Shown one piece after another: positions 1-64,000 of a stretch of 64,000 nucleotides of DNA. This stretch comes from Armatimonadota bacterium (GTDB taxonomy: Bacteria; Armatimonadota; Zipacnadia; Zipacnadales; JABUFB01): the NCBI GenBank assembly GCA_013314775.1, contig JABUFB010000011.1, positions 135,144 to 199,143 on the forward strand. The letters are read 5' to 3'. The notes beneath the pieces are model-generated. The model had not been told where the DNA came from. It did not search any database and saw only the letters and a program-made list of their open reading frames with translations. The position numbers and the translations under genes are program-made. The first letter of the stretch is position 1. Every line of letters starts with the position of its first letter.

Positions 1-2
1 CG

Positions 3-203
3 GCCCGGGCAGCTCGGGTAAGCAAGGGCCACGAGGCGATCCAGCGCGCCCTGGCCGCGCGCAAGCTGACCGAGATCGGCCCGCAGCCCATGGGTCTCAT
101 CGAGATTCCACCAGCACGCGACAAGTCAGACATGCACTACGCCGACCCGACTCAACAACTGTGGGTCTTGCGCCACAGACCGGCATCTTCGGGCGACGAA
201 TAG
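3..203 (+). CDS. C-terminal fragment of an unknown protein (cut by window start)
   Basis: An open frame enters from the left edge and ends at a TAG at 201-203, giving about 66 residues with no start codon in view. The tail reads like real coding sequence (basic helix rich in Ala, Arg and Lys, then a stretch containing MGLIEIPP and LWVLRH), but I recognise no family in it. It is followed 57 bp later by the DegT aminotransferase on the same strand, so the two could be co-transcribed. It may equally be a chance frame in GC-rich DNA. Confidence 0.35.
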   Translation, partial: ARAARVSKGHEAIQRALAARKLTEIGPQPMGLIEIPPARDKSDMHYADPTQQLWVLRHRPASSGDE

Positions 204-260
204 ACGCGGCGCGCCGCCCTGACCTGCACGACAATCCACATGACGGGAGAGTCAACACAG

Positions 261-1493
261 ATGGCGAAACTGGCGATCAACGGCGGACCGAAACTGCGCA
301 CCGAACCCTTCGTCGGCTGGCCCCCGAAGGATGAGGGGTTCCTGACGGCACTCAAAGATGTCCTGGATAGTGGTGTCTGGGGCGTGAGCGGTCCGAAGAA
401 CAAAGAGCTTTGCGAGAAGTTCGCGGCCTTCCAGCATGCGAAGTTCGCCGTGGGTTCGCCCAATGGTACGAAGGCGCTGGAGCTGGCGCTGATCGGCTGC
501 GATGTCAGCTACGGTGATGAGGTGATCGTGCCCCCGTACACGTTTATCGCTTCGGCAAGCTCGGTTATCTCCGTGGGTGCGGTGCCGGTGTTTGCGGATA
601 TTGACCGCGACACATTCTGCCTGGACCCGGCAGCGGTAGAAGCGGCCATCACTCCGTACACAAAGGCCATCATCGCCGTGCACATCGCCGGGATGCCCTG
701 CGATATGAACGCTCTCAAGGCCATCGCAGCGAAACACGGACTGGTCATCATCGAGGACTGCGCACAGGCCCATGGCGCCGAGTATGAGGGCCGGCGTGTC
801 GGGGCTATCGGCGATGCTGGAGCGTTTTCCTTCCAGTCTTCGAAGAACGTGACCTCCGGCGAGGGCGGCATGACCGTCACCGATCGACAGGATGTGTGGG
901 AGAAGGCCTGGAGCTACCACAATATCGGCCGGGTACCCGACGGCGGCTGGTATGACCACCGGGTCTTCGGCACCAATCTGCGCATGACCGAGTTTCAGGC
1001 AGCCCTGATCCTGCGCGGCCTCGAGCTTCTGCCCGAGCACATGGACCGCCGCGACGAGTGTGCCTTCCACTTGCGCAAGCGGCTGGATGAAATCGAGGGA
1101 GTGGGATATCAGGCATTCCCCGCGGGCGCCACGCGTTGCGCATGGCACCTGTTCATCTTCACCTACGACCGCGAGGCCATGCAGGGCGTATCCCGAGATC
1201 GGTTCATCGAAGCCCTCGGAGCCGAGGGCATTCCGATCAGCCGCGGATACAACCCGCTGTACACCGAAGGCATGTTCCGCAAAGGCTGGGACCGCACGAA
1301 GCCGCCGTTCTCGCCCAGCGTCTACAGCGGAGATGTGGATTACGACAAGGTCAGCTGCCCCAACTGCGAGTTCGTGTGCTATGACGGTTCGTTCTGGACT
1401 TCCCAGAGCGTCCTGCTTGGAACCACCAAGGACATGGACGACATAGCGGACGCCATCATCAAGGTGAAGGAGAACCTTGGCGAACTGCAGTAG
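261..1493 (+). CDS. DegT/DnrJ/EryC1/StrS-family PLP-dependent aminotransferase
   Basis: This is a 410-residue, fold-type I PLP enzyme of the sugar aminotransferase family, which normally transaminates keto-sugar nucleotides in the cytosol. The start MAKLAINGGPKLR is typical of the family. I chose ATG 261 over the in-frame ATG at 240 because GGGAG lies just upstream of it. Visible active-site features are the PLP-ring Asp166 in EDCAQAHGA (with Gln169) and the Schiff-base Lys195 in SFQSSKNVTSGEGG, both at standard spacing. The C-terminal part carries the usual small domain (about 250-400). The secreted FG-GAP gene follows immediately. The actual substrate cannot be read from the sequence; AHBA-synthase-like or sugar-modifying roles are both possible. 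Confidence 0.92.
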   Translation: MAKLAINGGPKLRTEPFVGWPPKDEGFLTALKDVLDSGVWGVSGPKNKELCEKFAAFQHAKFAVGSPNGTKALELALIGCDVSYGDEVIVPPYTFIASASSVISVGAVPVFADIDRDTFCLDPAAVEAAITPYTKAIIAVHIAGMPCDMNALKAIAAKHGLVIIEDCAQAHGAEYEGRRVGAIGDAGAFSFQSSKNVTSGEGGMTVTDRQDVWEKAWSYHNIGRVPDGGWYDHRVFGTNLRMTEFQAALILRGLELLPEHMDRRDECAFHLRKRLDEIEGVGYQAFPAGATRCAWHLFIFTYDREAMQGVSRDRFIEALGAEGIPISRGYNPLYTEGMFRKGWDRTKPPFSPSVYSGDVDYDKVSCPNCEFVCYDGSFWTSQSVLLGTTKDMDDIADAIIKVKENLGELQ

Positions 1494-1527
1494 GCAGACA
1501 ACCGGCGGCCAACTGTCGCGCCGCACG

Positions 1528-3423
1528 ATGAGGTACGCAGCAGGACCGGTGGTCTCGGTCCTGCTGCTTGTGCTCGTGTGCGGTCTCGCGTGCGCGGGAC
1601 GGCTCGAGAAGGTGCTTGAGCGCGGCCCCTTCCCGCACCTGAAGGGCGCTGTGCTGCGCCAGGTCACCGGCAATGCCACTGCGGGCGCCTGGTCTGAACC
1701 GGCGCCGGGGGACTGGGACGGCGACGGCGACATCGACATTATCGCGGGCAGTGGATATGGCGACCTCTTGTACTTCGAACGCCGCGCTGACGGGTTCCTG
1801 TCCGAACCCGTACAGATGCTCCCGGAGCGTTTCTCCCTGATCTACGAGCCGCCGGCGGTGGACCCGGTATCGCCCCAGGTAGTTGATTGGGACGGCGACG
1901 GCGCCCCGGATATTCTCATTGGCATGCGTAGCCGGATCTACCTGTGCAGGCGGCAGGGGATCGGACTTGCGCCACCGCAGGAACTCTTATGCGGCCCGGA
2001 AAGTGTGGGCGACGCTGTGCGGCGCCTGACTGGATCGCGGGGTCATCTCGCGCCCTGCGCGGCGGACCTCGACCGCGACGGTGACCTGGACCTCCTGCTT
2101 TCCGGGGAGGACGGGACAGTCTGGTACTTGGCCAATGAGGGCTCCGCGTCTGCGCCAAAGCTTGCCGCCCCGGGAAAGCTCTCTGTGGGGGGACAGGTAC
2201 CCGCTTTCCGGACCTCCGTGCGCCTTTGCATCGGTGACTGGAATGCGGATGGCTACTCGGACCTGTTCCTGGCGCCTTCCGGTGGCGGTATTCTGCTGTC
2301 TGAGGGGTCTCCGAGCGGCCTCGGTCCGGCTCGGACATTCTGGGGTTCCTCGCCTGAGACCGGGGGCAAGGAGACCGAAGAAACCTCGAACCTGTGCCCA
2401 TCCTTTTGCAACTGGTACGGCCCCGAACGCGGCCCGCGCCTTCTGGTGGGAGATCGCCGCGGGTACTTCGCGATCATCGGCCCAGCGCAGGGCGGCGGGA
2501 AGCTGGAAGGCTTCGCGCAGGGGGTGCGGCCACCCATCGACGTTGGCCGATGCGCATCGCCATGCCCCGTGGACTGGGACGGGGACGGCGACCTGGACCT
2601 CGTAGTCGGTGGCGAGGACGGATTCTTACAGCTGTTCACCCGAGTCGAGGTCTCGCCGCCACTTTTCGCCGCAGGAAAGAGGGTCGCGGGGAGTCTGGGC
2701 TCTCTGCGCGCCGCTCCACGCGGGGGTATCCCCGGCCACCTGCGCTACGCCTGGCCCTGCATCACGGACGCCGACACCGACGGCGACTCGGATCTGATCC
2801 TGGGGCAGGCTTCAGGTCATACCACCCTCTGGACCAACTCCAGCGGCTTTGGCAAGTCTCAGGAGATCACCGTGGTGGGGCAGGCGCTTGCCATGTCGGG
2901 CATGAGCACCGTGCATGCGATGGACTATGACATGGATGGAGATACCGACCTGTTCATCGGGACCCGTCTCATACCGGGTTCCGTGGTTGCGTCGCAGCTA
3001 TCGCCCGAGACTGTCTTGTACCTTGAGAACGTGGCCGGGCGCAAGGCGGCGCCACGCTTCGTAAAAGCGGTTCGCATCGATGCCAGCATTGTCCATCCGT
3101 CGCGCGAGGACGCCACGCGCGACGCGGACATCTTGGGTGTCACAGCGCTGCAACCAGTACAATGGCACGCGAACGGAGCGCTGGAATACCTGCTGACCAC
3201 GCGCTTTGGCGCTTTCTTGTTTCAGTCAGGCGCCGGGCGGAATGCATACCCCAGGCTCGAGCTGTCCACTCCCATGACCGGGATTCCGGCGCCCCTGGTG
3301 CCCTCGTCTTGGAGTTCCGTGGCCTGCAGACTTACTGGAGGTCTGCCCGGCATCGTCTGCGGGCTGGAAGAGACCGGCTGGGTTGCCTGGTACGATCGAT
3401 CTCAGTTGGCGAACGGCAGCTGA
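1528..3423 (+). CDS. Secreted FG-GAP/VCBS-repeat beta-propeller protein
   Basis: About 631 residues with an N-terminal signal peptide (hydrophobic VVSVLLLVLVCGLACA core). At least seven Asp-rich calcium-binding loops follow, for example DWDGDGDID, DWDGDGAPD, DLDRDGDLD, DWNADGYSD, DWDGDGDLD, DADTDGDSD and DYDMDGDTD. This is the signature of FG-GAP/VCBS repeats forming an extracellular beta-propeller, usually for binding or adhesion rather than catalysis. ATG 1528 gives a normal signal peptide but has no clear ribosome-binding site. A TTG at 1477, overlapping the aminotransferase and preceded by GAAGGAG, would add 17 residues including SRRTM, a Tat-like twin-arginine motif. The gene ends only 9 bp from the convergent LamG gene. 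Confidence 0.85.
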   Translation: MRYAAGPVVSVLLLVLVCGLACAGRLEKVLERGPFPHLKGAVLRQVTGNATAGAWSEPAPGDWDGDGDIDIIAGSGYGDLLYFERRADGFLSEPVQMLPERFSLIYEPPAVDPVSPQVVDWDGDGAPDILIGMRSRIYLCRRQGIGLAPPQELLCGPESVGDAVRRLTGSRGHLAPCAADLDRDGDLDLLLSGEDGTVWYLANEGSASAPKLAAPGKLSVGGQVPAFRTSVRLCIGDWNADGYSDLFLAPSGGGILLSEGSPSGLGPARTFWGSSPETGGKETEETSNLCPSFCNWYGPERGPRLLVGDRRGYFAIIGPAQGGGKLEGFAQGVRPPIDVGRCASPCPVDWDGDGDLDLVVGGEDGFLQLFTRVEVSPPLFAAGKRVAGSLGSLRAAPRGGIPGHLRYAWPCITDADTDGDSDLILGQASGHTTLWTNSSGFGKSQEITVVGQALAMSGMSTVHAMDYDMDGDTDLFIGTRLIPGSVVASQLSPETVLYLENVAGRKAAPRFVKAVRIDASIVHPSREDATRDADILGVTALQPVQWHANGALEYLLTTRFGAFLFQSGAGRNAYPRLELSTPMTGIPAPLVPSSWSSVACRLTGGLPGIVCGLEETGWVAWYDRSQLANGS

Positions 3424-3432
3424 CGGATCGGA

Positions 3433-5037
3433 TCACTCCCAGCCGGCCCGCACCCATTTCACCAGATCATCGGGCAATGGCGGGTCGGCGGTGGCGAGGA
3501 ACCCCGCGCTCTGCCCGAATGCCTGGTAGAGCCCAATCGCAGGCCCCAAGTCCCCGTCAGTCACCTGCCCCCCCAACCAGACAGGACGCGGCGCAATGCC
3601 CGCAATAAGCGTGGGCAGGTCCACATTCCCTCCCTCGACGGAACAGGCGCAGGCTTCGGTCAGTTCTGCCTCCCCTGGCACAATGACCACGCGAGCGATC
3701 CCGGGTTCGATTACAGCCGCGGCCAGGGCGGGCAAGGCGGTGGCCCCGAAAGCCACGCAGACCACCCGTCCGGGAATGACGTCGGAGCGATTTTCCAGGA
3801 ACCGGGCCAGGGACACGATGTCATAGGCGCCGGCAGCCCAGGCGTTCCCGGCCGGCAGGTGCCAGGCCCCGGCCAGTTCCCCCGTGCCCCTGGGGTCAGC
3901 CAGGCAGACCACTATCCCCGCGTCAGCCAGGCCGGTGATGACCCGCCAGTGATATCCCGCCGCATCCGCCTTCCCCACATCATCGAGCAGGATCACCGCT
4001 GGGCCGGCCGATGGCTCCATATCCGCCGCCGGGGCCAGGCGCAGCAACACCGCAGGGACAGGAATCTCCGGCTCGGTGGTGATGACCATCGGCTCGACCC
4101 GGTACTCTTCGATATCGAAATCGCCCGAGCCTGGCTCAGCGCGGCCCGGAACGATGCCTCGGCCCCCCGCAACAATCCGTCCCACTGCGTCTCGCAGTTG
4201 GCTGACCACTTCGGCACCTTCGTCCGGACCGGTGACATTCGCCAGGCTCGGCAACACAACCGATTGCGGCCCGTTATCCGCGCCAAATGCCCCAAGGGCC
4301 GCCGCCGCGCGGTATTCGGCAAGTGCCCGGCGGGCCTGCCCGGGCTGCAGCACCACGAAACGTTCGCGAATACGGATGATGTTCTCGAAATCTTCGGACA
4401 GGCCGGCGGTGATCTCCAGGTCATCCAGGTCGCCGCCGTACGCGGATTCGCCGGAGAGCGCGGCCCCCAGCCTGATGGCCATTGTTTTCCCCGCCAGAGT
4501 GCCATCGGATGCGCCTCGTGCTTCGATTTGGTCATCCACGAACAGCAGGATGCTGCGTTCGTCGGGGTAATATGCCCCCGCGACATAATGCCATAGGCCG
4601 TCATCCAGACGCCGGCGTCCCACCAGCGTCTCACCGGGCGCGGAAGACCGCGTCAGCGTCAGGCGCCCGCCGCTATCCAGCCCGAGCACAAGGTCCGGCG
4701 GCGCGTTAGGCGACTCGCCGGCAGCAATGATGGTCCGCGCTTGTGTGGCACGCGGCGATCGGAGCCAGAAGCTCACGGCGAACCCGGCGGAGCCATCCGC
4801 AAGATAGACCGCTGGTGGCAGTGCCACGTTTCCGCCGCCCCGGAAAGAGAGCGCGAGCCCCACACCCCCCGGGCCTTCGACGTATCTCACACCCGATGCG
4901 GACCCGTGTAATCCCGAGGGGCCGCGGTCCAGCACCCGCCCGGCGCTGTCCTCATCGAACAACCACGCAGCCACGGTATCCGGCGCACACAGAGCCATCG
5001 CCGGTAGAAAGACCGCTATGAGTCCTAATAGCCGCAT
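3433..5037 (-). CDS. Secreted LamG-domain protein with degenerate alpha/beta-hydrolase domain
   Basis: A 534-residue protein with a signal peptide (MRLLGLIAVFLPAMALCAP). A LamG/concanavalin-like jelly-roll follows at roughly 25-210 (AAWLFDEDSAGRVLDRGPSG, GFAVSFWLRSP, DGLWHYVAGAY). The C-terminal half, about 330-530, resembles an alpha/beta-hydrolase (VVCLADPRGTGELAG, then a strand-turn-helix VVCVAFGATALPAL). At the nucleophile elbow the expected G-x-S-x-G is AFGAT, so the serine is absent and activity is doubtful. An AGGAG ribosome-binding site precedes the ATG. It is convergent with the FG-GAP gene and divergent from the rhomboid gene. Likely an extracellular or periplasmic carbohydrate-binding protein; the hydrolase relation is inferred from pattern only. 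Confidence 0.75.
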   Translation of the reverse strand: MRLLGLIAVFLPAMALCAPDTVAAWLFDEDSAGRVLDRGPSGLHGSASGVRYVEGPGGVGLALSFRGGGNVALPPAVYLADGSAGFAVSFWLRSPRATQARTIIAAGESPNAPPDLVLGLDSGGRLTLTRSSAPGETLVGRRRLDDGLWHYVAGAYYPDERSILLFVDDQIEARGASDGTLAGKTMAIRLGAALSGESAYGGDLDDLEITAGLSEDFENIIRIRERFVVLQPGQARRALAEYRAAAALGAFGADNGPQSVVLPSLANVTGPDEGAEVVSQLRDAVGRIVAGGRGIVPGRAEPGSGDFDIEEYRVEPMVITTEPEIPVPAVLLRLAPAADMEPSAGPAVILLDDVGKADAAGYHWRVITGLADAGIVVCLADPRGTGELAGAWHLPAGNAWAAGAYDIVSLARFLENRSDVIPGRVVCVAFGATALPALAAAVIEPGIARVVIVPGEAELTEACACSVEGGNVDLPTLIAGIAPRPVWLGGQVTDGDLGPAIGLYQAFGQSAGFLATADPPLPDDLVKWVRAGWE

Positions 5038-5069
5038 CGCCGGAGTCTCCTGACTCTACAAGGGCTGTC

Positions 5070-5099
5070 TTGTGATTTGCTCCGGTATCGTAGTATGCT
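5070..5099 (+). promoter_or_regulatory. Candidate sigma-70 promoter upstream of rhomboid gene
   Basis: TTGTGA at 5070-5075 and TATGCT at 5094-5099 are separated by 18 bp and lie about 40 bp before the rhomboid start, in the short divergent gap with the LamG gene. Each box matches four of six consensus bases. TAGTAT at 5091 is an alternative -10 with 15-bp spacing. Confidence 0.3.
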
Positions 5100-5140
5100 G
5101 GTGGCCAGCCGGTCAATTCCGTCGCCCTGAGTGGCCCTCT

Positions 5141-5842
5141 ATGTTCCCGTTCCGCGACAACATCCCATCCCGCACCGTCCCACTGGTCACCCAGGTGCTC
5201 ATCTGGACGAACCTGCTCGTGTTCGCCTGGCAGGCATCCATGGGGCAACAGATGGTCGAATTCATCCGACAATTTGGCCTTGTGCCCGCGGTGGTTACGG
5301 GCCAGGCTCCGCCAGGGCCACTGGGCATTATTCTGCCGTTCTTCATCTCCATGTTCCTGCACGGTGGATGGTTCCACGTTCTGGGCAACGTCTGGTTCCT
5401 CTACCTGTTCGGCGACAACGTTGAAGACAGGCTGGGGCACGGTCGGTTCCTGTGGTTCTACGTGGTCGCCGGGCTGGTAGCCGGCATTGTCCACGTGTTG
5501 TTGAACCCGGCAAGCACCGTTCCCACCGTCGGCGCCAGCGGCGCAATTGCCGGTGTGCTCGGGGCCTACCTGGTGATGTACCCCCGGGCGCGTGTGGCGA
5601 CCTTGCTGTGGCTGGGTTTCTTCATCGACGTCGTGGAATTGCCCGCCGTCACGTTTCTCGGCTTCTGGTTCATCGTGCAGATCATCGAGGGCCTGATCGC
5701 CTTGCCCATGATGGATATGGGCGGAGTAGCCTGGTGGGCCCACATCGGGGGGTTCGCAACCGGCTTTGTCTTCGCCCGACTTCTCTGCCGCGAGTGCATG
5801 CTGGAGCGACATCCCGTCGATCCGCGACCATACCAGCGATAG
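5141..5842 (+). CDS. Rhomboid-family intramembrane serine protease
   Basis: A 233-residue polytopic membrane protein that begins MFPFRDNIPSRTVP, the usual N-terminus of the short bacterial rhomboids. It has six or so hydrophobic segments. The catalytic dyad is visible as Ser133 in GASGAIAG and His201 in WWAHIGGFATGF. The conserved HGGWFHVLGNVWFL (loop 1/TM2) and a following Asn are also present. Rhomboids cleave transmembrane helices within the bilayer. I took ATG 5141 because the family N-terminus starts there; upstream in-frame codons from 5072 encode no recognisable sequence. The gene is 25 bp upstream of an SDH-type ClpP-fold protease, suggesting a small membrane-proteolysis operon. Confidence 0.93.
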   Translation: MFPFRDNIPSRTVPLVTQVLIWTNLLVFAWQASMGQQMVEFIRQFGLVPAVVTGQAPPGPLGIILPFFISMFLHGGWFHVLGNVWFLYLFGDNVEDRLGHGRFLWFYVVAGLVAGIVHVLLNPASTVPTVGASGAIAGVLGAYLVMYPRARVATLLWLGFFIDVVELPAVTFLGFWFIVQIIEGLIALPMMDMGGVAWWAHIGGFATGFVFARLLCRECMLERHPVDPRPYQR

Positions 5843-5867
5843 TGCCGAACAAGCTCTGTCAGGACCG

Positions 5868-6740
5868 ATGATGGAGAGTGATCAAGCCTTGGACATCAAC
5901 ACGCTCATCTGGGTGTTTCTTATCGGCAGCATTCTGTACCCCATGGTACAGCAAAGGATGCTGGAGGCCGCCCGGCTGCGCCTGTTCGGGAAGCTCGAGC
6001 AAGAGCGCAAGTCGCGAGTGATAACGCTGATTCACCGTCAGGAAAGCCTCAGTTTCCTCGGGCTGCCGCTCATGCGGTTCATCAATATCGAGGACTCCGA
6101 GAGTGTCCTGAGAGCCATCCGCATGACTCCCGACGAGATGCCCATCGACATTATCCTGCATACGCCGGGCGGCATGGTCCTGGCTGCCGGGCAGATCGCC
6201 CATGCCCTGCGCCGGCATCCCGCTCGCGTAACTGCTTTCGTACCGCACTATGCCATGTCGGGCGGCACTCTGATCGCCCTGGCCTGCGATGAGATCATCA
6301 TGGACCCCGATGCGGTGCTCGGTCCAGTGGACCCCCAGATCGGAGGCCAACCGGCGGCATCGATCCTGCAGGTCCTGGAGCAGAAGCCGATCAATGATGT
6401 AGACGATCAGACCATCATCCTCGCAGACATGGCGCGCAAGGCCGTGAACCAGGTGCGCGAGTGTATCGCAGACCATCTGTTGGCAAACGTCTCGCCGGAC
6501 AAGGCCGAGGATATCGCAGTGCGCCTCACCGACGGCCGCTGGACCCACGATTTCCCTATCACCGTGGACGAAGCGCGGAGTATGGGGCTCAACGTGAGCA
6601 CGGACCTGCCCGGTGCCATCCATGAGATGATGGACCTGTACCCCCAGCCCCAGCGCGGGAGGCCTTCGGTGGAGTACGTGCCCATGCCGTACCACACACC
6701 TCAGAGTGAAGCGCCTTTTGGCGACCGCAACAAGGGCTGA
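5868..6740 (+). CDS. SDH-family (serine dehydrogenase proteinase) ClpP/crotonase-fold membrane protease
   Basis: A 290-residue protein with one N-terminal membrane segment (TLIWVFLIGSILYPMV), then a ClpP/crotonase-fold domain. The fold is marked by ILHTPGGMVLAAGQIAHAL and by the nucleophile motif AMSGGTLIAL with Ser131. It also carries ACDEIIMDPDAVLGPVDPQIG, which is characteristic of the SDH_sah family (SppA/ClpP relatives). The family is annotated as ATP-independent serine protease, probably anchored at the membrane. ATG 5868 is preceded by CAGGA; a second ATG follows directly. A longer frame starting at 5766 inside the rhomboid gene is not credible. Its position after rhomboid suggests joint membrane-protein turnover (inference). 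Confidence 0.88.
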   Translation: MMESDQALDINTLIWVFLIGSILYPMVQQRMLEAARLRLFGKLEQERKSRVITLIHRQESLSFLGLPLMRFINIEDSESVLRAIRMTPDEMPIDIILHTPGGMVLAAGQIAHALRRHPARVTAFVPHYAMSGGTLIALACDEIIMDPDAVLGPVDPQIGGQPAASILQVLEQKPINDVDDQTIILADMARKAVNQVRECIADHLLANVSPDKAEDIAVRLTDGRWTHDFPITVDEARSMGLNVSTDLPGAIHEMMDLYPQPQRGRPSVEYVPMPYHTPQSEAPFGDRNKG

Positions 6741-6776
6741 TCATCTGCAGAGACGGGTACACGCGGAGGAGCGTCA

Positions 6777-8381
6777 GTGGCTCCACAACTGATTATCCAC
6801 AACGCCTGCGTTGCAATCTGCGATGAGGCCAATTCAATCGTGTCCGCCGTGGCTGTCTGGCGAGACCGCATCTTCGCGGTGGGCAGTGACGCGGACATCC
6901 TGAGCCTGGCCGGCAAGGGCACGCGTGTCATCGATCTCGACGGACGCTTCGTCTGCCCGGGGTTCACGGACTGCCACGTTCACCTGTCCGGTTGGGCTGT
7001 GCTTGCGAGTGGGATCGAGGTCCATCTGGACGGTCTGAACTCGCTGGAGGAAACTCTGGCGAGGATAGCCGCCCACATTCCCCAGGTGCAGCCTGGCGCG
7101 TGGCTGCGGGGCCGGGGCTGGGATCGCAATCGCTGGGCTGGGTGCCCATGGCCCACGGCGCGCGACCTGGATGCAGTCACAGGACCGGTTCCGGCGGCCC
7201 TGCCCTCCCACGATGGACACTCGGTCTGGGCCAACTCCGCGGCCTTGGCGCTGGCTGGAATCGACCGCTCCACGCCGGACCCCGAAGGCGGCCGCATCAA
7301 CCGTCTGCCCAATGGTGAACCCTCAGGTATCTTCGAGGAATCCGCTGCCTGGATGATGCGCGCTAAGGTGCCCGACTACACTCGCGAAGAGCTTGTGGCA
7401 GCACTGAAGGCCGCTCTGCCACAGGCCGCCGCGCTGGGCATCACCGCCGTACACAACCTCGAGGCTCGCAACTCACGGCATGCAATCCAGGTCCTTGCCG
7501 ACGAAGGCGCGCTGCCCCTGCGAATCACCCATTACGTGGCCCCCGAATCCCTGGACGCCCTCGCGGAGCTCGGGGTGCGCAACGGTCTGGGCAATGACTG
7601 GGTGCGCTTTGGCGGCGTGAAAACCTTCATGGATGGCGCTCTCGGCTCTCAGACAGCAGCCATGCTGGAGCCGTATGAGGGCAGCGATAATCGCGGGTAC
7701 ACCACCCAGTCGCCCGAAGAACTTGCGGACTTGGTCCGTCGCGCCAATGCCAGCGGGATTGCCCTGGCGCTGCACGCTATCGGCGACCGGGCCGTCCGCC
7801 TGGCACTGGACGCTTTCGAGCGTTGCGCCGAATACCCCCTGGGCAAGCCGCGGCACCGTCTGGAGCATGCGCAGCATGTGCACCCGGACGACTGGGCGCG
7901 CATGGCTCGGCTGGGTCTGATCGCCTCCATGCAGCCCGCCCACATGCTGGCCGATATCCCCACCTGCGAGCGCCAGTTGGGGGCGCGCAGCCGCTGGGCC
8001 TTCGCCCTGCGCTCGTTGCTGGAGGCGGGCGTCACGCTTGCCTTCGGCTCCGACGCACCCGTGGAGATCATCGATCCGCTGCGCGGGTTCCAGTCCGCGC
8101 TACTGCGGCAGGACTGGGACGGCAACCCGCCCGGTGGCTGGTATCCGGAGCAACGCCTGACAGCGACTGAAGCACTGCGGGCTTACACCATCGACGCCGC
8201 ACGAGCGGGATGCGCGGAGCGGACAAACGGCTCCCTGACGCCCGGCAAACTCGCGGATTTCATCGTCGTGTCCCGAAATCTGCTGGGATGTCCCCCGGAG
8301 GAGCTGGCGGAGGCGCGCGTTCTCGCCACCTGTGTCGGAGGTCAACCGACCCATGACCCTGAGGGGCTTTTCGCAGGCTGA
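6777..8381 (+). CDS. YtcJ-like metal-dependent amidohydrolase
   Basis: A 534-residue member of the amidohydrolase superfamily (amidohydrolase 3/YtcJ group), normally a cytosolic zinc hydrolase acting on N-acyl or cyclic amide bonds. Metal-site motifs are in the expected order: HVHL after GFTDC, FMDGALGSQTAAM near mid-protein, HAIGDRAVRLAL, LEHAQHV, and FGSDAPVEIIDP with the catalytic Asp near the C-terminus. A beta-sandwich composite domain is built from both ends (VIDLDGRFVCPG; LTPGKLADFIVV). The start is GTG 6777, chosen for the strong GGAGGAG 7 bp upstream. It lies 36 bp after the SDH protease gene on the same strand. The substrate is unknown. Confidence 0.9.
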   Translation: MAPQLIIHNACVAICDEANSIVSAVAVWRDRIFAVGSDADILSLAGKGTRVIDLDGRFVCPGFTDCHVHLSGWAVLASGIEVHLDGLNSLEETLARIAAHIPQVQPGAWLRGRGWDRNRWAGCPWPTARDLDAVTGPVPAALPSHDGHSVWANSAALALAGIDRSTPDPEGGRINRLPNGEPSGIFEESAAWMMRAKVPDYTREELVAALKAALPQAAALGITAVHNLEARNSRHAIQVLADEGALPLRITHYVAPESLDALAELGVRNGLGNDWVRFGGVKTFMDGALGSQTAAMLEPYEGSDNRGYTTQSPEELADLVRRANASGIALALHAIGDRAVRLALDAFERCAEYPLGKPRHRLEHAQHVHPDDWARMARLGLIASMQPAHMLADIPTCERQLGARSRWAFALRSLLEAGVTLAFGSDAPVEIIDPLRGFQSALLRQDWDGNPPGGWYPEQRLTATEALRAYTIDAARAGCAERTNGSLTPGKLADFIVVSRNLLGCPPEELAEARVLATCVGGQPTHDPEGLFAG

Positions 8382-8456
8382 AGCATCTCATCCATCGTCG
8401 TGACCTCCTCCGTCGCGCCCTCATCTCCCCCATTCTAAAGTTTGCATATGACCTGT

Positions 8457-8483
8457 TTGATTTCTGGCGGCGTCGGGTATGAT
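8457..8483 (+). promoter_or_regulatory. Candidate promoter for the 8.5-8.75 kb non-coding transcript
   Basis: TTGATT (8457-8462) and TATGAT (8478-8483) are 15 bp apart in a 438-bp gap without a convincing gene. The -10 matches five of six consensus bases, the -35 four; spacing is short. If used, transcription would begin near 8490 and run to the hairpin at 8703-8736. Confidence 0.35.
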
Positions 8484-8489
8484 TAAGTT

Positions 8490-8745
8490 GTAGCGGCGAA
8501 GGCGAGTTCCTTGACAGTTTTTCGGAGAGCCGGGATCCAGGCAGGCATCTATCGGGACGTTTGATGAAGGAAACTGGGCAGATGCCGGAGCGAGTGGTGG
8601 ATGAGGCCGCGGTGGACTTGAGGATGGACCTGGCAGGCGGCCGTAGTTTGTTGAACTCGCGAACTGGCGGTGGGGTCTCGGCTCTCTTAACATATAGACG
8701 CAGCGAACAGGCAGAGCATAGGCTCTGCCTGTTCGCATTTTGGGG
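8490..8745 (+). ncRNA. Candidate structured RNA (small RNA or leader), family not recognised
   Basis: The 438-bp interval 8382-8819 holds no convincing protein gene; small frames on both strands here have no family features or ribosome-binding site. It does hold a possible promoter, an internal complementary pair (GGCATCT near 8545 with AGATGCC near 8580) and a perfect terminator-like hairpin. This fits an independently transcribed RNA of about 250 nt, or a leader of the downstream URO-D-like gene. I could not match it to tmRNA, RNase P, SRP, 6S, cobalamin or SAM riboswitch consensus elements by eye. Confidence 0.35.
8703..8741 (+). terminator. Perfect 15-bp hairpin, terminator-like
   Basis: GCGAACAGGCAGAGC (8703-8717), loop ATAG, then the exact complement GCTCTGCCTGTTCGC (8722-8736), followed by ATTTT. 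The stem is perfect over 15 bp. The short T-run makes an intrinsic terminator likely; attenuation ahead of the URO-D-like gene is an alternative. Confidence 0.65.
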
Positions 8746-8819
8746 GCATTGTCCTGTTCCCCGGAAGGTGCGCGGTGCCGCTGCGCCGAATTGCCGCGTC
8801 TACAGGAGGCGCCAACAGC

Positions 8820-9968
8820 ATGAACTCAAGAGACCGCATCCTCGCCGCGATTGAGCTGCGCCAGCCCGACCGTGTTCCCGTCATGTGCCAGCTCAGCATC
8901 GGACACTATTTCGTGCAGCTCGGCGTTGACCCGGCTGAATACTGGCTGGACAACGAGACCATTGCCAACTGCTACCTTGCCCTTGCCGAGCGCTACGGAT
9001 TCGACGGCATCCTCATCAATCTGCCCGGCCGCAGCCCCGATGTGCGTCAGTTCGTGGAGCGCATCGAGACCACCACGGACGGCCAGGTGATCCACTACAA
9101 AGACGGTTCCAGGTGCGTCTGCCCGACCGACGATCTGCCAGTGCATGTTGAGGGCCCTAAGCTGCCGCTTGATCAGATCGATGTGGACAAGCTCTACTAC
9201 GAAGACCCACACACGCCCGGAGGGCTGAAATACCCCTTCTATTATGACCTCGAACCCAAGGCTGAGACCTTCCCGGAGTCGGTGTTCGCCATCATCGACC
9301 GAGTGCTGGAGGCGGTCAATGGCCGGTTGAGCGTCCACTCCGAGGTCTTCTCTCCCTTCACACAGCTCATGGAGCGTTTGGGGTATCAGAACGGGCTCAT
9401 GGCGCTCTTAGAGGACCCTGGTAAGTGCAAGGCCATCCTCCAGCGCTTTGCCGAAGGCGCGGCAGATCTTGCCCGCCGCCAGGCAGCACGCGGCGTGGAT
9501 GCGGTGCTCATTTCTTCGGCCTTCGCGGGCGGCGGATTCGTCTCGAAGAGCATGTACCAGGAGTTCGTGCTGCCATACGAGCGTATCGTGGCCACCGCAA
9601 TCCGGGAGAGCGGGGTCAAAGCATACACGCACACTTGCGGAGCCATCGGCGACCGACTGGAGCTCATGGCGGAGACGGGTATCCACGGCATCGACACCAT
9701 GGACCCGCCACCGCTCGGGGACACGGACCTCGCCGATGCGAAGAAGCGCGTCGGAGACCGAATCTTCCTCAAGGGGAACATCGACTCAGTGAACGTGCTG
9801 CTGCGAGGTTCCGTAGACAGAGTGCGCGAAAACGCCCGGGAGCGCATTGACATGGCGGCCGCCGGCGGGGGCTACATCCTCAGCTCCGCCTGCTCCGTAG
9901 CCCCGCGCGTTCCGGCCGAAAACCTCATGGTCTTGCGCGAGGTAGCCGAAGAGTACGGGCGGTACTGA
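8820..9968 (+). CDS. URO-D-family protein, probable corrinoid-dependent methyltransferase (MtaA/CmuA-like)
   Basis: A 382-residue TIM-barrel protein of the uroporphyrinogen decarboxylase superfamily. It starts MNSRDRILAAIELRQPDRVP, typical of the methyltransferase branch, and lacks the N-terminal Arg-rich porphyrin-binding segment of HemE. The zinc motif of MtaA/MtbA/CmuA methyltransferases, H-x-C...C, is visible as His271 and Cys273 in YTHTCGAIGD plus Cys358 in SSACSVAP. That favours methyl transfer to or from a corrinoid or thiol over heme biosynthesis. ATG 8820 has a strong AGGAGG 11 bp upstream. No corrinoid protein is encoded beside it, so the partner is unknown. It is the only one of four paralogs here with the full Cys motif. 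Confidence 0.85.
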   Translation: MNSRDRILAAIELRQPDRVPVMCQLSIGHYFVQLGVDPAEYWLDNETIANCYLALAERYGFDGILINLPGRSPDVRQFVERIETTTDGQVIHYKDGSRCVCPTDDLPVHVEGPKLPLDQIDVDKLYYEDPHTPGGLKYPFYYDLEPKAETFPESVFAIIDRVLEAVNGRLSVHSEVFSPFTQLMERLGYQNGLMALLEDPGKCKAILQRFAEGAADLARRQAARGVDAVLISSAFAGGGFVSKSMYQEFVLPYERIVATAIRESGVKAYTHTCGAIGDRLELMAETGIHGIDTMDPPPLGDTDLADAKKRVGDRIFLKGNIDSVNVLLRGSVDRVRENARERIDMAAAGGGYILSSACSVAPRVPAENLMVLREVAEEYGRY

Positions 9969-9987
9969 GGACGGCAGTGAATAGAGG

Positions 9988-10063
9988 ATAGTGAATGGCG
10001 AATGGATCGCTGCCTCTCACGATCCGCTGTCCCCCCACCGCTTTTCCATTCACCATTCACTAT
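9988..10063. terminator. Long inverted repeat between convergent genes
   Basis: A 19-nt arm at 9988-10006 (ATAGTGAATGGCGAATGGA) is repeated in inverse at 10045-10063 with one mismatch, around a 38-nt GC-rich loop. It fills the 108-bp gap between the convergent URO-D-like and GH2-type genes. It could be a bidirectional terminator or a dispersed palindromic repeat; its AT-rich composition differs from the surroundings. Confidence 0.5.
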
Positions 10064-10076
10064 TCGCCGCCGTTCA

Positions 10077-13000
10077 TCACCACCGGTAATACCGGAAGGG
10101 GTCATCCACAGACTCCGGCGCGTCCACGTAGTAGCTATCCAGCCACGGGGCAGTCGCAGTGATGCGCGGCGTCCCCATGATGCCGCCAGACAGGTACGTG
10201 TCCCGAACCTTGACCACCAGCAGGTTCTCGCCTTCTCGCCGCAGCAGGTCGCCGTCCAGTGGGTATTCCCGCGGGAAACTCCAGTAATCGTCGGGCCGGC
10301 TCTGCTTCGTCACCTCGCCCAGGAACTCACCGTTCAGCCAGACCCATGATTCGTCGTCAATTCCGCCGAGACGCAAAACGAGGTCCTCCCGGCCCAGGTT
10401 CTCCGGCACCCGAAATCGCAGACGATACCAGAAGACGCCGTCATAGTTCTCAAGGCCAGGGGTGAGTTTATCGAATGCGCCAGGCACGGCGATGGGTGCC
10501 CAGTCCGTGTCGGCGAAGCCCTCTTCCTGCCACCCCAACTCCTGCCCCTTGTCCTCGCGGTCGACTCGTCCTTTCCAGTCCGCGGGGAGAACCCAGTCGT
10601 ACAACTCCGCCGGCTTCGTGGCGCGTTCCAGGAGCGGGCAGCTTGCCTGCGCGCCGAGATTCTGCAGGAGGCGTGATACCAGGTACACGTTGCGGCGGTG
10701 GGTCGTCCGCAGGTACGGCTTGCTGGCCCAATCGAACATCCAAGGAGCCGCCTGGCAGAGTACCACACGCCCCTGGCCTTTCTCGATGACGGCCAGCGCG
10801 CTGTTGCCCTGTTCACTCACGCCAGTCAGGGCCGCGATTTCCGGCCGCGTCTTCCAGTGCAACTCCGCATCAGACAGAGCGGTGTACTCGGGCCGCGTCA
10901 TGTCAGGCATGCGCGAAGACACTTCCGCTCTCTTTTCGATCCCGAGCCCTTCCGGCAGCACGACCGGTATCTCATCCTCGCCGAGGCCCAGACACAGCAG
11001 CCGCAGGCCGTTCTCGACCGCGTCTTCCAGACCACCAATCTCGCCTGCGCCGGGCCCAACGACCAGCAGGGAATCCGCAGGCGGCGCCGTGGCATTGCAG
11101 GGCCGTGCGTTCACGCCAAGATCTGCGAGCAGGGCCGCTCCCTCTTTCCCACCGGCGTAGAACACCGGTCGCGACGGAGCGGCCTGAGCACCCAGAAGGT
11201 ACCCCACCAGGTTCGCAAGCAGTCGCTGCGCCGCAGGTTCGGCACTGGTCCTGGCAGTGACATCGAGCTGACAGAAGATCATTCGTCCGTTGCCCTCGGA
11301 GTACTCCAGAAGCGGGGCATACTGCAGGTCGAAGCCGCAGTCCACGATTGGCACGAAGTTGCCCACGGGTGGCTTCTCGATGAGCACCGAGGCCACATTG
11401 CCCCGGTTTCCGCAGCGCCAGACCCGCGTGTTGATGAACCCCATCCAGTTCCAGCGCGGGTCGGACGGCTCGACACCCGGCGTCTCGAGATGCGGCGGGA
11501 CGAGGGTTGCGGAGCCGCGCCAGTCGGCCAGATTCGCCTCGCCCAGGCCCGCCAGCGCCGGGTGATTCCGCGCCCGGATGAAAGCTTTACGCTCGCCGTG
11601 AATGTTCGCTCGGAAGCCAAAACGACTCACGAGTGTATCATAGCCCTGCTCCAGGACCAGCACCTTCAGGCCTTCACGAACCCTCGCGAGATCGGGCGCA
11701 GGACCGTCCAGCGTAAGTGCCTGCCGCCCGATGATGAGCAGGTCATAGTCGCCCAGATCCGTGTCGGCAGCTACCTGCTCGAAAGCGATGCCCGCAGCCT
11801 TGAGTTCGGCCGCGCTGTCCCCCTCGGGGTCAAACAGCGCGATGCGCGCGTCACTCGCGGGTGTCGGACAACCAGGCAGGACGTGAATGTCCAGGCCATC
11901 GCTCTGGAGAAGCCGGCCATCGACCCGGAACTCGGCGGCAAGGCGAAGGGAGCCGGGGGCGAGTGTCGGCGGCAAGGCGGCGGAGATCGGCACAAGCCGT
12001 TTGCCTCCCGCAGGCACCGACACGGCCCCTTCGCCCTGTGCGACATCTTTCCCCAGCGACCACCTGTACTGGCACTCCACGTCCTGCCGGGTGTCGTTGA
12101 GGATCACCAGTTGCTTCTCGACCGTCTCTCCGGCCAGGAAGTTGTGGCCCTTCTCCGTGAACCCTTCAGGGCCGCCGCCAATATACGCGCACAGCGGCAT
12201 GTTCCATCGCAGGAATGCCTTACCCAGCACCGATGGCCTGCGCGATTCCGGATCAGCCGCGTCGATGTACTGCCCGCCTGGGAGCAGCCTGTCCGGCACG
12301 ATCCCCGGTTCCTGCAGCCTCTCGTATTTCGTTGCAAGCTCGATTACCCGGTCGCTCCTGCCCGGCGCGGGTTCCCACAGCCCGCCCTGGTCCCACGGGA
12401 GCATTGCCGAGACGCCCCAGGTGCGGTGCGCGCGCCAGTTGTCAGCGGCGAACATTGCCTGGATTTCCAGGTAGTTCTCGGTCTGCCGGCTCATGTGCTG
12501 GTTGAGGTATGCCCAGGGGAAAGGCTTTCCCCGGGACCACAGGTCCTCCTCATGAGCCATGGAGCGTACTTTGGTGGGGGTCATCTCGTAAGCGCGCTCA
12601 CCGACGTAAGGCGCGGCGTATTCGGAATCCCATATCCACTGGTACGCCTCCGTGCGCCAGATGAAGGCCGGACCCCGGTAGCTGGACCAGGACGAGATAT
12701 GTGGCAGGCCCCATTCCACGAAGAACAGGGGCTTCACGCCAACCGTGCCCCAGTGCTCCAGCCAGTCCGAGCGCTCCTGCAGCGGCGCCCAGTTGAGGTA
12801 GATGTTCACCGTGTGCATGTCGCCGAGGTTTCCCGACTGATGGTGATAGATGGGCCGCGTCGGATCGATCTTCCGGGCGATCTCCTGGGCCATCAGCGCT
12901 TCCTGCCGAATCCTGCGCGGAGCCGCGCCCTCAACATCGGGGCTTTCGGGGCTGTAGATGCCGTCGATCTTCAGCGGGTTCTGGTCTCCGTAGTACCCCG

Positions 13001-14885
13001 TCGCGTTGTGGTTCATGGCATACATGACCATGCCGGGGTGGTTCCGGACGCGCCGGATCAGCCAGTCGGTGAGTCGCTCATAGGCGGCCCCCGTCTCGGG
13101 CTCTTCTGGGTTCATACGGAAGTCCCGCACGTGAGGCAGGGAGAATGAACACAGGACTCCCGCTCGGTCACAGGCCTCAAGCAGGCCGTCCATGTATCCC
13201 ACAGACCCCGGCTTGAAGTGGTAGTTTCCGGTGATCAGAAAGTTGAACCCGTACTCCTTCATGCGCTCGAGCGTCGCCATGCAGCCTTCGAAAGACGCGA
13301 GATTGGCGCCACGGTTGATGTTGTTGGTGTGCAGGGCGCGCAAATGAATGGGCTTGCCATTGAGTATGAAGTCGCGGCCGTCGATCCAGAACTCCCGGAA
13401 GCCGAAGCGCACCGGGAGGGCTTCGTCGATCAACTCGCCGGAATCGCCCAGCAGACTCACCCGAACGTCGTAAAGGTTCTGCGGTGTGTCCACGTCCCAG
13501 AGCTTCGGGCTGTCCCAGGGGGCCTCACATGTCAGACGGCCCCCCGCGTTCTCAGCGAACTCGGGAGCAGATGTGATCTCCTTCACGACTTCATCGCCAT
13601 CCATTACTACCGCACGCAGCTGCGCGGCGCCTGTCCATTCGCCGTCGACCATCGCTTCGATCCGAAGCTTCTTCTGGCGGAAGGACGTGACAACACCGAT
13701 ATCACCCAGCCTTACCCCGGGTGCTTCCGCGTAGAGGTACACATCTCCCGTCAGGCCGCGGAGATCCACTCGCGCTTCGCTGCTGATGATGCGGTCAGGC
13801 GCCATGAAGACCTGGGATTCGGTCTCCAGAGGGCGCGCGGTCACGAGCACCGCAAAATCCTGGACAACTCCCGGGCGCACCAGATGGGTGATGTCCACTC
13901 GCCCACCGGGGAACCAGACTTCTCCCGCGGCCTGGCCGTCCACGAATACCCTCGCGTGGGTCTGGACCATGCCGAAGTCCACTGTGATGCGTCGCCCGGT
14001 CCAGGTCTGCGGGACACTGATGGTGCGGCGATACCAGGCCTGATCGAAGGTCGCGAGATCGACGTGATCCGCGACCCAGTCGGACAGGAGCGCGGACTGG
14101 GCATCGCCGGTCTCGCTGCGGGGCCAGATGCCCGGCACCTTGAACCAGCCCCAGCCCTGGTTGCCCCCGGGCACGGCATCACCCGCCGGCTCGGACACGG
14201 GCAAGAAGCGCCACAGGTCATTGAGGCAGACGCGAGCGCGTGTTGGCGTCTCTTGCTTCCATGCAGTCTCCATGTTCCACAGGTTCGCGACGCCCTCCGG
14301 CGCGGGCACGTCTTCCTTCGCCCGGGACCGAAGGCGCGAGACGGTGATCCGGATGTCGTCGAACTCCACGCTGCCCGATACGCCGAACATTGCCGGTCCG
14401 AGGCTAAGCGTTGCCGCGCCCTCCGGGATCTTGAACTCGCGCTGGTAGTCCACCCAGTCTGTGCTTCCAACCGCATGGAACACATTGGGCCAGGGGTCGA
14501 GGTGCTTACCGCCGGCATCCTGCCATTCCATGGTGAGGCGAGCGTCCTTCCAGCCCTCATCGCCCAGCACCACGTCGGTCACACGCATGCGCGTAGTCAC
14601 TATGAGGCGCGCCCAGTCGGGATCGAGGGCAATCCGCTGGTTCACGCTGCCGTACCGGTCGAGCAGGATCCACGTATTGCCGCCTTCCCGCCGGACGTGG
14701 TCGACGCTCATGTTCGCCCAGTTGTCCGGGCGCCCATCGCCGTTGGCATCCAGTTCGAAGTCGCCGTTGAGCACGAGGTTCTGCGCAGGCTGTGCGCAGG
14801 CAGGTTGAGCAAACAGCGAAAGACCTGCCGCGGCATGCATTACCAACGCCAGAAGTGTGAACGCACTGTGATGAGCATGTCTCAT
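10077..14885 (-). CDS. Very large secreted glycoside hydrolase family 2-type protein
   Basis: About 1,602 residues. The open frame extends to 15431, but ATG 14885 begins a clear signal peptide (MRHAHHSAFTLLALVMHAAA), so the upstream extension is not real. Domain order: an N-terminal galactose-binding-like module (NLVLNGDFELDANGDGRPDNW, about 30-175), the GH2 sugar-binding jelly-roll (YRRTISVPQTW), an Ig-like segment, a TIM barrel (about 480-780), a GATase-like Rossmann region (about 1000-1300), and a C-terminal jelly-roll (VWLNGEFLGEV). The nucleophile Glu724 is present in FFVEWGLPH, but the acid/base site, normally NE, is MNHN with Asn627. It is divergent from the acetylation pair. Probably extracellular or periplasmic; the substrate is unknown. 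Confidence 0.85.
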   Translation of the reverse strand: MRHAHHSAFTLLALVMHAAAGLSLFAQPACAQPAQNLVLNGDFELDANGDGRPDNWANMSVDHVRREGGNTWILLDRYGSVNQRIALDPDWARLIVTTRMRVTDVVLGDEGWKDARLTMEWQDAGGKHLDPWPNVFHAVGSTDWVDYQREFKIPEGAATLSLGPAMFGVSGSVEFDDIRITVSRLRSRAKEDVPAPEGVANLWNMETAWKQETPTRARVCLNDLWRFLPVSEPAGDAVPGGNQGWGWFKVPGIWPRSETGDAQSALLSDWVADHVDLATFDQAWYRRTISVPQTWTGRRITVDFGMVQTHARVFVDGQAAGEVWFPGGRVDITHLVRPGVVQDFAVLVTARPLETESQVFMAPDRIISSEARVDLRGLTGDVYLYAEAPGVRLGDIGVVTSFRQKKLRIEAMVDGEWTGAAQLRAVVMDGDEVVKEITSAPEFAENAGGRLTCEAPWDSPKLWDVDTPQNLYDVRVSLLGDSGELIDEALPVRFGFREFWIDGRDFILNGKPIHLRALHTNNINRGANLASFEGCMATLERMKEYGFNFLITGNYHFKPGSVGYMDGLLEACDRAGVLCSFSLPHVRDFRMNPEEPETGAAYERLTDWLIRRVRNHPGMVMYAMNHNATGYYGDQNPLKIDGIYSPESPDVEGAAPRRIRQEALMAQEIARKIDPTRPIYHHQSGNLGDMHTVNIYLNWAPLQERSDWLEHWGTVGVKPLFFVEWGLPHISSWSSYRGPAFIWRTEAYQWIWDSEYAAPYVGERAYEMTPTKVRSMAHEEDLWSRGKPFPWAYLNQHMSRQTENYLEIQAMFAADNWRAHRTWGVSAMLPWDQGGLWEPAPGRSDRVIELATKYERLQEPGIVPDRLLPGGQYIDAADPESRRPSVLGKAFLRWNMPLCAYIGGGPEGFTEKGHNFLAGETVEKQLVILNDTRQDVECQYRWSLGKDVAQGEGAVSVPAGGKRLVPISAALPPTLAPGSLRLAAEFRVDGRLLQSDGLDIHVLPGCPTPASDARIALFDPEGDSAAELKAAGIAFEQVAADTDLGDYDLLIIGRQALTLDGPAPDLARVREGLKVLVLEQGYDTLVSRFGFRANIHGERKAFIRARNHPALAGLGEANLADWRGSATLVPPHLETPGVEPSDPRWNWMGFINTRVWRCGNRGNVASVLIEKPPVGNFVPIVDCGFDLQYAPLLEYSEGNGRMIFCQLDVTARTSAEPAAQRLLANLVGYLLGAQAAPSRPVFYAGGKEGAALLADLGVNARPCNATAPPADSLLVVGPGAGEIGGLEDAVENGLRLLCLGLGEDEIPVVLPEGLGIEKRAEVSSRMPDMTRPEYTALSDAELHWKTRPEIAALTGVSEQGNSALAVIEKGQGRVVLCQAAPWMFDWASKPYLRTTHRRNVYLVSRLLQNLGAQASCPLLERATKPAELYDWVLPADWKGRVDREDKGQELGWQEEGFADTDWAPIAVPGAFDKLTPGLENYDGVFWYRLRFRVPENLGREDLVLRLGGIDDESWVWLNGEFLGEVTKQSRPDDYWSFPREYPLDGDLLRREGENLLVVKVRDTYLSGGIMGTPRITATAPWLDSYYVDAPESVDDPFRYYRW

Positions 14886-15163
14886 ATCAGGCCACCATCC
14901 GTGAGCACGCGGATCATTGATCGCCGCCTGCAGGGCTACCTCATTTGAAGGACATTCAACGTCCGTTGCCGCTTGTCCTGCCACCGCCTGACAGAGAGAG
15001 AACCTGCCCGAAGGCACAGGGTAGAACAAGATATGGCCCATATACTGCCACAGATATGCTATAGTAGCGCCGCAGCCTGATGCGGGCGGGTTGCGGGGCG
15101 AGCCCGGTTCTGCAGGACACGGGGGGGTAGGGGGGCCATCACGCGTCTTCCAGGATACGCGGA
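14886..15163. other. Divergent intergenic region, probable promoters and operator
   Basis: This 278-bp gap separates the minus-strand GH2-type gene from the plus-strand acetylation pair, so it should hold promoters for both. It is less GC-rich around 15030-15065, with the near-palindrome ATATGGCCCATAT at 15031-15043 and TATGCTATAGT just after. These are plausible -10 or operator elements, but I find no convincing -35 boxes. Confidence 0.35.
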
Positions 15164-16294
15164 ATGGCCGACAGCAGACAGCCGTGTCTCGAAGAAAGCG
15201 CGCACCTCGCTGAGCCGGCATGCTGGAGAGCCGCGATGTGCTTCGCGGGCCTCGCGGCATTGCTCCTTGCCCTCTGCGCTCTTGCGAACCTCCTTGTCGA
15301 CCCCGCAGCACGGTGGGGCAGTCCTCTGGGCCTGGAACCCGCCACACTGCGCGGTGACCGCAAGGTCGTTGAGCGCTTGCGCACTCATCGTGACCCGATC
15401 GATGCGTTGGTCCTCGGGTCGTCCCACTCATTCTCCCTGCAAGCCGAAGACTTGAGCGTCGCCACGGGACTGCGAGCCTTCAACGCAGCCAGCGCCGGCG
15501 CGCGCGTTGAGACGATGTGCGCAGTGCTGCGCTACGTGGCCACGGAAACCGGGCAATGGCCTCGTCTCTTGATCGTCGGCGCCGATGTCGGTAGCTTCTA
15601 TGGCGAACTGGACACCGATGTCGCTCTCACGCGCGAGCTCGGCGCACACGTTCCATATTCCCTGTCCACCTGGGACCGTCTTGCCCTGCGAGGCCGCGCG
15701 ATCCGCTCATTATTCGAGAGCGTCACACTGAAAGCCAGCCTGCGATCCATACAGAAATGGCTCGCCCGGCGGGACTCGGCCATGCAGGCGGTGCTGCTCG
15801 CGGAGGCGGGCGAAGGTCGTGGACCGGCCGCTGCCCCGCTGGATCCGGATGTCGTTGAGCGGCGCACCCGGCACAGGGCTGCGGAGTATGGAGAGCGCTA
15901 CCAGGCAAAATCTCTGGACCCGCGCCGCGTACGCTGGTTCAGTGATCTGGTGCGCGAGGCGGCTGGGAACGGCAGTGAAGTGATCCTCTACCTGACCCCA
16001 CTCAGCCCACGGGTCGACGCCGGGGCAAGACGGACGAGTAACTACGCTCATCTCCTCAGCGAGACATGGGGGCTGCTTCGTAGCCTGGCTCGTAGTGACC
16101 CGCGGGTCACTGCTGTCGACTGTTCCACCATCGACAACTTCGGCGGCCGCGCCGATTGGTTCGTTGACGGGGTCCACGGTACCCGGGACAACGGCCGCGC
16201 CATCATCCGGCACTGTCTCGCAAGGGCCGGTTGGCACAGCCCCGATCGCAGAGTACGTAACCGCGAGCTCATACGACGCCAGTCCAGGGAATAG
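15164..16294 (+). CDS. SGNH-like membrane-anchored protein (AlgJ/AlgX/DltD-like), partner of the MBOAT
   Basis: A 376-residue protein with one N-terminal membrane helix (about 22-45) and an extracytoplasmic SGNH-hydrolase-like domain. The block I motif is LVLGSSHSFSL (85-89 GSSHS, normally GDSxS). The C-terminal block contains FVDGVHGTRDNG, supplying the Asp and His expected of the catalytic triad. In alginate, cellulose and D-alanyl systems such proteins transfer acetyl groups to the exported polymer after an MBOAT protein moves the acyl group across the membrane. The MBOAT gene follows after only 12 bp, which supports that role. ATG 15164 has AGGA upstream. The acceptor polymer is unknown. 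Confidence 0.7.
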   Translation: MADSRQPCLEESAHLAEPACWRAAMCFAGLAALLLALCALANLLVDPAARWGSPLGLEPATLRGDRKVVERLRTHRDPIDALVLGSSHSFSLQAEDLSVATGLRAFNAASAGARVETMCAVLRYVATETGQWPRLLIVGADVGSFYGELDTDVALTRELGAHVPYSLSTWDRLALRGRAIRSLFESVTLKASLRSIQKWLARRDSAMQAVLLAEAGEGRGPAAAPLDPDVVERRTRHRAAEYGERYQAKSLDPRRVRWFSDLVREAAGNGSEVILYLTPLSPRVDAGARRTSNYAHLLSETWGLLRSLARSDPRVTAVDCSTIDNFGGRADWFVDGVHGTRDNGRAIIRHCLARAGWHSPDRRVRNRELIRRQSRE

Positions 16295-16306
16295 GCGAGG
16301 TCCGGG

Positions 16307-17695
16307 TTGCTCTTCAACAGCCACGTGTTCATCTTCGCGTTCTTACCGGTCACTCTGACCGGCTGGTGGATGCTCCGCAGGCACACCGACGCGCGTCTGG
16401 CCTGGCTCACCCTCATGTCGTATCTCTTCTACGCCTACTGGGACTGGCGCTTCGTCTCCCTCATGCTCGTGTCCACGGTGATCGACTACACCGCAGGTCT
16501 GGGCCTCTCGCGCAGCGACAGCCCGGCGGTGAGGAAGCGCTGGCTCATCGCGTCTCTGGTGGCGAACCTGGGTCTTCTAGGATTCTTCAAGTACAGCGGC
16601 TTCTTCCTCGGGTCCGTCTCCGCCGTGTGCCGGGCAGCCGGGATCGACTGGGCTCTACCGACGCTCAATATCATCCTCCCAGCCGGCATCTCCTTCTACA
16701 CATTCCAGTCAATGTCATACACCATCGACTTGTACCGGGGCGTCGTGCAGCCTGCGAAAAGCTTCCTGCATTTCGCGCTTTATGTCAGCATGTACCCGCA
16801 GCTTATCGCGGGGCCAATCGTGCGATACTCGTACATCGAAGACCAGCTTGCCGAGCTCAAGCCGCGCCTTCCCGCTATCGACCTGTGGCGTGGCATCTTC
16901 TTCTTTGTCTGGGGCCTGTCGCTCAAAGTGCTCGTGGCCGATATGGTCGCCTCTTACTCCGACCGGTTCCTCGCGGCCCACGAGACCATTGCTTTCCCCA
17001 CCGCGTGGCTGGCGATGCTCGGGTATGCTTACCAGATCCTCTTCGACTTCGACGGTTACAGCTGCATGGCGGTGGGACTGGCGTTCATGCTGGGGTTCCG
17101 CATGCCGCAGAACTTCGACTCGCCCTATAAGGCCTCCAACCCATCCGACTTCTGGCGCCGTTGGCATATCACGCTGTCCGAATGGCTGCGGGACTACCTG
17201 TACTTCTCCCTGGGCGGCTCGCGACACGGTCTCGGCAGGACCGTGCGCAACCTGTTCCTGACCATGTTTCTCGGAGGGCTGTGGCACGGCGCGGGCTGGA
17301 CTTTCGTCGCCTGGGGGCTCCTCCATGGCGCGTTACTCGGAGGTTACCACGCGCTGCGTTCTGTGAACCTGTGGCCGAGCAGTCGCGCCATTGGCCGGGC
17401 GATCACGTTCACCGGCGTGCTCTTTGGTTGGGTGCTGTTCCGTTCCGACGACTTTGGTATGGTCGGGAACATTCTCTCGGGCATGGTCGGCCTTCATGGG
17501 ATGGAGTCCGAGCACATCCACCTGCGCTTCTACGGTATGCTGGCGCTGTGTTTCGTGTGGACCAACTGGGGCCCGAATGCCTGGGACCTGCGCATGACAC
17601 CCCGGCGTCTGACGGCCTTCGCTCTTGCGCTCGCCTTCGTGGCGTCGGTGCTGATGCTGGCGAAACCCTCGCCTTTCCTGTATTTCCGCTTCTGA
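16307..17695 (+). CDS. MBOAT-family membrane O-acyltransferase (AlgI-like)
   Basis: A 462-residue polytopic inner-membrane protein of the AlgI/DltB type. It starts at TTG 16307 with GCGAGG just upstream; the sequence LLFNSHVFIFAFLPV is the standard MBOAT N-terminus, so the TTG start is well supported. Many transmembrane helices are visible, with SDFWRRWHITLSEWLRDYLY and the membrane-embedded invariant His327 in GGLWHGAGWTF. MBOAT proteins move acyl groups across the membrane to an extracytoplasmic acceptor. It forms a tight pair with the SGNH-like gene, so the two most likely O-acetylate a secreted polysaccharide or surface glycan. Confidence 0.93.
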   Translation: MLFNSHVFIFAFLPVTLTGWWMLRRHTDARLAWLTLMSYLFYAYWDWRFVSLMLVSTVIDYTAGLGLSRSDSPAVRKRWLIASLVANLGLLGFFKYSGFFLGSVSAVCRAAGIDWALPTLNIILPAGISFYTFQSMSYTIDLYRGVVQPAKSFLHFALYVSMYPQLIAGPIVRYSYIEDQLAELKPRLPAIDLWRGIFFFVWGLSLKVLVADMVASYSDRFLAAHETIAFPTAWLAMLGYAYQILFDFDGYSCMAVGLAFMLGFRMPQNFDSPYKASNPSDFWRRWHITLSEWLRDYLYFSLGGSRHGLGRTVRNLFLTMFLGGLWHGAGWTFVAWGLLHGALLGGYHALRSVNLWPSSRAIGRAITFTGVLFGWVLFRSDDFGMVGNILSGMVGLHGMESEHIHLRFYGMLALCFVWTNWGPNAWDLRMTPRRLTAFALALAFVASVLMLAKPSPFLYFRF

Positions 17696-17837
17696 GGCTG
17701 GGTGTGCGGGGCTTTGCCGGCCGGGCGGTGCGAGCCTCCGCACGTGCAAGCGATAGCCGTGCTTGCAGCAGGTGCCGCCATCGCCCCGGCGAAACACCTC
17801 GTGTCGCAGCCCATTATCCTGCGCAGGTGATCCCAAA

Positions 17838-18926
17838 ATGACATCGCGCGAGCGGTTTCACGAGACCTTCCGCTACGGCAAGCCCGACCGCGTGTTCTTC
17901 ATGCCCCAGTGGGCCTTCAACGAGACCCGGCAGCGGTGGGTGCGCGAGGGCATGCCGCAGGACCAGCACTACAACACGCACTTCGGCTTCGACCGCATGG
18001 AGACCATCCCCATCAACAACGCCCCGTGGCCCCCGCCGGAAGTCAGAGTGGTGGAGCAGGGCGAACACTGGACCATCTATGAGGACGAGTTCGGCGGACG
18101 TACGAAGCGCTGGCATGACCGGGAGATCGGTATGTCCCAGTGGATCACCTACCCTATCCGCGGCAGGCGCGAGTGGGACGAGTGGAAAAAGCGCCTGGAC
18201 CCCGAGGCGCCGGTGCGTTACCCGGAATACTGGGAAGACCTGAAGCGCTGCTACGCCGGGCGGGACTATCCGCTGGGCATTCACGCCGGGTCCTTCTACG
18301 GCTGGATCCGCAACTGGGTGGGGATGGAACACCTGGCACTATGGTATGCCGACTGCCCGGACCTGGTGCACGAGATGACCGAATACGTGGCCGACTTCGT
18401 CCTGCGTCTCATCGAGCGCGCCGTCAATGACATCCCGGACCTCGATTACGCGCTGATGTGGGAAGACATGTGCCACAAGACCGGTCCGCTTATCTCTCCG
18501 GCCATGTTCCGCGAGTACATGCTGGAGCCGATGAAGCGCGTGACCAAGCTCCTGCACCAAGCCGGAATCGACATCATCATGGTAGACAGTGACGGCAAAG
18601 TGGACGAACTCCTGCCTTTGTGGCTGGAGGCCGGGGTGAACCTTCACTACCCCCTGGAAGTGGCCGCCGACTGCGACGCCCAACGATACCGGGACCTGTA
18701 CGGGAAGGAGATCCTGCTCATCGGGAACATCGACAAGCGGGTCCTTCGCGAGGGGAACTCGAAGGCGGATATCGAGCGGGAGGTCATGTCAAAGGTGCCC
18801 AGACTGGTGGCCGAGGGTGGCTTCTCACCGTGGGTGGACCACTCAGTCCCGCCTGACGTGCCCTACGAAAACTTCAGGTATTACATCGACCTGGTCACCG
18901 AGGTCTGCACGCGGCCCAGGGGGTAG
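17838..18926 (+). CDS. URO-D-family TIM-barrel protein (paralog 2), function unassigned
   Basis: A 362-residue URO-D superfamily protein with start MTSRERFHETFRYGKPDRVFF, the family opening. ATG 17838 is preceded by AGGTGATC. The C-terminal barrel strands carry DIIMVDSDGKVDELLPLWLEAG and LLIGNIDKRVL. Where the methyltransferase paralogs have H-x-C, this one has DSDG, and no paired C-terminal Cys is present; the end reads GGFSPWVDHSVPPDVPYENF. The metal site therefore differs and the reaction cannot be named. HemE is excluded by the absent porphyrin-binding Arg residues. Its 3' end is convergent with the epimerase gene across a hairpin. Confidence 0.8.
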   Translation: MTSRERFHETFRYGKPDRVFFMPQWAFNETRQRWVREGMPQDQHYNTHFGFDRMETIPINNAPWPPPEVRVVEQGEHWTIYEDEFGGRTKRWHDREIGMSQWITYPIRGRREWDEWKKRLDPEAPVRYPEYWEDLKRCYAGRDYPLGIHAGSFYGWIRNWVGMEHLALWYADCPDLVHEMTEYVADFVLRLIERAVNDIPDLDYALMWEDMCHKTGPLISPAMFREYMLEPMKRVTKLLHQAGIDIIMVDSDGKVDELLPLWLEAGVNLHYPLEVAADCDAQRYRDLYGKEILLIGNIDKRVLREGNSKADIEREVMSKVPRLVAEGGFSPWVDHSVPPDVPYENFRYYIDLVTEVCTRPRG

Positions 18927-18949
18927 CCGGCCGATCTGCGGAAATTGCA

Positions 18950-18978
18950 GGGGCGCGCCATCATGTTTGGCACGCCCC
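18950..18978. terminator. Hairpin between convergent genes
   Basis: GGGGCGCGCC (18950-18959) pairs with GGCACGCCCC (18969-18978) with a single C-A mismatch and a 9-nt loop. It sits in the 79-bp gap between the convergent URO-D-like and epimerase genes. No strong T-run follows on either strand. Confidence 0.5.
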
Positions 18979-19005
18979 CACGGAGCTTACTCCAATTGTA
19001 CTCCC

Positions 19006-19824
19006 CTACCTGAGCGGCTCCAGGATCGCCATAGCTTTCCGAATGTCCTCGATCTGCTTCGGGCCGCTGATCTCGCGCTCGATGGTCAGGTGGCCGCTGA
19101 ACCCCATGGACTTGAGCTTCGGGATCAGCACCGGGAAGTTCACCCGGCCTTCGCCCATAGGCATCTCCTTCCCCAGGTTCACGCCGTCCGTGGGGTACTC
19201 CCCGTCCTTGCAGTGGGTGCCCTTGACATACTGGCCGAACACGTCCAGCGCATCCACCGGGTTGGCCTTACCGTACATGAGCAGATTGGCGGGGTCGAGA
19301 TTGATCCCCAGGTTGTCGGTGCCGATGTCCTGGATGGTGCGCAGCAGGGTGATGGGGGTCTCCTGCCCCGTCTCGAACCAGAACTCGACGCCATTGGCCT
19401 TGCACGCGCGGGCAACGGTCTGCAAGGCGATGATAGTGCCCTTGTAGAGAATATCGCCCGGCCAGTCGGGAATGAACCCGACATGGGTGGTTATGGACGG
19501 GACACCGATGCGCGCCGCCATCTCAGCCGCTCTGCAGAGAGCATCCACCCGCATGGCGCGGTACTCCGGCGGCACCAGACCGATGGTTATCGGCCCCTCG
19601 GTAAAGTTCCAGACCGCCGGCCCGGGCAACCCGGCCCAGAGCGTGGAGATCTCTATCCCATAGGCATCCGCAGACTGCTTCAGCGCATCGGCCATCTCGG
19701 CCGTGCCGGACGGCGGCCATTGCACTTGCGCGGAATTGAGGCCGAAATCGGCCACCTTCTTCATCAGCTCATCCGGGTTATTCCCCAGGTGAGTCATGAC
19801 GCCCAGCTTCAACTTCTCGGACAT
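19006..19824 (-). CDS. Sugar phosphate isomerase/epimerase (xylose-isomerase-like TIM barrel)
   Basis: A 272-residue AP-endonuclease-2/xylose-isomerase-like TIM barrel. Metal-site style segments are visible: SITTHVGFIPDW, VEFWFETGQETP (a Glu on a barrel strand), LGINLDPANLLMYG (Asp/Asn), VKGTHCKDG (His/Lys) and HLTIEREISG (the last Glu). The enzyme probably isomerises or epimerises a sugar or inositol derivative in the cytosol. I chose ATG 19824, which has GAGGTG upstream, over the in-frame ATG 19878. It is the last gene of a long minus-strand series and is followed by a terminator-like hairpin. Confidence 0.88.
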   Translation of the reverse strand: MSEKLKLGVMTHLGNNPDELMKKVADFGLNSAQVQWPPSGTAEMADALKQSADAYGIEISTLWAGLPGPAVWNFTEGPITIGLVPPEYRAMRVDALCRAAEMAARIGVPSITTHVGFIPDWPGDILYKGTIIALQTVARACKANGVEFWFETGQETPITLLRTIQDIGTDNLGINLDPANLLMYGKANPVDALDVFGQYVKGTHCKDGEYPTDGVNLGKEMPMGEGRVNFPVLIPKLKSMGFSGHLTIEREISGPKQIEDIRKAMAILEPLR

Positions 19825-19891
19825 TGCGAACACCTCAGATGGAGTGGTATTTGAGCCACCGGGCAGGCTCCGGCACATGGGGGACTGTCCG

Positions 19892-21016
19892 TCACACCAC
19901 CCGCAGCCGGTTCCAGCGTATCTCGCTAACGCAGTCGACCACGCACCAGTGCACGGTGATCAGCGTCCCATCATGCAGCAGGTGAGGGGATGGCTGTCCG
20001 AACTTGAAGGAACTCATCTCGTGGATCATGATCTTCTCATCTTGCCGGGCGGCGCCGCTGGCTGCCGCGCCAACACCCCACAGAACGATCTCATCTTCTG
20101 TCTCCCAGGTCTCCCCCACCAGGCGTGCCAACCGAGCACGTACACCCGGTTCATCGTATCGATAGTTATAGGTGAAGACCACGCGATCCGGCTCCAACAC
20201 CGCCGGGCAGCAGCTCTGGCCGTTGAACCCTGTGGGCTTGCAGGGCTGCCAGGAGTACCCACCGTCTTCGGACAGTGCATACTGGTTGGGTATGTCGCGG
20301 CCCTGGAGTTTGTCGTGAGCCCAGGCAACCGCGAGCAGGCGTCCCGGCTCGAGTTCCGCGATGCGCACTTCCCAGAACACCAGGCGCTGATGGGGGTCGC
20401 GGAACACGGTGGCCATCTGAGACCACGTCCGGCCCTGATCCGAGGAAATGAGCGCAATGCACATATCGCCATTGGGCAGGCTGCCGTCCCACGCCATCCA
20501 GGTGGACATGGGAACGATCCAGCGGCCATCGGACAGGATGACCACCGGCGCTTGGGCTTCGAATGGCCCTGGAATCGGTGTAGGGACCACTTCGATGTCA
20601 CTCCAGGTGCGCCCGCCGTCCGAGGAGAAAGCCTGGACGACCTCCATCGGCAGCAACCCGCCAGTCTCTTCATTGGCAATGGCGGCTTCTGGATCGGATC
20701 GATCGAACCGGGTGCCGAAGGCGATCATGCGCCCATCTGGCGAAGCAGTCACCTTGAGGCAGTCCGAAGTCGGCTTGTCTGGACCGGTGCCCGGATAAAG
20801 GCGCCCCTCGAGCTCCCAGGTCCTCCCAAGGTCCATCGATCGGGCCAGCCGGCAGTGAGCATCCGCCGCCTCGAAAGCACTGCCCATCTGGTACGAACAC
20901 AGCAGCTCATCCCCGGGCAGTTGCGCAAGCCACGGGAAGTACGCGTGCTCGGACCTCAAATGCGGGCGCGGATTTCGCACCACGACGCCCGTATCGATGA
21001 TCTCCAGGCGAGCCAT
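19892..21016 (-). CDS. BNR/Asp-box sialidase-like beta-propeller protein
   Basis: A protein of about 374 residues with four Asp-box motifs spaced through a propeller: SMDLGRTW, SSDGGRTW, SSDQGRTW and SEDGGYSW. This is the signature of the sialidase/neuraminidase (BNR) superfamily. I see no signal peptide, so it appears cytoplasmic, unlike most secreted sialidases. ATG 21016 is preferred over ATG 21031 because GGAGG lies 9 bp before it. Its neighbours are an epimerase downstream and an FKBP lipoprotein upstream. True sialidase activity is not shown, since the Arg triad cannot be assigned by eye; other glycosidase or binding roles remain possible. Confidence 0.8.
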   Translation of the reverse strand: MARLEIIDTGVVVRNPRPHLRSEHAYFPWLAQLPGDELLCSYQMGSAFEAADAHCRLARSMDLGRTWELEGRLYPGTGPDKPTSDCLKVTASPDGRMIAFGTRFDRSDPEAAIANEETGGLLPMEVVQAFSSDGGRTWSDIEVVPTPIPGPFEAQAPVVILSDGRWIVPMSTWMAWDGSLPNGDMCIALISSDQGRTWSQMATVFRDPHQRLVFWEVRIAELEPGRLLAVAWAHDKLQGRDIPNQYALSEDGGYSWQPCKPTGFNGQSCCPAVLEPDRVVFTYNYRYDEPGVRARLARLVGETWETEDEIVLWGVGAAASGAARQDEKIMIHEMSSFKFGQPSPHLLHDGTLITVHWCVVDCVSEIRWNRLRVV

Positions 21017-21085
21017 CTTGTCTGCCTCCATCGGGTCTCTCGCCGTCGCACGGGACAGGCTTCGATGCAGCGCCCTTTTCAGCCG

Positions 21086-21637
21086 CTACTTGACGTCCAG
21101 CAGTTCCACCTCGAAGGTCAGCGTGGCATTCGGGGGGATGAGCCCGCCCGCGCCCTGCTCGCCGTATGCCAGGTCCGGCGGAATCACAAGCTTGCGCTTG
21201 CCACCGACCTTCATGCCCATAACTCCCTCGTCCCAGCCCTGAATGACCTCGCCCATGCCGATGGTGAAAGAGAAGGGTTCATTGCGGTCCAGCGAGCTGT
21301 CGAACTTCGTGCCGTCGTCCAGGGTCCCGGTGTAGTGGACGACAACCGTCTTCCCCTTCTCGGGCGACGCGCCGTCTCCCACTTTGATGTCCGTGTACTT
21401 CAGACCGGACTCAGTGGTGGTCATTTCGCCCTCCGCGTCGGTCTTCGCTTCATCAGCCGGCTTGTCCGCAGGTTCTTCCCTGGCTTCTTCGGCGGCCGTT
21501 TCGGCGGCGAGCTCAGAGCTCTCCGGGGCCAGCGATGGGTCGCTCATAGGCTGACCCTCCGCGGCAGTGTCGGCCTTCTTCTCCGGGCACCCGGCGAGCA
21601 CGATAACGGCAAGAATTGCGACGGCGAGCAACAGCAT
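21086..21637 (-). CDS. FKBP-type peptidyl-prolyl cis-trans isomerase lipoprotein
   Basis: About 183 residues. A lipoprotein signal with lipobox LAGC leads into an Ala/Glu/Pro-rich linker of about 50 residues and a C-terminal FKBP domain ([73 protein letters not shown]). The FKBP core residues Tyr, Phe, Asp, Val/Ile and Trp are all present, so folding-catalyst activity is expected, on the outer face of a membrane. The start is uncertain. ATG 21637 lacks a good site, TTG 21649 is well spaced from GGAGG, and the frame reaches GTG 21658. It sits between a sialidase-like and a URO-D-like gene on the same strand. Confidence 0.92.
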
Positions 21638-21673
21638 GCGCACGCTCAAGACACACACCTCCAGGTTGTGTAG

Positions 21674-21691
21674 CGGGCGGCAATGCGCCCG
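21674..21691 (-). other. Small hairpin after the URO-D-like gene
   Basis: CGGGCG (21674-21679) pairs with CGCCCG (21686-21691) around a 6-nt loop, directly downstream of the URO-D-like stop codon on the minus strand. It has no T-run, so it may be a weak terminator or transcript-stability element before the FKBP gene. Confidence 0.3.
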
Positions 21692-21693
21692 AT

Positions 21694-22650
21694 TCAGCTG
21701 TAGTAACTCCGGTATCGCTCCAGCGCATTGCAGATGGCTTCAATGTTCTCAAGCGGCACGTCGGGAGCGCACTCGGCCAGGAGCCACAGGCCACCCTCAG
21801 GGGCCCCAAGCCTCTCCACGCACTCCCGAACGTGAGCGTCGATCTCTGCGGGCTTCCAGAAGGGGAACTTCTGGCGATCGAGGTCCAGGTTCACGCAGAC
21901 CTTTCCCTTGCACTCGCGCACCAGGTTGTCCAGGCCGTTCGCACCGACCTGGGGATTGAGCACGTTCACCCCGCACTCGATCAGGTCCTTGATGATGGGC
22001 ACGATGTGTCCGTCGGTGTGCATGTACACCTTGGTGCCGGCCTCCCGGCAGAGCCCATAGATCGCCGCGTAGCAGGGCTTCAGATACCTGCGCCATTTCT
22101 CGGGGCTGATGGGCAGGGCGTCCTGCAGGCCGAGATCATCGCCGAAGTAGAGCATGGCGGGCTTGTCGGCCAGGCGCTTGCGAGTCTCGGCGAGGTTGTA
22201 CTCGAGCACAATGTCAATGAGCTTCTGGAGCTCCGGCGGCTCCTCGGCGAAGTCGATCATCATCTCTTCGTACCCGCGCAGGTACGTGAGCCGCAGGAAC
22301 ATGAACCCATGGGGCGTTCCGTCGCTCTCGGAGGGGGCCTTGAACTCATTCACCATCTCGCGCTTCGGCAGGGGATGGCCGGTGACGAAGGCCTCCATAC
22401 CGTCGCGGACATTGCACCAGACCGAGCCCCAGATGTCCACGTGGTCACCCTCGGCGTAAGTCCCGCCAACGGCGTCGAAATCGCGCTCGCCCTTCTTTGT
22501 CTCGCCGAAGATGATGGGATGTCGCGCAACAAGATCCTCCAGCGCCTCGCGGTACTTCATCCAGGTGGCCGGAAGCAGGCTGACGGCAACGGGGATGAAC
22601 TCCGGGTAATCGAAGTTCATTGCCTTGATGCGGTCGTCGGAGACGCTCAT
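21694..22650 (-). CDS. URO-D-family protein (paralog 3), possible methyltransferase
   Basis: A 318-residue URO-D superfamily TIM barrel, shorter than its paralogs. It begins [22 protein letters not shown]. The putative metal segment is [21 protein letters not shown], with H-x-D in place of the H-x-C of corrinoid methyltransferases. A Cys is found later in [17 protein letters not shown], matching the C-terminal Cys position. The mixed His/Asp/Cys site is common in uncharacterised relatives, and the substrate is unknown. AGGGCAAG precedes the ATG. It lies between the FKBP lipoprotein gene and the 1,544-residue exported protein, all on the minus strand and closely spaced. Confidence 0.82.
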
Positions 22651-22699
22651 CTTGCCCTATATCGACTCCTGTTCGCGGGGTGGGACCAACCCGCGCAGT

Positions 22700-25600
22700 T
22701 TACTCTGCCGGACGCACGAACGCAACCTGCCCCGCATTGGTTCCGACGGCAGCCGTGACGCCGTCCGGCGTCTCCAGCACCGCCATCTCAACCGGCAGCC
22801 CCTTGAGTTGCCCTCTCGCGGTGAAGTCGCCTTTCGCCGAAAACTGCGCCAGCGAACCGTCACGGCATCCGGCGAGGACCACCGGACCCCTCGGCCCGGA
22901 GAAGCATCGAACCGCAACCGGCGGCGCGGGCGTGCGCCTGGCCCAGCGGCGTTCGAGCCTGCTGTCCAGCACCAGCACAAGCCCGGAACCTGTGGCTGCC
23001 GCGGTTTCCATCTGGCCGTCGCCATCCAGGTCGAAAACGTCTATGTCGGGCAGCATACCAGCCGGAGCTTTCTCGCCGGGCCCGATATGTGCGCAGTACA
23101 GCGGCTTGCCATCGGCGTCCCACATCACGACGCGGTTCCAGACACCGTTGATGGCTGAGACCACTTCCAGCGCCCCGTCCGCGTTCATGTCAGTCACCAC
23201 GGTGCGCGGCCGGTTCTGCGCCGTCCAGCCGCCCACGAAAGTGTGTCCGGCGGGGATACTCTGGTAACCCCTGCGAGTCTGGGTGAGAGTGGCGCTGTTC
23301 ACAACGGCCATCTCCTCACCGTCATTGGGCCAGCGGGCGATAAGCAAGTCGCGCGACCCGTCCTCACGGGGCACCATGCTGAATCGCCACCCGGGGCCCC
23401 AGAACACCGGCAGGCGCTTCACCAGCTGACCGTTCTCGTCGAGGATTTCCAGCGTACAGGCGCTGCCCACGAACGCCCGGCTCTTGCCGGCGTCGAAAAC
23501 CCCGGTATGCAGGCCGTAGATGCCCGGGTGTGCGGACTTGAACCAGTACTGTTTAGCGGCTTCGTAAACCGCCTGATCCATGACCGACGTGAACTCCCAC
23601 TTGCGCTCACCGTCGGGGGTAAAGGCGATCACCTGCTCGTTCTCGCACCCGGCCAGGAGCAGGTTGTGTTCGGCCCACCAGCGTAGAACCCGGACTTTTG
23701 CGCCGGCATCCATAGTGCGGACCACAGCGCCATTCGGCGCGAGCACAGTGACGGACTTGCCGCTTGCCACTGCGAGAAGCGGCCCTGCGAGGGCCGGGAT
23801 CGGTTCAATGTCGGCAACCGATTCGGGCAGGTCCGCAGTCACCACGTCCAACGCGGCAAGCTCAGACGACGGCGCCGAATCCCGCATCCAGTTGGGCTTT
23901 CCCGAGGCGCGGGCGGCTTCCAGCACCCCCTGCAGGTCATCCCGAACCGAATTGAGCGCATGAGCTGCCGGCACGAGGCCTGACAGATTGTGGCTGCCTG
24001 CGCCCAGAGCAACCGTTCGCGGCTCTCTCGCATCCCCGGCGGCCAGTCTCAGGGTGACCGGCTGCTCGGCCGCCACGGATAACTCGCCAGTTGCGAAGTC
24101 CCAGCTCACGTCCGCGGGAGTGTCTGACTCGATTAGCCCATTGGCCAATTCCCCCAGGACCCTGCGCCCAATCAGTCCTTCACTGGACAGCAGCGTGAAG
24201 CCATCCACAAGTCCACCCGGCGCGACTTGGACCAGCGCAGGCTCCGGCAGTGCCAGCGCGCATGCCCGCTCATTGACCTGGATACAGTCGATCTTCCGAT
24301 CTTCACCCGCAATGCCCAGCAGGTAGAAGGCGGATCGCCGTTGGCCTGCATTCACTGGGCCGCGCCAGACCATCTCCGTGACTCCGCCCGGGATGGCCTC
24401 ACCAGTCCAGGAGGGGTGCAATTCGCAGGTGGTCGGCTCCGGTACGTCGGGCGCGCCGTCGGGACGGATGCGCAGGCCCTTGAAACCCACATACAGCCCG
24501 GATGAGCGGGGCTCGGCACCAATCACTTCCACCCGCACCGTGTGCTTACCCGCAGCCAGTGAAACACGCCCCAGCGGGACCCGGGCATCCTGGACGGCCG
24601 GCGCGAAGTGGTTGTAGTCGGCGACCCGGACCTCCCCGTCCAGTGCCATGCGCACGTGTCCGCGGTCCTGGTAATTGAGCAGGTCGGCGAACACGAAACC
24701 CGTCACCGGCTCGCCAAGCTCGAAGTCCACCTCCAGCCAGTGGCCGGGCGCCTTCGCTTTGAGCAGAATGATGTCCAGGCTGTCCAGTCGCGAAGTGCCT
24801 TCGGTGCCCGGCGGCAGACTGCGGTAATCGCTGCGCAGAGCCGGGAAATCCAGCCAGCCCGGGGGCAGTTCGCGTTTGCCGCTACCCTTGAAGCGCAGGG
24901 CACCATCCTGCGCCGACCAAACACCGCCCACCGGCTCCCAACTGGTGCGCACTTCCATATTCTCGGTGTCGGTGCGGAAGGCCAGGTCGTCGATGAACAG
25001 CGCCCATTTTCCAACCTTCTGAACAATCCCCCGGGTCCACGTGCAGTACGGGGTGCGCGGGGTCTGGGTGACTGCAAGGGCAACATCGCCCAGGACGCCG
25101 GCATGCAGGAGTGCGCAGTCCATGGCCACCACCGGCTCGACCATGCCGTCCGCGCTGGTGAGGACCTGGTTGTGGTAGCCGGTGAAGGTGCGCAGGCCAC
25201 CAAGTCGGTGCTCGAGCAACGCGAAAGTGTGGTACGGGTTGCGGCCGCCACCATTGAATCCGTCGAGCATAATGAGGTCGCCCGATGCGTCCAGGGCCGT
25301 GCGGAAGCTGCCCCAAAGGAAAGACTGCTCCAATGGGATCCCGCTGTGCCGGTTGGCCCACATGGGCTGGGGCATGGTTTGGATGGTCCAGCGGTTCAGC
25401 AACTCCGCAGGCTCACGGGGCGACAATTCGGGGCCCGGCCAGAAGGACTGCCCCAGGCGAAACACGTTCGTGTCCAGCCCGGTACGGTTCAGATAGAACA
25501 GCCAGCGTCCATCGCCCGTGAGATAAGCCGACTTTGTGAGCCACGCGAGCGATGCAGTGTTCAGGTAAGGGTCGGGGGTCATCCCGGTGTACAGGACGTC

Positions 25601-27334
25601 CTGGGTGCGGAGAGCCTTCTGAAGCTGCCCTGATTCCAACCCGCGACGGTCGCCGCTCAGGAGCATGTAGCTCAGAATCGGTTCGTAGTAGGTGTTGTAC
25701 CAGAAGAGGTGATCGTTGTTCGCGGCCAGCCAATCGTGCTTCTCGAGGGTCGAGAAGTACTGATGCGCGGCTTCGACACAGCGGTCCCAGATCGGGCTGG
25801 GGTAGTCCTTCTGGAAGTACCGGCCCAGGCAGTACAGGGACACCGCCGACCAGTCTCCGTGTCGGTCGCCCACATAGGCAGGCGGCGCAGTACGCCCGTA
25901 GACGCCCTCGCCCACCCGATGCTTGAGTTGGCGGCTGAAGGCGTTGGTGATCTTCAGCCGTTCCTCGTCGGTGAATACCGGGCTTTCCTCGATCAGGTCC
26001 CACAGGAGAATCATGAAGTGCCCGCCGTAATGGTACGGCCCGGCCAGCGGGTCATTCTTGTTCTCGATTAGTTCCTGGTCCAGCCGGTCGATCTCCGACA
26101 GCGCCTGGGCGTCAGGAAAGGACAGCCGCACGACCTCGCGAGCGTGGAAGGGGTCGCCGGTCATGGCGTATAGCGCCATGCGCTTGCTGATGCTGTTCCA
26201 GCCAAAGTACCCCGTATTGCCGTATCCCCGCGAGGCTTCCCAGATCGGCACCGCCTTGATGTCGTCGGGTATCTGCGTCCCTTCGGGGAGCTTCACGTCC
26301 AGCGTCCAGCCCAGCGACAGGTCATTGCCGCCCTGGTGGGCTGCCTTCAGGCGCGCAACCAGCGCCGTTGCGGCGGCATCAACGCCCGCTGCATCGCTCC
26401 CGCCCACGATCACCGCGTTCATGCCATTGCCCGAAGGACTATGCACCGTGCGCAATTCATAGCCGCCCTCGCCCGGGTATTTCAGGTCTGTCAGGCTATA
26501 GAAGCGATCATACAGGTGGCTGATGGCGCGGTTCGTAGAGCGGTTACCCAGCAGGATTGCGTGTCCCTTCAGTGGGAAGGCTGCCTCCGGGCCCTCGTCG
26601 GAGAGCACGGGCAGCGACGCGCCGGTAAGCTGGCGGACGGCCTCCTGGATCGCAGATGCTGCAGCAGCGTACTCGCCTGTCTCGGGCACGATGATAACGC
26701 AGGACGACTGCCCCCCGCGGGCGATAGGCGTCTCCAGGTGCAGGTCCTTGAGAGTCTCATAGATCGGGGGAACCGGCTCCGGAATCGGGGCCGGAACCGC
26801 GGAAGCTTCGGCGCCAGACACGAGCGTCACCTCGTCGATCACAACCGCGGGCGTGGGCGCGGCGTGGGTGTACAGGTACAGGCGCACGGAAGTGGTGCCC
26901 TCGGGGGCGACCATGGTAACAGATACCGGCCGGGCGGCTCCCGGTTCCGCGGCATTCAGGCCGGCCTGCACGAACTTGTCGCCCGGCAGGAACCGCATCT
27001 GCAGATTCGCGCCGGCTGAAGAGCGCCCCCCAACCCCGCGCACCATCGCCGTCGCCCGGTACGCGATGCCGCCTTCAGCGGGGACATTCTGGTAGACGCC
27101 GATCTCGGCCGCCGCGTCCCGGTCGTCCAGCAGCAGTGCGCCTTTGGCACCGGGCTTCTCGGGGCCCAGCGTGCGGTCGGGTCCGGTCCCGCCATAGAGC
27201 ATCCAGCCTTCGGGGACGCCGCCTTCCGAGAAGCCCTGGTCGAAAGAGGCATTCACCAGCGCAACCGGCACCGGCGCGCAGAGCGCAGTTGCCGCAAGCA
27301 GAGACGGCGCGAACACAATCAGCAGTCGCAGCAT
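22700..27334 (-). CDS. Giant exported multidomain protein (binding module, GH67-N-like, alpha/alpha toroid, beta-propeller)
   Basis: A 1,544-residue protein with signal peptide MLRLLIVFAPSLLAATALCA. Domains inferred by eye: a carbohydrate-binding-like beta-sandwich (about 25-180); an alpha-glucuronidase N-terminal-like region (about 205-340, with SSCVIIVPETGEYAAAASAI); a helical toroid rich in Trp/Tyr/His (about 370-720) followed by a beta-sandwich, the arrangement of heparinase-type polysaccharide lyases; and a C-terminal PQQ/FG-GAP-like propeller (about 1220-1544, with DMNADGALEVVSA and DLDGDGQMETAAA). It probably acts on a polysaccharide outside the cytoplasm. Catalytic residues cannot be assigned reliably. 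It is flanked by a GATase gene upstream and a URO-D-like gene downstream. Confidence 0.75.
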   Translation of the reverse strand: MLRLLIVFAPSLLAATALCAPVPVALVNASFDQGFSEGGVPEGWMLYGGTGPDRTLGPEKPGAKGALLLDDRDAAAEIGVYQNVPAEGGIAYRATAMVRGVGGRSSAGANLQMRFLPGDKFVQAGLNAAEPGAARPVSVTMVAPEGTTSVRLYLYTHAAPTPAVVIDEVTLVSGAEASAVPAPIPEPVPPIYETLKDLHLETPIARGGQSSCVIIVPETGEYAAAASAIQEAVRQLTGASLPVLSDEGPEAAFPLKGHAILLGNRSTNRAISHLYDRFYSLTDLKYPGEGGYELRTVHSPSGNGMNAVIVGGSDAAGVDAAATALVARLKAAHQGGNDLSLGWTLDVKLPEGTQIPDDIKAVPIWEASRGYGNTGYFGWNSISKRMALYAMTGDPFHAREVVRLSFPDAQALSEIDRLDQELIENKNDPLAGPYHYGGHFMILLWDLIEESPVFTDEERLKITNAFSRQLKHRVGEGVYGRTAPPAYVGDRHGDWSAVSLYCLGRYFQKDYPSPIWDRCVEAAHQYFSTLEKHDWLAANNDHLFWYNTYYEPILSYMLLSGDRRGLESGQLQKALRTQDVLYTGMTPDPYLNTASLAWLTKSAYLTGDGRWLFYLNRTGLDTNVFRLGQSFWPGPELSPREPAELLNRWTIQTMPQPMWANRHSGIPLEQSFLWGSFRTALDASGDLIMLDGFNGGGRNPYHTFALLEHRLGGLRTFTGYHNQVLTSADGMVEPVVAMDCALLHAGVLGDVALAVTQTPRTPYCTWTRGIVQKVGKWALFIDDLAFRTDTENMEVRTSWEPVGGVWSAQDGALRFKGSGKRELPPGWLDFPALRSDYRSLPPGTEGTSRLDSLDIILLKAKAPGHWLEVDFELGEPVTGFVFADLLNYQDRGHVRMALDGEVRVADYNHFAPAVQDARVPLGRVSLAAGKHTVRVEVIGAEPRSSGLYVGFKGLRIRPDGAPDVPEPTTCELHPSWTGEAIPGGVTEMVWRGPVNAGQRRSAFYLLGIAGEDRKIDCIQVNERACALALPEPALVQVAPGGLVDGFTLLSSEGLIGRRVLGELANGLIESDTPADVSWDFATGELSVAAEQPVTLRLAAGDAREPRTVALGAGSHNLSGLVPAAHALNSVRDDLQGVLEAARASGKPNWMRDSAPSSELAALDVVTADLPESVADIEPIPALAGPLLAVASGKSVTVLAPNGAVVRTMDAGAKVRVLRWWAEHNLLLAGCENEQVIAFTPDGERKWEFTSVMDQAVYEAAKQYWFKSAHPGIYGLHTGVFDAGKSRAFVGSACTLEILDENGQLVKRLPVFWGPGWRFSMVPREDGSRDLLIARWPNDGEEMAVVNSATLTQTRRGYQSIPAGHTFVGGWTAQNRPRTVVTDMNADGALEVVSAINGVWNRVVMWDADGKPLYCAHIGPGEKAPAGMLPDIDVFDLDGDGQMETAAATGSGLVLVLDSRLERRWARRTPAPPVAVRCFSGPRGPVVLAGCRDGSLAQFSAKGDFTARGQLKGLPVEMAVLETPDGVTAAVGTNAGQVAFVRPAE

Positions 27335-27397
27335 GGGCTCACCCCTGTGGTCCGGGAAGCTAACCAGCGTACCGCCACCACGAACGCACCCGCGGTC

Positions 27398-28084
27398 TCA
27401 GTCCACCAGCCCGGCGATTCGGAAGAAGTTGGTGATGAACTTCTCCCCGTCCGGATAGGCGTCGGTCCAGTTCTCGGCATGGAACTGCGCGCCGTACAGG
27501 GGTCGCTCCGCATGGCGGATGCACTGAAGCTCGCAGTTGTCATTGCGCGCAAGATGCACGAACCCCGGCGGCAGCTTCTTGATCTCACAATAGTGGGACT
27601 CAGGCACCTTGAACCGCTTGCCGAGGCCATCGAAGATCGGGTCGCGCTGGAGCACCTCAATGGGCTGGACACCGGTCTCCGTGAAGTACCCGGGATGATA
27701 CGAGGGGACCAGGTCGGGCTCTCCGGGCTTGAGCTTGCGCATCGGCTCATCCTTGAAAGCCGCCAGCTTGCGCACGTCCCGGCTGAACACCCAACCGATG
27801 AGTTGGTGGCCACCGCAGGCCCCGAGCACCGGGATGTCCACATTGTGCAGCACGTCGCTGATTCCGAAGGTGTCCCTCACCGGGACCTTCTCCCACCCGT
27901 AGCCAAATCCCGTGATAAACATTGCCCGGAACCCGTGGCGGATCACGAAAGCAGGAGTCACTTCCGCGTAGTGGGCAATCAGCGCGGGGCAGCCGGTGAT
28001 TCGCTCGAAACGCATCTTGTTGTCCCAGGCAGGACATCCGCGGCGGTAGTCTTCGTCCCTGGCCATGCTGGCGATGAGTATCAT
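27398..28084 (-). CDS. Class I glutamine amidotransferase-like protein
   Basis: A 228-residue GATase1-fold protein. The nucleophile elbow is LGACGGHQL with Cys90, and the C-terminal catalytic pair is YGAQFHAENW with His202 and Glu204, so the full Cys-His-Glu triad is present. Such domains release ammonia from glutamine for a partner synthetase, or act as gamma-glutamyl hydrolases (PuuD-like). No synthetase partner is encoded nearby. It starts 15 bp after the PHP-domain gene, so the two are almost surely co-transcribed. A related role in glycan or nitrogen metabolism is only an inference. Confidence 0.88.
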   Translation of the reverse strand: MILIASMARDEDYRRGCPAWDNKMRFERITGCPALIAHYAEVTPAFVIRHGFRAMFITGFGYGWEKVPVRDTFGISDVLHNVDIPVLGACGGHQLIGWVFSRDVRKLAAFKDEPMRKLKPGEPDLVPSYHPGYFTETGVQPIEVLQRDPIFDGLGKRFKVPESHYCEIKKLPPGFVHLARNDNCELQCIRHAERPLYGAQFHAENWTDAYPDGEKFITNFFRIAGLVD

Positions 28085-28099
28085 GCTGGTTCCTCCTGT

Positions 28100-28864
28100 C
28101 TACCGGTGTTCCGGCCGGAAGATCTGATTCTCGGGCACGCGCATGGCATCCAGAAGGCCTTCGGCGTAGTCCGTTCGAGCGACTTTTGTGATGTCGTGGG
28201 CGTCGCTCCCCACTGAGAATATCGCTCCGGCGTCCTTCAGCCGCTCCACGAAGTCGATATAGGCCGCCTGGAAGCCCTTTGACATGGGCGGATAGTAGAA
28301 GATGGCGTCCACGTTCAGCTCAATGGCGCAGCGGTTCTTCGCGCTGGCGGTGGCCCAGGCGTCGATGTGCGAGTCCGGGATGGTGGCGATCAGTTCCTCC
28401 CACCATTCCGGCGGGCGAGCGGCGACTTCATTGCGCCCGAACCAGAAGGGGTGAACGAGTACATCCAGCAGCGGGTTCTCCAGGGTCTTCATGAAATGCC
28501 GGTGCTGGATGTCCAGAACCAGCTTCATGTCCAGGCTGTCTGTGTAGGTGGAGTGGATGCCGCCGATGACCACCTCGAAACCCCAGTCATCGTGGATCTG
28601 TTGGTTGTAGGCGAACTCTCCGTCGCATCCCTGGAAGTTGAGCTCGACACCGAAGAACAGGTCGATCCCGGTCTCAACCTTCGAGATGTCCTCGCGGATG
28701 AAACGGAATGCGGGCAGTTGTCCCAGGTGGTTGAGGTGGTCCGTGATGGCCATAGAGGTAATGCCGCATTCCTCGGCCTTGCGGACGATGTTGGGGATTG
28801 TGAGGGTCTCATTCCCGCAACGCTGGTAGTAGGTGTGCACGTGATAGTCCATTCCGGTTCGCAT
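28100..28864 (-). CDS. PHP-domain phosphoesterase (histidinol-phosphatase-like)
   Basis: A 254-residue PHP-family metal-dependent phosphoesterase. The four metal-binding motifs are in order: DYHVHTYY (His8, His10), AITDHLNH, FFGVELNF with later VIGGIHSTYT, and VHPFWFG followed by FSVGSDAHDITK. All expected His/Asp ligands are present, so hydrolysis of a small phosphate ester is likely. No histidine-biosynthesis genes are nearby, so a role in sugar-phosphate or nucleotide metabolism fits better than HisK. ATG 28864 has GGAG 9 bp upstream. It is transcribed just ahead of the GATase gene; a nested inverted-repeat element lies immediately upstream. Confidence 0.87.
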   Translation of the reverse strand: MRTGMDYHVHTYYQRCGNETLTIPNIVRKAEECGITSMAITDHLNHLGQLPAFRFIREDISKVETGIDLFFGVELNFQGCDGEFAYNQQIHDDWGFEVVIGGIHSTYTDSLDMKLVLDIQHRHFMKTLENPLLDVLVHPFWFGRNEVAARPPEWWEELIATIPDSHIDAWATASAKNRCAIELNVDAIFYYPPMSKGFQAAYIDFVERLKDAGAIFSVGSDAHDITKVARTDYAEGLLDAMRVPENQIFRPEHR

Positions 28865-28969
28865 ATCTGGGTCTCCAGTGAGTTGCCGGCAGGGCCGGCA
28901 TGTTCGGATGCATGCATTCCCCGACCGGGACGGTCGGCCTGCGCGAGATCACCCGGCATCCCTGCTGCA

Positions 28970-29059
28970 CGGGTGCCACACCAGTCCGCCTGGTGTGCTT
29001 CACAGCGAGCGTTCGTCCAGCAGGCACTGCTTCGGCTCCGCCGGAAGCAGTGGCACCCG
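28970..29059. repeat. Nested inverted repeat forming a three-stem element
   Basis: A perfect 10-bp inverted pair, CGGGTGCCAC (28970-28979) and GTGGCACCCG (29050-29059), encloses two further hairpins: CACACCAG/CTGGTGTG (28977-28984/28990-28997) and CACTGCTTC/GAAGCAGTG (29025-29033/29044-29052). The outer and inner stems overlap by a few bases, so they are partly alternative. It occupies the 196-bp gap between the 969-residue protein gene and the PHP gene. It resembles dispersed REP/MITE-like elements or a transcript-processing structure. It is not a tRNA, having no T-loop consensus or anticodon arm. Confidence 0.6.
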
Positions 29060-29060
29060 G

Positions 29061-31970
29061 TCATTGCAGCGCCTTTCGGGCCTCGTCGTCCGTCGGGAGC
29101 GCATCCGCTTCGTCCGTCAGGCAGATCAGGTCCAGGCGCGGGTTCATCGCCGCCGTGCCCGAACCCTCGCGGGCGTAGATGCGGAAAGTGAAGGGCCCCG
29201 CGGGCAGGTTGAAGGTGATTGGCGAACCTGGCGGCGCCGTGGTCGAGCCACCACCGGCTCCCGTCCAGTGCCACTTGCGCTCGTTCATGCCGCAGTTGCC
29301 CAGCACCTGTCTCCCGGTAAGAGTCACCGGTTCGCCGGGCAGCACAATGCCGAAGGATTCATCCGCGCCGCTGGGGTACCTCACCCGGGCCCAGAGCGTC
29401 CAGTTGCCCTGGTGGGGGATGTCCACGGTGTACTGGGCGTACCACTCGTTGATCTCCCCCAGCGTGGGCCTGCCGGTGCAGAGGAGGACATCCCCGAAAG
29501 CATCCGGTTCGCTCACGCCGACCTGCGACCCAAGCGCCATCTTCCCCTGGAAGGCTTCGGTACTGTCTGCGCGCACAAAGATCGCGGTATGCGGCCGGGT
29601 CATCATCTCGCCCTGTTGCAGCACCTCGGTCAAACGCTCCGGCGACAAGTCGGGGCAGATCAGCGCCGCCCGCCGCGCGTTCACGGGCACTTTCAGCTTC
29701 CCGTTCGCAACCTCGCAAGGAATTGCGTCGCCGGCCAAGGATATGACACTCACTTCCGCCGGGTCCAGGTCCAGCGCCAGGAAACCGTCGCGAAAGGCGT
29801 GCCAGAGGGTGGCCACCGATCCCGTGCCGAAGCTCCCGACGCAGGCCCGGGCTTCGCGCCCGCCGCCAACGCCCTCAACGGGCCTGACCTCGGGGAAATG
29901 GCGCTCCCCCTGCCAGACGATGAGGGCGAAGTCCCGATCCATCTCCCGCAGCTTCTTGCAGGTCTCGATGTCCACCTGCCGGTTCATGCGCAGGTCCTCA
30001 TAGGTGCGAAAGATCTCGAGGATCTCAGGGGTAAGCTGGTGGGCTTCCATACTGCGGAAATCTGTCTGCAGGGACACTGGGGCGTCGTACCCCAGCGACT
30101 TGCACATGAGGTACTCCATTTCGTCCAGTTGCAGGCCGTCGTACTGGGCGGTCACGAGTAGATCCTTCGGCCCGATGAGCTGCCCTGTCACAATGCCCCC
30201 GCGGCTGGGCAGGAGAGTAGGTTTCTCGCAGCCCATGGCTCGGTACTCTTCGGCCTCCTTCTCGCTAAGCCGCACCGTGTAACTGCGCACGCCCTTGGGC
30301 CAGATACCGAACCATCCCAGTTCCCCGGGCATCATGTCCGCGTGGACGCTGAGCATGTAGCGCACGGACACATTGATGTGGTCGCGCACCGTGGGCCAGA
30401 CTTTGGGTGGTTTCCCGCCCGAAATCGCGCCGAAGAGAGTGTTCAGGTAATGATCCACCGTGGAACTGCGCGCGAAGGAGTGCCACAGCGGGTGAGTCAT
30501 CACGGTGCCCATATGGATGATCGGGCGCTTCGTGAACCGTTTCATGGCCTGTTCCTGGAAATTGGACACATAGTAGTTGAAGCGCCGGGTGTCTACGTCC
30601 TCTCCCCCGTCGAAGTACACCATGTCGAAGCCGCACTCGTTGAAGATGCTCGACATGCGCCCCATGGTCTCATCGATCAGGTCCGTCTCCTGGTCCACGA
30701 TGTAACCATTGATGCACCCATCCACGCCGTAGTGGACTGCAGCGTCGCCTGCGTGGTGAGATGCCGGGGTGGTTCCCCATGCGCCGCGCCTGCAGCCGCT
30801 GAAAGTATCCCAGACACCATCGGGCCCCACGGCCTCGTACTGGATGATCTCGTCGCCGATCACCACCTCGCGATGCTTGTCCACGCCGCCTTCCCAATAC
30901 TTGCTTGCAGTCGCAGAACTGCCGGCCCAGTCCTTCAGGTTCGCACCTGGATCGACCTTGATCTCAGTCTGATCCGCAGTGATATCCTGGGCCAGTCGGG
31001 TCTCGAACTTGCGCCAGAATCGTTTGTCGGGCACGGGGGTTACGTAGGCGTCGGTTTTGGAGACCTTGGACGCAAAACAGTGCATGCCCGCGAGAATGCC
31101 GTTCTCATGGAGCTTGTCGACTACTCCCTTCAGGCCGGCGATGCCATTGGGGTATGCATTCTCGCGGAAGGTATAGTGTCCCACGTCCTTGCACCAGGCG
31201 CTGGAACTGAGCATCACCTGGCGGATTCCCGCGCGGTTGCAGTAATCGATGGCCTTGTCCACGTCCTTTTCGCCGAAGGACAGGAAGAAGTAGGACCCGC
31301 GCACGCGATCGGTGTCTTTGACAGGCGTGCCGTCCGCATCTTCATTAGTGAGCAGGCCGAAGGCGCGCGAGGCGTCCCGCGCCACCTGCTTGAACCGCGG
31401 GGTGGGGCAGGCGATAAGCGCAACCGCCGCGCCCTCGAACCTGGGGCCGGGGGAGTCCTGCAGTTGCGCCTCAAGCATGGGCGGCTTGCTCCCGGCGCCA
31501 TGGCAATCCGGGAGCCGGTTGGCGGCCATGACGCACAGGGATGTGTCTTGATCCCACGCGCAGTTGAGCCTGCGGCCCAGATTCTCCGTGATGGCGGCCG
31601 GCACCCGAAGAAGCGTGATCTGCTCCGGTCGGGTTCCCTCGATTGCCGCTAGCCTGAAGACGATCCAGTCGCGTGCCGGGGCGATCTCGTACACGAGTAC
31701 CGTGTCCACGTCTTCGAACTCCACCCTCATGCCCCCGGGCATGGCAGTGACTGATTTCGGGTTTCGGGTCTGCCCATCAACCCGCGCCGCGCAGACGAAC
31801 TTGCCCGCCCCGACGTCGCAGCACTCCCGGCCCGTGGACTTCTCCACGATGGTGGTCCATGCGCCGGCGTCATTGATCCCAATCCGGACGGCGGGCGTGT
31901 CCACCACCACCCCGGCCCCGGCGGCGCTCAGTGTGAAGAAGAGCATCAGGTTGAGGAGAACGATTCGCAT
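29061..31970 (-). CDS. Large exported protein, probable glycoside hydrolase-like barrel, family not recognised
   Basis: A 969-residue protein with signal peptide MRIVLLNLMLFFTLSAAGAG. The N-terminal 200 residues look like a beta-sandwich. A central segment (about 220-640) has the alternation of strands and helices of a TIM barrel, including RQVMLSSSAWCKDVGHY, FDMVYFDGGEDVDTRRF and PGELGWFGIWPKG; conserved Asp and Glu residues there could be catalytic. The last 130 residues form another beta-sandwich with carbohydrate-binding character (PAGPFTFRIYAREGSG). I cannot place it in a numbered GH family. It lies downstream of an epimerase gene, consistent with extracytoplasmic glycan degradation (inference). 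Confidence 0.7.
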   Translation of the reverse strand: MRIVLLNLMLFFTLSAAGAGVVVDTPAVRIGINDAGAWTTIVEKSTGRECCDVGAGKFVCAARVDGQTRNPKSVTAMPGGMRVEFEDVDTVLVYEIAPARDWIVFRLAAIEGTRPEQITLLRVPAAITENLGRRLNCAWDQDTSLCVMAANRLPDCHGAGSKPPMLEAQLQDSPGPRFEGAAVALIACPTPRFKQVARDASRAFGLLTNEDADGTPVKDTDRVRGSYFFLSFGEKDVDKAIDYCNRAGIRQVMLSSSAWCKDVGHYTFRENAYPNGIAGLKGVVDKLHENGILAGMHCFASKVSKTDAYVTPVPDKRFWRKFETRLAQDITADQTEIKVDPGANLKDWAGSSATASKYWEGGVDKHREVVIGDEIIQYEAVGPDGVWDTFSGCRRGAWGTTPASHHAGDAAVHYGVDGCINGYIVDQETDLIDETMGRMSSIFNECGFDMVYFDGGEDVDTRRFNYYVSNFQEQAMKRFTKRPIIHMGTVMTHPLWHSFARSSTVDHYLNTLFGAISGGKPPKVWPTVRDHINVSVRYMLSVHADMMPGELGWFGIWPKGVRSYTVRLSEKEAEEYRAMGCEKPTLLPSRGGIVTGQLIGPKDLLVTAQYDGLQLDEMEYLMCKSLGYDAPVSLQTDFRSMEAHQLTPEILEIFRTYEDLRMNRQVDIETCKKLREMDRDFALIVWQGERHFPEVRPVEGVGGGREARACVGSFGTGSVATLWHAFRDGFLALDLDPAEVSVISLAGDAIPCEVANGKLKVPVNARRAALICPDLSPERLTEVLQQGEMMTRPHTAIFVRADSTEAFQGKMALGSQVGVSEPDAFGDVLLCTGRPTLGEINEWYAQYTVDIPHQGNWTLWARVRYPSGADESFGIVLPGEPVTLTGRQVLGNCGMNERKWHWTGAGGGSTTAPPGSPITFNLPAGPFTFRIYAREGSGTAAMNPRLDLICLTDEADALPTDDEARKALQ

Positions 31971-32029
31971 TCCGGGTCCTCCACGAGCTCAAGGTCTCCG
32001 GGATCGCATGCGGCAGCGGTGCCCCCGGG

Positions 32030-32893
32030 TCAGTCATCATCAGCGCCGAGCAGGATATTGGCGAGTGCCAAACCGTGCATTACAACCGCGTCCAGTATTT
32101 CAACAGGCCGCCCACGTTCGCCTGGCACCTCGTAGTTGAAGGGACCCTCAAAGCCAATTTGGCCGAAGGCGTCCATGACCTGATTCCAGTCCACCTTGCT
32201 GCCGTAACTGTACGGCAGGCGGTGCTGGTCACCGGAGCCGTCATTGTCGGCGATGTGCGTCGCCACCAGAAGGTCGCCGGCTTCCCGCACGGCGCGGGGG
32301 ACGTCCCAGCCCTCGAGGATCGCGTGGCCGGTATCCAGGCAGATGCCCAGGGCAGGCGAGCCGATCTCCGCGATGAACGTCCGCAGGCCGGTGATGTCTC
32401 CGGACCAGGTGATGGCGCCATCCGGTCCGGTGGTGCGGATTCCGTTCTCGAGGGCCAGGCACACTCCGGCGCGCTCAGCCGCGGCAGCAAGGGTCGACAC
32501 CGCCTCGAGACGCACGTCGTTCTGGCGCTTCACGTCGTCCAGCGTATGCCGCTGGCCGAACCCGCCCGGATGCAAGACGCCATAGGTGATGCCCAGTTCC
32601 GAAAGCACATCCAGATCGCGCAGCACCGTGTCCTGGTCCTTGCGACGGCGCTCATCGTCCAGGCTCGCGATGTCCACAGTGATGGTGATGTGAGCCTGAT
32701 CCATCTCGATGCCCAGTTCCTCCACCAGTTCGGCGAGAGCAGGGAGGCGTTCCTCGCGATCCGGGGCATCCCGGAGCACTTCGAGATGTTCGGTGGACAG
32801 TTCCACCCCGAGGTAGCCGATGTTTGCCAGGCGCGAGATGGCGTCCTCCGGCGACAACTCCCAATAAACGCTGGTCCACATGGACGGGTACAT
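32030..32893 (-). CDS. Sugar phosphate isomerase/epimerase (TIM barrel)
   Basis: A 287-residue xylose-isomerase-like TIM barrel. Motifs on successive strands are GYLGVELSTEH, MDQAHITITVD, YGVLHPGGFGQ, VCLALENGIRT (metal Glu), LGICLDTGHAILEG (Asp-x-Gly-His) and VATHIADNDGSGDQH (His/Asp), followed by FNYEVPGERG (last Glu). The full set of metal ligands seems present. The ATG has AGGAG 9 bp upstream. It is the first gene of a minus-strand series that runs to 19006, and its upstream side holds the terminator of the FHA gene, so a promoter between 32894 and 32990 is expected though not evident. Confidence 0.88.
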   Translation of the reverse strand: MYPSMWTSVYWELSPEDAISRLANIGYLGVELSTEHLEVLRDAPDREERLPALAELVEELGIEMDQAHITITVDIASLDDERRRKDQDTVLRDLDVLSELGITYGVLHPGGFGQRHTLDDVKRQNDVRLEAVSTLAAAAERAGVCLALENGIRTTGPDGAITWSGDITGLRTFIAEIGSPALGICLDTGHAILEGWDVPRAVREAGDLLVATHIADNDGSGDQHRLPYSYGSKVDWNQVMDAFGQIGFEGPFNYEVPGERGRPVEILDAVVMHGLALANILLGADDD

Positions 32894-32993
32894 GGACTCA
32901 CTCCTGGGCGGCGCGAGAGCAAAGGCGCCTTCGTGTGTTTGGTGATTCGTGGAGACTGATTCCCCTCCCCCGTCAGCAAACCTCCCGCAAAGG

Positions 32994-33022
32994 CGAAAGC
33001 CACCCTTTGTGGGTGGCTTTCG
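32994..33022 (-). terminator. Intrinsic terminator after the FHA gene
   Basis: A perfect 12-bp stem, CGAAAGCCACCC (32994-33005) with GGGTGGCTTTCG (33011-33022) and a 5-nt loop. Read on the minus strand it lies 22 bp after the FHA stop codon, and the descending arm ends in TTTCG then CCTTT. This is a typical terminator. Confidence 0.8.
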
Positions 33023-33044
33023 ATGGTCGGCGTGAGCGCGCGGT

Positions 33045-34103
33045 CTACTGGTAGACTTCGAAGTTCACCACAATGTCGCCCATCTGGATTTCATCGCCCG
33101 GGCGGAGGGTGACCGGGCTGGCGATGCGCTCGCCATTGAGGTATGTCCCGTTGACACTGCCGAGGTCCACAAGCACCCAGCCATCATCCGTCTCATCGAT
33201 CCGCGCGTGATGGGGCGAGGCCTTGGGGTCGGCAAGACGCAGATCGCAGTCGCGATCGCTGCCCATCACGAAGGAACTGGTGCTTATGGGGATGTCCGGC
33301 GCTTCGGGGGCCGTGAGATACGCCCAACCGGCATTGGCGGGCGCGGCTGCCAGAGGTGCTGCTTCACGGGGCGCGCGCTGGGCGGCCATGATACCCACCA
33401 CTGCAGCAAGCCCCACCAGGAGCACCGCGAGGGCGATCAACCCGATGATCACCGCGGACGCGGGCGAGCCCTGCTGCTTTTCTGTCTTCTCTGCCGGCGT
33501 CTCTTCAGTAGGCGCGGGCTCTTCTTCTTCCTCGGGCTGATCGTACGCTTCAACATCGCCGCCGGAGAAAGGCGAGCGGTAATCGCTCAGGGGTGCCACC
33601 GGAGCGACCGCGCGCTCGTCAGGGGCTTCCGTCTCCTCGGTCGCGCGCTCAAAGCCCTCTTCATCGTCGGCGGTCACCGGCACTTCCGGCACCGCGCTGT
33701 CTGACGTGTATGGGCGCGCGGTCCGTGGTCTCACGCGCTCACGGGGGCGAGGGGCGCTCTCGGTGATGTCCTCCCGTTCAGGGCGGGTCCGCTCCTGCGT
33801 GGTCTCCCGGCGACTAGTCTCTTCGGCCGGAGCAGTACGCGCTGGCCGTGCAACGGGCTCCTCTTCGGGCTCAGCCTTCTCTTCCTCCTGGCCGAGAAGG
33901 CTGCGCAAAGCTTCATTCTCCAGTTCAGCGGGGCTCGAATCCTCGGCCTGCTGGGCCACCTCGCTCACGGAGCCGTCTGAGCCATTTGTGCGTGTCACAC
34001 CGGGCCCAGGAGGGTTGCTCTCGTCCAGAAGTTGCGCATAGGCGACCGCAGTGCAAGCCATCGGCGCTAGAAGCAGGAGTATGATCAGACGGTGCATGGT
34101 CAT
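33045..34103 (-). CDS. Membrane-anchored FHA-domain protein with long acidic linker
   Basis: A 352-residue protein with an N-terminal signal sequence (MTMHRLIILLLLAPMACTAV). A disordered Glu/Pro/Arg-rich region spans about 30-215, a transmembrane helix (SAVIIGLIALAVLLVGLAAV) about 220-243, and a C-terminal FHA domain about 265-352. The FHA signature is complete: FVMGSDRDCDLRL, KASPHHARI, DLGSVNGTYLNGERI and LRPGDEIQMGDIVVNF. FHA domains bind phosphothreonine. If the signal is cleaved, the linker is extracytoplasmic and the FHA faces the cytosol. GGGAG precedes the ATG. A kinase partner is not encoded beside it. Confidence 0.88.
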   Translation of the reverse strand: MTMHRLIILLLLAPMACTAVAYAQLLDESNPPGPGVTRTNGSDGSVSEVAQQAEDSSPAELENEALRSLLGQEEEKAEPEEEPVARPARTAPAEETSRRETTQERTRPEREDITESAPRPRERVRPRTARPYTSDSAVPEVPVTADDEEGFERATEETEAPDERAVAPVAPLSDYRSPFSGGDVEAYDQPEEEEEPAPTEETPAEKTEKQQGSPASAVIIGLIALAVLLVGLAAVVGIMAAQRAPREAAPLAAAPANAGWAYLTAPEAPDIPISTSSFVMGSDRDCDLRLADPKASPHHARIDETDDGWVLVDLGSVNGTYLNGERIASPVTLRPGDEIQMGDIVVNFEVYQ

Positions 34104-34170
34104 GGGTCGCTCCCATCCAATTCGGCGGGTGGTTCAAGGAGGAGCATTCGAGTCGATTCCTCCAACAGGT

Positions 34171-34198
34171 ACAATATCACGAACGATGCAGGGGTCAA
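34171..34198 (-). promoter_or_regulatory. Candidate sigma-70 promoter for the FHA gene
   Basis: On the minus strand, TTGACC (34198-34193) and TATTGT (34176-34171) are 16 bp apart, about 68 bp before the FHA start. The -35 matches five of six and the -10 four of six consensus bases. The surrounding DNA is the only AT-rich patch in this gap. Confidence 0.5.
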
Positions 34199-34228
34199 GA
34201 GCGTTCCCGCCCTTCCCCGACTCCCACG

Positions 34229-35521
34229 TCACTCCAGCACCACGTAGCCTATCGCGAATTCGACCTTCCGGCCCCAGTTTCTCGCCACACCCGGCTTCAG
34301 GTCGGCAAGTGGCACCGCCAACCGCCATCGCCCGTCTCCCGTGTCTTCAGCGACCAGAGCCGTCACTTCCCCGGTGGAAGACCACAACTGGGCTTTTGCC
34401 GGCGCCCGTTCGAGGGCCACTCTGATCTCCAGTGTGCCCACGGCCACTTGCTCCGGGGACATCTGGAGCGCAATCACCGTACGCGTGCCCACCCGGAATC
34501 CTTGGCTTGAGGGCACCTCCTCCGCCGTGGTGACGGGTAACTCGGGCACAGTGGAATACCCGTGGAACGCCCGCAGGTCCCCGCCGCCGAGGATGTTGTT
34601 GAGGGTGCGCATCCGCAAGCCGTGGGTCTGGGTCGGCGCACTGCCCTCGGGAGCGGGAGCGGTCAGGCAATTGATGGAGTCCGGACCGGCGCCCCAAAAG
34701 GCGTACCAGAAGAGTTTCACCTGGTCCGGCGTTCGCGGGCCTTTCCGCAGCCACCACGACAGCGCGCGGCAGTACAGGTTGGGCAGGTACTCCTCGAACG
34801 GATGCCAGCCCACTTCGGTCTGCCAGACGCCCTCACACAGCCCGGTGGCAACGTATCGGTCCCAGAGGGTCACCATGGAGTCAAGACCGCTGTAGTGCAC
34901 GTCGAGGATATCTGTCCACTGCCAGGCCTGGAACTCGTCCATCAGCTGCATGTACTGCTCTACTGGATCGCTGCAGGGCCATCCGCCGAAGACCACCTTG
35001 CAGCCGTGCCCGCGGATGATCCTGGCCGCAGGGATGTAGACATTCGTGAAGAAGTCCCGGTCGCTGTCGCCCTTCCAAAAGCCAGCCTTGGTGGTTGGCT
35101 CGTTCCAGACCTGGAAGTACTTGAGGTTGTACGGCTCCGCCTTGTACCGGGACACTACCGTATCCACGAAGTTCTCCCAGTGTTCCAGCCGGGGGACGTT
35201 TGGGTTAGCCTCTTTCCCGGCCCAGCGTGCCGTGTATGCGAGGATCGGCAGAATCTCACAGCCGGCAGTGTGTGCGTTGAGGACCATGCTGTCGTAGCGC
35301 TCGAAGCGCCAGTCGTCGTTGGCCGGCTCAATCTCGTTCCAGGAAAAATCGTGGCGCCCCCAGCCGACCCCGAGTTCTCTCCACAGTGGGCTGCCGGGCG
35401 GATTGACGGCACCGGCGAAGTCACTCAAGCGGGGCTGGGCACCGGTCTGGGCGATGGAAGCTGGTGCCGAGAGGATACAGGCCATGGAGATAACTGCAAG
35501 TCGGCGGATGAGCATACTCAT
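34229..35521 (-). CDS. Secreted glycoside hydrolase, GH39/GH5-like (clan A)
   Basis: A 430-residue protein with signal peptide (MSMLIRRLAVISMACILSA). It is a clan GH-A TIM barrel in which both catalytic carboxylates are visible: acid/base Glu141 in FQVWNEPTTKAG and nucleophile Glu236 in VWQTEVGWHP. The WNEP motif and spacing resemble GH39 or GH5 retaining glycosidases. ATG 35521 was chosen because GGGAGG lies 6 bp upstream and it begins the signal peptide; the longer frame to 35749 has neither. The C-terminal 100 residues form a beta-sandwich. The ribosome-binding site is buried in a hairpin, suggesting translational control. It is downstream of an orphan response regulator. Confidence 0.83.
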   Translation of the reverse strand: MSMLIRRLAVISMACILSAPASIAQTGAQPRLSDFAGAVNPPGSPLWRELGVGWGRHDFSWNEIEPANDDWRFERYDSMVLNAHTAGCEILPILAYTARWAGKEANPNVPRLEHWENFVDTVVSRYKAEPYNLKYFQVWNEPTTKAGFWKGDSDRDFFTNVYIPAARIIRGHGCKVVFGGWPCSDPVEQYMQLMDEFQAWQWTDILDVHYSGLDSMVTLWDRYVATGLCEGVWQTEVGWHPFEEYLPNLYCRALSWWLRKGPRTPDQVKLFWYAFWGAGPDSINCLTAPAPEGSAPTQTHGLRMRTLNNILGGGDLRAFHGYSTVPELPVTTAEEVPSSQGFRVGTRTVIALQMSPEQVAVGTLEIRVALERAPAKAQLWSSTGEVTALVAEDTGDGRWRLAVPLADLKPGVARNWGRKVEFAIGYVVLE

Positions 35522-35526
35522 GTGGA

Positions 35527-35559
35527 ACCTCCCGCGGAACTCGTGTGCCCGCGGGAGGT
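35527..35559 (-). promoter_or_regulatory. Hairpin sequestering the ribosome-binding site of the glycosidase gene
   Basis: ACCTCCCGCGG (35527-35537) is exactly complementary to CCGCGGGAGGT (35549-35559), with an 11-nt loop. On the minus strand the second arm contains GGGAGGT, the ribosome-binding site 6 bp before ATG 35521. The structure could be a translational switch, or a terminator for the regulator gene upstream; no T-run follows. Confidence 0.55.
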
Positions 35560-35592
35560 CAGTTCGCTCGGAGATTGCATGTGCCCTGCATC

Positions 35593-36288
35593 TCAGACGG
35601 CCACAGACTGGATCTTGTAACCCACGCCGGGGACGGTGACGATGATCTCCGGGTGCTTGCGGTCGATCTCCAGCTTCCCGCGCAGCCGCCCGATGTGCAC
35701 GTCCAGTGTGCGGGTGCGTATGCCATCGGGATACTGCCAGACTTCCCACAAGAGTTCTCGGGATGGGATCACTTCATGAGGCCGGGAGGCCAAGGCGCAC
35801 AGGAGGTCGAACTCCTTGGGCGTCAGATCTACGTTCTGACCGCGACAGGTCACAGTCCTGCGGTCTTTTCGGATGTAGACCGGTGGGACCGCCAGCTCCC
35901 GGGCGCCATCCTGCTGCGGGTACTCGTTCACCCGGCGCAGGATTGCGCGAATCCGCGCCACCAGTTCGCCGCGGTGGAAGGGCTTGACCACGTAGTCGTC
36001 CGCGCCCAACTCCAGGCCCACGATGCGGTCGACTTCCGAATGTCGGGCGGTGAGCATCACGATTGGCACCGCACTGCGGCTGCGCAATTGCCGGCAGACG
36101 TCGAGGCCGTCCATATCGGGCAGGCACAGATCGAGCAGGATGATGTCCGGCGAACCGGCGGTGCAGGCTTCCAGAGCAGAGCCGCCGCTTGTGACGATCT
36201 GGGCGGTGAGCCCGGCGTCGGCCAGGGCATCACTCAGGGCCTGGTGGAGATATGCTTCGTCTTCGACAACCAGGGCAGTACGGTTCAT
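35593..36288 (-). CDS. OmpR/PhoB-family response regulator (orphan)
   Basis: A 231-residue two-domain regulator. The receiver domain has the acidic pair Glu9/Asp10, phosphoacceptor Asp53 in ILLDLCLPDMDG, Thr80 in MLTAR and Lys102 in VVKPF, so phosphorylation is expected. The C-terminal winged-helix domain has the OmpR signature (LTPKEFDLLCALASRPHEVI, RTLDVHIGRLRGKLE, VPGVGYKI). No histidine kinase gene is adjacent, so its partner is elsewhere. It is divergent from the Zn-dehydrogenase operon and 71 bp upstream of the glycosidase gene on the same strand. Control of either neighbour is a reasonable but untested inference. Confidence 0.93.
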   Translation of the reverse strand: MNRTALVVEDEAYLHQALSDALADAGLTAQIVTSGGSALEACTAGSPDIILLDLCLPDMDGLDVCRQLRSRSAVPIVMLTARHSEVDRIVGLELGADDYVVKPFHRGELVARIRAILRRVNEYPQQDGARELAVPPVYIRKDRRTVTCRGQNVDLTPKEFDLLCALASRPHEVIPSRELLWEVWQYPDGIRTRTLDVHIGRLRGKLEIDRKHPEIIVTVPGVGYKIQSVAV

Positions 36289-36342
36289 GCGGGACTCTCA
36301 CTTTCCGGCGATTAGCGCGCACAGGTGCGAAGGAGGGCCACA

Positions 36343-37416
36343 GTGTCCAGTATGACTGCAGGCGCGTTCTTTACGGGTGAAAGGGCGCTTGTGGTGCGCA
36401 CCTTCGATGTTGGGACTCCCGGACCCGGCGAGGTTCTCATTGACGTTGCCGCTGCGGGCGTCTGTGGCAGCGACTTGCACCAATGGGCCGGCCGCTGGAA
36501 TCGCCCCGAGTTTGTCCCTGGACACGAGGTCTCGGGAGTGATCTCCCAGATCGGCCCCGGAGTGCAGAACTTGACACCCGGCGACGCCGTGACGGTGGAA
36601 CCTTTCATCTACTGCGGTCGCTGTCGTTACTGTCTGGCGGGCCGGTATTTCCACTGCCGAGACATGGCGTTTCTCACGCTTCACGCGCACGGCGGCTTCG
36701 CTCAGCGCATGATTGCTCCCGACTATGCTGTCTATCGGCTTCCAGACGGGCTGAGTTTAGACACAGGTGCCCTCTGCGAGCCCTGTGCGGTGGCAGTTCA
36801 CGGTGCAAGACTGGGCAGCGTCTGTCCAGATGACGATGTTCTAGTCATCGGCGCGGGCACCATCGGTCTCATGAGCGTTGCCGCGGCGAAACATCTGGGA
36901 GCGCGCCGGATCGCGGCCATCTGCCGATATGAGCACCAGGCAAAGGCGGCGCGAAGCCTGGGCGCGGATGTGACGCTCGCTCCGGATCAGGCTACACTCG
37001 AAGGTGTTTCGTCGGTGTTTCCGGACGGCCCCGACGTGGTGATGGAGGCCGTAGGGAGCTCGGGGCGAGGGCTTCCGCAGGCGCTGGCAGTCGCGGGGAA
37101 GATGGCGCGGATCGTACTCATGGGCGGCAATACAGGGCCGATAAACGACATCGACATGGCGCCGGTCATCACGAAGGAGCTTGTCATCTACGGTTCGGGC
37201 TGCTACAGTCAAGTGGGTCTGCGACGAGACTTCGAGGTTGCCCTGGATGTGCTCGCGGGCAATCCCGAGGCTTTCCGCGACCTGATCACGCACCGCTTCC
37301 CTCTCTCGCGCGTGCAAGAAGCTTTCGAAACAGCTTACGACAAGGGGAGAACCGGGGCCATCAAAGTACTGGTGGAGCCGGGAAGACCAGAGGATGCCGG
37401 TGGACCACAAGACTGA
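36343..37416 (+). CDS. Zinc-dependent medium-chain dehydrogenase (sorbitol/threonine dehydrogenase-like)
   Basis: A 357-residue MDR-superfamily NAD(P)-dependent alcohol/polyol dehydrogenase. Catalytic zinc ligands are present in AGVCGSDLHQW and VPGHEVSG, and the structural zinc loop is CGRCRYCLAGRYFHC. The Rossmann glycine motif is VIGAGTIGLMSV. It is nearest the sorbitol/threonine-dehydrogenase type. The start is GTG 36343, placed 6 bp after AAGGAGG; a GTG at 36325 would overlap the ribosome-binding site. Its 3' end overlaps the GNAT gene by 23 bp, and that gene overlaps the FAD oxidoreductase, giving a tight three-gene operon. Confidence 0.92.
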   Translation: MSSMTAGAFFTGERALVVRTFDVGTPGPGEVLIDVAAAGVCGSDLHQWAGRWNRPEFVPGHEVSGVISQIGPGVQNLTPGDAVTVEPFIYCGRCRYCLAGRYFHCRDMAFLTLHAHGGFAQRMIAPDYAVYRLPDGLSLDTGALCEPCAVAVHGARLGSVCPDDDVLVIGAGTIGLMSVAAAKHLGARRIAAICRYEHQAKAARSLGADVTLAPDQATLEGVSSVFPDGPDVVMEAVGSSGRGLPQALAVAGKMARIVLMGGNTGPINDIDMAPVITKELVIYGSGCYSQVGLRRDFEVALDVLAGNPEAFRDLITHRFPLSRVQEAFETAYDKGRTGAIKVLVEPGRPEDAGGPQD

Positions 37417-37933
37417 TACCCTCCAGTTCCGCGCCGCAACCGACCAGGACTTGCCCGCGGTTGCCGACGTCATCCGCAGCGCTTGGGCGCCGGTTGCCGA
37501 ACTGGTGGGCATGACGCCCGAGAAAGCCCCCTCTTTCGCCGCGTACGTCACCGCCGACAGTCTGCGCACATACCTGCGCGAGAGGGCGATGACGATGTTC
37601 ATCATGCTTGTCGGCGATGAGATCGTGGCCTGCGGAGCGTTGTCGCTAGACCCCGATGAACCCAATGTCGGGGTGCTGAACCGCATCGCCGTGCGCCCTG
37701 AACTCCAAGGCAGGGGCTATGGAACGGCGATGGTGAGATTCCTCGAGGAAGAGCTGAAGCGCCGCGGTGCTAACACTATTCGCCTGGGGCACGTGACCGC
37801 GAACACGCCCCTGCACGATTTCTACCACCGTATGGGCTACCACACCATCGGCAAACGCATCTCCGACGGCTGGGGCATCGAGATCACCTACAAGGAAAAG
37901 CGCCTCAACGGGGCGCCAGGAGTCCGGCCATGA
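37394..37933 (+). CDS. GNAT-family N-acetyltransferase
   Basis: A 179-residue GNAT-fold acetyltransferase. The acetyl-CoA pyrophosphate-binding motif is VRPELQGRGYGTAMVRFLEE, and the C-terminal motif B region is ANTPLHDFYHRMGYHTIGKR, with the usual Tyr. The N-terminus FRAATDQDLPAVADVIRSAW is a standard GNAT beta1-alpha1. It lies between a Zn-dehydrogenase (23-bp overlap) and an FAD oxidoreductase (ATGA overlap), so translation is probably coupled. The acceptor amine is unknown; an amino-sugar or metabolite intermediate would fit the context. Confidence 0.9.
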   Translation: MPVDHKTDTLQFRAATDQDLPAVADVIRSAWAPVAELVGMTPEKAPSFAAYVTADSLRTYLRERAMTMFIMLVGDEIVACGALSLDPDEPNVGVLNRIAVRPELQGRGYGTAMVRFLEEELKRRGANTIRLGHVTANTPLHDFYHRMGYHTIGKRISDGWGIEITYKEKRLNGAPGVRP

Positions 37934-39945
37934 ACCCCACCGGCAGCATTTCGGTCTCGGGACTGACCATCCCGATCCTGCGCTTCCAGACAGTCGTGGT
38001 GGGTTCGGGCGCCGCCGGCCTCAACTGCGCCGACGCCCTGCACAGGCTGGGGGTCACCGATATCGCGGTCATCACCTCGAAACTCGGCGGCGGCACCTCC
38101 GCGAACTCCGGATCAGACAAGCAGACCTACTACAAGATGGGGGTCTTTGGCGACGTCCCTGACAGCCCCATGGACTTCGCCCGCACCCTTACCGCCGGGG
38201 GCATGTGCCACGGTGACATCGCATATATCGAGGGGCTGGGCTCCCTGCCGGCATTCTTCAACCTGGCGCGGCTCGGGGTAGGCTTTCCCTTCAACCGCTA
38301 CGGCGCATTCGTGGGTTACAAGACAGACCACGACCCGCGCCAGCGAGCCACGTCCGCCGGGCCGAAGACCTCGATGCAGATGGTGGAACGCTGCCTGAGT
38401 CAGGTGAGAGCCAACGGGACGCCGATTCTCGACGGATACGACGTGATTCGCCTGCTGACGCTGCCCGGTTCGGGAGGCGAGGGATCACCGGACCGCGTTG
38501 TGGGCCTTCTGGCCATCGACAAGTCGAGAATCCGGGAGAGCAACCACGGCCTGTGCCTGATCTTCGCCCGGAACACCGTACTGGCAACCGGCGGCCCCGG
38601 GGACCTGTACCGAACCTCCGTCTACCCCCCGGGGCAAGTGGGCAGTCATGGTCTTGCGCTGGAAGTGGGCTGCCGGGCCAATAACCTGACGGAATCCCAG
38701 TTCGGCCTGGCATCCACCGGGTTCCGCTGGAACCTCTCGGGGACATACCAGCAGGCGATCCCATGCTACTTCAGCACCGATGCGGACGGCGGCGATGAGC
38801 GGTTTTTCCTGAACGAATACTTCCTGACCATGCGCCAGGAAGCCACGAATATCTTCCTGAAGGGCTACCAGTGGCCCTTCCACGCCGAGCGCCTGCAGGA
38901 TTATGGCTCGTCCATCGTGGACATCGCCGTCCACAATGAGATGGCCCAGGGCCGCAACGTGTATATGGATTTCACCCGCAATCCCGTGGCCGACCAGGGC
39001 CTGGAGCCTTTCTCCCTGGAGAATCTCGAGCCGGAAGCCCGCGAGTACCTTGAGCGGTCCGGCGCCCTGCAGAACACGCCGCTTGATCGCCTGGCCTACA
39101 TGAATCCGCTGGCCATCGACATCTATACTGAGCATGGCGTGGACCTGCGCCAGCCTCTCAAGGTGGCGGTCTGCGCCCAGCACTGCAACGGTGGTCTCAC
39201 GGTGGACTGCTGGTGGCGCACTAATGTGCCCGGCCTGCTGGCAATTGGCGAGGTCGCCGGCACCCACGGTGTGCGTCCGGGCGGCAGCGCCCTGAACTCC
39301 GGCCAGGTCGGCGGCTGGCGTGCGGCCCAGTGGATCGCCCATGAGATGCGCTCCCTCCCAATGAGTGCACCCCATGGCGGCGACGAAGTACGGGAGCAGA
39401 TTGAGGCGGAGATTGCTGAGATCCGGCGGAACCTGCAGGCTGGGCAAGATGCGCCAGGCGTGGGCAAGGTCCGGGGTGAAATCCAGGACCGGATGACGCG
39501 CTGTGCCGGGTTCATCCGCAGCGCTAAGGCTGCCGAGACCGCACTGGCGGAGGCCGTCGCGCAGGAGCGCAGTCTCGCACGCACCGGGCAAAGACTGGGT
39601 AACCCGGAGCAGCTGGTCGCGGCCATCGAGAACGAACACTTGTGCAGGACCCAGGTAGCCTTCCTGACCGCGCTGAAGGCCCTTCTCGACGCCGGAGGCG
39701 GCTCACGCGGCGCCTACGTGGTGCTGGACGAACAGGGCGACCGGGTTGTCGAGACACGCCGCGGGCGGGAAATGCCCCACCGCGGCGAGAACCTGGCCAT
39801 GCGCGGGGAGATTCTTGAGGTGGAGCTCGACCCAGCCGGCGGCTTCCGCACTTTCGTGACTCCCGTGCGCCCTCTGCCCGAGGACGATTCATGGTACGAG
39901 AACACCTGGCGGGCCTGGCGCGACGGCGAAGTATTCCAGGATTAG
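37930..39945 (+). CDS. FAD-dependent oxidoreductase (fumarate reductase/succinate dehydrogenase flavoprotein-like)
   Basis: A 671-residue flavoprotein of the FAD_binding_2 superfamily. It has an N-terminal dinucleotide motif VVVGSGAAGLNCADAL and a second one ATGGPGDLY. The signature LLAIGEVAGTHGVRPGGSALNSGQVGG near 430 matches the FAD/substrate-domain loop. The C-terminal 150 residues are helical, as in fumarate-reductase flavoproteins. It lacks a signal peptide, so it is cytosolic. The family includes fumarate reductase, L-aspartate oxidase and adenylylsulfate reductase; absence of an iron-sulfur subunit gene nearby argues against a respiratory complex. Its start overlaps the GNAT stop (ATGA). 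Confidence 0.85.
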   Translation: MNPTGSISVSGLTIPILRFQTVVVGSGAAGLNCADALHRLGVTDIAVITSKLGGGTSANSGSDKQTYYKMGVFGDVPDSPMDFARTLTAGGMCHGDIAYIEGLGSLPAFFNLARLGVGFPFNRYGAFVGYKTDHDPRQRATSAGPKTSMQMVERCLSQVRANGTPILDGYDVIRLLTLPGSGGEGSPDRVVGLLAIDKSRIRESNHGLCLIFARNTVLATGGPGDLYRTSVYPPGQVGSHGLALEVGCRANNLTESQFGLASTGFRWNLSGTYQQAIPCYFSTDADGGDERFFLNEYFLTMRQEATNIFLKGYQWPFHAERLQDYGSSIVDIAVHNEMAQGRNVYMDFTRNPVADQGLEPFSLENLEPEAREYLERSGALQNTPLDRLAYMNPLAIDIYTEHGVDLRQPLKVAVCAQHCNGGLTVDCWWRTNVPGLLAIGEVAGTHGVRPGGSALNSGQVGGWRAAQWIAHEMRSLPMSAPHGGDEVREQIEAEIAEIRRNLQAGQDAPGVGKVRGEIQDRMTRCAGFIRSAKAAETALAEAVAQERSLARTGQRLGNPEQLVAAIENEHLCRTQVAFLTALKALLDAGGGSRGAYVVLDEQGDRVVETRRGREMPHRGENLAMRGEILEVELDPAGGFRTFVTPVRPLPEDDSWYENTWRAWRDGEVFQD

Positions 39946-40011
39946 TGATGTCTCGGCGTCAGGAGCCGGAACCGACACCCAAATCAGCGTAACCCGGAGC
40001 ACTCATACCCC

Positions 40012-41172
40012 ATGACAAAGCATGCCGCGCTCCCTATCGTTCTGGCCTGCTTTCTCGCATCGGCCGCCTGCGCCGCACCTCCGGCCAAGGCAGTCGCGCA
40101 TTATGAGAGAGGTCTTCAGCTCAAGCGAGCCAACAAGATGGCCGAATCGGCAGCCGAGTTACGGGCGGCGATTGCGGCTTACCCGAAGTATATGCAGGCC
40201 CACTACGCCTTGGGCTGGGTCTACCGGGCGCTTGGCAAGCCCGACGCAGCCATTGAAGCTTTCCGTGAGGTGATCCGTCTCGAGCCGCACAGCCCCGAAG
40301 CGGTGGAATCGGCCCGGGCGATCCAGCGCATCCGCCTCGGGACCGCACCGGCGACCAGTCCTCCCACCGCCATCGCCTTCGCCTCCGCAAGACAGGGCAA
40401 CACAGATATCTATGTGATGGACCTTACCGGTCAGAACCTGCGCAGGGTCACGGAGGACCCGGCGGTGGATGACTCCCCGGCATGGTCTCCCGATGGCCGA
40501 CGGCTTGCTTTTGTGTCCGAACGGGACGGCAACCGGGAAGTGTACGTGTGCGATGCCAGCGGCGGCAATCTGCAGCGCATCACCGACAATGCCGCTGTCG
40601 ATGACCACCCGGTCTGGTCGCCTGACGGGCTCCGGCTCGCCTTTGAGTCCAACCGCAGCGGAAACATGGACGTGTATGTAGTGGCGGTGGACGGGACCGG
40701 CCTGCAGCAGATCACGTTCTCCCCGGCCGATGACTGGATGGGTGACTGGGATCCACGGGGCGCCCGAATCGCGATCCTCAGCGCGCGCGATCAGGTGAGC
40801 AAGGTCTACATCATAAACACGGACGGCTCCTTCCCGCGCCGGCTGGTGGAGAACACGGTGCCCGAGGGGCGGCCCGTGTGGTCGGCAGACGGGCGGTTTG
40901 TCTACTTCACGTGGAACTTCGACCGCAACTACCAGGTCTGCCGGGCTGACGTGGACGGCCGCGGCCTGGCCAATGTCACCCGCAGCCCCTTCGACGAGCG
41001 CCTCTGCGACGTGTCCGCAGATGGCGGACGGGTTCTGGTGACATCAAACCGCGACAGCGATGAGGAATTGTACGTCATCGAGATGGCTACAGGCGCGGCC
41101 AGACGCATAACTTTCAACCCCGGTGCCGACCGGCACGGAGTATTCCAGCCCCCGATCGGAAGCGGGCAGTAG
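40012..41172 (+). CDS. Exported TPR plus TolB-like beta-propeller protein
   Basis: A 386-residue protein with signal peptide (MTKHAALPIVLACFLASAAC), two to three TPR units (about 25-105, with YALGWVYRALGKPDAAIEAF) and a C-terminal TolB/PD40-type propeller. Propeller blades show the repeated DIYVMDLTGQNLRRVTEDP, PAWSPDGRRLAFVSERDGN and PVWSPDGLRLAFESNRSGN signatures, six in total. TolB propellers act in the periplasm in Tol-Pal envelope maintenance, but the pairing with TPR is not the classical TolB. It is the first of three co-directional genes with a HEAT-repeat and a POTRA-TPR protein. Confidence 0.88.
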   Translation: MTKHAALPIVLACFLASAACAAPPAKAVAHYERGLQLKRANKMAESAAELRAAIAAYPKYMQAHYALGWVYRALGKPDAAIEAFREVIRLEPHSPEAVESARAIQRIRLGTAPATSPPTAIAFASARQGNTDIYVMDLTGQNLRRVTEDPAVDDSPAWSPDGRRLAFVSERDGNREVYVCDASGGNLQRITDNAAVDDHPVWSPDGLRLAFESNRSGNMDVYVVAVDGTGLQQITFSPADDWMGDWDPRGARIAILSARDQVSKVYIINTDGSFPRRLVENTVPEGRPVWSADGRFVYFTWNFDRNYQVCRADVDGRGLANVTRSPFDERLCDVSADGGRVLVTSNRDSDEELYVIEMATGAARRITFNPGADRHGVFQPPIGSGQ

Positions 41173-41231
41173 CGCTCAGTCCTGTTCGTGCTTCGCGCAG
41201 GGGGCAGACGACACGGCGGAGTACCTGCATC

Positions 41232-42497
41232 ATGGACGATCCAAAGAGCCAGTGCCGTGTGCTGCTTCCGTCCGACCCGTTCTACGACACGATCTGGCAC
41301 GTCGGCATACGCGAGGCGTTCAGGCGGCCCGAACTGGCTGACCTGTATTCCTGCGCCCGAGAGGAGAACGTGTTTCTCGCTGCACCCCATCTCGAGCCGA
41401 TCCACCAGAATCTGTCGCGTGCATCGCTGGTCATTGCCGACATCACAACGCGAGATGCCAGCGTCATGTACCTGGTCGGGTATGCCCGGGGGCTGGGGAA
41501 GCATCTCATGCTGGTGGGCAAACAGGGCGTCGCGACGCCGTTTTCCGAAGAGCGGGTGCCCATGGTCGCCTACGATCTCGAGACCGACTGGGACCTGAGC
41601 GATTTCGCGTCACGCCTGGTGGCGGCCGTCTCCGCCCTGCCCCTGGCCGCGACCAACTCGCAGCTGGCGAGCATACGGCTGTCCCTGGAGCACCCGAACG
41701 CGGAGGCCCGGCGCGAGGCCGCAATGATGCTGGGCAGCGCGAAGGACGTCCGTGCCATTCCCGCGCTCATCGTGGCCATGGGCGACGAAAACGCCAGCGT
41801 CCGTGCCGCTGCGTCCTGGGCATTGCGGGAGATCGGAGACCCGGTCAGCGCCGGCCTGCTCACCGAAATGCTGCATGACGAGCGCGTTCCCGTGCGACGC
41901 GCGGCTGTCTGGACCCTGCGCGAGATCGGAAGCGACTCGGCATCCACCGCCCTCCTGGACGCCCTGCGGGACCCGGCGCCTGATGTGCGCGAAGTTGCCG
42001 CCTGGGCGTTCAAGGAACTCCGGGAACCCCAGGCGGTGCCGGCGCTCATTGAGCTCATGGACGACGAGAGTCAGCCAGTGCGACGGGCTGCGGCCGAAGC
42101 CCTCTCGGAACAGGCAGATCATCGTGCGGTGCCGGTGCTGTTGGACGCCCTGGCAAGCCCCGATCCTCAGTTGCGAGCCGCGGCCGCTCGGGGTCTGGGA
42201 GGCTTGGGGGACGTCAGCGCAATACCCGCCCTGGCCGAACTGGCGCGCGACCCGAAGTGGTCTGTGAGACAGGCTGCAGCCCGGGCGCTGGGCCGTCTCG
42301 GGCGCGCCGATGTCGTGCCACATCTCGCAGCATTTATCAGCGACCCCGAAGAAGACGTGCGCTGGGCGGCAGTTGAGGCGCTGGCAGAGATTGGCGGCCC
42401 GGAGGCGCGAAAGATGCTTCAGGCGGCTGCGCAGGACGAAAACCAGACCGACCTTGTGCGCGCTGTGGCGCGAGAGGCCCTGGAACGCAATGATTGA
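41232..42497 (+). CDS. HEAT-repeat protein with N-terminal nucleoside-deoxyribosyltransferase-like domain
   Basis: A 421-residue protein. Residues about 5-130 resemble the nucleoside 2-deoxyribosyltransferase/DRHyd-like Rossmann fold: IHQNLSRASLVIADIT, then VMYLVGYARGLGKHLMLVGKQ. In catalytic relatives the corresponding segment is Y-E-x-G with a catalytic Glu; here it is Tyr80-Leu81, so catalysis is doubtful. From about 145 to the end lie roughly nine HEAT/PBS-lyase repeats (VRAAASWALREIGD, VRRAAVWTLREIGS, VREVAAWAFKELRE, VRQAAARALGRLGR). No signal peptide. HEAT scaffolds bind proteins, and the head may sense nucleotides (inference). It is 52 bp upstream of the POTRA-TPR gene. Confidence 0.82.
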   Translation: MDDPKSQCRVLLPSDPFYDTIWHVGIREAFRRPELADLYSCAREENVFLAAPHLEPIHQNLSRASLVIADITTRDASVMYLVGYARGLGKHLMLVGKQGVATPFSEERVPMVAYDLETDWDLSDFASRLVAAVSALPLAATNSQLASIRLSLEHPNAEARREAAMMLGSAKDVRAIPALIVAMGDENASVRAAASWALREIGDPVSAGLLTEMLHDERVPVRRAAVWTLREIGSDSASTALLDALRDPAPDVREVAAWAFKELREPQAVPALIELMDDESQPVRRAAAEALSEQADHRAVPVLLDALASPDPQLRAAAARGLGGLGDVSAIPALAELARDPKWSVRQAAARALGRLGRADVVPHLAAFISDPEEDVRWAAVEALAEIGGPEARKMLQAAAQDENQTDLVRAVAREALERND

Positions 42498-42549
42498 GCC
42501 CCACCTGCGCCAGTGCTTCCGGGCAGGTGAGAGGGAGAAGACACCATTC

Positions 42550-44850
42550 ATGCGCACCCCTCCGACCCCGTGGATTACCCTACTCCTTTCAGTCCTGATC
42601 GCGGGCGCCTGCATCGCAGCCCCTGTGAAGGTCGCCGAGATAGAGGTCTCCGGCAACGAAATCATCGCCGAAGAGACGATCCGGAAGGCTTTCCCCGCCG
42701 GTCTTCTTGTGGGACGCTTCGTGGACGATCTGGCCGGGATTCTGGCCACCACTCGCACCCAGGTGATGAGACTGGGGTATTTCAAGGACGTGCGGGTAAC
42801 TGCGGAGGAAGGCGCTGACGGCCAGCGCGTCCGGGTCCAGGTCACCGAACTGCCCCGGATCGAGAACGTGATCTTCAAAGGCAACACTCTCCTGTCCGAG
42901 GAGCAGCTCAGGAACATTGTGCGCACGGTGCCCGGAGCCTTCCTTGACGACACCCTCGTGCGCCGGGATCTGCAGCGCATTGTGGAGGCTTACGAGGACA
43001 TCGGGGCTGCCGCCGACGCCGTTTACGCCTTTCTCGAAGATGAGAAGACCGTGCTTTTCGGAGTACTCGAGGCGGTGTTCGGGGGTATCACCTTCCAGGG
43101 GCTGAAGGTCGTCACTGAGGCCGAGGCGCGCAGAGAGTTGGGGCTTGAGCTTGAGTCCGTGGTGACTGTCGCGAGCATACAGGACGGCATGTCACGATTG
43201 CGCGAGACCGGCTGGTTCGCCTCCCTGGACTACCAGACTCGCTTGGAGCGCCCGGGCGTCCAACCGCCGAAGCTCTTTCTCGATGTGCGGGTCACAGAAG
43301 CGCCTGGCATCTTCCCTGACCGGATCGGAAAGCTCAAGCCCGGAGTGACCGCGCAGCAGGTTCGTGCGATCGTGAGGCCACCCCAGGTGGAAATCGGTTT
43401 CGCAGTGGAGCTGAAATGGGATTCGGCGCCGCCGCAACTACAATCGCCAGACAAGCCCTTGGAGGAGCTCAGACGCGACGCGGAGGCAGAGACAGCAGGG
43501 GTTGCGCAGATCAGAGCCTATGCCCGTGCACTCGAGGCCGCTGGGGAGCGAGACGCCGCTGCGGCCCAGTTCAACCGGGCCGCTGAGCGTGCGAGGGCCG
43601 TCGTGGAGGCAGCTCCCGGAGATGTGCGGGTGCGCGTGGCGCTGGTGTTCGCACTGCGGGATGCCGGCATGGGCGAGGAGGCTCTGGCCGAGGCCCGGCG
43701 GTGTGTGGAGCAGGCGCCGGAAGACTGGCAGGCACAGCTGGCCCTGACAACAACAGCGGCGGACCGCATTCTCAAATTGCCGCGAGTTGGTGCTGAGGCC
43801 GACGCAGGCCAGGCGCGGCGCGCCGGTCTGAGGGCAACCGCGCAGATCATGCCCTGGCCCGGCACCCGGCAGGCGGCTCTGGCAGCCGTTGGAGCACAGG
43901 CAGACGACGAGGAATCTGCGCTAGTGGAAGACGCCGCGCGGGCGCTGGAAAAAGCACAGAGCCTCGCGCCTGGCGAGAAACTGCCCGCCATTTGCGTCCT
44001 GGACAGGGTCCAGAGGGTCATGGCCGCGCTGGCCAGGGCAGGCGTGGCGCCCCCCGAACTTTGGGCTGCCTTTGACAAAGACCGCGCCGAACGTCTCCCG
44101 GCCCTGCGCGTGCCGGCCGAGAGCGACCCAGAGATGGCTGTGTTCGTGGCTCTGATCGCCAACGCCCGCGCTGTGATCGCGATGCTGTCCGGTTCCCAGG
44201 GTGATCCCGCAACGCCGGTGGAGATGAAGGCGCTAATGGACGAACTGACAGCAATCGCCACGAAATGGCCGCAATCCTTGCGGACATCAGGGGGCATCCT
44301 GGGCATGGCGCATCTCATGTCGGGTGACTTCGACAAGGCACGCGCCATCTTCGAGGAAATGATCCAGCAGAATCCTGACGAGCGGGAGCCCTACAACGCC
44401 CTGATGGCCGTGGCTTTCAGTGCCCGGGACTGGGAGGCTCTGGCGGCGGCTGTGCGCAGGCGACTGGAGCGGTCTCAGGATGCGATCGATTATGTCATCC
44501 TGGGCAAGACCGCGATGCTCCTGGGCAAGGACGACGAGGCGCTGGGCCACTTCGAAAAGGCCGCCGAGCTGTTTCCGGATGACCCGCTGGGCCACAATGC
44601 CAAGGCGGGTTGGCTGGTCCACCTGGGTCGGGACGACGCTCTAGCCACGCGGCATGTGGACAGGGCCCTGGAGCTTGCCCCGGACAGCGGCTATGCCCAT
44701 GCCCTGAAAGCCGCGCTCGCCCTGATCGCGAACAAGCCCGAGGACGCTGTCGTTCGGCTGACATCAGCCCTCAAATCGGCCCCGACGTGTGAATTGGCGA
44801 ACGCCCTGAGAGACAACCTGTTTACCGTTGAGACGGTTGAGGGGGAGTAA
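42550..44850 (+). CDS. Periplasmic POTRA-domain plus TPR-repeat protein (BamA-like POTRA, no beta-barrel)
   Basis: A 766-residue protein with signal peptide (PWITLLLSVLIAGACIA). It has about three POTRA-like repeats (25-270): KVAEIEVSGNEIIAEETIRK, RIENVIFKGNTLLSEEQLRN and ITFQGLKVVTEAEARRELG. These are typical of BamA/Omp85. In place of a beta-barrel, the C-terminal 450 residues are TPR or TPR-like helices, with clear units EALAEARRCVEQAPEDW, KARAIFEEMIQQNPDE and EALGHFEKAAELFPDDP. Such a protein would act in the periplasm, perhaps helping outer-membrane protein assembly. ATG 42550 fits the signal peptide; upstream in-frame ATGs (42310, 42490) overlap the HEAT gene and precede it poorly. Confidence 0.82.
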   Translation: MRTPPTPWITLLLSVLIAGACIAAPVKVAEIEVSGNEIIAEETIRKAFPAGLLVGRFVDDLAGILATTRTQVMRLGYFKDVRVTAEEGADGQRVRVQVTELPRIENVIFKGNTLLSEEQLRNIVRTVPGAFLDDTLVRRDLQRIVEAYEDIGAAADAVYAFLEDEKTVLFGVLEAVFGGITFQGLKVVTEAEARRELGLELESVVTVASIQDGMSRLRETGWFASLDYQTRLERPGVQPPKLFLDVRVTEAPGIFPDRIGKLKPGVTAQQVRAIVRPPQVEIGFAVELKWDSAPPQLQSPDKPLEELRRDAEAETAGVAQIRAYARALEAAGERDAAAAQFNRAAERARAVVEAAPGDVRVRVALVFALRDAGMGEEALAEARRCVEQAPEDWQAQLALTTTAADRILKLPRVGAEADAGQARRAGLRATAQIMPWPGTRQAALAAVGAQADDEESALVEDAARALEKAQSLAPGEKLPAICVLDRVQRVMAALARAGVAPPELWAAFDKDRAERLPALRVPAESDPEMAVFVALIANARAVIAMLSGSQGDPATPVEMKALMDELTAIATKWPQSLRTSGGILGMAHLMSGDFDKARAIFEEMIQQNPDEREPYNALMAVAFSARDWEALAAAVRRRLERSQDAIDYVILGKTAMLLGKDDEALGHFEKAAELFPDDPLGHNAKAGWLVHLGRDDALATRHVDRALELAPDSGYAHALKAALALIANKPEDAVVRLTSALKSAPTCELANALRDNLFTVETVEGE

Positions 44851-44883
44851 CTGCAGGCCAGATGAGCCGCGCCTCCACCCGCG

Positions 44884-44913
44884 TTGACAACGCGAATCAG
44901 CTTCACTTATAAT
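44884..44913 (+). promoter_or_regulatory. Consensus sigma-70 promoter for the Gfo/Idh/MocA gene
   Basis: A perfect -35 TTGACA (44884-44889) and a perfect -10 TATAAT (44908-44913) are separated by 18 bp, the clearest promoter in the window. Transcription should start near 44920, leaving a leader of about 30 nt before the TTG start at 44950. This rules out the in-frame start at 44884, which is inside the promoter. Confidence 0.85.
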
Positions 44914-44949
44914 TCGGTTACCGGCCGTTTCTCCCGGGAGGGAAATCCA

Positions 44950-46002
44950 TTGTCCTGCGCAACGAAGAACTTCGGAATCATCGGTCTCGGTGTGTGGGGA
45001 GAAACCCACCTCATCGCCTATTCGCACTCGCCGCTGGCTAATCTGGCTTGCATTTGTGACAAGAATGAGAAGGTGCTCGCTGCTCGCAAGGAGGAGTACT
45101 CGGTTCCCTGCGCCACAACCGACTACCGCGAACTCCTGGCGAATGACGAGATCGACGCCGTTTCCGTGGTGACCCCGGACTTCCTGCACAGGGAGATCGC
45201 CGTGGCCGCCTGCGAAGCGGGCAAACATGTGCTGCTCGAGAAGCCCATGGCGACCACTGTCGAGGATGCGCAAGCCATCGCTGATGCTGCCAAGGCCAAT
45301 GGCGTCACCCTCATGGTGGACTTCCATAATCGCTGGAATACTGCGATCTACAACGTAAAGACGGCCATCGACAGGGGCGAACTGGGCGAGCCTCAGATGA
45401 TGACGCTTCGGCTCAATGACACCATCTATGTCCCCACCGGAATGCTCTCGTGGGGTGGCGACTCCACGGTCATCTGGTTCCTGGGGTCCCATTCGGTGGA
45501 CATGGTCCGCTGGTTGTTCCAGGATGAGATTGCGCGGGTGTATTCGGTATCGCGCAGCCGGGTGCTCGCGGGCCGCGGCATCAACACTCCCGATTTCTTC
45601 CACACCATCTGTGAACTCAGGGGTGGCGGTGTCGCCCACATCGAGAACTGCTGGATCATATCCGACGCGATGCCCACAGTCTTCGATTTCAAGATGGAAA
45701 TGGTTGGGTCCGAGGGGACTATGTTCGTAGACGTCAGCTCCAACCGGATGTGCCAGGAATTCTCCAGCCGCCCTGTACTACCGGTATCTTCCACTCCCGG
45801 CGCGGTGTATCCGGATGTAATCGGCCGCACGAATATTCACGGCAAGCCGGGCGGCTTTGCGGTGGAGAGCATTCTGCATTTCGTCGACTGCATCGCCAAC
45901 GGGCGCACGCCCCTTGTCGGCCCGGAGGACGGTGTGGAGAACACCCGGGTTCTCGTAGCGATCCATGAATCGGCAAGCATGGGACGCCCGGTCGATCTGT
46001 AG
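44950..46002 (+). CDS. Gfo/Idh/MocA-family NAD(P)-dependent oxidoreductase
   Basis: A 350-residue dehydrogenase with the Rossmann motif FGIIGLGVWGETH at the N-terminus. The signature EKPMA follows CEAGKHVLL (about residue 100), and a substrate-domain His lies in WFLGSHSVDMVRW. These enzymes oxidise sugars, inositols or related polyols in the cytosol. The start is TTG 44950, set by GGGAGG 8 bp upstream and by the promoter at 44884-44913. An epimerase gene follows on the same strand, a frequent pairing in polyol or sugar catabolism. The substrate is unknown. Confidence 0.92.
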   Translation: MSCATKNFGIIGLGVWGETHLIAYSHSPLANLACICDKNEKVLAARKEEYSVPCATTDYRELLANDEIDAVSVVTPDFLHREIAVAACEAGKHVLLEKPMATTVEDAQAIADAAKANGVTLMVDFHNRWNTAIYNVKTAIDRGELGEPQMMTLRLNDTIYVPTGMLSWGGDSTVIWFLGSHSVDMVRWLFQDEIARVYSVSRSRVLAGRGINTPDFFHTICELRGGGVAHIENCWIISDAMPTVFDFKMEMVGSEGTMFVDVSSNRMCQEFSSRPVLPVSSTPGAVYPDVIGRTNIHGKPGGFAVESILHFVDCIANGRTPLVGPEDGVENTRVLVAIHESASMGRPVDL

Positions 46003-46189
46003 TACAGGCAACCACCTGGTGGGGACGGCCCTCCGGGGCCGCGACGGGCAGGTGACAGACGCAGCAGCGTAGCAGAGCCCGACCTCGCGGGCAAATCGGG
46101 GTCGGTACATCATCGGATTGCCACTGGCCGGAGCGCAGAGGTGGCGGCATAGAGCCATCGGGGCGCACTGCCGGGGGAAGGTTGAGTCT

Positions 46190-46981
46190 GTGAAGATACT
46201 GCTCTGCACAATCGCCTACTGCAAGAACCTGCTGGAACACGCCCTCAGCGCCGCTCGCGATCTCGGCTTCGACGGCGTTGAGGTGTGGGGGCGCGAGCCG
46301 CATGTGCCCGAGAAGTTCGACGAGAACCGCATGCGTGCCATCGTCAAGCTCATCGAGGCAAGCGGGGTCACCCCGTACGTGTTCGGCTCCTACCTGCGTT
46401 TCGGAGCCACTCGGAACGATAGTGACGTTGAGCTCAGCGACGTGCTGCATCTGGCTCACTGGCTCAAGACACCGATTGTTCGAGTATGGGCGTCGGATGT
46501 TCCCTCCGCGAAGGCCACGGACGACATCTGGGAACGCACGGTGACCGAAGCGCGCGAGGCCAGCGTCAGGGCGGACAAGCTCGGTATGACGCTGGTAGTT
46601 GAGATGCATGGGGGGACCCTTGCCGATACTTCGGCGGGTGCCTTGCGCCTGATCGAGGAAGTCGGCATGCCCAACCTTCGTCTAAACTACCAGATCGCAT
46701 CTCACAATGACGGTCAGACCCCGGAGGAGCGGCTACAGACGGTTCTCCCGTGGGTGGCGCACGTCCACGCCCAGAACATGGCCTACCTGCCTTCGGCGGA
46801 GAACGAGAAAATCAAACGCTCCCCTCTGTCGGCGGGAGTCGCCAGCTATCCGCGGCTCCTGGGCATCCTGAAGAACGCCGGTTACCAGGGCCACATCGCG
46901 ATAGAGTTTGCCCATGATGAAGGGGCCGGTAAGGCGGCTTCCCTGGCCAACGACCTCCATTTCCTGCGGGCCCTGATCTGA
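46190..46981 (+). CDS. Sugar phosphate isomerase/epimerase (TIM barrel)
   Basis: A 263-residue xylose-isomerase-like TIM barrel. Strand motifs include DGVEVWGREPH, GVTPYVFGSYL, IVRVWASDVPS, LVVEMHGGTLADT (metal Glu), LRLNYQIASHNDG, VAHVHAQNMAYL (His) and HIAIEFAHDEG (last Glu). The metal set differs slightly from the other two epimerases: the D-x-G-H motif is NYQIASH. Start GTG 46190 lies 9 bp after GGAAGG; the longer frame to 46118 has no support. The gap from 46003 holds small hairpins such as CCACCTGGTGG and no convincing gene. It probably works with the upstream Gfo/Idh/MocA enzyme. Confidence 0.85.
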   Translation: MKILLCTIAYCKNLLEHALSAARDLGFDGVEVWGREPHVPEKFDENRMRAIVKLIEASGVTPYVFGSYLRFGATRNDSDVELSDVLHLAHWLKTPIVRVWASDVPSAKATDDIWERTVTEAREASVRADKLGMTLVVEMHGGTLADTSAGALRLIEEVGMPNLRLNYQIASHNDGQTPEERLQTVLPWVAHVHAQNMAYLPSAENEKIKRSPLSAGVASYPRLLGILKNAGYQGHIAIEFAHDEGAGKAASLANDLHFLRALI

Positions 46982-47027
46982 GGCAGCGTGGTCGGCAGCA
47001 GCCGATTGGTCACAGGGAGACGCATAC

Positions 47028-47171
47028 ATGAGACGATACGTCTGGTTCGGGCTGGTCGCGCTTGCGGTGGTGCTGATGGCCCTTGGCCTGGGACGCGGTG
47101 AATGGGCGGACGTGCTGCAGCAGGCAGATACCCTTTGCACGGCCTGCATTGGGCTGACGGAGGGCCAATGA
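47028..47171 (+). CDS. Small CXXC-motif membrane protein (CD1871A-like)
   Basis: A 47-residue protein starting MRRYVWFGLVALAVVLMALG, with one membrane helix followed by GRGEWADVL and a C-terminal TLCTACIGL, a CXXC motif. It matches the size and layout of the CD1871A family of CXXC proteins found beside 4Fe-4S membrane proteins. GGGAGA lies 9 bp before the ATG. It sits 73 bp upstream of a polyferredoxin gene on the same strand, the usual neighbour. A role in redox or electron transfer at the membrane is inferred from context, not known. Confidence 0.82.
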   Translation: MRRYVWFGLVALAVVLMALGLGRGEWADVLQQADTLCTACIGLTEGQ

Positions 47172-47244
47172 TCGTGCCTGCTTCAAGAATGCGCGCTCCA
47201 CGTGGGCGCAGTATCCGCCTGTGAACCGGGGAGTTCCTGTTCCC

Positions 47245-48147
47245 ATGAGCCATGACGTTGAGCGAAAGACCGCCCGGACGGTTGGCCATTGGCTGCTTCA
47301 CAACCGATTCGCGATCCAGGTCGCTTCCCTCATCTTCGCCAATTCCTATCTCCTTCGCCACTGGAAGGGCTTCTGCTACCCGGCACTCAACTGCTGGGCG
47401 TGCCCGGGGGCAAACTTCGCCTGCCCCATCGGCGTGCTCCAGAATGCTTCGAGCAACGCGTCCTACACCTTGGCCGGAGCGGGGATCCGCGGACTGTGGA
47501 GTGCCCTTCCGCTGTATGCGATGGGCACGCTGCTGCTGTTCAGTGCTCTTTTCGGGCGAATGATGTGCGGTTGGCTGTGTCCTTTTGGCTGGTTCCAGGA
47601 GATGGTCGGGCGTTTGTACCGTAGGAAGGCTCTTGTCCCGGCAGCCTTGACATACGTGCGATTCGCTGTTCTTGCGAGCCTTGTCATCGTAATCCCGTAC
47701 TATACTCACCAGCCGTGGTTCTCGAAGCTCTGTCCCATGGGCGCGCTCGAGGGCGGGCTGCTGCAGCCGCTGTTCAACCCGGATCTGCGCCCGATGATGC
47801 AGGAGTGGTGGTGGTTCAAACAGGTCTTGCTGGTGGGCACCGTCGCCACCATGCTCTTTTGGAAGCGTCCGTTCTGCGCGGTCATCTGCCCGCTGGGAGC
47901 CATCTTCTCGCTCTTCCAGCGGGTGAGTGCGTGGGAAATCCGCTTCGAGGAAGAGAATTGCGTCAACTGCATGTGGTGTGTTCGGCACTGCCCGCAGGGC
48001 ATTGATCCCCGTAAGGACGTCAACGGGCACCGCTGCATCGGCTGTCTGGAGTGCCAGAAATGCCCATTCGGAGCCATCACTTCGGTTCCACGGTGGGCGC
48101 CGAAGAGTTGTTCGGTCTGCTCCCAGAATGCGGAAACGGAATGCTGA
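47245..48147 (+). CDS. Membrane-bound 4Fe-4S polyferredoxin (NapH/NosR/CcoG-like)
   Basis: A 300-residue inner-membrane protein with about four to five transmembrane helices and many Cys motifs. CNCWACPGANFACPIGV lies near the N-terminus, MMCGWLCPFGWFQE and FCAVICPLGAIFS are the paired CxxxCP motifs of NapH-type proteins, and the C-terminal ferredoxin motifs are CVNCMWCVRHCP and CIGCLECQKCP (two 4Fe-4S clusters). Such proteins pass electrons across the membrane to periplasmic partners. ATG 47245 is preferred over GTG 47221, which lacks a ribosome-binding site. It is preceded by the CD1871A-like gene and overlaps the kinase gene start by 7 bp. Confidence 0.88.
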   Translation: MSHDVERKTARTVGHWLLHNRFAIQVASLIFANSYLLRHWKGFCYPALNCWACPGANFACPIGVLQNASSNASYTLAGAGIRGLWSALPLYAMGTLLLFSALFGRMMCGWLCPFGWFQEMVGRLYRRKALVPAALTYVRFAVLASLVIVIPYYTHQPWFSKLCPMGALEGGLLQPLFNPDLRPMMQEWWWFKQVLLVGTVATMLFWKRPFCAVICPLGAIFSLFQRVSAWEIRFEEENCVNCMWCVRHCPQGIDPRKDVNGHRCIGCLECQKCPFGAITSVPRWAPKSCSVCSQNAETEC

Positions 48148-48851
48148 TGGCACGCGAGCAACTGACGCGAGAATACGTCCGCGAGCACACGACCCGCGTT
48201 CTGCGTCCGGGCGAGAAAGGCCGGCCGGATGTGCGTCTGGTGTCGCTGAACGGGCGCCAGGTAGTGGTCAAAGACTACGCCGTCAACGGCACTCTGTTCA
48301 AACGCGTGCTCGGGGCCTACCTTGTGTGGCGTGAACGGATGGCGCTTGAGCGGGCAGCCGATCTTGATGGAGTCCCGCACCTTGCGGCTGATCTCGGCCC
48401 GTACGCGCTGGTAACCGAGTATATGGACGCCGTGGAGGTTACGTCAGCGCCCCCACAACTGCTGGATGAGGCGTTCTTCGAGCGCCTCAGTCAACTCATC
48501 GGCGGGCTCCACAGCCGAGGGATCGTCCACGGGGACCTCAAGAACCTGGGCAATATCCTGGTCACGGCTGACGGGCGGCCAAGGCTGGTGGATCTCACAT
48601 CGGCCTTCATTACAGGCTCGAACCCGTGCACCGCGCTTCTTTTCCCCTTCTTGAGCGATGACGATCATAAGGCCATTCTGAAGCTGAAGAAGCGATGCGC
48701 ACCCCATCTTCTGAGCGCTGAGGAAGAAGCAACGCTCGAGCACCGTTCCTCGATTGAACGGGGTTTCAGGTGGGTAAGAAAGTATGTCAGATATGCAGTG
48801 AAGGTGTTTGCCACGCCTGAACACGAGAGGAATTCGATACGTCTAAAATAA
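48141..48851 (+). CDS. Small kinase-fold protein (LPS-kinase/RIO-like)
   Basis: A 236-residue protein-kinase-fold enzyme. Visible motifs: ATP-binding Lys44 in VVVKDY, catalytic loop HGDLKNLGN (His130, Asp132, Lys134, Asn138) and metal Asp151 in LVDLTSAF, in place of DFG. The short size and HGDLKxxN loop suit the LPS-kinase (InaA/KdkA-like) or RIO-like groups that phosphorylate sugars or small targets as well as proteins. The ATG overlaps the polyferredoxin stop by 7 bp, so they are translationally coupled. Any link of phosphorylation to the redox module is an inference. Confidence 0.8.
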   Translation: MLMAREQLTREYVREHTTRVLRPGEKGRPDVRLVSLNGRQVVVKDYAVNGTLFKRVLGAYLVWRERMALERAADLDGVPHLAADLGPYALVTEYMDAVEVTSAPPQLLDEAFFERLSQLIGGLHSRGIVHGDLKNLGNILVTADGRPRLVDLTSAFITGSNPCTALLFPFLSDDDHKAILKLKKRCAPHLLSAEEEATLEHRSSIERGFRWVRKYVRYAVKVFATPEHERNSIRLK

Positions 48852-48972
48852 AGTCTCTAAGCCAGACCGCCAACTGCATCACACGCCCGGGAACAAGAGG
48901 GTACAGTGGGGTTGTTCAGGGGAATGAGTCCTGATGCTCTTGTCGCGGTCGCAAACTGCGAGGTAGAACATC

Positions 48973-49557
48973 GTGCGGCTGTTCGCAGACAAGGAACAGA
49001 AGAAGCAGCGAGCCAAGCGCGACGAATTCGAACGCCTGGCAAAGAAGTACCATCGTGATGTCTTCAACGCCGCTCTGCGGATGACGGGCAGCTACGCTGA
49101 TGCCGAAGATCTCACCCAGGAGGCTATTCTCAAGGCATACGTAGCCTTCGACCAGTTCGCACTGGGGACCAACTTCCGGGCGTGGCTGCTGCGGATACTG
49201 ACCAACACCCACATCAACCGCTACCGGAGGGCCTGTCGCACCCCGGAGACGGTGGCGTGGGAAGACCTGACGGACGGCGGCGCGCGACGCATTCCCCAAG
49301 AACGCTCTCTGGACCCGCTCCCGGAAGAGCAAGTCCTGTGGGACATCCCGGATGACACCATTGGACCGGCACTCCTTGCGCTTCCCGAGGAGTTCCGGGA
49401 GGCCGTGATCCTGTCGGACATGCACGAATTGTCCTACAAAGAGATCGCCGACGCGCTCAAGATACCTCTGGGCACGGTGCGCAGTCGGATATTCCGCGGC
49501 CGTCGCCTCCTGAGGGAGTCACTGGCGGAGTACGCCAGGGAAAACGGCATGATCTAG
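48973..49557 (+). CDS. ECF-type RNA polymerase sigma factor
   Basis: A 194-residue sigma-70 family factor lacking regions 1 and 3. Region 2 is FERLAKKYHRDVFNAALRMT with DAEDLTQEAILKAYVAF. Region 4 has LPEEFREAVILSDMHELSYK and IADALKIPLGTVRSRIFRGR, the helix-turn-helix. Start GTG 48973; the upstream 121 bp holds no gene. A zinc-finger anti-sigma gene follows after 9 bp. ECF factors respond to envelope or other stress, but here the signal is unknown. Autoregulation of the pair is usual in the family; I did not find a confident GGAAC-type promoter. Confidence 0.93.
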   Translation: MRLFADKEQKKQRAKRDEFERLAKKYHRDVFNAALRMTGSYADAEDLTQEAILKAYVAFDQFALGTNFRAWLLRILTNTHINRYRRACRTPETVAWEDLTDGGARRIPQERSLDPLPEEQVLWDIPDDTIGPALLALPEEFREAVILSDMHELSYKEIADALKIPLGTVRSRIFRGRRLLRESLAEYARENGMI

Positions 49558-49566
49558 GTCTGGAAC

Positions 49567-50355
49567 ATGAGCGAGCACTGCCCCATCACAGAGGAACAGG
49601 TCGGTTGCCTGGTAGACGGTGAGTTGACCGGGCAAGAGCAGCGCCGGGTGGCTGCGCATGTCTCGGTCTGCGAGCATTGCAGCTCCCTTGCGGGGCGGAT
49701 CCTTGCGGGGAAGCGTTTCCTGAGCGCCTCCTCCCCCGAGGTAGACCCTCCCGCCGGATCCTGGGATCGCCTGGTGGCTGCAATGGATGACGCCGACTCG
49801 ATAGCCCGGGCCATGCAGCCACAGAAGACCCGTTCCCTGGACTGGCGCTCCGTGCCGGCGCTTGCCACCTGCGGCCTGCTGCTCATCGTCTCGGCTCTCG
49901 CGTGGCGGTCTCAGAATCTGGAACCCGCGGGAATGGGCCCGATTTTCGTGCGACAGCACCTTGCGGCGGAGTCGTCTTTTTTCAGAGCGACTTCCGCTCC
50001 CGGCAATGTCTATGACGTTGTGACGTCGCGTCCCGGGAATCCCAACTGGGTACCCATCGCACGGCGGCTTTTCCCGATGGGCGGCAAGTTCGTGGATCAC
50101 ACGCTCTATCGGGTGGACGACCGGGCAAAAATCTCGGAGTTTCAGTTCCCCGCTGACCTCTTCGACCGCAGCGGTCTGGAACCGGTGAGCTACGGGAGCG
50201 CGCAATACTGGGTCCGCGCGGAACGCGGGGGGTCAGTGGTGGCATGGGAGACGTCGGGTCTCATGCATGTGCTGGTAGCTCGTACGGACGCCACCGATCT
50301 TCTGGGACTGGCCGCCCATCACCGTTCGCACAGCAGTACCGACCCGGCCCTTTGA
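49567..50355 (+). CDS. Transmembrane anti-sigma factor (zf-HC2 type)
   Basis: A 262-residue single-pass membrane protein. The N-terminal cytoplasmic anti-sigma domain carries the H-x3-C-x2-C zinc motif in VAAHVSVCEHCSS, about residues 30-38. A transmembrane helix (VPALATCGLLLIVSALAW) is near 97-114. An extracytoplasmic sensor domain of about 140 residues follows, with GGKFVDHTLYRVDDRAK and QYWVRAERGGSVVAWETSG, like those of other anti-sigma factors. It should bind and inhibit the sigma factor encoded 9 bp upstream until a signal releases it. The sensor ligand is unknown. Confidence 0.9.
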   Translation: MSEHCPITEEQVGCLVDGELTGQEQRRVAAHVSVCEHCSSLAGRILAGKRFLSASSPEVDPPAGSWDRLVAAMDDADSIARAMQPQKTRSLDWRSVPALATCGLLLIVSALAWRSQNLEPAGMGPIFVRQHLAAESSFFRATSAPGNVYDVVTSRPGNPNWVPIARRLFPMGGKFVDHTLYRVDDRAKISEFQFPADLFDRSGLEPVSYGSAQYWVRAERGGSVVAWETSGLMHVLVARTDATDLLGLAAHHRSHSSTDPAL

Positions 50356-50390
50356 TGGGCACGCAATAGAGAAATCCAGCGAAAACCCTG

Positions 50391-50416
50391 CGCCTGCCCT
50401 GATATTTGGGCAGGCG
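50391..50416. terminator. Bidirectional terminator between convergent genes
   Basis: CGCCTGCCC (50391-50399) pairs perfectly with GGGCAGGCG (50408-50416) around an 8-nt AT-rich loop. An A-run (GCGAAAACC) before it and TCTT after it fit termination of the sigma/anti-sigma operon on the plus strand and of the membrane-protein gene on the minus strand. Confidence 0.75.
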
Positions 50417-50447
50417 TCTTGCTTCCACCGGTGCGGACGCCACTGCC

Positions 50448-50840
50448 CTACCTCCGACGCTCTCTCCAGACCCGCGTCGAAGTCACGTAAAGTCGCCGTA
50501 GCACCACCAGCAGGCTGAGCAGGTACACCACGCCGGTAATGTGGACAAGGGGCGGAAACTGGACACGCGCCAGTTGGGCGAAGACGTCCGCGAGGGCGAG
50601 GCTTGTCAGGGAGAGCAGCACCAGGTCCGCTGTGACGGCGTTCCAGTTCGTCGCCCGAGATGTCCACAGACGCAGGACCGCAAAGGCCATGGCGATCCCG
50701 ATCGCCAGGCCCGCAAGCCACCCCGGCCCGGCGCCGATGGCCTCTCCGCCGACCAGTTGCGAGACATAGCCGCGCCCGAGCATCGCTCCCAGAGCGGGGC
50801 AGACAATGAACGCGAGAATCACTCGCGGGAAGACTTTCAT
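50448..50840 (-). CDS. Small integral membrane protein, unknown
   Basis: A 130-residue protein with about four hydrophobic segments (VILAFIVCPALGAML, WLAGLAIGIAMAFAVL, LVLLSLTSLALADVF, VYLLSLLVVLRRLYV) and a basic C-terminus (RVWRERRR). I recognise no family; the layout is of a small polytopic inner-membrane protein. It lies 3 bp after the esterase gene on the same strand and ends at the bidirectional terminator. Whether it assists the esterase or is unrelated is unknown. Confidence 0.65.
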   Translation of the reverse strand: MKVFPRVILAFIVCPALGAMLGRGYVSQLVGGEAIGAGPGWLAGLAIGIAMAFAVLRLWTSRATNWNAVTADLVLLSLTSLALADVFAQLARVQFPPLVHITGVVYLLSLLVVLRRLYVTSTRVWRERRR

Positions 50841-50843
50841 CCA

Positions 50844-51866
50844 TCAGACCTCTTTACCAGGATATGACAGCCAGCGGTGCAGCCACGCATAGGCCATGTC
50901 GCGTACAGGAGACGGAAAGTCGTGGGGGCCGGGGTAGTGGTAGAACAGCGCTCGATCCGCCACGCCCAGATCCGACCACACGCGGCGGGCTTCGGTGTAT
51001 GTGAACACCATGTCCTCGTAGGTCTCCCCATCCTCATCCGAGCTCATCGCCAGAACGGGTCGCGGGGCGATAAGGGAAATGAACTCCCAGAACTCGAAGG
51101 GCAGCGGCAGGCTCTCGTCCACCAGCCACGGACGCAGCTTGTTGATATATGTGTACCAGCTGTCCAGGGGTCGCGCCCAGTGTATTCCCGGCCCCGTGCG
51201 CCAGGCCATGACACCCCCGTTGGCCGCCACGCAGGATACCCGCTCATCAAAGGCGGCGATGAAGATGGAATGGTGACCACCGAAGGAGTGCCCGATGGTT
51301 GCGATGCGTGAGCAATCTGCTTCGGGCACGGTGTGCAGGAAATCGATGCCTCGCATGGCATCCCAGATGTTCTTGCCCACCGCAGACCATTCCGGGTTGG
51401 CTTCGTAGAAAGGCCGGGTATGATACGGCGGCCAGCCCGGGTAGATGCGCTCGCCGTCGGTGAGGAAGTCCGGCGCGAACACCACGTAGCCGCGTTGCGC
51501 AAGCTCGTGCGCGTAGGAGCGCGATAGCTCGGGCGGCGTATGCGGCGCGGTTCCCCAGACACCGGAGATCCTGTCCTTGCCGGAACCTCGGGTGGTTGGA
51601 TGGATGCAGAAGGCCACTGGACGCGGGGCATCCATTCCGTCCGGGATCATCAGATAGGCGGGCACGTATTCCCCCGGCTGGGTCTGGAAGAGCACCTTGC
51701 GCCGCACGTAGCCTTCGCACTGCACTTCGCCCACGGTGCGGGGATCGAGCGGCGGGATCTCCTCCGGGAATGGCCCGAGTATTTCCAGGATGCGCTTCTT
51801 GAGTTGCTCGCGCTGCGCGGACCAGTCTGCGGGGTCAATAAGCACCAGAATCGGCCTCCCTGTCAT
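50844..51866 (-). CDS. Alpha/beta-hydrolase (acetyl xylan esterase/dienelactone-hydrolase-like)
   Basis: A 340-residue alpha/beta-hydrolase. The nucleophile elbow is ATIGHSFGGHHS with the catalytic Ser, and a C-terminal His is in YPGPHDFPSPVR. An Asp in MSSDEDGETY is likely the acid residue. N-terminal features (VAFCIHPTTRGSGKD, PELSRSYAHELAQRGYVVFA) are typical of esterases of the acetyl-xylan or dienelactone-hydrolase group. No signal peptide, so cytoplasmic. It is divergent from the cupin gene and upstream of a small membrane protein gene. Deacetylation of oligosaccharides fits the neighbourhood (inference). Confidence 0.85.
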   Translation of the reverse strand: MTGRPILVLIDPADWSAQREQLKKRILEILGPFPEEIPPLDPRTVGEVQCEGYVRRKVLFQTQPGEYVPAYLMIPDGMDAPRPVAFCIHPTTRGSGKDRISGVWGTAPHTPPELSRSYAHELAQRGYVVFAPDFLTDGERIYPGWPPYHTRPFYEANPEWSAVGKNIWDAMRGIDFLHTVPEADCSRIATIGHSFGGHHSIFIAAFDERVSCVAANGGVMAWRTGPGIHWARPLDSWYTYINKLRPWLVDESLPLPFEFWEFISLIAPRPVLAMSSDEDGETYEDMVFTYTEARRVWSDLGVADRALFYHYPGPHDFPSPVRDMAYAWLHRWLSYPGKEV

Positions 51867-51934
51867 TTACGCGGAGGATTGGGCGCTGCCGGCGGTGAAT
51901 CCGGTGTCACCAATACATGCTCCGGGGGTCCGCC

Positions 51935-52264
51935 ATGAACGGTGTCTTCTTCAACTGGGACGAAATCGGCTGGACTGAAACCGACGCACTGTCCGCGCGA
52001 AAAGTAGTCACGCTGGAAAACGTGATGTTCGTGCTGTTCCGCCTGCGCAAAGGCGCCGACGCTCCGCCGCACAGTCACCCGCACGAACAGCTTTCCACAA
52101 TGCTGAGCGGGCGGATCATCGCCCACATCGGCGATGAGCAGCTGGAACTGGGGCCAATGCAGGGCTACCGCGTCCCGGCGAATGTGCCCCATAAGGTGAC
52201 GGTGCTGGAGGACGCGCTGATTCTCGACGCCTTCAGCCCTATCCGCCGGGAGTTCCTGACCTGA
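51935..52264 (+). CDS. Single-domain cupin protein
   Basis: A 109-residue cupin. The two metal-binding motifs are PPHSHPHEQLSTMLSGRIIAHIG (His, His, Glu-type ligands) and the second at VPANVPHKVTVLEDALILDAF (His). Single-domain cupins bind metals and act as isomerases, dioxygenases or sugar-binding proteins. ATG 51935 has GGGGGT upstream; an ATG at 51917 would add six residues. It heads a plus-strand series that continues with a beta-helix protein. The exact role is unknown. Confidence 0.85.
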   Translation: MNGVFFNWDEIGWTETDALSARKVVTLENVMFVLFRLRKGADAPPHSHPHEQLSTMLSGRIIAHIGDEQLELGPMQGYRVPANVPHKVTVLEDALILDAFSPIRREFLT

Positions 52265-52352
52265 TCCTTCAGCCCGATTCAACTATACGGTTCCACGCCA
52301 CATCCTGCAAGTCATCGGGATCGTACGGCGCACGCGTGAAGGAGAACCGCCC

Positions 52353-54326
52353 GTGCACTCGAATAAACTGGTCCGAATTGCTCTCGCTTGCCTACTGGCG
52401 GCCTCCGCCATCACAGCCGTCTGTGCGGAAACCTGGCGCGTGGACAATGTGCTGGGCGATGACGCCAATGACGGCATCCACCGGCCGTTCCGGACCATCG
52501 CCCGGGCGCTGGAAAGTCTGGGGCACTCGGACACATTGTCACTGACAGCGAACCCGGAGCCGTATCGCGAATCCTTGCCGATCAAGAAGGGGGGAACGCC
52601 GCAGGCCCCGACAATCATCGAGGGCAACGGTGCGACACTGAGCGGGGCGGACATTGCTCCGAAGGACGGCTGGACCGAGGCCGATGGCATCTACCGGCTG
52701 GAGCAGAAGACCGAAGTGAAGTTCCTGTTCGGCCCCGGCATCTGCTACCGGAAGGCGGCGAACGCGAAAGTTGAGGCGCCGGAGCAGTGGTTCTGGGAGG
52801 CGGGAACGCTGTACTTCCGCCCGGCTGAGGGAAGGACGCCCGCGGACTACGAGTTGCGCATGAGCGTGCGCATCTCGGGGCTCATGACGACCGGTGCCTG
52901 CCAGGTGATCATTCGCAATCTGCGCTGCGAGAACTTCTGGAACGACGGCTTCAACATTCATGGCGGGAGCGCGCCGCTGTGGTTTGAGAACATCGCTGCG
53001 GAGTGGAACGGCGACGAAGGCTTCAGCGCCCACGAGAACTGCGAGTGCTACGTGCGAGGCGCGGTGCTTTCACATAACCAGTGCCACGGTATCGCAGATG
53101 GGCTCCTTGCCCGCACCCACTTCTCAGGCCTGACGGTGCGCGACAACGTACTCAAGGGCATTCTTTTCCTTGGCGGATTCCACTCGGTGATCGACAGCGA
53201 GGTGTCGGGCAGCCCGGAGAACATTGCGCTGGCCGCCCCGAGCACCAGCCTGCTCAATGCCCCGCTCCTTGCGGCCAACCCATTGCGAGAAAGCGTGACC
53301 AACCTGCGCAACGTCGTGGTGCGATCAGGCCCCGGGCAGACGGGGATCGCCATCGCCGGATCCGCCACTGGTGTGGTTGAGCACTGCCTGATCGAGGGAG
53401 GACGCTTCGGCGTGAGGGTCGCTCCGGGCGGGCACGTCTACCTGACTAACAGCGTGGTCGCCGGGGCATCGGAAGCGGAAGTCTGGTCGGAGGGGAACTT
53501 CGGGGGCGACTACAACCTGCTGCACCCCGGGCGACTGTTCGTGGCGGGAAAGCGCTATGGTCCGGAGCAGTTTGACGCATATCGCGCAGATACCGGTAAC
53601 GACGCCCACTCTATTCTGGGGGCACCGAAGTTCATTCCGGGGACGCCCTGGGCAAGCCGGGCATCCGTCGCTGCCGGGCGGGCCTACGATACCGGTGGGT
53701 ATGGAGGTGCGGACATCGGGCCCGTGGCGCCGGGTCCGAAGCCGGCGGAGTCCGCGGACATCCTGCCCCTGGGAGCAGAGCGAACCGCTGCGGGGGGTGT
53801 CTTGTACCGGTATGATTTCGAGATGGACAACCCTTGGTCGAGGGTCTACCCCGATCCGGACAGGACCTCCGAGGGTGCGGTCATTCAAGGATCGGCGGAG
53901 CTTTCCGATGCCCAGGCGCATAGCGGGAAGAGGTCGGTGAACCTGCGGGTGCAACTGCCTGCGGCGCCTCCGGCGCGCTGGCTGATCAAGCTTTTCTCCA
54001 CTCGCCTGCACTTTGAGAAACCCGTGACGCGCATGAGTTTCTGGGTGTACGGTGATGGTTCCGGGCTGGCGTTCCGGCCCAGAGTGCGCGACGCTTCGGG
54101 CGAAGCCTTCTACGGACCGGTGCAGACGCTGGACTGGGAAGGCTGGCGGCAGGTGAACTGGGACCTGGCTACGACCCCGCCGTCACCCATTTCGATGGGC
54201 GATGGGAACAAGCTGCAAGACGGCCCGCCCATGGAGATCGTAGTGGAGTTCACGCCGAAACTCGGCCCGGGACCGACCGAATTGTCGGTGTACGTGGACG
54301 ATCTGGAAGTGGAACTTGCGCCATAG
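52353..54326 (+). CDS. Secreted right-handed beta-helix protein with C-terminal binding module
   Basis: A 657-residue protein with signal peptide (MHSNKLVRIALACLLAASAI). The body (about 25-420) has parallel beta-helix character: DDANDGIHRPFRTIARAL at the cap and repeated short strands with Asn/Gly turns (IIRNLRCENFWNDGFNIHGG, LTVRDNVLKGILFLGG, VVEHCLIEGGRFGVRV). These are features of pectate-lyase-like or right-handed polysaccharide-active proteins. The C-terminal 160 residues form a beta-sandwich binding module (FWVYGDGSGLAFRPRVRD). GTG 52353 has AAGGAG 8 bp upstream. Catalytic residues cannot be assigned, so binding without lyase activity is possible. Confidence 0.83.
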   Translation: MHSNKLVRIALACLLAASAITAVCAETWRVDNVLGDDANDGIHRPFRTIARALESLGHSDTLSLTANPEPYRESLPIKKGGTPQAPTIIEGNGATLSGADIAPKDGWTEADGIYRLEQKTEVKFLFGPGICYRKAANAKVEAPEQWFWEAGTLYFRPAEGRTPADYELRMSVRISGLMTTGACQVIIRNLRCENFWNDGFNIHGGSAPLWFENIAAEWNGDEGFSAHENCECYVRGAVLSHNQCHGIADGLLARTHFSGLTVRDNVLKGILFLGGFHSVIDSEVSGSPENIALAAPSTSLLNAPLLAANPLRESVTNLRNVVVRSGPGQTGIAIAGSATGVVEHCLIEGGRFGVRVAPGGHVYLTNSVVAGASEAEVWSEGNFGGDYNLLHPGRLFVAGKRYGPEQFDAYRADTGNDAHSILGAPKFIPGTPWASRASVAAGRAYDTGGYGGADIGPVAPGPKPAESADILPLGAERTAAGGVLYRYDFEMDNPWSRVYPDPDRTSEGAVIQGSAELSDAQAHSGKRSVNLRVQLPAAPPARWLIKLFSTRLHFEKPVTRMSFWVYGDGSGLAFRPRVRDASGEAFYGPVQTLDWEGWRQVNWDLATTPPSPISMGDGNKLQDGPPMEIVVEFTPKLGPGPTELSVYVDDLEVELAP

Positions 54327-54368
54327 CGGGCAGACCGCAGGCCGCATCGCAGAACGGAGCAAGAAGCA

Positions 54369-55451
54369 ATGACAGGCATCGAACGCACTCTCGCAGCCCT
54401 GAACTTCGAGCCCGCTGACCGCGCCCCGGTTGCGGGCGGCCTGCTCCAGAATGCGCGGTATCTTGCGGCGAAGGCCGGGGTTGCGGAGTTCTGGCAGGCG
54501 CCAAGAAAGACGCTGTTCGAGGGCTTCCGGCGCATGGGTTGCGATGCAATTCTCGGGCCTGTGATGCCCAAGCCGCCCGAAGAGACCACGCGGGATGCCT
54601 GGGGCCGGGAGACATCCTTCAGCTTAAGGCACGCGAAGCCGGAGATTACTACGCCGGAGGGGGTCGCCGAGTATGCTCGCTCGGCACCGACGGCTGAGCA
54701 GGTACGACAGGGCTTCGACTTCCAGGCAGCATACCAGGACTTTGTCGAGGTGTCTGTGGAGACGCAGCGCGAAGCCGGCGACATGCTGGTGATTCCGCAC
54801 ACGCTGGGATACGCGCCGCAGTTCCCGACCTCGGACGGCGTGTACACCTACGAGGCCTTCCTGATGGCCTGTGCGCTCTATCCGGAGGACATGGCGCGGC
54901 TGTTCGCGGTGTGGGGCGAGTCAGCACGCTGCCGCTATGAGGCCACGGCAGCGGCTATCCTGGAGCATGATCTCCCGCGCATCATCTGGACGGGCCAGGA
55001 CATCTGCGATGCCAAGGGCCCGGTCTTGTCTCCGGCGTTGCTCGAGCGGCTCTACTTTCCGGTGCTGTCGCGCGCTTTCGATCCCCTCAAGCAGGCGGGG
55101 ATCCGCATCGTCTGGCATGCGGACGCGAACTACCGGCAGATCATCCCGCGGATGATTGAACTCGGCGTGGACGGCTTCCAGGGCCTGTATGAAACGCCCG
55201 ATGGCGTGCGACTGGAGGACCTGGCGCGCATGCGCAGCCGCGACGGCAATCCGCTGGTCCTCTTCGGCAGCGTCTCGACCGCATGGGTCCTGCCGCATGG
55301 AGGGCCCGAGGATGTGCGGCGGGAAGTGGAGCGATGCATTGAAGCGGTTGGAAGGCAGGGCGGACTGCTGATCGCGCCCTCTTCGTCCATCGGGCCGGAA
55401 GTGCCCTGGGAGAATGTGGATGCGATGTACGAGCGGGCGCTGGAAGGCTGA
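54369..55451 (+). CDS. URO-D-family protein (paralog 4), function unassigned
   Basis: A 360-residue URO-D superfamily TIM barrel with start MTGIERTLAALNFEPADRAPV. The key segment is IRIVWHADANYRQIIPRMIELG, which has H-x-D in the metal position, and the C-terminal segment LIAPSSSIGPEVPWENVDAMY has no Cys. The classical H-x-C...C zinc motif is thus absent. HemE-type Arg residues are also absent. GGAG precedes the ATG. It lies after the beta-helix gene and 120 bp before the M14 carboxypeptidase gene. A methyltransferase, decarboxylase or other barrel reaction cannot be chosen from sequence alone. Confidence 0.82.
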   Translation: MTGIERTLAALNFEPADRAPVAGGLLQNARYLAAKAGVAEFWQAPRKTLFEGFRRMGCDAILGPVMPKPPEETTRDAWGRETSFSLRHAKPEITTPEGVAEYARSAPTAEQVRQGFDFQAAYQDFVEVSVETQREAGDMLVIPHTLGYAPQFPTSDGVYTYEAFLMACALYPEDMARLFAVWGESARCRYEATAAAILEHDLPRIIWTGQDICDAKGPVLSPALLERLYFPVLSRAFDPLKQAGIRIVWHADANYRQIIPRMIELGVDGFQGLYETPDGVRLEDLARMRSRDGNPLVLFGSVSTAWVLPHGGPEDVRREVERCIEAVGRQGGLLIAPSSSIGPEVPWENVDAMYERALEG

Positions 55452-55571
55452 CAGGAAGCCCGCAGAACCAGAGGAACGCGGACGAAGACGCCCGCGTCAC
55501 GCGCAAGGCTGCGGCGGACAGGAGCAGCTGATTCGCGACTTGCACATATCACAGGTAGGCGAGGCCCGGAG

Positions 55572-57074
55572 ATGCCCGAAGCGCACGACGTCCTGATCCT
55601 CACCGACAACCCTGGATGCGGCACCGCCGCTGACCTGGAGATACTCTACCCGGACCGGCTGAAGCGCCTGGATTTCCGCAAAGAGAAGCACGGGGTCTCG
55701 GTCTTGCGCCAGTACCGCGCCGTGGTGGTGCAGGTGAACCACGGCGTGAACCTGCCGAAGCTCAAGTTCGATGCCCTGGACAGCTACGCACGCGGCGGCG
55801 GCCAGGTGATCTGCTGCCTGTTCGAGTATGCGGCGGCCCGTGGACTGCAGCTGAGCAAGACCCACGTCTGCGACCGCATGCGGCCCGGCATCCGCATCGA
55901 GGCGGAGTGTGATGTGACAAAGGGCTTCGCGGTGGGCGACGAAACATGGTGGTTTGGCACCGTCTCCAGCGCACCCGACAATCTGTATGAGAACCAGATG
56001 GTGCAGCGGCAACTTTTCGGAGTGAGCGAAACGGGAGACTGCCGAATACTGGCCACCTCCACGGTCAACGGCGGCGCGGTGATGGTTGAGGAACGCATCG
56101 GCAGAGGCCGGATCGTGGCCATGGACCTGCTGTCTCCGGGCAGGCCGTATTACAATTCCCACGGGAGCACCAACAAGTACCTGTTCGCGGGGAACATCAT
56201 CGGAGGCTCGGTGCGGTACGGGAAGCAGTATCCCAAGCGCTGGAGCTACGACGAGTTCGTGGAGCAGATGCGCTTGCTGGCCGACCGGTTTCCAGAACTT
56301 CGCATGGTCAACGACGGCCCTTGCAGCAATGGCGGGCCAATGTGGAGCTTCGAACTGGGCGATCCAGGAAAGCCCACAATTTACCTGGGCGCGGCTGTGC
56401 ACGGCTGGGAATGGGAGAACGCTTTCGGCCTGCTAAGGCTGACGGAGCTCCTATGCGATTCGCCCGGGATCGAGGGGCTGGACACGCGCGACCTGCATTT
56501 CCGGATCATGCCGATCCAGAACCCGGCGGGGTACGATGCCTTCATCCGTCAGAATGCGCGCGGTGTTGACCTGAACCGCAATTTCGATGTGGCTTGGGAA
56601 GAGCTTCCGGTGGTCCAGGACGTGGCTACTCCGTGGGACTACAACTACAAGGGCACGCGCCCGGCGTCGGAGCCGGAAACCCGGGCGATCCAGGGGATCA
56701 TCGACCGGCATCGGCCAGTCTGCGCCATCGACTTTCACACGGCGGACTACATCATGCTTCTGCCCCACAAGGGCGATGATGCGCTGTGCGGGGCGATCCA
56801 GGCGAACATCCAGCGGCGCCTGAAGGACCGGTATCTCGCGCAAGCACCGTACAATGGTCCGTACCAGCAGGTGAATATGGACCGCAAGTCCGAGCGCGAG
56901 AAAATGCCGTACCTGGTCTGCTATGCGGCGGAACGCGGTGCAGCGGCGGCGTTCCTGATCGAGATGTCCGGTAATCGCGACGACGTGCACGCGATGGTGA
57001 TGAACACAGACACGGTGGTCGAGATCTGCCTGGCCTCAGTGCAGGAATGCCTGGGCTACCTCGCCAGAAAGTGA
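55572..57074 (+). CDS. M14 zinc carboxypeptidase with N-terminal GATase/ThuA-like domain
   Basis: A 500-residue fusion. The C-terminal half is an M14-family metallocarboxypeptidase with a complete site: zinc ligands His277 and Glu280 (AAVHGWEWENA), Asn335/Arg336 (GVDLNRNFD), His389 (IDFHTADY) and catalytic Glu464 (FLIEMSGN). The N-terminal 200 residues look like a ThuA/GATase-like Rossmann domain (VLILTDNPGCG, YRAVVVQVNHGVN, RGGGQVICCLFEYAA). No signal peptide. It is followed 23 bp later by the PIG-L deacetylase gene. M14 enzymes trim peptides and peptidoglycan stems; the sugar-linked neighbours suggest glycopeptide processing (inference). Confidence 0.88.
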   Translation: MPEAHDVLILTDNPGCGTAADLEILYPDRLKRLDFRKEKHGVSVLRQYRAVVVQVNHGVNLPKLKFDALDSYARGGGQVICCLFEYAAARGLQLSKTHVCDRMRPGIRIEAECDVTKGFAVGDETWWFGTVSSAPDNLYENQMVQRQLFGVSETGDCRILATSTVNGGAVMVEERIGRGRIVAMDLLSPGRPYYNSHGSTNKYLFAGNIIGGSVRYGKQYPKRWSYDEFVEQMRLLADRFPELRMVNDGPCSNGGPMWSFELGDPGKPTIYLGAAVHGWEWENAFGLLRLTELLCDSPGIEGLDTRDLHFRIMPIQNPAGYDAFIRQNARGVDLNRNFDVAWEELPVVQDVATPWDYNYKGTRPASEPETRAIQGIIDRHRPVCAIDFHTADYIMLLPHKGDDALCGAIQANIQRRLKDRYLAQAPYNGPYQQVNMDRKSEREKMPYLVCYAAERGAAAAFLIEMSGNRDDVHAMVMNTDTVVEICLASVQECLGYLARK

Positions 57075-57097
57075 GAGCAATGCAAGAGAGGATGACT

Positions 57098-57847
57098 ATG
57101 AGAGAGACCCCGCGGGTGCTGGCGATTGTGGCGCATCCGGACGACGAATGCTGGTGCACGGGCACACTGGCAGCCCAGGTCGATGCCGGCCTGGACGTAC
57201 ACCTCGCGGTGGTCTGCAACGGTAACATGGGGGGCATGCCGGAGCGAAGCCCCGAAGAGCGGGTCGTGGTTCGAGAGAAGGAAGTGCGTGCCGCCGCGGA
57301 GATCATCGGATGCCGGCTGACACTTATGGACGTCGGCGATGACGAAATGATGGAGCGGTATACCAGCGACTACTCCCGGCTCGAACAGGATGTGCGCGAA
57401 GTGATCCGGTCCGTGGACCCGCACCTGCTTATCGTCCCGCATCCCCAGGACTACCACCAACACCACCGCGCTGTATGCGAGGTCGCCCTGAACGCATCGG
57501 CGAATGCAGGGAATCCCAGCATTCCGGGAAGGTACCCGCCCGCGTCTCGGGTGCCGGCGACTTTGTTCATGCAGCCGCTTCCGCCCACTGTGTTCGAGCC
57601 CCACATCTACTCAGATATCTCGGGCACCTTCGAGCGCAAGATCGAGGCTTTGCGCTGCCACTCAAGCCAGTACATCTTCCTGCAGGGCCACCACCGCACG
57701 AACCTGGAGACCCTGGTCATATCCGCATGCACTCTTCACGGGGCGGCGTGCGCCGTCGCTTACGCGGAAGCTTTCGTGCTGTGCAACCGGCTGAACCGCC
57801 CGACCACTATCCAGCAGTTGGCGGAGTTCTTCCCGCCACGCAAGTGA
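57098..57847 (+). CDS. PIG-L/LmbE-family zinc N-deacetylase
   Basis: A 249-residue PIG-L-fold deacetylase. The defining motif VAHPDDE (His13, Asp15, Asp16, Glu17) is at the N-terminus, and the second zinc motif is VPHPQDYHQHHRAV. The family removes N-acetyl from GlcNAc-containing substrates (PIG-L, MshB, BshB, LmbE). ATG 57098 is preceded by AGAGG at 6-bp spacing; upstream ATGs at 57080 and 57092 have poorer sites. It directly follows the M14 gene and precedes a Zn-dehydrogenase gene by 9 bp, so these three are an operon. Its own substrate is unknown. Confidence 0.92.
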   Translation: MRETPRVLAIVAHPDDECWCTGTLAAQVDAGLDVHLAVVCNGNMGGMPERSPEERVVVREKEVRAAAEIIGCRLTLMDVGDDEMMERYTSDYSRLEQDVREVIRSVDPHLLIVPHPQDYHQHHRAVCEVALNASANAGNPSIPGRYPPASRVPATLFMQPLPPTVFEPHIYSDISGTFERKIEALRCHSSQYIFLQGHHRTNLETLVISACTLHGAACAVAYAEAFVLCNRLNRPTTIQQLAEFFPPRK

Positions 57848-57856
57848 GGGACGAGC

Positions 57857-58891
57857 ATGAAGGGCGTCGTCTTCCTGGGCAACCGGCAGCTCGAGGTGCG
57901 CGAATTCCCGGTGCCCGCACCCGGGCACGGGGAGGTGCTCGTCAAGGTCATCGCCAGCGGGATTTGCGGGTCGGATCTCCACGTGTACCGGGGCGTCCAC
58001 GTGCCCGGTCAGATCGCGGGACATGAGCCGGCGGGCATCGTGGAGGCACTCGGGCCCGGGGTGCGCCGAGTCAAAGTGGGCGATCGAGTGAGCGTCCATC
58101 ACCACGAGGGCTGCGGCGTCTGCCGGCATTGCGCACAGGGCGAGACGGTAGCCTGTTCGACCCGGCATCTCTGCTACGGGGTCAACCGGCCTGGGTCTTT
58201 CGCGGAGTACATGGCGGCGGCGGAAGCCAACTGCATCCCGATCCCGGACCGGGCAACTTGCGAAGACGGGGCTTTCATGGCCTGCGTCGGAGCGACGGCC
58301 TATGCAGCTTTGAGGCGGCTCGAGGTAACGCCCCACGAGAGCCTGGCGGTGTTCGGCCTGGGCCCAGTGGGACTGAGTTGCGTGATCGTGGGCAAGGCGA
58401 TGGGGCTGAGGGTCATCGGCAGCGACGTCTCGCCTGCTCGTCTGGAGATCGCGCGGAACTGCGGAGCGGACAGCGTCGTGGACGCGCGCCGTGAGGACCC
58501 AGTGGACGCGATCCGCGAATTCAGCCGGGTCGCGGGATATCCCTGGCAGGACGGAATCGACTATGTGGTTGAGACCTCAGGAAGCACGGCGGCGCGGGAA
58601 TGCATGTTGCCGAGTATCAAGCGCGGAGGCAAAATCGCCGTCGTTGGGGTGGGGTCCACGGAGAAGGTCATCAACCCAAGCGACATCCACGGCAAGGCGG
58701 CCACGATCGTCGGATCGGTCGTGTTCCCGCTGGGTTGGAGCTGGGACTTCGCACGATTCATCGCCGCGAGCGGCCTGAGCTTCGGGCCTGCGGTGACGCA
58801 CCGCTTCAGCCTGGACCAGGCCGAGGAGGCTCTGCGTGTGGCGGATGAAGGCCTGGGCGGGAAGGTGATCTTCGCGCCCCACGGGGTGTGA
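57857..58891 (+). CDS. Zinc-dependent medium-chain dehydrogenase (second copy)
   Basis: A 344-residue MDR dehydrogenase. Catalytic zinc ligands are in SGICGSDLHVY and AGHEPAG, the structural zinc loop is CGVCRHCAQGETVAC and the cofactor motif is AVFGLGPVGLSCV. It is about a quarter to a third identical by eye to the 36343 dehydrogenase, so they are distinct paralogs. It lies 9 bp after the PIG-L gene, suggesting oxidation of the deacetylated product or a related sugar. Its 3' end converges on lon with 19 bp between the stops. Confidence 0.93.
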   Translation: MKGVVFLGNRQLEVREFPVPAPGHGEVLVKVIASGICGSDLHVYRGVHVPGQIAGHEPAGIVEALGPGVRRVKVGDRVSVHHHEGCGVCRHCAQGETVACSTRHLCYGVNRPGSFAEYMAAAEANCIPIPDRATCEDGAFMACVGATAYAALRRLEVTPHESLAVFGLGPVGLSCVIVGKAMGLRVIGSDVSPARLEIARNCGADSVVDARREDPVDAIREFSRVAGYPWQDGIDYVVETSGSTAARECMLPSIKRGGKIAVVGVGSTEKVINPSDIHGKAATIVGSVVFPLGWSWDFARFIAASGLSFGPAVTHRFSLDQAEEALRVADEGLGGKVIFAPHGV

Positions 58892-58910
58892 AGCGCCAAT
58901 TCATCGACCG

Positions 58911-61274
58911 CTACACCAGCGCCAACTCAAGGACCTGCTCCACGTGTTCCACAAACACGAACTGCAGGTCCTTGCGCACTTCCGCAGGCACTTCGTCGAG
59001 GTCCTCGAGATCTTTGCGGTTCTCCTCGGGCAACGCCACGGTCTTGACACCTGCGCGGTGTGCAGCCAGCACCTTCTCCCGGACTCCACCGATGGGCAGA
59101 GCGCGCCCGTGGAGAGTGATCTCGCCGGTCATTGCCACATCGCAGCGCACAGGCCTTGACTGGAGCGCGGACATGAGCGCTGTGCAGATGGCAAGACCCG
59201 CGCTGGGCCCCTCTTTCGGAACAGCGCCCTCAGGCACATGGACGTGGATGTCGTGCTTCGTGAAGTAATCTTCAGGCAGTCCAAGCTCGGTGCTTCGCGT
59301 GCGTGCGTACCCCACGGCCGTCTGCCCCGACTCCTTCATCACGGTGCCCAGTTGGCCCGTGAGGACCAGGGCGCCGTTGCCAGGCACGACGCAGACCTCG
59401 ATGCTGATGATGTCACCGCCATGCGGGGTGTATGACAGCCCGGTGGCGATGCCGATGCGGTGTTCGGTGCCGCAGCGGTCGCCCCGGTGTATCTCGGGCC
59501 CCAGCATCTCGCGAATCTTCGCGGGGTCAGCGGTGATGGATGGGTTGTCTCCAGCGGCCACCAGGCGCGCGGTCTTTCGACACACCGCAGCGATCTGGCG
59601 CTCAAGATTGCGGACTCCCGCCTCGCGCGTGTAGCTGTTGATGAGGGTGCGCAGGCCGGACACCGGAAAGCGCAGGTGTGTGCCCTTGATTCCATGCTCG
59701 GCCCGCTGCTTCTTCACCAGGAAATGCCGGGCGATCTCCAGCTTCTCGTTCTCGGTGTAGCCCGGGAACTCGATGACTTCCATGCGGTCGCGCAGCGCAG
59801 GGGGGATGGGCTCCAGAAGATTCCCGGTGGCGATGAACATGATGTTGGACAGGTCATAGGCGACCTCGAGGTAGTGGTCGCGGAAAGACCCGTTCTGCTC
59901 GGGGTCGAGGACTTCCAGGAGTGCGGAACTCGGGTCGCCCCGGAAATCCGCCCCGACCTTGTCGATCTCGTCGATCATGAAGACAGGGTTGTTGCTGCGC
60001 ACGCGGCGCAGGGCCTGGATAATCTTGCCCGGCAATGCGCCCACGTAGGTGCGGCGGTGGCCCCGGATTTCGGCCTCGTCGTGTACGCCACCGAGGGACA
60101 CACGGATGAACTCGCGCCCCATGGACCGCGCGATGGACCGTCCGATCGAGGTCTTCCCCACTCCCGGTGGTCCCATGAAGCAAAGGATCGGCCCGCGCAC
60201 GTGCTGCACCAGCGAGCGGACCGCGAGGAACTCCAGCACTCGCTCCTTGACTTTCTTCAGGCCGTAGTGGTCCTGGTCGAGGATCGCCTGAGCTCGGTTG
60301 ATGTCGATCTCATCAAGGGTCTGGGTGGACCACGGCAGTTCCAAAAGCCAGTCGAGGTAGGTTCGGATCACCGAGACTTCGGGCGATGCGGGGGGCATCT
60401 GCTCCAGCCGCTCAAGCTCCTCGAAGGCTTTTTCCATGGCCTCCTCCGAGAGCTCGGAGGCCGCGACGCGTTCCCGGTACTCATCGGTGTCGTTGTATCC
60501 GCCGCCAGTCTCACCGAGTTCGTCCTGAATTGCGCGCATCTGCTCGCGCAGATAGTGCTCGCGCTGACTGTCTTCCATCTCCGTCCGCACTCGCGCATGG
60601 AGGTCACGTTCCAGGCGCAGGATGGATAGCTCGCTAGCGATAATGAGCTGAACGAGGTCGAGGCGCGCGGACACGTCGAAGGTGGCCAGCACTTCCTGTT
60701 TGGTGGTGGTGTCCACATTGAGGTACGCGACGATCGTGTCGGCAAGCCTGCCGGGCTCGTCGACGTTCATCGCCATGACGAGGGCTTCGGGCGGGATGTT
60801 CCCGCTGAGCTCCGTAGCCTCTTCGAACGCGGAGATGAGGCTGCGCATCTTCGCTTTGGTCTCAATGCTCGGGCTTGAAGACTCGGTTACAGCGTGCGCT
60901 CGAGCCCGGAGGAACCTGCCGGACCAGCGCACCTTGTCCACCTGCATCCGCTGCAGGCCCTCGAGCACCACTCGCAGAGTGCCGTCCGGCAGTTCGAGGA
61001 CTTGCACGGCGCGGGCGAGGGTGCCGACAGAATAAAGGTCCTCGGGACCCGGATCCTCAAGTTCGGAGTCCAGCTGGGTTAGCGCGAGCAGAGGCTCGCC
61101 GGTCTCGCGCGCAGCCTGAATCGCGCGGATCGTCATATCTCGAGCGGCGCCAAGGGGCAGCACGAGCCCCGGAAAAACGACAACATCGCGCACCGGAAGC
61201 ACGATATGCCCGCCCGCGTCCGGATCGCGCCGCCTTCGGGTTCGTCTGATGGGTTCGTCATTGCGTCGGCTCAT
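58911..61274 (-). CDS. lon: ATP-dependent protease Lon (endopeptidase La)
   Basis: A 787-residue LonA-type protease. N-terminal substrate-binding domain (HIVLPVRDVVVFPGLVLPLG), AAA+ module with Walker A GPPGVGKTSIG and Walker B FMIDEIDKVG, and C-terminal proteolytic domain with Ser691 in PKEGPSAGLAI and Lys734 in GGVREKVLAAHRAG, 43 residues apart as in the family. ATG 61274 was selected because the LonA N-terminus begins there; the frame continues to 61343. It degrades misfolded cytosolic proteins. It lies downstream of clpX on the same strand, with a GC-rich hairpin between the two. Confidence 0.97.
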   Translation of the reverse strand: MSRRNDEPIRRTRRRRDPDAGGHIVLPVRDVVVFPGLVLPLGAARDMTIRAIQAARETGEPLLALTQLDSELEDPGPEDLYSVGTLARAVQVLELPDGTLRVVLEGLQRMQVDKVRWSGRFLRARAHAVTESSSPSIETKAKMRSLISAFEEATELSGNIPPEALVMAMNVDEPGRLADTIVAYLNVDTTTKQEVLATFDVSARLDLVQLIIASELSILRLERDLHARVRTEMEDSQREHYLREQMRAIQDELGETGGGYNDTDEYRERVAASELSEEAMEKAFEELERLEQMPPASPEVSVIRTYLDWLLELPWSTQTLDEIDINRAQAILDQDHYGLKKVKERVLEFLAVRSLVQHVRGPILCFMGPPGVGKTSIGRSIARSMGREFIRVSLGGVHDEAEIRGHRRTYVGALPGKIIQALRRVRSNNPVFMIDEIDKVGADFRGDPSSALLEVLDPEQNGSFRDHYLEVAYDLSNIMFIATGNLLEPIPPALRDRMEVIEFPGYTENEKLEIARHFLVKKQRAEHGIKGTHLRFPVSGLRTLINSYTREAGVRNLERQIAAVCRKTARLVAAGDNPSITADPAKIREMLGPEIHRGDRCGTEHRIGIATGLSYTPHGGDIISIEVCVVPGNGALVLTGQLGTVMKESGQTAVGYARTRSTELGLPEDYFTKHDIHVHVPEGAVPKEGPSAGLAICTALMSALQSRPVRCDVAMTGEITLHGRALPIGGVREKVLAAHRAGVKTVALPEENRKDLEDLDEVPAEVRKDLQFVFVEHVEQVLELALV

Positions 61275-61345
61275 TGTGTGGCCCAGCCACCCTGATGTCA
61301 TAACACCGAATGGCGGAACACGCCAGACCGGTGCAGTTAGCATTG

Positions 61346-61367
61346 CGCCCGCTGGAATCAGCGGGCG
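61346..61367 (-). other. GC-rich hairpin between clpX and lon
   Basis: CGCCCGCTG (61346-61354) pairs with CAGCGGGCG (61359-61367) around a GAAT tetraloop. It lies in the 123-bp gap between the clpX stop and the lon start. No T-run follows on the minus strand, so it may stabilise transcripts, attenuate read-through or overlap a lon control site. Confidence 0.45.
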
Positions 61368-61397
61368 GTGTGGATACTCCGGCGCCTGCGGAGGAAG

Positions 61398-62669
<1,272 letters not shown>

Positions 62670-62736
62670 CCGGATCTGTCTCCCGTTCCTTCGGTGCTTG
62701 ACTGCACGGGTGTGTTAGCTGTATGCCCCGCCTGCT

Positions 62737-63333
62737 TCACTCAGTGGGTGTCGGCTGCTTCTGCGCCACGTGGTCCACAACGCCATACGCCATGGCTTCG
62801 GTGGCCGTCATGTACTTGTCGCGATCAGTGTCGCGCTCGATGGTCTCCAGCGGTTGGCCGGTATGCCTGGCGAGTATCTCGTTGAGCCACCGGCGCACGC
62901 GGATGATCTCCTCAGCCTGAATCTGTATGTCTGAGGCCTGTCCCTGGAAGCCACCCAGCGGCTGATGAATGAGCACCCGGGAGTACGGCAGGGCATAGCG
63001 GTGCCCGGGCTCGCCCGCTGCCAGGAGGACCGCGGCCATACTGGCGGCCTGCCCGATGCACCAGGTGTGGACCTGCGGCGAGATGTACTGCATCGTGTCA
63101 TAGATTGCGAGCCCTGCGGTGATCAGGCCGCCGGGGGAGTTGATGTACATCGAGATCGGCTCGGTCGGGTCGTCGCCCTGCAGGTACAGAAGCTGGGCCA
63201 CGATCAGGCTGGCAATCTGGTCGTCGATGGGCGTGCCGATGAAGACGATGCGCTCGCGCAGCAATCGGGAGTAGATATCATACGCGCGCTCGCCGCGTGC
63301 GGTCTGTTCGATGACGGTTGGTGGGTACAACAT
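62737..63333 (-). CDS. clpP: ATP-dependent Clp protease proteolytic subunit ClpP
   Basis: A 198-residue serine peptidase. The catalytic triad is visible as Ser98 in GQAASMA, His123 in [12 protein letters not shown] and Asp172 in ERDTDRDKY. The N-terminus [20 protein letters not shown] is the family type, which supports ATG 63333; a GTG at 63345 would sit directly against GAGGAGG. It forms the tetradecameric chamber that works with ClpX. Its start is 8 bp after the tig stop, so tig-clpP-clpX are probably transcribed together. Confidence 0.98.
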
Positions 63334-63341
63334 TTCGTGCC

Positions 63342-64000
63342 TCACGCCTCCTCTTGCTGGATGTCGGCCTCCGCGTCAGTTGCGGTCTCTCCAGCGACTT
63401 CGGCCGCGGGTTCGGCGGCCGTCTCTCTCGCGGCTTCAGGCGCTTCCTCGGCCGGCTCTTCGGGTGCCGACAGCGTCAGCAGTTCCTTGCGCATGGCAGC
63501 GTACTCTTCAGCGGTGACTTCGCGCACGGTCGCGGCGCCGATCAAGGAATCGAACACCGCGCGGCGCTGAATACGGGTCTTCACCATGTCCGTGAGGTCA
63601 TCCTGCAAGTCGGCCGCCTGCTTCAGGAAGGACAGCTCAAGGTCGTGTTCCTCTGCATACCGTGCAAGTTCGGCCTCAATCTCGTCCTCGGTGGGTTCCG
63701 GCTGCTGCTTGGCCAGTTCATCGAGAATTGCGTCCAGTGTGAGCAAATGCCTGGCGCGCCGCTCCTGGCCTGCTTCAAACTGCTCATCGGAGACGCCGAC
63801 GGCGTTGATAAACTCCTGGATCTCCATGCCCATCTCGTCGAGTTCTTCGCCGAGCTCGCCGAGCTGCCGCCGGACCATCCCGTCAACCATCACCTGGGGC
63901 AGTTCCACGGTGCAACGCTCAAGGAGAGCCTTGACGACCTGGTTCTCCATCTCCTGACGGGCCTTGTCAGCGAGCCGTTCCGAAATCTGGCGGATTACCT
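63342..64000 (-). CDS. tig: Trigger factor, C-terminal part (cut by window end)
   Basis: The frame stays open past the ATG at 63950 to the window edge, so the gene is partial, with about 218 C-terminal residues visible. The sequence matches the trigger factor C-terminal domain ([56 protein letters not shown]) followed by an acidic, Ala/Glu-rich tail. Trigger factor is a ribosome-associated chaperone. Order tig, clpP, clpX, lon is the common bacterial arrangement, which supports this call. The tail beyond about 180 residues is low complexity. Confidence 0.92.

Follow-up and report, generated by a model that had tools for sequence, protein, structure and literature searches.

In nearly all studies, BamA-type POTRA domains appear as an arm that belongs to an outer-membrane barrel. 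Can such an arm exist as a protein of its own, and what would it then do? The question is raised by one gene in the window, a stretch of 64,000 nucleotides from the genome of an Armatimonadota bacterium. A first description, made from the letters of this stretch and here called the sequence-only reading, found a signal peptide, about three POTRA repeats and a C-terminal part of TPR helices in place of the Omp85 barrel. It proposed a profile search, a structure prediction and a survey of relatives as checks, and named a C-terminal barrel or a missing N-terminal POTRA fold as the findings that would speak against it. A natural soluble protein with three POTRAs and no barrel would make POTRA function separable and testable.

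Domain architecture of the POTRA-TPR protein

The POTRA-TPR frame starts at an ATG at 42550 and ends with a stop codon at 44848-44850, and the coordinates of the sequence-only reading are correct (Table 1). An in-frame extension from 42310 would overlap the 3' end of the gene before it, whereas 42550 corresponds to the start of the orthologues. Rfam has no match in the region.

Table 1. Coordinates of the POTRA-TPR gene, its domains and its neighbours in the window
Feature	Position	Strand	Evidence
TPR and PD40/TolB-like propeller protein, signal peptide present (gene 1 of the trio)	40012..41172	+	Pfam; synteny in four genomes
Nucleoside-deoxyribosyltransferase/TIR-like N-domain and HEAT repeats (second gene of the trio)	41232..42497	+	Pfam
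POTRA-TPR gene, 766 aa	42550..44850	+	ORF, Pfam, full-length orthologues
Signal peptide, residues 1-23, cut C-I-A/A-P (type I)	42550..42618	+	Sequence, orthologues
POTRA 1, residues about 26-100	42625..42849	+	PF07244 stretch, weak POTRA_1; collinear with BamA POTRA1
POTRA 2, residues about 101-175 (best Pfam stretch 102-166)	42850..43074	+	Pfam, BamA alignment
POTRA 3, residues about 176-250 (end corresponds to start of BamA's barrel)	43075..43299	+	Pfam, BamA alignment
Conserved linker, residues 251-320, motif P-G-[IV]-[FL]-P-[DE]-R-[IVL]-G, where BamA has barrel strand 1	43300..43509	+	Four-way alignment; dN/dS 0.11
TPR superhelix, residues about 321-757 (Pfam TPRs 583-750, weaker near 330-410)	43510..44820	+	Pfam, AlphaFold2, Foldseek
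Sigma-70-type promoter TTGACA-18-TATAAT, between POTRA-TPR and the downstream Gfo/Idh/MocA gene	44884..44913	+	Kept in all four f1 genomes

Sequence profiles assign the N-terminal part to the POTRA fold. The Pfam POTRA model PF07244 matches in three separate stretches; its score is 78.6 bits (E = 6.1e-22), where the cut-off is 21.3. POTRA1-3 of Armatimonadota BamAs can be aligned over their full extent with residues 25-250. Beyond E250, the equivalent of the last BamA residue ahead of the barrel, the two proteins are no longer similar. The count of about three POTRAs behind a signal peptide holds. A profile of 13 family sequences matches solved POTRA structures with E-values down to 6.7e-41, and POTRA3-5 of E. 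coli BamA with 2e-29. Other models fit partially: POTRA_1 (3.2e-5) at residues 27-47 only, positions 2-22 of a 69-position profile, and the NCBIfam BamA equivalog TIGR03303 over residues 27-162 only, with 66.7 bits, below its cut-off of 297.

The C-terminal part is made of helices. The Omp85 barrel model PF01103 has no match in the protein, and residues 583-750 match TPR_2 (3.2e-13), TPR_14 (6.1e-13) and further TPR models. AlphaFold2, run on a two-sequence alignment, predicts nothing but helices after residue 304; they extend to residue 757, with a pLDDT of roughly 50-87 over most of this part. In Foldseek the helical region is matched by the TPR of O-GlcNAc transferase (OGT), by a consensus TPR and by the periplasmic adaptor LbcA (8sxf_C); such superhelix matches are unspecific, and the eukaryotic APC/C and OGT score above LbcA. 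We reject a cryptic C-terminal barrel, as there is no PF01103 match and the model is helical after residue 304.

The POTRA part is of low confidence in the full model (pLDDT under 40) and likewise in a second model of residues 24-297. We therefore left it out of the evidence, and the POTRA fold rests on the sequence profiles. Taken together, profiles find POTRA domains at the N-terminus and no barrel at the C-terminus, and the architecture first described is borne out by the HMM search, by the alignment and by the survey of relatives below.

Where is the protein located? The boundary A/A-P is common to three of the four orthologues. The cysteine near it stands in a different context each time (A-G-A-C, A-V-C, L-C and S-W-C), and reading the four aligned proteins by eye we found no conserved lipobox. 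A transmembrane segment is likewise not apparent in the sequence. With an A-x-A end of the signal peptide, no conserved lipobox and no transmembrane segment, a soluble periplasmic protein, as proposed in the sequence-only reading, is the most likely interpretation; its role as an adaptor is one that we infer.

Relation to BamA and occurrence in Armatimonadota

The genome of the window (G000; 6.12 Mb in 37 contigs) encodes one barrel-bearing Omp85 protein according to the PF01103 search. This is a 630-aa BamA with three POTRAs on contig C7, in the gene order TamB, ECF sigma factor, BamA, OmpH/Skp, an unnamed gene and LpxD. As a separate and intact BamA/TamB system is present, the POTRA-TPR protein does not replace BamA but is an additional paralogue that has no barrel. 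Its POTRAs are 28% identical to those of the genome's own BamA.

BamD (PF13525) was not found in the genome of the window or in its relatives G254 and G255. In several other relatives, it is mostly long TPR proteins that PF13525 picks out, and not a gene of BamD size. Genomes of the same order that do not carry a POTRA-TPR gene likewise have no proper BamD. Hence the POTRA-TPR protein is not a simple BamD replacement.

The family contains three more genomes with full-length orthologues, at 87% (G254, the nearest relative), 33% (G255) and 32% (G256) identity. Between the window's genome and G254 the dN/dS ratio is 0.136 for the whole gene. It is 0.16 for the POTRAs, 0.23 for the N-terminal part of the TPR region and 0.07 for its C-terminal part. 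For BamA of the same two genomes the ratio is 0.007, and among the same genera BamA is 64-66% identical as against 32-33% for POTRA-TPR. The gene is clearly under purifying selection, yet it evolves far faster than BamA.

To determine how widely the architecture occurs, we searched 291 Armatimonadota genomes with a six-sequence profile and then with a C-terminal profile of 13 sequences. There are at least 14 barrel-less POTRA-TPR proteins in at least 11 of the 291 genomes, distributed over four families; the searches scored a few top candidates per genome, and more diverged members may be missed. The family of the window's bacterium (f1) contributes the four orthologues already described. Family f9 is represented by G248 with two proteins (769 and 777 aa), family f10 by G249 and G250 with two proteins each, and family f40 by G214, where a contig end cuts the gene, G215, G216 and G217.

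Both long POTRA frames of G248 consist of a signal peptide, POTRAs and TPRs without a barrel. Together with the wider profile, they overturn the idea that the architecture is limited to one bacterium or to family f1. When ten further members were compared to Pfam, all ten matched POTRA, most matched TPR and none matched Omp85. Two f10 members are weak (POTRA 0.007 and 3e-4, no TPR match), and the members from G214 and G215 match POTRA and have no TPR match. A barrel-bearing Omp85 protein is also present in six of the seven genomes outside f1 that carry POTRA-TPR; it was not found in G250, a fragmented assembly. The recurrence in four families argues that the design is real and probably useful to the building of the outer membrane in some bacteria. 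Its presence elsewhere in the phylum, like the intact BamA, goes beyond the sequence-only reading.

Did the architecture arise once? Proteins of f9 and f10a are 27-28% identical over 736-757 aa, and their C-terminal parts match each other with an hhalign probability of 99.9%. Between the C-terminal part of the f1 proteins and those of the other families, hhalign similarity does not rise above TPR background. In a tree of the POTRAs, whose branches are long, a single clade of all members is not rejected (p-AU 0.30). By these sequence comparisons, the barrel may possibly have been replaced by TPRs two or more times. A close-relative scan of genome contigs returned one full-length match, from Armatimonadetes, the rest being partial and confined to the TPR region. 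A plasmid scan returned four Sinorhizobium matches, to the POTRA part only. The patchy presence and the fast evolution suggest that the protein is either not essential or specialised for particular substrates.

The neighbourhood of the gene

The sequence-only reading had placed the gene in a co-directional set with a TPR-TolB propeller protein and a HEAT-repeat protein. The set exists. Its genes are separated by 59 bp (TPR-TolB to HEAT) and 52 bp (HEAT to POTRA-TPR), and order and direction are kept in all four f1 genomes, which belong to three genera.

Whether the three genes form one system is less certain. The HEAT protein matches PF13646 with 4.9e-71, and its N-terminal domain matches Nuc_deoxyrib_tr with 0.07, below the cut-off. 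No signal peptide is visible in its sequence, a point that the sequence-only reading did not make. Given this and its deoxyribosyltransferase-like start, the HEAT protein is probably cytoplasmic. In f9, f10 and f40 the TPR-TolB and HEAT genes do not adjoin POTRA-TPR; its neighbours there are a glycogen debranching-like enzyme (identified by eye), DUF218, a beta-lactamase2 family protein and a divergent YchF-like GTPase. In the neighbourhoods examined, no BAM or TAM pathway gene lies beside any member. Because the neighbours differ between families, the trio is a family-level arrangement, which speaks weakly for a joint function. A functional system of phylum-wide extent is unsupported.

The promoter behind the gene agrees with the consensus at 12 of 12 positions and has an 18-bp spacer. 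It recurs at L036:10102, L049:11692 and L050:7758 and is kept across three genera. It gives the Gfo/Idh gene a start of its own, and thus the trio can at most close a transcription unit distinct from what follows.

Two observations concern the neighbours themselves. The N-terminal domain of the HEAT protein carries the motif ADITxxDxxVMYxxGYA, and within the class the domain occurs only in the four f1 genomes. A first look at propeller proteins, of which the TPR-TolB fusion is one, gave about 90-120 candidates per f1 genome, which suggests a large family expansion.

What the POTRA-TPR protein may do

By beta-augmentation, POTRA domains take up extended strands, and in BamA they are the docking platform on which accessory proteins and TamB assemble. 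The groove of a TPR superhelix is a binding site for peptides and proteins. We propose tentatively, with a little less than even confidence, that the POTRA-TPR protein is an exported, soluble periplasmic paralogue of BamA that would act as a two-headed adaptor or holdase in outer-membrane assembly. Its POTRAs would capture outer-membrane proteins that are still unfolded by their extended strands, as in BamA. Alternatively, they would dock by beta-augmentation on edges that POTRAs or TamB offer in the BamA-TamB machine. A second partner, be it the tail of the substrate, a chaperone or another envelope protein, would be held by the TPR superhelix. The adaptor would then bring this partner to the substrates bound by the POTRAs or to the BamA-TamB machine. 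In this way a lineage in which BamD is not recognisable would have a TPR module beside its POTRA platform. The substrates may be specific to the lineage, in keeping with the patchy occurrence and an evolution much faster than that of BamA. POTRAs also occur in proteins outside the BAM pathway such as FtsQ/DivIB, and they are therefore no proof of a function in outer-membrane protein assembly.

The patchiness and the fast divergence between genera could also be read differently. The protein may be a dedicated export or assembly factor for lineage-specific surface or secreted proteins, working with a partner of its own, for example the TPR-TolB protein, and not with the BAM pathway in general. 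The trio fits such a factor, as four genomes keep it and the next gene has its own promoter. However, no substrate family is apparent, and the TPR-TolB and HEAT genes are not adjacent to POTRA-TPR outside f1. We consider this account unlikely.

LbcA among the Foldseek matches leads to another alternative. TPR adaptors of the proteases CtpA and Prc have a known periplasmic role, and by analogy with LbcA/NlpI the TPR region could recruit a C-terminal processing protease to which the POTRAs present misassembled outer-membrane proteins. However, TPR matches of this kind are unspecific, with higher scores for eukaryotic proteins, and no protease gene is adjacent to POTRA-TPR. Such a quality-control role thus appears quite unlikely. 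Still more doubtful is a decoy: soluble POTRAs would bind the substrates or partners of BamA and limit the flux through BAM, with the TPR region as a sensor. BamA's POTRA set without the inserting barrel is what one would expect of a decoy, but the POTRAs have diverged strongly from those of the genome's own BamA, and neither a regulatory domain nor a conserved regulatory context is present. Finally, the many-contig, metagenome-like assemblies might make one think of a chimeric contig, or of a chance fusion between a decaying bamA and a TPR gene. Both are refuted, like any pseudogene or assembly artefact, by the full-length and syntenic orthologues in four genomes that were assembled separately and represent three genera, by constraint on all domains and by the full-length f9 and f10 homologues.

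How does the adaptor that we propose compare to known systems? It resembles BamA (Omp85; TIGR03303, PF07244 and PF01103) in its signal peptide and in its three POTRAs, which are collinear with those of the BamAs of the phylum that have three. It differs in the TPR superhelix that takes the place of the 16-strand barrel, in its rate of evolution and in standing beside a separate BamA. Because the barrel was tested for and is missing, the protein is a BamA-derived variant or paralogue and not a strict member of Omp85. With BamD (YfiO, PF13525) it shares, as a functional analogy, a periplasmic TPR region beside POTRA domains; in contrast to BamD it has no PF13525 match among its Pfam matches, is not a lipoprotein by sequence, has POTRAs of its own and a longer TPR region. 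LbcA and NlpI also have a periplasmic TPR superhelix, but they are lipoproteins without POTRA domains. FtsQ/DivIB carries a POTRA (POTRA_1) outside the barrel family as well, but this is a single domain with a membrane anchor and a role in division, and the POTRA_1 match in our protein spans 20 residues only.

TamA/TamB and the BAM-TAM hybrids described in Borrelia (PMC13382580) resemble the protein in their 3-POTRA platform, with TamB encoded beside BamA in the window's genome; TamA, however, has a barrel and no TPR part. The ten Omp85/TpsB subfamilies of Heinz and Lithgow (2014; PMC4104836), BamA-like and lipoprotein types among them, are POTRA-bearing architectures too, but all bear a barrel by construction of that survey, and its text does not mention TPR. 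In the TPR-TamB-TamA operon of Bdellovibrio and Myxococcus (PMC3983030) a TPR protein is genetically tied to an Omp85/TamB system. There, however, the proteins are separate, the TPR protein has no signal sequence and the Omp85 protein has seven POTRAs and a barrel. By analogy, the POTRA-TPR protein would at most combine, in a single chain, the work of a POTRA platform with that of a BamD-like TPR module; it belongs to neither the BamD nor the TamA family.

Our literature search found no description of POTRA-TPR or of a barrel-less POTRA architecture. It is possible, though on balance doubtful, that these proteins form an undescribed class of soluble POTRA adaptors of the BAM pathway. Such a class would consist of duplicated BamA POTRA platforms in which TPRs replaced the barrel, possibly repeatedly, in diderms that have a 3-POTRA BamA and TamB and no BamD. 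The architecture suggests how diderm phyla other than Proteobacteria may supply BamD-like TPR functions around BamA.

For genome surveys it follows that the number of POTRA matches does not equal the number of BamA or TamA genes. POTRA and barrel genes occur in several other arrangements as well. In G248, which also has the two POTRA-TPR proteins, locus L078 (G248:C65:40500-48500) holds three tandem BamA-type genes with POTRAs and a barrel. In G255 a second Omp85-barrel match (2.6e-14) lies in a 517-aa frame at G255:C63:12315-13600, with a PD40/TolB-like propeller match directly after it. At L016 (G288:C34) an in-frame TAG inside the POTRA region of BamA gives frames of 163 and 466 aa, through a sequencing error or a real interruption. 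The frame at L147:1-2151 (G001:C101) begins with a region that by eye resembles a BlaR1-like M56 metallopeptidase, continues with about four POTRA repeats and then stops without a barrel; judged by its sequence, Armatimonadota thus have another type of POTRA protein without a barrel, distinct from POTRA-TPR.
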